Below are positions 1 through 27,833 of a stretch of 27,833 bases of DNA, piece by piece. The stretch's first letter is position 1. Each line of letters begins with the position of its first letter. Source of the DNA: Jaapia argillacea MUCL 33604 (Eukaryota; Basidiomycota; Agaricomycetes; Jaapiales; Jaapiaceae); contig KL197757.1 in NCBI GenBank assembly GCA_000697665.1, positions 6,687 to 34,519 of the forward strand, given 5' to 3'. The notes under the pieces are model-generated. The model had not been told where the DNA came from. It ran no database searches and saw only the letters and a program-made list of their open reading frames with translations. The position numbers and the translations under genes were made by a program.

Positions 1-1
1 T

Positions 2-119
2 TCGACAGGAGGTGAGTGCTTTGTCCACTTTGGCCCCAGTCTCTCAGCCAGCTCATGTTCTCTGCTCCCTGGGTTGCATCGACAGTTTGTGAGTGCTTTG
101 TCCACTTTAGCCCCAGTCT
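2..119. repeat. Two-copy direct repeat, offset 77 bp
   Basis: The block GTGAGTGCTTTGTCCACTTT followed by (G/A)GCCCCAGTCT occurs at 12-42 and again at 89-119. TCGACAG precedes both copies at the same 77-bp offset (2-8 and 79-85). The copies differ by one base over the 31-bp core. It looks like a recent partial tandem duplication cut by the window edge. No gene could be assigned here. Confidence 0.7.
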
Positions 120-500
120 TTTAGTCTTGTTCTCTAATTTTGGGGTCCCTTGTCTCTCACAATCATATCAGTCTGTCTGTAGTCTTGTTTTTGTTTCATT
201 TATCTCCCACTAAATTCCTATTTAATTGTATGGGTAGGAAGTAGGTGGCTCAATAATTCTTTTTCTAGCCTTTATCTCTCTATTCACTTGATTTTGCTTT
301 ATTTGCATAGAAACATATCCTCTCACTTGTCAACAATTTCTGCAAATGGCTTCAAGCTCAGGTATGGTCTAGAGTCATTAGTTTTCCATTCTTATGCTTC
401 AACTTCTAGACTACTGAACTCTCAGCATATCAACAACCAATATATGTCATTTCTGGTATGAAGCATTGACATATATCATTTGCATATTTTACCTCCATAT

Positions 501-719
501 AGCTAGTGCTATAATTGCAAAGCACTCCTTTCTTCACCATGGAAAGATCCCTTGGGATACCATATTTCAGCATATATGGCATGATGTCAAGGCATTGGAG
601 GTTTTAGAACACCTTTTGAGCACTATCAAAAATTTAAAGCTGGATCTTCAGTCTTTTTGGGCTGATGAAGAGGCCCGTCAGAAGGTCTTGCATTCTCTTA
701 TTGCCAATTACCAGCTTGG
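501..719 (+). CDS. Isolated exon-like open frame, unknown protein
   Basis: I do not recognise the product. An open frame encodes about 72 residues rich in Leu, His and Lys, including the stretch LEHLLSTIKNLKLDLQSFW. It is bounded upstream by an acceptor-like TTTTACCTCCATATAG ending near 500 and downstream by a donor-like GTATGT at about 720, so it could be one exon of a larger gene. Neighbouring sequence on both sides is AT-rich and full of stops, and I could not find a convincing partner exon. It may therefore be a remnant, or chance. The exon limits are inferred from splice-site consensus only. Confidence 0.25.
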
Positions 720-744
720 TATGTATTTGGCTTTATTTTTCTAA

Positions 745-1787
745 TTTTTCTTTTTTAACCCATTTGTAGTTGCACAGAATTAGCCAACTCTGTTCACTTC
801 TGAAGTTCCATCTTATACAATGTATCTCATGTCTACAAATTTCAATCTTGCTATTCTTGAAGTTTTGAATATTTTTAAGTTTGTTCTTTCTTAAGTAGAT
901 TCAATAATGAAACACCCTACTATATCATATGACATTTGATATTTAGCACCTTTATGTATTCTCTGATAACCATATCAAATAGACTTTTCTGATCTGAGAA
1001 TATTGGATAGTGCTTAAATGTACTGTAATATCATGGCCTTTCCTCCTAGATGGATGGTTCTGTTTAAAGGCCTTGTTCATGGGTATTTCTGAGCATAATA
1101 TTATATTGTAAGTGAGACTTAGTATCACTGAGCCCTCCTTGACACTCTAGAGACTCTATGAATCACCTCAAAAGGAAGTGTTTCCATACTCTGACCTGCT
1201 TTCAGTTTTTAATATCCAAATGCAGTGCTGATTGTTGATCTGACCATCAACCAAACCAGTGATTTCTGCCTTTCAGTGAGTATTTTGGTGAAAAATAAAA
1301 GCCATGGGAATGCTGATGTAAGTATCTAGGATTGTAGCACCTATCTAGGAGATCCTAGAATGGGCACACTTACATCATTTGACACACTGTACCTTGGGCA
1401 AAACACAAAACAATTTTAAAACAGGACACTTTACATTTTGTTTGGCTTGTAGCAGATCAAGGAATGATGCTATTAGCAAGGCAGTGATATATTTGGGTTC
1501 TCCTACCTTCAGGCTATCTATTGACACCCATGTTACATAAACTTCCAAATTTGATAATTGTTATGTCTGTACTCTATAGTGGGGCAACAAGCAAATTCTA
1601 GAATTATAGACTATCTTGAATGTATGTCTACCATATATAGTAAGTAACAATGTCTCCATAACAACCAAATGAGGTGCCACTATTTTAGAATTCTCTGAGA
1701 TGTCCAAGCTATTTATACATACAAATTCATACATTACAAAAAAATGGATTCTTATATAAGTAACTACCATAGCAACCACCACTCTAC
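745..1787. other. AT-rich stretch with no recognisable gene
   Basis: Both strands are AT-rich and interrupted by frequent stops. The only open frames are short minus-strand ones without recognisable motifs. I see no repeat, RNA gene or transposon terminus here. Confidence 0.5.
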
Positions 1788-2190
1788 ATCAGAATAATAT
1801 TTTTCTGATTTTTCCATATTTTTCCTGCCCTCATTGGTTTTCACTTTAGTAAGTCCATATGATGTATCAAATGGCACTAAATACCCTACCCTACCCCAGT
1901 AGAATTTATTCTGATTTTCCTTGATTTCTCCTCTATTTTCCTGGGCCTGTATTGATGTTTTTACCATTTAGGATGGTTATGTGATCTGACAACCACCCCC
2001 AACCACCCTTCCTACCCTAGCAGAATTTATTCTGATTTTCCCTGATTTTCCCCACATTTTTCTAGGTCCAATTCATGGTTTTACCGCTTTTGGAAGGTCA
2101 TGTGACCTGCCAGCCAGCACCAAATCCTCTGCCTACCCTAGTGCAATTTATTCTGATTTATCCTGATTTTTAGTCATTTATTTCCACTCT
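1788..2190. repeat. Degenerate ~120-bp minisatellite, about four units
   Basis: The core CCTACCCTAGCAGAATTTAT followed by TCTGATTTTCC recurs at about 1891, 2011 and 2132, with a more diverged unit from about 1790. The spacing is close to 120 bp. Between cores there is a second shared block around GGTTTTACC and a GTCATGTGACCTG-like block. The same core appears in reverse complement at 21501-21705, so this is a dispersed repeat family. The units are too diverged to be a recent expansion. Coding potential is nil. Confidence 0.65.
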
Positions 2191-2714
2191 TTTATTCTGC
2201 TTTTTCAGCTATTTACCATTTTAGGTAGCTAGCTATATATGGACATCCCTTGAGTCAGGTCCGCATGGTCCACATGGTCCCAGTAGGTCTCAGCAGGCCC
2301 TAGCTGCCAAGCTATGCTGCTGCCTGAGGACCTGGGACTATTACAATAGATTTGCTGGAGTTTGTTACTATACACTCCTAGCCATTTGCTGGCATAATTA
2401 CAGGAATGCAACCTGCACCCAGGATCTCAGAGTTTGAATTTCACCTGCCTTAATCGTTAGTCACAAGTTGCGGTGTCGGTTGGTACATTTATGTGCATGT
2501 GGTTTCGCGGTACGAAAGAATGTCTACAGTAGATAAATCCTGTGTAAAAATTCTGGTAGAGATTGCAGCGGCAGCCACGACACTTCATGGGGGGACACTT
2601 TGTTTCCCCCCATACCCCCCTTTGACCAGGGTGTTCCCTTTGGACCCCCGCTGCTGAGCTGAGGCAGGCAAAAAATAAAATATAGGCCCCTACGGTACAC
2701 AGAATATATACCAC

Positions 2715-2795
2715 CAACGGGATCAGAACCCACAACCATGGCATCTGGGGGAATGTTCTGAATTCAGACAATTCATTTGACTGAGCCAACGAGGC
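2715..2795 (-). mobile_element. tRNA-like head of a possible SINE
   Basis: Read on the minus strand, TGGCTCAGTCAA (2788-2777) matches the pol III A box of tRNA genes. GGTTCTGATCC (2730-2720) differs at two positions from the B box GGTTCGANTCC. The order and spacing (about 47 bp between boxes) fit a tRNA-derived promoter. A short stem with a 7-nt loop lies between them. The acceptor arm does not pair properly, so a functional tRNA is unlikely. The body could run towards about 2460 (minus direction), where a C/G-run hairpin is present, but no 3' end or target duplication was found. SINE is an inference. Confidence 0.35.
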
Positions 2796-2974
2796 TATAT
2801 TTTCGTTGGGGAAGATGAGATTATATTGGTTTGATGAGGTCATTGTACCCAAACCCATGCTTCCTGACGCGTTGTGGCATTTAAAACTCCGCCAATTCTA
2901 GGTGCGAGTTCCACTACCCATAATTACAATTCCACTACAGCATCTGGTGAGAGAAATGTGGGTTATTGGCATGT

Positions 2975-4328
2975 GGGTGGGACTGGTATGTCTCTCTTCC
3001 TGGTAGTGGGGCCGACACTGAAGACTTTGCACAGACCGTTGGGAACATTGTCTACAGACGCACTGTCGCTGCTGGATACACCAATGTCTGACCCTCACTC
3101 TACTTCAACATGTTCTACAAATTCTTTTTTGACGACACTCACTTGAATGCTGTCTCGGTTCCACCAGTCTAGACAAAGCTTCATGAAGCTCTCCAGCCAG
3201 AGCTGTTTGAGGAGTTGGTGGACTTCAATTTGTTCATGGCCCTTTCCCACATCTGTCCCTGCCTATTTGGCCACCACCAGCTTGAATGTGTGTAGTATTT
3301 GATTCACTGTGACCTCGTGTTCCTATCCTTGATGATCATAGTCAGACGTGTTTGCATGGGTCATGCATGCTCGTGTTCTGGATTTTATCAGGCCTAAGGC
3401 TTATTTGACCCTTGAGAATGCTTTCTATTAGGAGAGGCATGTCCTAGGTGATGCATGGTGAAGCACACATCCTCCCGTCACTTCTGTCAGCAACTTTTGT
3501 CCCCAATGTTATTCCACGTGGCTTACCAATTCTGTAGACAAATGCCAATTGTGGTTTAGATGTCTTGTTTGGGGAGGCATTTGATGCTCTACCGTCCAAC
3601 CAACAGGTGTATATCTTGCCCATCAATACCCCGTTCGCCAAGGTCCTTGCTTGCAGGAGGGCATTAAACACCACCTACACTCTTTCCTGGTTTGCAGATG
3701 GTCCCCAGCTCCATGCCATGAGGAAGACACTCACTGTCACCAAATGGGGTGTAGATGTTGCCCACACCTGGTTTATGGGGACCAACCAAACCACTGTCAC
3801 TCTTTTCAATTGAATGGGTTTGTGTCAAAGGTGTTCTGGACACCTTCCAACCCCATGTTGCCTCAAACCCCAGAACCACTTTCTCTTGGGAGCATGACCT
3901 CATGACCCAGCAGTGGCGTGCTGAGAACCCCTGACAGGTTTCAGTTGTGAGCTGCCCTCCTCTACTCCCGACACTTACATCCTTACATTCCTTTCATGTC
4001 CTGGGACCATGAGCACTTGAAGATGGATCATATCTTGAGGGAGATTGAGGCCCTTCCTGACATCACTACCCATCTCACACCCGGAGCCACTTGTGTCACC
4101 CAAGAATCTCTGTCCAGGCTTCTTGGCCAAATTCAGGGTCTCAACCAAACTCCTTTTCAGCCCCACATTACTGATGGCATGCAGATGCATGCACTCTGCA
4201 GGCTACTTTTTCATCACCATGCCCAACCAGAGGTTACGGCGAGGTATCTTGAGGCCTGGGGGATGTTGGTGAAGTTGTATGAGGGTCTTGAAAGGTATCA
4301 GGGGATCATGGACCCCATGAAAGAATAG
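2975..4328 (+). pseudogene. Decayed long ORF of unknown family
   Basis: Several overlapping plus-strand frames read as one protein of roughly 440 residues if stops and small frameshifts are bridged. From 2987 the frame runs through in-frame stops at 3089-3091 (TGA) and 3170-3172 (TAG). It contains blocks such as DTEDFAQTVGNIVYRRTV and LHEALQPELFEELVDFNLF. It then changes frame near 3300-3480. A clean 82-codon stretch covers 3565-3813, rich in Trp and Thr, and a final 110-codon stretch ends at 4328. The amino-acid composition is protein-like across the stretches, unlike the surrounding AT-rich frames. I recognise no domain. It could be a degenerate host gene or the structural protein of an unidentified mobile element. 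Confidence 0.4.
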
Positions 4329-4696
4329 ATGCCTCTGAGATCAAGTACACTGTATTACACTGTTTTTTGCTGGGCAATTACAATGCTTTCCTCTGTTCTC
4401 ACACCTGTAGAGAGATTATCACTGGAATGATTACATGCCAAGTCCGTTCCAAGCATACAAACAGGCTGTATCCCAACAGGCCAATATTCTCTGAGGACTT
4501 GGCTTGACACCGGATTCAATGCTGAAAATAAAATGCTCAATGAGCCATTGATTAGCAGCCTCCAATCCTGTCCAATTGCATGTTTCCAATCCCTGTAGCT
4601 AACCTCAATAAGCAGTTTGACCGGCAGTCAACTTGTTATGCTGATTGTTCAGCTTCTGCGGCGCCGTATGATGTCCCTTGTTGGTAATCTTACTTA
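4329..4696. other. No gene seen
   Basis: This is a short-frame region between the decayed ORF and a weak hypothetical ORF. I found no motif, repeat or terminus. Confidence 0.5.
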
Positions 4697-5125
4697 ATGG
4701 CCCCGATGCTACAAGGCTATGATGTTTCTCTCCAAATGCAATGTTCAGAAACCCGTATATCATGTTATATTTGGTATAATATCATCATTTATCCCACCTC
4801 TCAGAGCAAGTTTAAAGAGCAGACTGACAGACATGGAGCAGCCATTGGGACTGTGATCATCTTGAGCATACCAAAGGATTGGACACAACTGTCTTGTGGA
4901 AGGGTACTACTGATGGGACAGTTAGACTTCCACAGGTTTTGGTTATTTTGCTCTATCATCGGCAATATTGCATCAGCATTCTATGATGGATGGGTGATGC
5001 TACAAGACATATGTGAATGCACCAAGCCTAACTCCACTGACATTGAAATGGATTGCCAGAACAACCAACCCTCTGAGCTATTTATATACTTCAATAATTG
5101 TCCTAAGACCAGCCCTCCAGCCTGA
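4697..5125 (+). CDS. Weak hypothetical ORF, 142 codons
   Basis: An uninterrupted frame from ATG to stop with no recognisable domain. The composition is mixed, with Ile- and Cys-rich patches. Another frame of the same strand also yields protein-like fragments such as GTTDGTVRLPQVLVILLY, which suggests a decayed gene whose true frame is unclear. It sits between the unknown decayed ORF and the Harbinger terminus. Chance openness cannot be excluded. Confidence 0.18.
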   Translation: MAPMLQGYDVSLQMQCSETRISCYIWYNIIIYPTSQSKFKEQTDRHGAAIGTVIILSIPKDWTQLSCGRVLLMGQLDFHRFWLFCSIIGNIASAFYDGWVMLQDICECTKPNSTDIEMDCQNNQPSELFIYFNNCPKTSPPA

Positions 5126-5525
5126 TGAACAACAAAATCACCTCAATCCCGATACCCAGCCTTTCCATACTGATAAACAGCAGATACACCTCTGAGCCAT
5201 GACATCTGCCTCTGTAAGTGACTCTGATAACCTGCTTCTACCGATGAATGGTGAAAATATGTCTGAATCAACATATCCACATGCCACCCTACCCCAACTA
5301 CTGACCCAATAGCCAGGGATCAATAGTCCTGACCACTGAACAAAAAGCCTGAATCACCTCCTCCTCATTCATTATGTCAATTGTCTCAGCGGCACCCCTC
5401 CTACCTGATTCATCAGCAATCTGTCCTTTGCGGAAAACTGTGTGTCCTGTCAGCAACTACAATGGTATTGACCTATCTAGCCATCACCCTGGTGATACTC
5501 TGTGATGGCTACAAAGAGAAATATA
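5126..5525. other. Flank of the Harbinger element, no gene seen
   Basis: Short frames only. It ends at the TTA target site at 5526-5528. Confidence 0.45.
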
Positions 5526-5528
5526 TTA

Positions 5529-5565
5529 GGCCCTGTTTGGCAGCGAATAATCCAAGATTCTTGAC
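5529..5565 (+). repeat. Left terminal inverted repeat of Harbinger element
   Basis: Starts GGCCCTGTTTGGCAGCG and continues with AATAATCCAAGATTCTTGA. It pairs with 11898-11934. TTA target site at 5526-5528. Confidence 0.85.
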
Positions 5566-5795
5566 CTGGATTATTGCCCAGATTCTTGAATGTGGCTAAA
5601 AGATGGTGGACCTCTGGGAGACTCAACGTTACAGTGTAGTTATATAAGTGTGATGCCTCCTTCATCTGCCCATGGTCGTGTACTGCAGAGCACGGCAGCT
5701 GTTGTTATCAATGTGGTTGCGGCAGCAGCACTTGTATACTTGACTCCTATCCTTGGAAGACAAGATTATCATACTTCTATTCTAACTGGGGATGG

Positions 5796-7505
5796 TGTGG
5801 GGAGCCCAGCTCACCTACGAACGGAACACTTCGAAAGCACAACTTCGAAGACAGCCCACGAAGAGAGAGGATCGGACGAACACAGTACCCAAGGCAGGAC
5901 ACAAGGACAATCAAAGTGAAGTAACGAGACAACGGAGATCAGCTCAGATAGGAAGTTGCGAAACGGATCAACGACTACGGAAGACGGACAGGATTCTGAA
6001 GCACAGCCTTGAGGAACAAAGCCAAACACTGGTTGCCCACAAAGTCAGTTACCTCATACAAAGCGCGTATCTGATCCGGGACTCTTGTGACCCCGAGGAA
6101 CTTAGAAGTCAAGAATCACGGCAATCATACGTTCTCTGATCATACGTCATCACTATCTCTATGTATACGGTTTGCATGAACGTCGGCTCACTACGATCTG
6201 GTCCATCCCCATATCCCCTATTCGATGAGCAAACAATCACCTAATAACCCTCGCGTACAGGTGATACTTCTTCATCACGTGAAGAGTCCTTGAGTCATCC
6301 CATTCGCTGGGACGATTCGGATCTGCCATGACACAATCCCTCATGGACTTGCTTGCAAGAGGAGCACGCGCACCCTCCTCCTTCGTATTCACAGAACCCC
6401 TCGAGAAGAACGCGCACGCCCTATCGATTCTCCCTCGATCTCCCGCTCTTGCTCCCTCCTCTCTGTGTCCGAGAAACTTCACTATATATCCTACGCGATT
6501 ACGTGGACCTCTCTTGAAAGCTTCACCTGATCTCGGTATGACGCGTACGCCTGCTCTATGTCGATCTATCATACACATGCTACCTTCCGTATATCTGAGG
6601 AAATTCACCCTATCATCTACGCGGTTACGTCAAACTCCTTTCGCAAGCTTCACACTACCTCCGTGTGCTGCTGCTCTCACCTCGGATGTACGGCCTTACT
6701 CTCGGTTTTGATGATTCTAGTCTACGGCAACCGTTCCTAATTCACCCTATTACACGCAACAACTCGCTTGTATGCTTCTCGATTCCATCCCCTACCGGTA
6801 CACTTGCAACTCCACATTGTGATTCGTCCAGGGCACGGCTAGTTAGGTATTGCACCAGGGACTATGGATAGTTTGCGGCATGGGACACGGGTAGTATATA
6901 TATCTGTACTATACATTTTGGAATACAAGTTCTCTCTGCTTCCTCTTTCTCCATCTCAAGTGATATTCAGGCTCTCGGGCAACGTTCACGACCTCGATGT
7001 TCACGACCTTACGATGTTCTCTGGTGACTCTTTATTTTTGATTCCTTAAACCACACTAGTGACTCTCAGGACTCCTGAATCTCTTCCTGCGACGTTTCAA
7101 GTGCTTTTACCACTTACGACTTAGTAATTTCTTCGTGTCCCGATTCTCTTAAGTACTTGTTCTTAGTTTGCTTCGTATCCCCGTGCTTTCTTAGTATTCC
7201 AAGACAACGTGCTTCTAGTTTCGATTACAATTTCCTTTGCTTGTCAGTTTTAGAGTACCGGATCGAATAGTAGATTAGATCCTGGGTCCGACTACTGATT
7301 ATCTCTGAACTTGCAGAACCTTCCTGCTCCGTGATCTTGCGTTGAGCGGTTATCTTATCTTGGACTCATCCAAACCCCACAATCATTCTTTGGGTCTGTT
7401 TCTTCTCTCAAGCTATCTAAAACAACTGAACTCCCATTCTTCGGTTTTTATCTGAAGACGAACCACCTTTCTCTCTCGGACCTCACGCACCCCAAGTACC
7501 CCACA
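5796..7505 (+). mobile_element. LTR-like insertion inside the transposase gene
   Basis: The segment begins TGTGGGGAGC and ends CCCCACA, giving 7-bp inverted termini with TG..CA ends as in LTRs. Deleting it joins the transposase frame (THTGDG-type block ending 5795 to the Trp-Val-Gln-Glu-Leu block at 7507) without a shift. Flanking pentamers GATGG (5791-5795) and AACGG (7505-7509) are only partly alike, so the target duplication is imperfect or the right edge is off by one base. It is CpG-rich, with a TATA run near 6893, an internal direct repeat (about 6480 and 6606) and no recognisable protein. At 1710 bp it is long for a solo LTR; a non-autonomous LTR element is the alternative. Confidence 0.7.
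6893..6904 (+). promoter_or_regulatory. TATA-like element in LTR-like insertion
   Basis: GTATATATATCT lies about two thirds of the way into the insertion, where a U3/R promoter could sit. This is positional inference only. Confidence 0.3.
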
Positions 7506-8757
7506 ACGGTTGGGTCCAAGAGCTGATACACAGACATCCTGACCAGATTAAAACAGAGCTGGGGATGTGACTGCATGTCTTTCAGCAGTTGATAGCAGTG
7601 CTGCAGGAATGTGGCCTCAGAGCATCAAATCATGTGTCCCTGGAGGAACAGCTTGCAATTTTCCTGTATGCTTCCATGACTGGCCTGTCAATTCGCCATC
7701 TTGGCGAGTACTTTCAATGTGCAAATGACACTATATCACAGTATGTTCCTATCTGTATGTTCTTGTATATATCCTCACATTTACATCAGCTACTTTCGCC
7801 ATATTCTCATTGCTCTTTCATCCCCACCCTTCTACCCCCGCTACGTCCACCTCCCTCCTGCAGACAGTCCTGTCCCTCCTGAAATCGCCAATAACCCAAA
7901 ATTCTTTCTGTATTTCTGCAGTGCCCTCAGTGTGATGGATGGCACTCAAATTGATTGCTGCCCATCAGCACTTGAGTGAGAAACTTGCCAAAATCAGAAA
8001 GGAGCTATCACCCAAAATTGTCTTGCATGTTGCTCATTCAATGCAATATTTCAGCACCTTATGACGGGCTGGGATGGATCAGCTGCAGATGCATCTATCT
8101 TCAATGATGCACGGCTGTTTGACTTGGCAATTCCTGAAGGAAGATACTTTTTGGCCGATGCTGGGTTTGGAATATGCAACTCGCTGCTTGTTCCATACCG
8201 CGGTGTTCACTATCACCTCCAGGAGTGGGGATGGGCAGCTGTCAGGTGTGTTTCTCTTTCATCAGTGAAAACAAGCCAGTACTATATTGAAGATAATGTC
8301 AGACCTGCAAGCAAGGAAGAGCTATACAATCTTCAACATGCTTCAGCATGAAATGTTGTTGAGCGTATCTCCAGCATCCTCAAGCACCGCTTTGCCATCC
8401 TCACCTGCCCACCTGAATATGACATGTCCATTCAAGCTCGTATCCCCCCGCTCTAGCTGCCATCCATAACTTCATCCACATTCGTGATCCAAAGGAGATT
8501 GAGGACTTCAATGGGTTTGATCCGAGAGACCCAAATCCTGGCAACTATGGAGAGCTAGTGAAGGGACCTGCAAACTGCTGGGAAAGGAAAAGGGCAGCTG
8601 ATGAGCAGGACCGGATAGCGCAGATGATGTGGACAGATTATCAATATATTATTCTTGAACAAGGGGACGCTGATGAATAGCACATTACATTGGAATTTTT
8701 TTCAGTTCAAACAATGTTCAATAGATTGCTTTCTCTATTGAACAGAACATAAGAAAA

Positions 8758-10001
8758 CTACTGAGGGACTACATTTGGGGCTGGAATCCTCATCTGCTCA
8801 AGTCTGAGATCAACCCAGGCCCTACGAAGGCCTTCGCTTTCGATAGTCATATATAAATCAGCAGCTTTGACATTGTTCTCGAACAAGTCCAACATTGCAA
8901 GGGTCTCACGAACAGGAAGATGAACCTCAAGTTGTTGCAACCAAGCAGCTGCTGCAGTCCTCTGCAATGGGGAAAGATGATGAACACCTGCAAGCTGTGA
9001 AACACTGTCACAAAAGGTTTCGTTGAACTCTGCAACCTCATCTTTCAATGTGAAGAGAGCAGACGGGCCTGTTGGTGCTTTGTGCTGACTTTGAGTAGAG
9101 GGGTGGGGGTGCCGGAAACAGCAGAGAGTTTGCATTTGGTACCAGTTTGTGGTTTGAGGGGTGTCTTCTAAAGAGGTGTTAAATAAGAAAATAATAACAA
9201 TAGGAACACATACAGGTGGAGCCTCCACCTCACTGTCTGAGGATGAAAGATCATCATCATCCTTTCCTCCTTTGCCACCCTCTACAACAGACTTCCCATC
9301 CTCACCATCTTCATCCTATTCAGGAACACCAGCACCTGTAGTAAGCCCCTCAAGCCCAGGACGGAACACGTGGGTCCCTTTCACAGTCAATGGCATGAGA
9401 CTTTGAACTCCATAGAAGTGAGTCCATCCCTTGTTACGAAATGGCTTCGCATTAGGGTGTTGCTGATGTGTTATCACAGTTACTCATAGATTGAGAAATC
9501 AGGTGAATGGTAGACATACCCTGACATAAACATCCCATACACTCTCGTTTGACTTGTCAACGTTGGCACCCTTTTTATCAGACCATGAAAAACCTGATGC
9601 TTTTTGGAGGGCAATGACAATGAGATAGGTCTCCTTCAACTTTATCATCTATCACCAGCTATCCCTGACAGTAGTGAGAGGAGAACGAACCTTGGCCCAC
9701 TTGTTCTTGCACGAAGATGGAGTTTTTGGCCCACCCAATGTACAAGTTCTCTCCAACTCCTCCGAAGCACCATACCAGGTGACAGCTTTAAAGTTCATGC
9801 CACCACCTGCCTCAGCATGGTGGTCCTCCAAATAGTGGATCAACAAAGTTTTGTCAATCACCATCCAGGCTGCGTGCAGAACCTGTGAAGTCTTCGATTT
9901 TGTGGAGGCAGGAGCACATGGTTTGTCATGCTCTTTTGCACAGGTATTGGAGGCCTTTGTGGCCTCGGCATCAGGAGAACGGTGGGGGGTTTACCTAGCA
10001 T
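8758..10001 (-). pseudogene. Myb/SANT-like partner protein of the Harbinger element
   Basis: In Harbinger elements a Myb/SANT-like protein binds the ends and helps the transposase act. Reading on the minus strand, about 9864-9700 encodes the first half of the fungal Myb_DNA-bind_3-type domain: a block with DKTLLIHYLEDHHAEAGGG, then FKAVTW and GGPKTPSSCKNKW. After a small frame change comes FSWSDKKGANVDKSNESVWD (about 9600-9540), then a donor GTATGT and an intron. Next is HPNAKPFRNKGW, followed by an acidic D/E/S-rich linker and a C-terminal helical region ending at 8758. A TAG stop interrupts the frame at 9316-9318. The ATG at 10001 is the best upstream start but needs a frameshift in a C run to join the domain. 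The gene converges on the transposase with 77 bp between the stops. Confidence 0.8.
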
Positions 10002-10563
10002 TATAATACATTATCGGAGCCGCAATGTCTGAAATATCTGTAATTCTGATAGTCGAGTTGATAATTGTAGAACCGGTTAAATTGCACAGGTGTGAGATTT
10101 TAGGGTGGATCGACACCCATTAGCAAGACAGACCTAATGCCCATGGCAGCCCATGATCACGTCCATCCAGGACTGAGAAATTCAACAACAGCAATTTCCA
10201 ACCATCTGAGATGCCTCTTAACTTTGTTTCTGGGGTCCTGAGGCTCTCCATTCAGGCTCGAAATAACAAGAATTCATATTCAAAAATCCACGTGGCTACC
10301 GAACCCTAGCAACAAACACAACAATATCTCGGAATACAGTGCAGGAAGGAAATCAACCACCCTCCTTCTTCCCTCAGGATCGGCACATCAAGCAAATGAC
10401 ATACCTGACTCCTGAGTGACCACAACCACACCCTTGTTACAACAGGCCAAACCAACCTGAGAGCCTTATTGAGCAGCAAGTCAAGACTCAGCATTGGAGG
10501 GCATTGGCCTCATCCCAAGTTGTCACACATCATGTGTGAGAAGTTGGAAGGTGGCTAACTTCC
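10002..10563. other. Harbinger internal sequence, no gene seen
   Basis: This stretch lies between the Myb-like gene and the LTR relic. Only short frames without motifs are present. It may hold the Myb promoter. Confidence 0.4.
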
Positions 10564-11234
10564 TGTTAAGAATCACACCGTGCTACACCTATTTTCATTT
10601 TTCTTGTTATTCAACACTCCTCGTGGATATCTGATCCTTCCATATATAGATCATCAAGCACTACAACCATATTGATCCTGAACACAAGGGACGGGTTTAT
10701 ATCCCTTCAACATTCCTCCAGTACATCCGCACTCCCGACCATCCGACCCCTAGTGCATATCTGCACACTCAACCCCATTGTACCCAACCTCTGACTCCTC
10801 GTTACACCGACACTCCACCTTCCAGTATGGCCCAGGCCATGGACTACAGACCCCTATGTCTCTGACTCGTAGATCAGACCATCGACTGTGGACTACGGAC
10901 TATGGACCCCTAACTATGGACTCCTATTTCCCTGACTCACTTCGACTCATGCTTACTACTGTTTACTACTGTCTTACTATTGTCTTACTCATCACTACTA
11001 CGGACTACAGACTGTGCTTCATCTTAGTATATATACCTCCCTGTATTCGCTAGTATTCCCTATCTTGTTCACTTTGTCAATATAGATTGTTATCTTTATT
11101 CACATTGTTCCAACTTGATCCCTGTCTGATCAATCTGTCTGGAAACCTCTGATAGTCTCTCATCCTCTCGTCATTCTACTCTGTGGCTGTAGCCTAGGTA
11201 ACATCAGAGAAGTATCAAGTCTTTCATCGTATAC
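10564..11234 (+). mobile_element. LTR relic, same family as the solo LTR at 20238-20900
   Basis: It begins TGTTAAGAATCACACCG and follows the reverse complement of 20900-20262 along its whole length, with scattered differences and small indels. Shared blocks include a run of GGACTACGGACTATGGACC-type short repeats, TATA-like TATATATAC near 11027 and a final CAAGTCTTTCATCGTATAC. Homology stops at about 11234; the last ~24 bp of the complete LTR, ending CTTAACA, are missing. No target duplication could be matched (left flank CTTCC), consistent with loss of the right edge. It lies inside the Harbinger element in opposite orientation to the other copy. Confidence 0.8.
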
Positions 11235-11897
11235 CATTCGGAACTTGACTCTCTGAAAGCACATGGGCTTCTCATTGTGAGCATGTCGTCGAGATATTTC
11301 GTGAAGTCAAAGTGCTGCTTGGAGGGTGGGTCGTGCTGGTACCTGCCGCACTCTGTTGCAGTGTTTCGTCCTTGGAGTGAGTCAAAGGAGAGGCATTCTC
11401 GTGATCTGCGCCCTTCCCAATTCCCACTTACACCAGACACCGAGAGTCTCGCTTTCCATCGGTAATCAACTCTTGAGCTATCAAGCCCTGATAATGTGTT
11501 ATCATTTCCTTTTATTCTGAGGATTCATTATCGTAGTTGACCATTCTTTATAATTCTTACAATCAGGTGGTCATGTATAACTATGCCAGATCTGGAACCA
11601 TTGTGGTGACCAAAGTTGGTCAACGGTCTCCAGGCATATCCACCCCTCACCTTTTTCCTGATGGGTGTTATTTGGCTTCTTGGCCATTGAGAGCGAGAAT
11701 ACACATTACATGGGGGCACAGAGTATCGACGACAAGAAAACGGGCAAAAGAATTTGGGTGTGACTGATCCACAGTCACACCGGACTGGTCCTGTTGACGG
11801 TCCACCAGGTCCTATTGGCACTTTTGTAACTTCGTGCCACAGCAAGAATTGGGGTGAGAATCTGAATTCAGATTCTCGTGTTTTCGCAGCGGATTCT
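11235..11897. other. Right interior of Harbinger element, no assignable gene
   Basis: Medium-length frames exist on both strands (for example 11528-11926 minus) but lack motifs. A plus-strand stretch near 11640-11690 reads like a single WD40-type PDG..LAS block but is too short to support. Confidence 0.35.
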
Positions 11898-11934
11898 TCA
11901 AGAATGTGGATTATTGAAGTTGTCAAACAGGGCC
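11898..11934 (-). repeat. Right terminal inverted repeat of Harbinger element
   Basis: Its reverse complement begins GGCCCTGTTTGACAAC and continues AATAATCCACATTCTTGA, matching the left end. TTA follows at 11935-11937. Confidence 0.85.
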
Positions 11935-11937
11935 TTA

Positions 11938-12402
11938 AGATGCTGTGCTTTGCATATGGCGGCCACTACAGCATCTCAAGCCTACTAAATGGGCTGCCTT
12001 GTTGAACGCAAGGGACAGCTGTTAGGCTATCAGTGAACCTATGTCATGATGGCCGACCCACTACCAACCAACACATATGAGGGTGGCCGCCCCTCTAGTA
12101 ATACATACTGGCCTGTACATTATCAACCCCTGTCGGCTGGTGTCGGTTCACTTGATAAAAATGGTGTTTGGTACCATCAGGTGGTAGGTTAGTAAAGGGG
12201 TTAAATAGCTGAACAGTGTGTGTAGTGGGGAAGGATGTGCCTTGAAATTCCAGCTATGATCCCATACATAGTCTTGGTGTTTGTTGTGATGCTTAAAATG
12301 GGGCAGCAGATGCGTAAATCAGAGTCAGGGACTCTGGCGCTCCAGCACTGCTACTGATGTTCAAGTGGACAAGCCGAGGAATACAAAGGAGTATGGACAC
12401 CT
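11938..12402. other. Intergenic, no gene seen
   Basis: No open frame of note, repeat or RNA gene recognised between the Harbinger element and the MITE. Confidence 0.4.
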
Positions 12403-12560
12403 TATACTGTACTGATACGACCAAAGTGGTAGTCATACGTCACAGACATTTTCCGCCCATATTTGAAATATTCTTTTCTGGATTTTTCCATTTTTATAAG
12501 CTCCCGAAAAATCAAAAAAATGCCAAAATCACGCCACTTTGGTCATATTAGTACAGTATA
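12403..12560. mobile_element. 158-bp MITE with 27-bp terminal inverted repeats
   Basis: The left end reads TATACTGTACTGATACGACC then AAAGTGG. The reverse complement of the right end reads TATACTGTACTAATATGACC then AAAGTGG, matching 25 of 27 bases. The interior is AT-rich, non-coding and too small to encode a transposase. Ends of the CTGTAC type with TA at the borders fit a Tc1/mariner-type origin, but the TA duplication cannot be separated from the TATA at the ends. The superfamily is an inference. Confidence 0.75.
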
Positions 12561-13572
12561 CTAGAGCCCAAAGAGTGGAATGTTGTAGAAAGGTATGGAA
12601 CAAACAAAAGATAGTGTCTAGGGAACAGCATATAACAAGATAGAATGTTGAAGAACAAGGTAGAATGTCCAGAGAGTCATTAACCTGCTGAATGGGGTAT
12701 AGTAGGAGAATACAAGTTAATAATAGAATGAAGTGATATATAAATAGAGAAAGTCTGAGGGATCAAGAGAGATAAGACAAGATAAGATAAAAAATGAAAC
12801 AGGTACTAGCAAATGCTGGGGAGTAAGTATATTCCCGCTACTTTAGTAGTGGGTCTTGTACCATCGTATGGTTCACAGGCGCTCTGCCATTTTTTCGCTC
12901 AATTACAAAGCTGAGACATTCTTTTGTCTGAGCCTGAAAACCCGAGGGAGTTTCCATGTCCATCTCAAATACTCCACTGGCAAATGCCAATTGTCACGGA
13001 CTACCATCCCCTGTATCCCAACATTCAAATCTAATGTCCCTCCATGGTTCACATCTCTCTCATGGCATTGGCATCCTCCTCGACGTACGGCAGCCCCAAT
13101 CTCTGTTCAATCAACTTCGCTCACATGGGCTGAACCACATCATTCCTCACTTCATTGTATAGCTCATGTGGGTGGAGCTGCTGCTGTCGTGTATCATTCG
13201 TTCTTGTGCAATATGTATTTATTGTTTGTGCCATTGTCCAATACAACACTTGCCCAGGCTGTCGTTTAAGAGAAGAAACTGGTGTCCATTCTGTGGATTT
13301 TTCTCCAGATGTGTAGGTGAAGTTATGACGGTTCCTTTGCACAATAAATAGTTCCTGCGCCCTGCCTAATCAATCCTGCACATGCTGTATAAACTGAACC
13401 GCTGTGTCTGATACACTCAGAATTCTTTGAGTCCCATCCTTCCAAGACAACCCTGACCCCTTTGGGTGGTCAATTAAGTAGATATTGTATGACTGTCAAG
13501 TTAAGAATGATATGATATCTACGGTACTATGTTACACATCATAATTGGAATCAACAAAAACACAGTTGGTTC
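12561..13572. other. No gene recognised; promoter-like A-rich patch
   Basis: Around 12580-12800 there is a purine-rich patch with imperfect TAGAATGT repeats and a TATATAAATAGAG motif, reminiscent of an LTR promoter. I could not find matching termini. The plus-strand frames at 12856-13351 shift against each other and carry no motif. Confidence 0.35.
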
Positions 13573-13730
13573 AAGGGGGAGAAAGGGAAGGAGGAGAATG
13601 GGGATAGGGAGGGAGGATGAGGATGGGGGTAAGGGAGGGGAGAGAGAGAGGGAGGGAGGTGAGGGCGAGGGTGAAGGTGAGGGTGAGGGTGAGGGAGGGG
13701 AGGAGGAGGATAGGAAGGAGTTGGTGAGTT
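13573..13730 (+). repeat. Polypurine (G/A) tract with GGGTGA repeats
   Basis: About 160 bases are almost entirely purine on the plus strand, including GAGAGAGAG and tandem GGGTGA-like hexamers with multiple G runs. The complementary strand therefore shows a long open Ser-Pro frame (13519-13929) that reflects composition, not a gene. It could form a triplex or G-quadruplex. Confidence 0.8.
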
Positions 13731-14168
13731 CTGGGTTTCCTGGAGCTGGGGAGAATAGCCTAGTACTTAAAAGGAGATAGAATGAGACATACCAGGTTGG
13801 TAGGGTGATATCAATACAAATCCGAGCCCCTTCTACCATTCCGACTCGGTATGAACAACCATCATACTTATCCCTGCAATCTCCAAAGCTGGAGGGTGAC
13901 GAGAACATGTGTCTAATCAGGAAAACCAATGCTAAACAGTCATTTGATGAGATGAGAGGTTCGTAAGCAAGCAGAGACGAGTGTTGTTGACAAACGTTGG
14001 GCTTGGGGATGGGGAGGCAAACGAGAAACGAGCACGTGAGAAAGATTTATGAATTGAACTTCCAAAGATAGGCATGATATTGCCATATTTGGATGTGTTG
14101 GCAATTCCCAAAAGAAGCTGTTTATCTACAAATACCTATGGGTTAGCAAAAATCTATTCAAGTCAAAT
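13731..14168. other. Downstream of gag stop, no pol sequence seen
   Basis: On the minus strand this lies directly after the gag stop codon, where a Ty3/gypsy element would be expected to continue into protease and reverse transcriptase. No such motifs are visible, so the element is truncated or was gag-only. Confidence 0.45.
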
Positions 14169-14956
14169 TTAAGGTAGCTTATCGGCCTGAATTGGCCACC
14201 CAAGGGCCTCATGCAATACAAGATTGATTCTAACTGCTTCATTCCTCCTGAATGCACCAAGTATCAATGAGCAAATGCGACACCAAGCCCTTTCTTTTGG
14301 GTTAAGGTAGCAGATCGGTTCTAGAGGGCAGTCGCTGGCCAAATGGCCATGTGTCACACAATTGAAACATTCCCCTGTACATACGCCAGCGGTCCTGGGG
14401 TAGAGTGGGAAGGGTGTGCCCTGTTCGACACATGTACGCTCGCCATACTTCTGAAACCAGGCCTGCTTTTGGGCTTCATATGCAAGGTGACCTGTCAGAG
14501 TATCTGGGTGATGAGGTAGTTCATCGATCCTAGCTTGAAAGGCTGCCTTCTCTGCATCGGTCATTGCTGCGTGCATTGGCTGAGCTGGAGCCGGTTGTCG
14601 CTGTACGGGGTAAGTGGACGCATTTCTCTGCACAACTCCCGTGATTGGATTTGCTGGTGCTGCGACTCAAGCAACCACTACAGGGGCTCTAGGTGCTGCT
14701 GATGGTGGGCCAGGTGGGTTGGAAGATGCTGTGGGGAGGCACTGTCGTGTTGCAGGAGATTCGAGAAGCTGGAGTCGACGTGCAAGGTCACGACTTATCT
14801 CCTGATCACGTTGCATCCTCTCCACTCCATCCTTAATGTGCTCCATATCAACCTCCCTAACGGCCTTGCAAAAGTCCGCCCAATTCGCATGCTTCGAGTC
14901 TACCTTCAACTTGAGGATATCCAGCAATGATTTGCGGACCATCCCAATGTACATGT
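14169..14956 (-). pseudogene. Ty3/gypsy-type gag, C-terminal part (split by hAT)
   Basis: Gag is the structural protein that packages retrotransposon RNA. This part continues the frame of 20101-21197 across the hAT insertion. It enters at the target site GTACATGT (14949-14956) and reads GMVRKSLLDILKLKV and HIKDGVERMQRDQEISRDL, then a proline-rich linker. A zinc knuckle follows at 14328-14369, CFNCVTHGHLASDC, matching the CX2CX4HX4C pattern of nucleocapsid domains. The frame ends at TAA 14169-14171. One in-frame TGA lies at 14667-14669, explainable by CGA to TGA. With both insertions and the duplicate target bases removed, the whole frame counts 403 codons including stop. Confidence 0.82.
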
Positions 14957-14972
14957 TAAGGCTCAGCATGGA
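14949..14972. repeat. hAT left target duplication and terminal repeat
   Basis: GTACATGT (14949-14956) is the target duplication, repeated at 20101-20108. The terminal repeat TAAGGCTCAGCATGGAT follows at 14957. Confidence 0.92.
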
Positions 14973-14979
14973 TACAAGT

Positions 14980-15123
14980 GTACCTACAGCACCTACAGGT
15001 AGCATCCGTGGGATACCCACAGGTTCGAATGGCTTTGTATATCCGTACCTACACTATCTACACCTGGTGGATGTAGGTGGGGATTCGTCTACCAACAGTA
15101 TCCAACCACAGGTACCTGTATCC
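14980..15123. repeat. hAT left subterminal repeats
   Basis: Several ACCTACAGGT, CCCACAGG and GGTACCTGTATCC motifs cluster here. GGTACCTGTATCC at 15111-15123 has its exact reverse complement at 19930-19942. Such subterminal repeats are usual transposase-binding sites in hAT elements; the binding role is inferred. Confidence 0.6.
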
Positions 15124-15152
15124 GAAATCTAAATATACATTGTCAACAGCGA

Positions 15153-18093
15153 CTAAGGATCAATCATCTCAACCTCACTACCACTACAAGTACTTGAGGT
15201 TACATTCGACTCTGATGGTAAGGTACGCCGCTTACCCTTGGAGGGATTCTTCCTCCTGATGTTCTCAATTAGCTCATCATGGGGGACCAGACCATTGTCG
15301 GACCATGACCCAAGCACACACGCTGCTCAGATAGTCTCATCAGCAAGGGAGTGACGTAGCTTCGAGACAAGACGACCACCACTAGAGAATGATCGTTTGA
15401 CATCAGTAGATGCAGCTAATGAAAGTTGAGTTAGCATTGTGTTAGGCAAATTGACTGGCTCGAGATCGGAGAGAATATATTACCTGGCGCAGTTAGAAAA
15501 TCAAGTGCCATTGTGGCGAGAGGATTCTTCTCCGGTGTTTGACTGGTCCAATAGATGATTGGGTTGTCGACATGAGATAGGTTGGGGGTGGATAAGTATT
15601 CAGTGAGTGCGTCCTTGGACAAGGTGTCACCGCTGCGGTGAACGTTGCAGAAGTATTTTTGCGTTGCCGAACTCTTCAAAAGCAGTGAGCAGGAGACAGA
15701 TAGTGAGGCTTGACAAAACGTACTTGGTTTACAGGGGCTGGGAGAGGTAGTGTGATGGTAGGCTTATACTTCGCTTCCCATTCTTCCCGTACAACATCGA
15801 TGGCCTCCTTGATCCAAGACTCTTGCCACTTCATTTCACGGAAGTATGAGAGCTTATAGGTGGGGTAGAGGACTGTTCAATCTTGTAAGTCTTGCGAGTG
15901 GGGAGGATGAAGATGAAATATAAAATTACTCATCGCGGCTCGATACATGATTGAGTCATCGGTTCGGCTATAGTACTTGTTCATGATCTTTAATCCTCGT
16001 GTTGCTGCCATGCGGACGGCAGGCAGATAAGCCTCGTTGCAAGCCCAGTCGTCCATGGCATTTGTGAGGCTGTCCATGTAGGGGATGACTTGATGGAGTA
16101 AAGGTGTTCCCGTTTCCGAGATATCCTTTGTTGCGACAAGGAAGAGCTGTGGTAGCTTTAAGCCAACGACAAAGAGAAGATATTGAGATGAAAGAACTTG
16201 GACATACATCAAGTAGGGGATTGAGCTATTCAAGCAACAGCCATTCCTTCTCGTCGAGGATGAATCAACGCAAGCGAACCCCATCTCACTTGTTGAACTC
16301 CGCAAAATTGCAGAGCCCATCCAAAATGTCCTTCATCGGAATGGCACGACCCAGCATTTTGGCAACGGTATTCCACCGTGTCGCCACCAGCCGAAGTAGC
16401 ACCCTCTTGGGGAGTTTGTGGTGCCGACAGAGCTTGTGGAGTTGCTCTCGGATTGTCGGGGAGTGGAAAACCTTCTTGCTGAGGTTGCTGATCTGTATGA
16501 AGGGAGATCATCTCTATCATACAAGCAAATTTTATCTATGCATACCTTGAGGACAGAGGAGCAGCCCAAGGTAACCTGAGCTCGTGTGAGGGGACCTATT
16601 GCAAACTCAGCCACCTCGACCTCCTCATCCAACTCGGCTAGAATTCTGTCATCTTCGGCTGCTGCATCCTCATCCAACGGGTCCAATGCCGAAGTGTCGT
16701 CATCGTCGTCATCCCCATCTTCGAGCTCGGAGAGAATTGCCTCATCAGCAGCAGCTTCGTCAGCCTTGTTGCTTGACTTTCGAGATCGAGCAAATTGAGA
16801 CAAAATTGCCTTGGAAACGAAGCAGATTCAGTATTGTATCACGAGGGTGGACACGAGCATACCTTAACGACGAGATTCAGGATATGGGCAAAGCACATGA
16901 CCCGATATAAAGCTCCACGGAATTTCGGAAGCGAGACACCAAGGGTGTCAATCATAGGCCCATTATTCGAGGCATTATCGCAAACAACACCGAGAACCTA
17001 GGTTCTGTGTCAAGGTTCTTGTTGCTCATTATCGAGGATTGAATAGCTTACTTTGTCTTGAATCCTGTATTCCCTCAAGCATTCCACCAACCTCTCACTA
17101 AGGTAAACCCCTGTATGTGCCTTCGTCATCCTGTAGACAGTTAGCATCAGCAAGACTTGTATATACACTACAACAACGTGACTCACTTGATGAAGTCAAG
17201 AGTGAATCGCCGCATCTCTCCCTTGTAAAGCAGGAGTACCACGACACCGAGGAATGAGAGAACATTTGGCGTTGTCCAACCATCAACTGCCAAATGTAAC
17301 ATTCCGAAATGGGCCTAAAAGCGTAGTTACCTTTAGCAACAGTGGATTGAGGCTAGATATGATAATCACCTGAAGGAATGCTGCAATATGAGCCTTCGAC
17401 AAAGAAAACATTTCCTTGACATCGCGAGAGACGGTACTCGGACTTGGGATATCAATATTACCGTGGAGCATTGTGAAAATCTCCACAAGCTCCTCGTCCT
17501 CGACGATGACAAAGGGCCAGCTACGCCTCGCACACCACATAGCAAGGAGGTACTGGAACCTAGGATAGCTATACGATGAGCCCTGAGCGAAGGCTCGGAG
17601 TGCCCCAGTTTGCGTTGTTACTTGAGGCTCGCAGTGCTTGAGGTGGCTTTGTAAATTTGATGTTGAGTCCTCGAAGCGTTCGCGGCTAACAGAAACGCTC
17701 GGGTTCCTGTTGAATTGTGAGTGTTCGTACAGACATGAGGAAGTAACAAGACACTTACTTCTTACAGACAAACTTATACATAATCTTGTCGCCCTTGCGT
17801 TCGATCGTGGGCTCGAGGTAGTGGGTGTAAACCCCAGATCGCCACGCCTGCATCTGTGCCACTGAAACGAAAGTTAGTCCCAGTCAATCGAGCAAGATTA
17901 GAGTGTGATACGAACCAAGAACATCCTCCTTCATACCCTTGTATTTCGCCGCGAGCCATGCATGCTTCTGTTGTGCAGCGGTCAGGTTTTCATTCGCGGG
18001 CGTAGATGACGATGACATTGGGGTAACAGCCTCGGTTTGCTCAGGAGACGAGGAGCGTGTGCGCGCCCGTTTGGATCGCTTGCGAGACACCAT
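15153..18093 (-). pseudogene. hAT transposase, 12 exons, four nonsense codons
   Basis: A cut-and-paste transposase of the fungal hAT type, about 778 residues from ATG 18093 to TAG 15153. Exons from the 5' end: 18093-17916, 17861-17759, 17706-17370, 17314-17187, 17130-17052, 16997-16863, 16809-16546, 16492-16208, 16155-15930, 15872-15724, 15673-15484, 15415-15153; all junctions keep phase. In order: a basic N-terminus (RKRSKRARTR), a BED-like zinc finger (FVCKKNPS to LQSHLKHCEP), VDGWTTPNVLSFLG (first Asp, residue about 217), VVCDNASNN (second Asp, about 282), FAHILNLVVK, an acidic insert, ISETGTPLLHQVIPY, and the C-terminal dimerisation region. Stops at 16286-16288, 16265-16267, 16226-16228 and 15327-15329 all fit C-to-T changes. 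The conserved VERxFS motif reads VKRSFS (Lys codon 15396-15398). Confidence 0.9.
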
Positions 18094-19353
18094 GGGGGTG
18101 AAGCAGGTGTGAGGGAGGTCGGAGGGTGGAGATTTATGATGCTGCAATAAAATCAAACGCGTTCAGCAAATAGACTGGATATAGCAGGACAAAGACAATA
18201 CGAACCACAAGTCAGGAGTATTTGACCACCTCAGAACATCTGGATGGGGGCTGTTCGACTCGGGGTGCTGCGATGTGTTGGTGATGAGACAAACCATCTA
18301 AATTGAGATGGTGCTCAAGTCAGCCGACGTGGTCCCGCCCTACAGAAACCTGGGATAGAGGTCTAGAGAGGTATAAAATTGTCAGATCAAGCAGTTGCAA
18401 CAGCGATTGTCCGGCTTACCGGATGATGGGCAGTCTCACCCACTACACCAACACAAAAATGAAATTTATTGCTGCCCGCGAGCGTATCTCGGGCATCCTA
18501 AAGGTCCTACTGCATTTGAGGTGAAGTTGAGCTGTCCGGAAATGGCAGAAAAATTGCAAAATAAAACTCACAGATGGATCGGCTGATAGGGGGGCACCGA
18601 GGGCGGCACGCGTTGGATATGCTGATCGGGGATGCCATTTGGATAGCTCCAAGCCACGAAAGTCACTGTCCAACAGTGTCGAGGCAAGTCAGTGGCAAAA
18701 CAATGTTCCACAGGATAAAACCTACCACAAATGATATTAGAATTTTGCATCGATGAATTGCACTGAGGGATTTGCGAGACATCTCGTCCTGTACTTGAGA
18801 GGGACCATGGTTTGCATGCAGTCGTGGACTTCAAAACATGGAAGGGTTCCGTGTTTGGCAGCCTGCATCGGACAAATTGCATGGTCCGTGCGCAATGCAT
18901 AGGCGGTCCGTGCGCGCAATTTCGACTATATAGTCTCCCCAAACTCAAGCTCCATTCCCAACCACCGCCCTGCGACACCTGAAGGGTGTTCGACTCGGAT
19001 GAGCTCAACAACGTCCACCGTGAAGCTATTATTGTTTCGACCATTGTAAATTATTTCTATCTGATCGGGAGTCTATAGTATATACTCAGATTAAGTATTT
19101 CAGTCTCGGTGTGTCTCGACGAATACCAATCCATACGGTTGGCTAGCCGACATCGACAACGAGATAACAATGAAGGTCTCTGTCCACTGTCCCATCTTCA
19201 GGGACCATCGACTTGATTTGGCCTCAGCAATCAAGTTCCTCGTTACAAAAGATGCCCTGTCTGTTAATTTTCTAACCCAATTTCAGGTCGTTCTAGTATT
19301 CACGCTCATAGACAGCCACGGAGCGAGTGTCTACTCAAGTCTGTAAAATCATC
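18094..19353. other. hAT intergenic region between divergent genes
   Basis: About 1.26 kb upstream of both genes of the element, probably holding both promoters. CTGTTCGACTCGG near 18247 recurs as GTGTTCGACTCGG near 18986, and GGTCCGTGCGC occurs twice near 18881-18918. TATA-like runs lie near 18926 and 19076. Open frames here lack motifs. Confidence 0.45.
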
Positions 19354-19838
19354 ATGGTCACGTTGGTAAGTCGCCCAACATTATAATGTTGATTTTGTTC
19401 TGATGCGACATTCGATAGCTTGTACGACCGCAATTGCCATTGACTAGGTGGCCCAATGTACTCCTCGATGCTGACCACAACATTTTGGCTGCAATGAGGA
19501 GTGCCCAACGGTTCATCAGCAATCTTCGTGACCTACAACGTCTACTCGCCGACCCACAGCTCATCAATTCACCAATGCTTTTCCACAACACTATGCAGGT
19601 TGCTGCTCTCGCTGGTCGTCTCGTCGATATTGGAGGTGGGGATATCTTAGGGGCTGTTGAACAAGTTTGCGCTGCCTTAACAGTGAGTCCAAGACTGTCT
19701 CGTGATGATCTGCATTCGCTGAATGCTTATGACCTTCTGAACCAGGACATTTTGGTCTTTGAGGATGCCTCAGATTTGCCTGCTCTTGAGCCAGTAGAAG
19801 CACATGATGTTATTCTGACTACTGGGGAGCTCGACTAA
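19354..19838 (+). CDS. Accessory protein of the hAT element, unknown function
   Basis: Unrecognised product of 143 residues. Exon 1 is only four codons (ATG GTC ACG TTG, 19354-19365). It is followed by a 53-bp intron with clean GTAAGT donor and TTCGATAG acceptor (19366-19418), then a 140-codon exon to TAA 19836-19838. The protein has a Leu/Arg/Pro N-terminus (LLVRPQLPLTRWPN), a helical middle (AMRSAQRFISNLRDLQRLL) and an acidic C-terminus with many Asp and Glu. No stop or frameshift interrupts it, in contrast to the transposase in the same element. It lies wholly inside the hAT terminal repeats, transcribed away from the transposase. It may be an element-encoded helper or a captured host gene. 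Reading without the intron, the start would be ATG 19434. Confidence 0.6.
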
Positions 19839-19886
19839 CCTGTCTAGTGTACCAGTATTAAAAAAATCTCGATTATGCAGTCAATA

Positions 19887-20065
19887 CCTGTATGTACATG
19901 CAAATACCCGTAGGATAGGTGTATCTGACGGATACAGGTACCTGAACCCATGAGTAACTGGAATACCTGTTTAACCGTACCTGTGGATACAGGTATTTGT
20001 TGTCAACTTACCTGCTGGATGTGGGTGGACTCTGAGAAACTTTGCATATCTGTAGGTTCGGATGC
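19887..20065. repeat. hAT right subterminal repeats
   Basis: Dense copies of TACCTGT, GGATACAGGTA and ACCTGTGGATACAGG occur just inside the right terminus, mirroring the left end. GGATACAGGTACC at 19930-19942 is the exact complement of the motif at 15111-15123. Confidence 0.65.
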
Positions 20066-20083
20066 AGATGAATCTGTGGATGC

Positions 20084-20108
20084 ATCCGTGCTGAGCCTTA
20101 GTACATGT
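20084..20108. repeat. hAT right terminal repeat and target duplication
   Basis: ATCCGTGCTGAGCCTTA (20084-20100) is the terminal repeat. GTACATGT (20101-20108) is the second copy of the target duplication. Confidence 0.92.
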
Positions 20109-21197
20109 TTGTCATCTGTATCTTTGCCCCTGCTGCCAACTTCTCCACCTTGTTGGCCCACGCAATGTGTGACCATACTTTGATACCTGAGACCTCAACT
20201 TTCTTCCCCAACTCTTCGTCCTTCAACGCTGTGGAGGTGTTAAGATCGTTACTTCAACGAAGTATACGATGAAAGACTTGATACTTCTCTGATGATACCT
20301 AGGCTACAGCCACAGAGTAGAACGACGAGAGGATGAGAGACTATCAGAGGTTTCCAGACAGATGATCAGACAGGGACCAAGTTGGAACGATGTGAATAAA
20401 GATAACGATCTATATTGACAAAGTGAACAAGATGGGGAATACTAGCGAATACAGGGAAGTATATATATTAAGATGAAGCACAGTCCGTAGTCCGTAGTAG
20501 CGATGAGTAAGACAGTAGTAAGCATGAGTCGAAGTGAGTCAGAAGAATAGGAGTCTGTAGTTAGGGGTCCATAGTCCGTAGTCCACAGTCGATGGTCTGA
20601 CCTGTGAGTCAGAGACATAGGGGTCCGTAGTATATGGCCCAGGTCGTACTGGAAGGTGGAGTATTGAAGTAACAGGAGATCGGAGTGTCGATGATTGAGG
20701 GATGATGCACTAGAAGTCAGATGTGTAGGATCGAGGATGTATCAGAGGGATGTTGAAGGGATATGTTCCTGTCCCTTGTATTCAGGAGGAATATGATTGT
20801 GATGCTTGATGATCCCATATAAGGAAGGATCAGATATCCGCGAGGAGTGTCAAGATAACAAAAAATGAAAAGTAGGTGTAGCGCGGTGTGATTCTTAACA
20901 GGAGGTGTTGAGTAGTTCATCCACGTAATCGTCAGCAGTCTTCTTCATGCCAGTGATCTTTGGCCATCGTAAGTGGAAGGCGGCAAGGATACTTGACCAC
21001 GTAGCCTTCTCAGTGGGACCCAATTCCTCCCACCACATATCAGCTGCTCCTCCTGCATGTAGGAAGTATTTGAATTGCATCTTTCTGAAGTCGTCGTTCT
21101 CATTGGCTGACCATCTCATATAGGCGCAAACAAAGTTTTCAGGGTTCTCGGCAGGATTGCCGTCACCTTTGAACGGTTCCAGTCCAGTGGACGGCAT
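20101..21197 (-). pseudogene. Ty3/gypsy-type gag, N-terminal part (split by solo LTR)
   Basis: From ATG 21197 the frame reads a capsid-like region: GLEPFKGDGNPAENPENFV, then WSANENDDFRKMQFKYFL, GGAADMWWEELGPTEKATW and FHLRWPKI. This is the retrotrans_gag pattern of fungal Ty3/gypsy elements (a folded helical domain with a Trp-rich middle). It reaches the solo LTR at 20900, resumes at 20237 with ALKDEELGKKVEVSGIKVWS and HIAWANKVEKL, and reaches the hAT target site at 20108. Upstream of the ATG the same frame stays open through a polyproline stretch to a TAG at 21327-21329. No 5' LTR or primer-binding site was found. The frame itself carries no stop in this half. Confidence 0.82.
20238..20900 (-). 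mobile_element. Solo LTR, 663 bp, with 5-bp target duplication
   Basis: Plus-strand ends are TGTTAAGATCG and GATTCTTAACA. The terminal 8 bases TGTTAAGA and TCTTAACA are perfect inverted repeats with TG..CA ends. GGAGG flanks both sides (20233-20237 and 20901-20905). On the minus strand it begins TGTTAAGAATCACACC and ends CTTAACA, and it matches the relic at 10564-11234. No internal coding region is present, so it is a solo LTR left by recombination. It interrupts the gag frame exactly at the GGAGG site. Confidence 0.93.
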
Positions 21198-21302
21198 TCT
21201 CTGACGATGTGGTGGCAGTGGCGGTGGCGGTGGCGGTGGTGGCGGTGGCGGTGGCGGTGGTAGTGGTGGTAGGGTTGGCGGTGGTTGGGTTGGTGGTGGT
21301 GG
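21198..21302 (-). repeat. CCN (Pro) codon repeat upstream of the gag start
   Basis: On the minus strand, near-uninterrupted CCA/CCG codons in frame with gag encode polyproline; on the plus strand this is GGTGGC repeats. It could be a translated N-terminal extension or a 5' leader microsatellite. The ATG at 21197 is the first in frame. Confidence 0.7.
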
Positions 21303-21500
21303 TATCTCGAGGGGTCCTGGTAAACTCTAGTACAATACTGTGGTAGCTGACCACAGACCATGGTGTATAAGTCCTGGTGAAATAGTACCAGACTTGCTTT
21401 GTACAAAATGCANTGGTGTTTCTGTAGAACAGAATGTGATAAAACCAGATGTGTTTTTTGTACAATCTATGTTTCGTATTACAATATGTTATTTGGATAG

Positions 21501-21705
21501 GGTGGGGGTCAAATAAATCGGAATAAATCGAAATAAATCGAAATAAAATTCTGTTAGGGTAGGGTAGCACTTTGGGGTTGTTTGGCAGATGATGTCATAC
21601 ACCCAAATAGGTAATTGGTCAATGGGGGATCAAATAATTCCGAAAAATTCCGAAAAATTCCAAATAAATTCTATGATGGTAGGGGGGCACTTTGGGGGTC
21701 AACAG
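21501..21705. repeat. ~120-bp minisatellite, two units, inverted relative to 1788-2190
   Basis: GGGGGTCAAATAAATCGG at about 21504 and GGGGGATCAAATAATTCCG at about 21624 start units spaced about 121 bp. Each unit has tandem AAATAAATCG- or GAAAAATTCC-type decamers, then AAATTCTRTKAKGGTAGGG and GCACTTTGGGG. The reverse complement carries the CTACCCTA-CAGAATTT core found near 2011. An undetermined base (n) lies upstream at 21413. Confidence 0.65.
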
Positions 21706-22095
21706 TGTCTCGGAGGATGAGACTTCAAGAATTTCTAATGTAGCGCTCGAGTTCATACAGCGCGCGTGGGATTTATTACGGCGCGGAAACGATTTTTTGT
21801 GCAAAAGAACCATCATATGAAGTCACTATGTTTATGAACGCTGGTACAGTAGCGGGCTCTTGCCGCGCATGCGGCCTTTCGCGTTATATACTAAAGTAAG
21901 CCAAAAGCCCCCAGAGCATGAACCTCCCAATGATATTGAAACACAAGAAACTCTTACTTCTGTCATTCATGTAGTTGTACAACAAGATAGACAAACCGGA
22001 GATACATATATTTTAAGACGCAACCTTTCGATGACACCACAACGAACACAAAAAGTCCCACAAGAGTCCACACCACCAATCGTAACAATCGGAAG
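21706..22095. other. Downstream flank of the monooxygenase gene
   Basis: A plus-strand frame from 21860 has no recognisable motif. From about 22010 the sequence resembles the stretch from about 26215 downstream of the second monooxygenase copy, for example AACACAAAAAGTCCCA and AACACAAAGAGTCCCA. The duplication therefore includes 3' flank. Confidence 0.45.
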
Positions 22096-24861
22096 TCAAA
22101 GTTTAGTCAAAACCCTCTCCAAACTCCCTTTCAACCCCTCCACAACCCCTCCCCCACTCGCACCCACACCATCCCTCCCAACCTTCCCGATCCTCTCCCC
22201 ATTAACCTCCCACCATTTCTCCACCTCCTCATCAGCATCATACCCAAACTGAACGATGTTCTTCTTCCTATCGGCCCATTGATTCGGGTTGCCTTCGTTG
22301 CCTTCCATCTCTCTAGCTACTTGTTTAGCTATCTCTTCGTCGAGTTCGTACCTGTTGGGTCGTTAGCTATCATGACCGATAGGGAGGGGAGGGGAGGAGA
22401 GAGGGAAGAAAGGACGTAGCGAGGGTATGAAAGGGTGGGAAGCAAACCGAACTCACCTAATCCCAGTCATCAAACTTTCCCTCCCCCAAATATCCGCCTT
22501 CCTCTTCTCCTCCTCACTCTCATTATGTATGACATGATACAACTCCGCCAACATCGCTTTCCTCATCTCGGCATCGCGATGTTGTTGTTCAGGTCCGTCG
22601 GGGAGGTGGAATATATGTTGGTTTAGGCGGGATGAAGCCTGTGTGAGGGCGGTGACGTCAACAACAACAATAACGAAAGGACGAGAACGAGAAAACGGGG
22701 CCTCGGAGAACAAGTGGAAGAAAGCAACTAACCTGAGTATTCCCAGTCCTCTCAAGCCTCAACTCCTGATACGCCTCCAAAAGCGGTTTAATCTGTGCCC
22801 TACTCTCCAACCTCGAAAACAGATTGCCAAGAACAGCAGCGTCTTCTATAGCCATCGCCGCTCCTTGGGCTCGGTAGGGGAGCATTGGGTGGCATGAGTC
22901 ACCTGTGGGTGGGGGTGGTCAGATGGGAGCGAGGGGGTAGAACGGGTGAGGGGGGAGGGGGAGAAGGGTGGGAGGCGGGAATAAGGAACACGAAATAGGT
23001 GTGCTTAACGAACGACGGAGTGGGGAGGAGGAAGGGACAAAGGAAGGAAGAGGAACGACATACCCAACAGAACGACGCTCCCACTGGGATGAACCCAACT
23101 ATCCAACGGCAACCTATCCATCAACCTCCATTTCAATGTGGAAGAAACCGACGAAGGAGTTTTCGGACTCTGTTACGAAAGGGTTCGTTAGAATGGTCTC
23201 GAAAGGGTTGGTGAGGGGGCAGAGAAGAGAAGGACGGAAGACGAGAAGAAAAGGCGGGAGAAACGAAGCCGCGAACTCAAGACACGGAAAAAGGGAAGTG
23301 GGCGGGCACGAAGGGGAAGCGGAGGTATCGGTGCCGAAAGAAAAAGGGTCGGTACCGAGAGAAAGAACAGGAGGGAAGAGAAGCAGAAATGAGAGAAGAG
23401 AAGGAAAGAGGAACGCGTCTACGAGGACTCGATGATATCTCGACGATCAATGGACGTATATGAACCCAACGAGGATATGGACAACCGCGCAAACGACGCA
23501 TACACCCACAAAGTCGACGCGTATATCCCCAAGACGACGCATAACACCAAGCCAAAACCTCAGAACCGAAAATCACCATCCCGCCAGCTCCCATCCCCAA
23601 GCTCCAGCACAAAGTAAGGGGCGAAAACTGGCGCCTATACGCGAAACGACCACACACGACCACGAAACGACGATCACGGACGCGAAAAGATACCAAAACG
23701 ACGACGCGTGAACACGAAACCCACCTGGGTTCAAAATCCCCAAAATCGGTCCTCATCTTATCAGCGCTCCCTTCCGCAGTCCAACTCTCAACCGAACCGT
23801 CCTCTGGATGAAGGAGGACTAGGTTGAATTCTTTTTTTGCGCGCTGTTGGGGTGGAGGTGAGTCGCGATGGAATGGAAAGTGAAGGCCAGGAAGGGCATG
23901 GAAGGAGGGAGGAAGGGAGGAACGAAGGAAGAGGGTGGAGAGGGAAGTAGGACTCACGATATTATATGCCATCAAATGTCTCCCCGGAGCCATCCAAGCT
24001 GTCATTTCTGGAGTTTCGACGAAAGGGCGTAATTCTGGGTCTTGGAGCATTAGGTCCGTTGGGATTATAGCTCTGTATGCTGCGTCGCCTGGTTTGATGG
24101 GATTTAGGCGTTGTTTCGAAGAAGGGAGGGAGGAGGAGGAGGAGACTCACCAGTTGGATCTGCAACGACCTTCTTCCCGAGCACCACCTCCCTGATGCAC
24201 GACTTTACCCCATCACATCCAACAATCAAATCTCCCTTGATGACTTCTCCCGAGGCGAGCGTAACCGAAGGTTGAGGGTTGGAAGGTGAAGAAGGCGTAA
24301 CAGACACAACAGTGCTGTTCAACCGTAACTCCATATTAGGAGCCGCCAAATCGAAAAGCAACTTGTGAAAATCGGCGCGATGCATATGATAATACGGAGC
24401 ACCCCTCCCAACACCCTCCTCAAACTGACTTCCCCATCTCGTATACCCCACCCTCTCACCAGTCGAATACCTCCTAAAGACAATAGCCTCAGGCCTAACA
24501 GCAACTTGTTTCATCTTCTCGCCCAAACCCCATCTCTCGAGTAAACGAGTGACGTTAGGAGTGACTTGGATGCCAGCGCCGACTTCGCCTATGGCTGTGG
24601 CTGATTCGATTAGGGTGATGGAGTGGCCGGAGGAGGATAGGGTGTGTGCTGCTGCTAGACCGCCCAAGCCACAGCCTACTATGAGGATGTGAAGGGGGAG
24701 AGGGGCGGGTTGGTAGAGGGGTGTTTTGGCGGCGGATGGGAGAGATTGGGAGGAGGAGAGGGAGGAGTCGGGCGGGACCTAGATGGACTATGGGGTGGGG
24801 TTAGAGATGGGTCTGCGAGGAGAGTGGGAGGACGTACTGATTTGTCTGTTGATCCTGACAT
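22096..24861 (-). CDS. FAD-dependent monooxygenase, salicylate-hydroxylase-like
   Basis: A probable class A flavoprotein hydroxylase that uses NAD(P)H and oxygen on an aromatic substrate. Eight exons: 24861-24838, 24778-24151, 24088-23958, 23843-23725, 23167-23064, 22902-22733, 22638-22457, 22351-22096; 537 residues with phases kept. Visible motifs: ILIVGCGLGGLAAAH (GxGxxG FAD site, residues 43-48), GDLIVGCDGVKSCIREV (DG motif), ESWTAEGSADKM, WRLMDRLPLDSWVHPSG and GDSCHPMLPYRAQGAAMAIE (second FAD motif). The C-terminal extension is Glu/Lys-rich, making it longer than the usual 420-480 residues. Oddities: intron 4 is 557 bp, and exon 5 stays in frame only if the second AG of a CAGAG acceptor is used, because one base is missing against the other copy. 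The substrate cannot be told. It may be functional. Confidence 0.85.
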
Positions 24862-25020
24862 GGTGGAAGTTGTTGAGGGAGGGGGTTATGATGAGGAGAA
24901 GCGAGAGGGAATGTCGTGATATCAGCAACGGCAGGAGGTGGTGGAGTTCAGGTGTTTCGAGTGCACAACTATTGGGTGTCGTGATTTCCCCACGCCTGCC
25001 CGCTTTGAAACTTCGTCTAA

Positions 25021-25779
25021 TCCCAGTCCCTTCGACGGTCTTGCATCAGTACGCTGCCTTTCGAGAGATTTCATCCAGACACCCCCTCGCGTATTGGAGG
25101 TGTTCTTAAGTTAGCAACCAAAGACCAGATCGAACATCTTCGCTCCCAAATTGTCAAACACATAGGGACAGACTGGCCCAGCACACCATCTCACTGGGAC
25201 GTCCTCGAGGATCACATCGAATCGACCAAACGTCGCAACCGAACAGATTCTATTTTCGACACTCGACCGCCCGAGCCCGCCGCCGCTATCCGCCTTGCTC
25301 GAGGATGTAACATTCCTGGAATTCTGCCAGCTGCGTTCTACCATCTTTCACGCATCCATCCAGAAATGGACTGGGGCGAATGTCGTGGCGTCACAGTCCC
25401 GTTGGAGTTGCTTTCGAACCTGAGGAAGGGTGAGCGATCTGCTCGTTGGGATCTCCTCGACAAAAGGGACCTCATGCTCCTCCTACACGGGATACGCAAT
25501 ATCCAGTGGTCGGAAGTCATCATTTATGAATCTATGGAGACGTTCACGGCAGAGTGTACCAACGCTAAAGGTTGTCATACGATTATCAAGAGTTTTTGTC
25601 GTCGTCGGGACAAGCAAGATCGCGATCCCCTCGCATACCTTCGAGATCGTTTCACATCCTCTCGTCTCATCGCCGATAAGTTGTGCGACAAATGTGCCAC
25701 CACTATCAGTACCTGTGTACAAAGAAATCGGCAAACGTTCTGGGAGGAGCTCCCCAATTTATTTCGACTTTCCTCATAG
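25021..25779 (+). pseudogene. 5'-truncated BTB/POZ-type protein gene
   Basis: An open frame of 253 codons without an ATG near its start, preceded by an in-frame TAA at 25018-25020. It reads FERFHPDTPSRIGGVLKLAT and LRSQIVKHIGTDWP, then PPEPAAAIRLARGCNIPGIL and PAAFYHLSRI. A C-terminal Cys-containing region (CDKCATTIST) and a final WEELPNLFRLSS complete it. This layout, with the PEPAAAIRLA..ILPAAFYHLSR block, is typical of the region following the BTB domain in agaricomycete BTB proteins. The BTB fold itself is missing: sequence upstream belongs to the 5' side of the monooxygenase gene, transcribed divergently from 24861. It is either a truncated duplicate or a gene with an unseen 5' exon. Confidence 0.65.
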
Positions 25780-26314
25780 CTCCCAGTCATCACCTCGTTG
25801 AAATGATCCGTAGAACCCTTCCAGGCAATCCATCTTAACTTCTTGTGGAAACGATTCGTCGTTAGCCCCCTGAAATATTACGGGAAATCCGCGTTGATGT
25901 AGTAAACACAAGTGAATATATGACTTTCAAGGACATCCTTTTAACTTTCGAGGGAAATGCGAGTCGGGCGAAAGCTCCCTTCTGAAACACCTCTACAAGC
26001 AACCTGAGTCTGGCGCGAATCCCAATGGTACACCAGACACCATCGCGTTGTCACGACGAGCCGAAGCTCACTAGGAGGTATTGTAATAGGAGGGTGCAAC
26101 TTTCGGTAGACAGTCTCGACACTCTGCTCAGGATGCGAGAGTGCGCGAAGAAACCCGCATTTCATTCAACTGTTACGCTTGAGCGACATGAACAACAATG
26201 AAGAAACCAATGATGCAGATATTTTCAATGAACCGAGATTTCAACAAGACCATCGACGAACCAACAAACACAAAGAGTCCCAACTCCAAGCGTCCGCACC
26301 AAAACCAACAAGGA
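25780..26314. other. Intergenic, no gene seen
   Basis: Only short frames. The last ~100 bases are similar to the 3' flank of the first monooxygenase copy. Confidence 0.45.
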
Positions 26315-27833
26315 TCAAAGTTTAGTCAAAAATCTCTGCAAATTGCCTTTCAATCCCTTCTTCTCTCCCACCCAGCCCCTCACCCTCCCTCCCAATCCTC
26401 CCAATTAACCTCCCACCTTTTCTCCGCTTCCTCGTCCGCATCATACCCAAACTGTAAAACATTCTTCTTCCCATCAACCCATTGGTTCGGGTTGCTTTCA
26501 TTCCCTTCCATCTCTTTCGCTCCTTGCTTAGCTATCTCTTCGTCGAGTTCGTATCTGTGAGGTTGTTAGCCGTCATGACGCATAGCGAAGGGGGGTTGAG
26601 GTGGGGACGTATCGAGAGTAGGAGAACGAAGGGGGTAGGGTAGTGAGAGAAGGAAGGCGAGAAAGGGCGTACCTAATGCCAGTCATCTGATAATCAATCC
26701 CCCAAATGTCCGCCCTCCTCGCCTCCTCACTCTCAATATGAACAACTTGATACAATTCCGCCAACATCGCTTTCCTCATCCCTGCATCACGATGTCTCCG
26801 TTCAGGTCAGTCGGGGAGGTGGAATATATGTTTGTTTGGGGCGGGATGAAGCCTGAGTGAGTGTGATGTCAACAACGAACGAAAGGATCAAGCAAGAAAG
26901 GCAAAACGGGAGAATGGGGTGGAGGAAAACCGAGCGAAAGAAAAGGTAGGCAAGGAAGAAAAGACTAACCTGAGTATTCCCAGTCTTCCCAAGCCTCGAC
27001 CCCTGATAGACCTCCAAAAGCCGCTTAATCTATTCCCAACTCTCAACCTCGAAAAAAGGCTACCAAGAACTACAGCGTCTTCAACGACCATCGCTGCTCC
27101 TTTTGCGCGGTGGGGAGTATTGGGGGTGGCATGCGTCGGCTGTAGGGTTAGGGAGAGTTAGTTTGGTTCGTGGGAGGGAGGGGGAGGGGGGTAAGGAGGA
27201 AAGTGAGGGAGAGAAGCGGGAAGGAAGGACAAAGAAAGTAAATGACATACCTAAAAAAAGGACGCTTCCACTTAGGATGAACCCAACTATCCAACGGCAA
27301 CCTATCCATCAACCTCCATTTCAGCACGGAAGGAACTGGCGAGAGGAGTTTTCGGACTCTGAGGGGTGGAGAGGGTCTGAAGTTTCGACGAAAGGGCATA
27401 ATCTGGCTCTTGGAACCTTAAGTCTGCCAGGATTATGGTTCTGTACGCTGCGTCGTCTGCTGGTTGGGGGTGTTGGACGGTTTTTTGAAAGCGAGAGAGT
27501 GAGGAAGAACGGCTTACCTATCGAATCTACTACGACCTTCTTACCAAGGACCACCTCCCTAATACACGACTTAACCCCATCACATCCAACAATCAAATCT
27601 CCCTTCATTACCTCTCCAGACGCGAGAGTGATTGAAGGTCGAGGGTTGGAAGGTGATGAAGGCGTAACAGACACGACGGGACTGTTCAACCGTAACTCCA
27701 TATTCGGGGGGCGGCGAATAAAAAAGCAGCTTGTGGAAATCCCCGCGATGCAAATGATAATGTGACGCTCCCCTACCCACACCCTTCTCTAACAAACTTC
27801 CCCATCTCGTATAACCCAGCCTCTCGATCCAAC
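26315..27833 (-). pseudogene. Second monooxygenase copy, internally deleted and frameshifted
   Basis: A tandem paralogue of 22096-24861, cut by the window edge at its 5' side. Recognisable pieces from the 5' side: GRGASHYHLHRGDFHKLLF and SVTPSSPSNPRP (exon 2 equivalent), GDLIVGCDGVKSCIREV, and LCPFVET (start of exon 3). The next piece is RVRKLLSPVPSVLKWRLMD, which belongs to exon 5: the end of exon 3, exon 4 and the introns around them are gone, with the join near 27362-27395. Exon 6 (EDAVVLGSLFSRL), exon 7 (MRKAMLAELYQVVH) and exon 8 equivalents follow, with several frameshifts and altered splice sites; GSVVLLG is degraded to KWKRPFF. It cannot make a full protein. Confidence 0.85.

Follow-up and report, generated by a model that had tools for sequence, protein, structure and literature searches.

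A putative second gene, divergent from the transposase, in a hAT transposon family of the fungus Jaapia argillacea

hAT elements are generally regarded as one-gene systems. In other superfamilies, second element genes such as TnpA of Spm/CACTA and mudrB of Mutator assist or regulate transposition. The fungal hAT element MarorhAT-10 of Marasmius oreades is 3396 bp in length, and the transposase is the one gene named in the excerpt of its description used here (PMC9674265). The literature searched offers one clear precedent for a hAT or other fungal element with an additional gene: the TET+ hAT7 elements of Puccinia rusts bear an additional TET/JBP dioxygenase gene and have 7-bp target-site duplications (TSDs) (PMC12730594). 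The same paper describes PIF/Harbinger elements, in which the transposase is accompanied by a Myb/SANT partner. In the Mutator-like VANDAL elements of Arabidopsis, the protein VANC targets tandem motifs and removes methylation (PMC5735166).

We analyzed a stretch of 27,833 bp (hereafter, the window) from the genome of J. argillacea MUCL 33604 (43.7 Mb, 95 contigs). The window is C49:6687-34519; copies of the hAT element found in the genome are named by contig, and C49 is the window copy. Like MarorhAT-10 as excerpted (PMC9674265), the element has a hAT transposase, terminal inverted repeats (TIRs) and a C-terminal dimerisation region; unlike it, the present element is 5144 bp long and carries a putative second, divergent gene (the ORF). 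It shares with TET+ hAT7 (PMC12730594) an extra gene beside the transposase of a fungal hAT, but the ORF is divergent, has no Pfam domain (hence no TET/JBP) and lies within 8-bp TSDs. PIF/Harbinger elements likewise combine a transposase with a second small protein, although they belong to another superfamily and the Myb/SANT match of their partner is absent from the ORF protein (Pfam). The likeness to VANDAL elements, again of another superfamily, lies in general traits: a fast-evolving second protein encoded by the element, and tandem repeats in noncoding element DNA. By general description the ORF also resembles TnpA and mudrB, which are second genes of elements in other superfamilies. No description of the present second gene was found in the literature searched, which was largely non-subscription; Repbase may record it. 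The features of the element are as follows, with window positions.

14957-20100, no strand: whole hAT element, 5144 bp (TIRs, 8-bp TSD, hAT dimerisation domain in the transposase of the C45 copy)
14949-14956, no strand: left TSD GTACATGT (duplication scan; flanks with the element deleted give a single open gag-like frame)
20101-20108, no strand: right TSD GTACATGT (duplication scan)
14957-14976, plus strand: left TIR (end-to-end comparison)
20081-20100, minus strand: right TIR, identical to the left at 18/20 bp (end-to-end comparison)
19880-20100, no strand: right subterminal region, rich in CAGGTA/TACCTG (hexamer count)
15153-18093, minus strand: hAT transposase gene of several exons with four in-frame stops (tblastx against the C9 and C45 copies)
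18883-18913, plus strand: two GGTCCGTGC repeats (at 18883 and 18905) upstream of the ORF (repeat search)
18924-18935, plus strand: TATA-like site GACTATATAGTC (same relative place in 6/6 copies looked at)
19354-19365, plus strand: putative exon 1 (MVTL; other copies have a longer, different first exon, and the N-terminus is uncertain)
19366-19418, plus strand: intron 1, 53 nt (donor and acceptor at the matching place in 6/6 copies)
19419-19682, plus strand: exon 2, 264 nt, 88 aa, with the conserved motif LPLTRWPN (copy alignment)
19683-19745, plus strand: probable intron 2 of 63 nt, which keeps the frame and holds no stop in the window (donor/acceptor comparison)
19746-19838, plus strand: exon 3, 30 aa plus stop, with an acidic tail (DLPALEPVE) (copy comparison)

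The window was scanned for exact 8-bp duplications around 11-bp inverted repeats (no more than two mismatches, 1.2-9.5 kb apart). A single pair was returned, delimiting 14957-20100 with TSD GTACATGT; the hAT termini that the original prediction had placed around the ORF are thus borne out by the TIRs and the TSD. Across the genome, the TIR pattern occurred 15 times with up to two mismatches, against three times for the reversed control. Four complete copies could be delimited by 8-bp TSDs, which match at 8/8 positions in C49 and C9 and at 7/8 in C13 and C45; the other three copies measure 5834 bp (C13, about 690 bp longer than the window copy), 5381 bp (C9) and 5482 bp (C45). CAGGTA/TACCTG hexamers in the window copy are found seven times in the last 350 bp, three times in the first 350 bp and once in the interior. 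In the joined exon segments of the C45 copy, the hAT dimerisation domain PF05699 scored 24.0 bits (cut-off 21.4, E = 3.3 × 10−5) and the hAT RNase-H model PF14372 scored 22.9 bits (cut-off 27). The element has the features of the hAT superfamily, namely 8-bp TSDs, short TIRs and a dimerisation domain.

The element interrupts a gag-like frame on the minus strand (14709-14956 and 20109-20258), and the joined flanks form one open frame. A zinc-knuckle ORF is found at 14169-14666 (Pfam zf-CCHC). Inverted repeat copies of about 680 bp (10558-11234 and 20262-20906, 84% identical) flank the hAT and are possibly LTRs of two retroelements. Elsewhere in the window, a Harbinger-type transposase fragment (DDE_Tnp_4, E = 3.4 × 10−10) and a nearby divergent Myb/SANT-like ORF (E = 0.022, below the cut-off), at 7980-8351 (plus) and 9652-9990 (minus), probably represent a PIF/Harbinger element and the second gene that such elements usually have. 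A FAD-monooxygenase-like gene region is present in two diverged copies (22040-24457 and 26262-27825, 73-80% identical), with FAD_binding_3 found in the first copy only.

The transposase gene runs on the minus strand from about 18093 to 15153, so that the ORF and the transposase are divergent, as originally described; these limits are approximate, with the start taken from tblastx and the stop position read by eye. The four stops attributed to the transposase were also seen: they fall within exons conserved in tblastx comparisons with C9 and C45; the last exon holds one of them and a single other exon the remaining three. Transposase omega was 0.07-0.13 in five older copy pairs and 0.97 in the C49-C13 pair.

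The ORF starts with an ATG at 19354, is interrupted by an intron at 19366-19418 (GTAAGT...ATAG) and is then open from 19419 to a stop ending at 19838. Intron 1 was found in all six copies at the same codon, with a GTAAGT or GTGAGT donor 49-58 bp ahead of the AG acceptor. The original prediction of a spliced 143-aa protein holds as to the ORF, which is real, but the length needs revision: owing to the second intron at 19683-19745, as read from the copy comparison, the product is probably 122 aa. This intron is 63 nt long and stop-free in the window, so it had been taken as part of one exon. Its GT donor is present in 5/5 copies that reach that place, and exon 2 measures 264 nt up to this donor in C49, C13, C45 and C9 and 258 nt in C7, with C65 truncated. 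A homologous CAG acceptor occurs in three of the five (C49, C13 and C45). Its loss in C9 and C7 makes exon 3 less secure.

Least secure in the gene model is the 4-aa first exon. It has four codons in the window copy and C13 and about 24 in the B-type copies C45, C9, C7 and C65, and because the first exons differ among copies, the N-terminus of the ORF is uncertain. A spliced coding exon further upstream was also considered; a phase-0 TAA no more than two codons from the alternative donor, in 4/4 B-type copies, speaks against it. Damage is seen in several copies: exon 3 of C13 lacks 1 bp just inside its boundary, exon 2 of C7 contains a stop, and the putative first exon of C9 also carries one (read by eye).

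We searched the whole genome with the translated ORF (E up to 10) and obtained at least 10 stretches, in C49, C13 (two), C7, C45, C65, C9 and C40 (three). A search with the C45 relative gave at least seven stretches on the same seven contigs, and among the matches listed in either search of the 43.7-Mb genome none lay outside the hAT family. The transposase search gave 13 stretches with eight strong loci (C49, C13, C26, C9, C45, C7, C40 and C65). The ORF is present at seven of these eight; at the exception, C26, similarity is limited to the left half within the 10 kb taken. In C49, C13, C9, C45 and C65 the ORF and transposase stretches point away from each other with 1.5-2.3 kb between them. 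The distance rises to 10.7 kb in C40 and 12.1 kb in C7, where roughly 9-10 kb of other sequence separates the homologous parts. Two weak matches are fragments, C30 with the right end and an exon-3 fragment only, and a second C40 fragment with the right end and part of the ORF. The weak hAT matches in C92, C89 and C37 (E = 6 × 10−5 to 1 × 10−3) were taken as other families; the scan found no element ends in these stretches, but it depends on an exact 8-bp duplication and overlooked the C13 and C45 copies too.

Because of this co-residence at 7/8 loci, the kept splice and TATA-like sites and the purifying selection in older pairs, the ORF is best read, from the copies compared, as the second of two genes in this hAT family. 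The prediction had been of a second protein borne by the element, and the relatives in the same hAT family and the constraint in older pairs agree with it. Neither an absence of homologues nor homologues in non-hAT contexts without purifying selection was seen within this genome.

Pairwise codon models were fitted to exon 2 of six copies, giving 15 non-independent pairs. Omega was below 1 in 14 of the 15, and mostly 0.17-0.46 in older pairs. The pairs C45-C65 (omega = 0.17, p = 1.6 × 10−5), C9-C65 (0.20, p = 1.6 × 10−4), C45-C7 (0.36, p = 0.003), C49-C45 (0.36, p = 0.004) and C7-C65 (0.37, p = 0.056) have low values, of which those within the B group are firmer because deep exon-2 pairs are near saturation. 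The C49-C13 pair points in the opposite direction (omega = 3.34, p = 0.038). C13-C7 was left out of the evidence, its null fit being unsound (LRT 62). Thus the dN/dS check proposed for the ORF indicated purifying selection in older pairs, with C49-C13 the contrary case.

The length of the ORF means little, because 24 stop-to-stop frames in the window reach 139 aa or more. An intact ORF beside a dead transposase had been offered as a sign of selection. This argument does not hold: scaled from four stops over about 700 transposase codons (an assumed figure), the probability of no stop in the ORF is about 0.50; C13, the closest copy, has a frameshift; and omega for C49-C13 is 3.34. Frame +1 of exon 2 is open in 5/6 copies, and each other frame is stopped in at least 5/6. 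Copies with 35-41% ORF protein identity retain intron 1, the intron-2 donor and the TATA-like site. What goes beyond chance is this conservation in diverged copies, not length or intactness.

Transposase identity is about 70-76% against those 35-41%, so the ORF protein evolves much faster, a pattern that would fit a role directed at the host as well as one directed at the transposase. The C49 and C13 elements differ at 283 positions, of which 160 are C49 CpGs lost in C13 and 24 the reverse. CpG decay thus dominates recent change, and the C13 differences carry the signature of methylation-linked decay. The CpG observed/expected ratio is 0.37 in the C13 copy and 0.78 in the window copy. Judging from these comparisons, both the ORF and the transposase appear to have been constrained in ancestral elements and to drift after insertion.

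Upstream of the ORF, GGTCCGTGC occurs twice in the window, both times at this place. The motif GGTCYRTG is found three times at exact 14-bp spacing in four B-type copies, twice at 22 bp in the window copy and once recognisably in C13, and the TATA-like site then follows. The triple array has four exact matches in the genome (C7, C9, C45 and C65), all upstream of the ORF, and none for the reversed control. Between the transposase and the ORF, about 1 kb is conserved as DNA in the C45 copy (L015, about 6380-7580), with equivalents in C9, C65 and C7. A third gene was considered for this stretch and rejected: in the B-type copies its translations contain stops and its gaps break the frame, and the stretch is therefore read as noncoding. 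It looks like a long leader or a regulatory stretch.

The halves of the element differ in divergence. C45 and C9 are 66% identical in the left half (3025 columns) and 79% in the right half (2085 columns), and their third-position differences are 191/355 in the transposase against 20/88 in the ORF (Fisher, p = 1 × 10−7). The right half is thus younger than the transposase half between these copies, which suggests that the ORF-bearing half was exchanged or converted between the C45 and C9 lineages. For C49-C45 the counts are 197/353 and 56/88 (p = 0.23), and for C49-C9 160/352 and 51/88 (p = 0.04), with the ORF more diverged. With AU p = 0.25 and 0.19, topology tests are compatible with one tree for both halves, so module exchange is judged from divergence depth only.

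The 122-aa model has a pI of 4.46, and the acidic tail in the C49 and C45 models a pI of about 4.05 and a net charge of −9. AlphaFold, run with five sequences and intron 2 read through, placed helices at 12-44, 52-72 and 74-89 in a weak model (mean pLDDT 50.5, block means up to 78). The product is accordingly predicted, at low confidence, to be helical with an acidic tail. Searching for protein homologues had been proposed as a check; no significant relative was returned from Pfam (no family at E up to 1, hence no TET/JBP and no Myb/SANT), PHROGs (best E 0.25, an entry of unknown function), PDB sequence profiles (nine matches up to E 10, best 0.38) or IMG/VR (none of 61 pattern matches held up in tblastn), and the homologues listed within this genome all belong to the ORF's own hAT family. 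Foldseek, queried with the weak model, gave 287 matches up to E 10 and none at 0.001, the best being T4 UvsY (E = 0.51).

On these grounds we are highly confident that the ORF is a genuine gene of its hAT family. It lies in the right half, is divergent and has two introns; an element-specific repeat array and a TATA-like site precede it, and it was under purifying selection in ancestral elements before decaying after insertion like the transposase. Its product may be small, helical and non-enzymatic, with a tail that is acidic and rich in hydrophobic residues; together with proteins of the element or the host it would promote expression or transposition of the element itself, as a transcription co-activator or a transposase partner, in a dose set by the ORF's own promoter array. 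A protein-partner or activation role may be suggested because a helical core and an acidic, hydrophobic-rich tail suit it, and we propose a helper or activator role only tentatively. The explanation as a whole, a genuine hAT gene with a product that promotes expression or transposition of the element, has in our judgement about an even chance of being right.

The product could instead be an element-encoded repressor that binds the transposase or the element promoter, limits copy number and autoregulates through the repeat array. The position of that array just upstream of the ORF's TATA-like site, its confinement to the hAT family, the few element copies in the genome and the acidity of the protein are all consistent with this. 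Pfam recognises no DNA-binding domain in the protein, however, and selfish copies would be expected to shed a pure repressor readily, yet the ORF is kept at 7/8 loci; we consider repression unlikely.

To the same degree improbable is an anti-silencing factor which, by analogy with VANC, would counter host DNA methylation or heterochromatin on the element. The CpG-type decay (160 of the 283 C49/C13 differences) suggests that the elements were probably methylated, and fast protein evolution and tandem repeats in noncoding element DNA would also fit. However, the protein is acidic and lacks a known DNA-binding or demethylase domain, and the repeats are confined to the ORF promoter.

Captured cargo, one of the roles first envisaged, would make the ORF a host gene, and other fungal DNA transposons do bear extra genes, such as TET/JBP, that passed between lineages (PMC12730594). 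We regard it as very improbable because no relative outside the hAT family was among the matches listed in this genome and the ORF is at 7/8 strong transposase loci, in a family with deeply diverged members. A chance open frame upstream of the transposase is hardly credible: the window has 24 frames of such length, the lack of a stop is about 50% likely and omega for C49-C13 is not below 1, but diverged copies keep the frame open, the amino acids over third positions, and the splice sites.

Returning to a genuine gene whose product promotes the element, a more far-reaching form may be considered, although we find it rather doubtful: the second gene would be a self-regulated, fast-evolving and exchangeable module of a two-gene fungal hAT lineage, encoding a small acidic helical protein under an element-specific tandem array, partnering the transposase or countering silencing, and passing between hAT lineages as a right-half cassette. 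As long as its function awaits demonstration, the consequences beyond transposon biology are modest. For hAT elements themselves, a conserved second gene of no known family, constrained by purifying selection and equipped with a promoter array of its own, makes it directly testable whether some of them need or profit from a partner protein, and it may be a candidate instance of accessory modules passing from one fungal transposon lineage to another.
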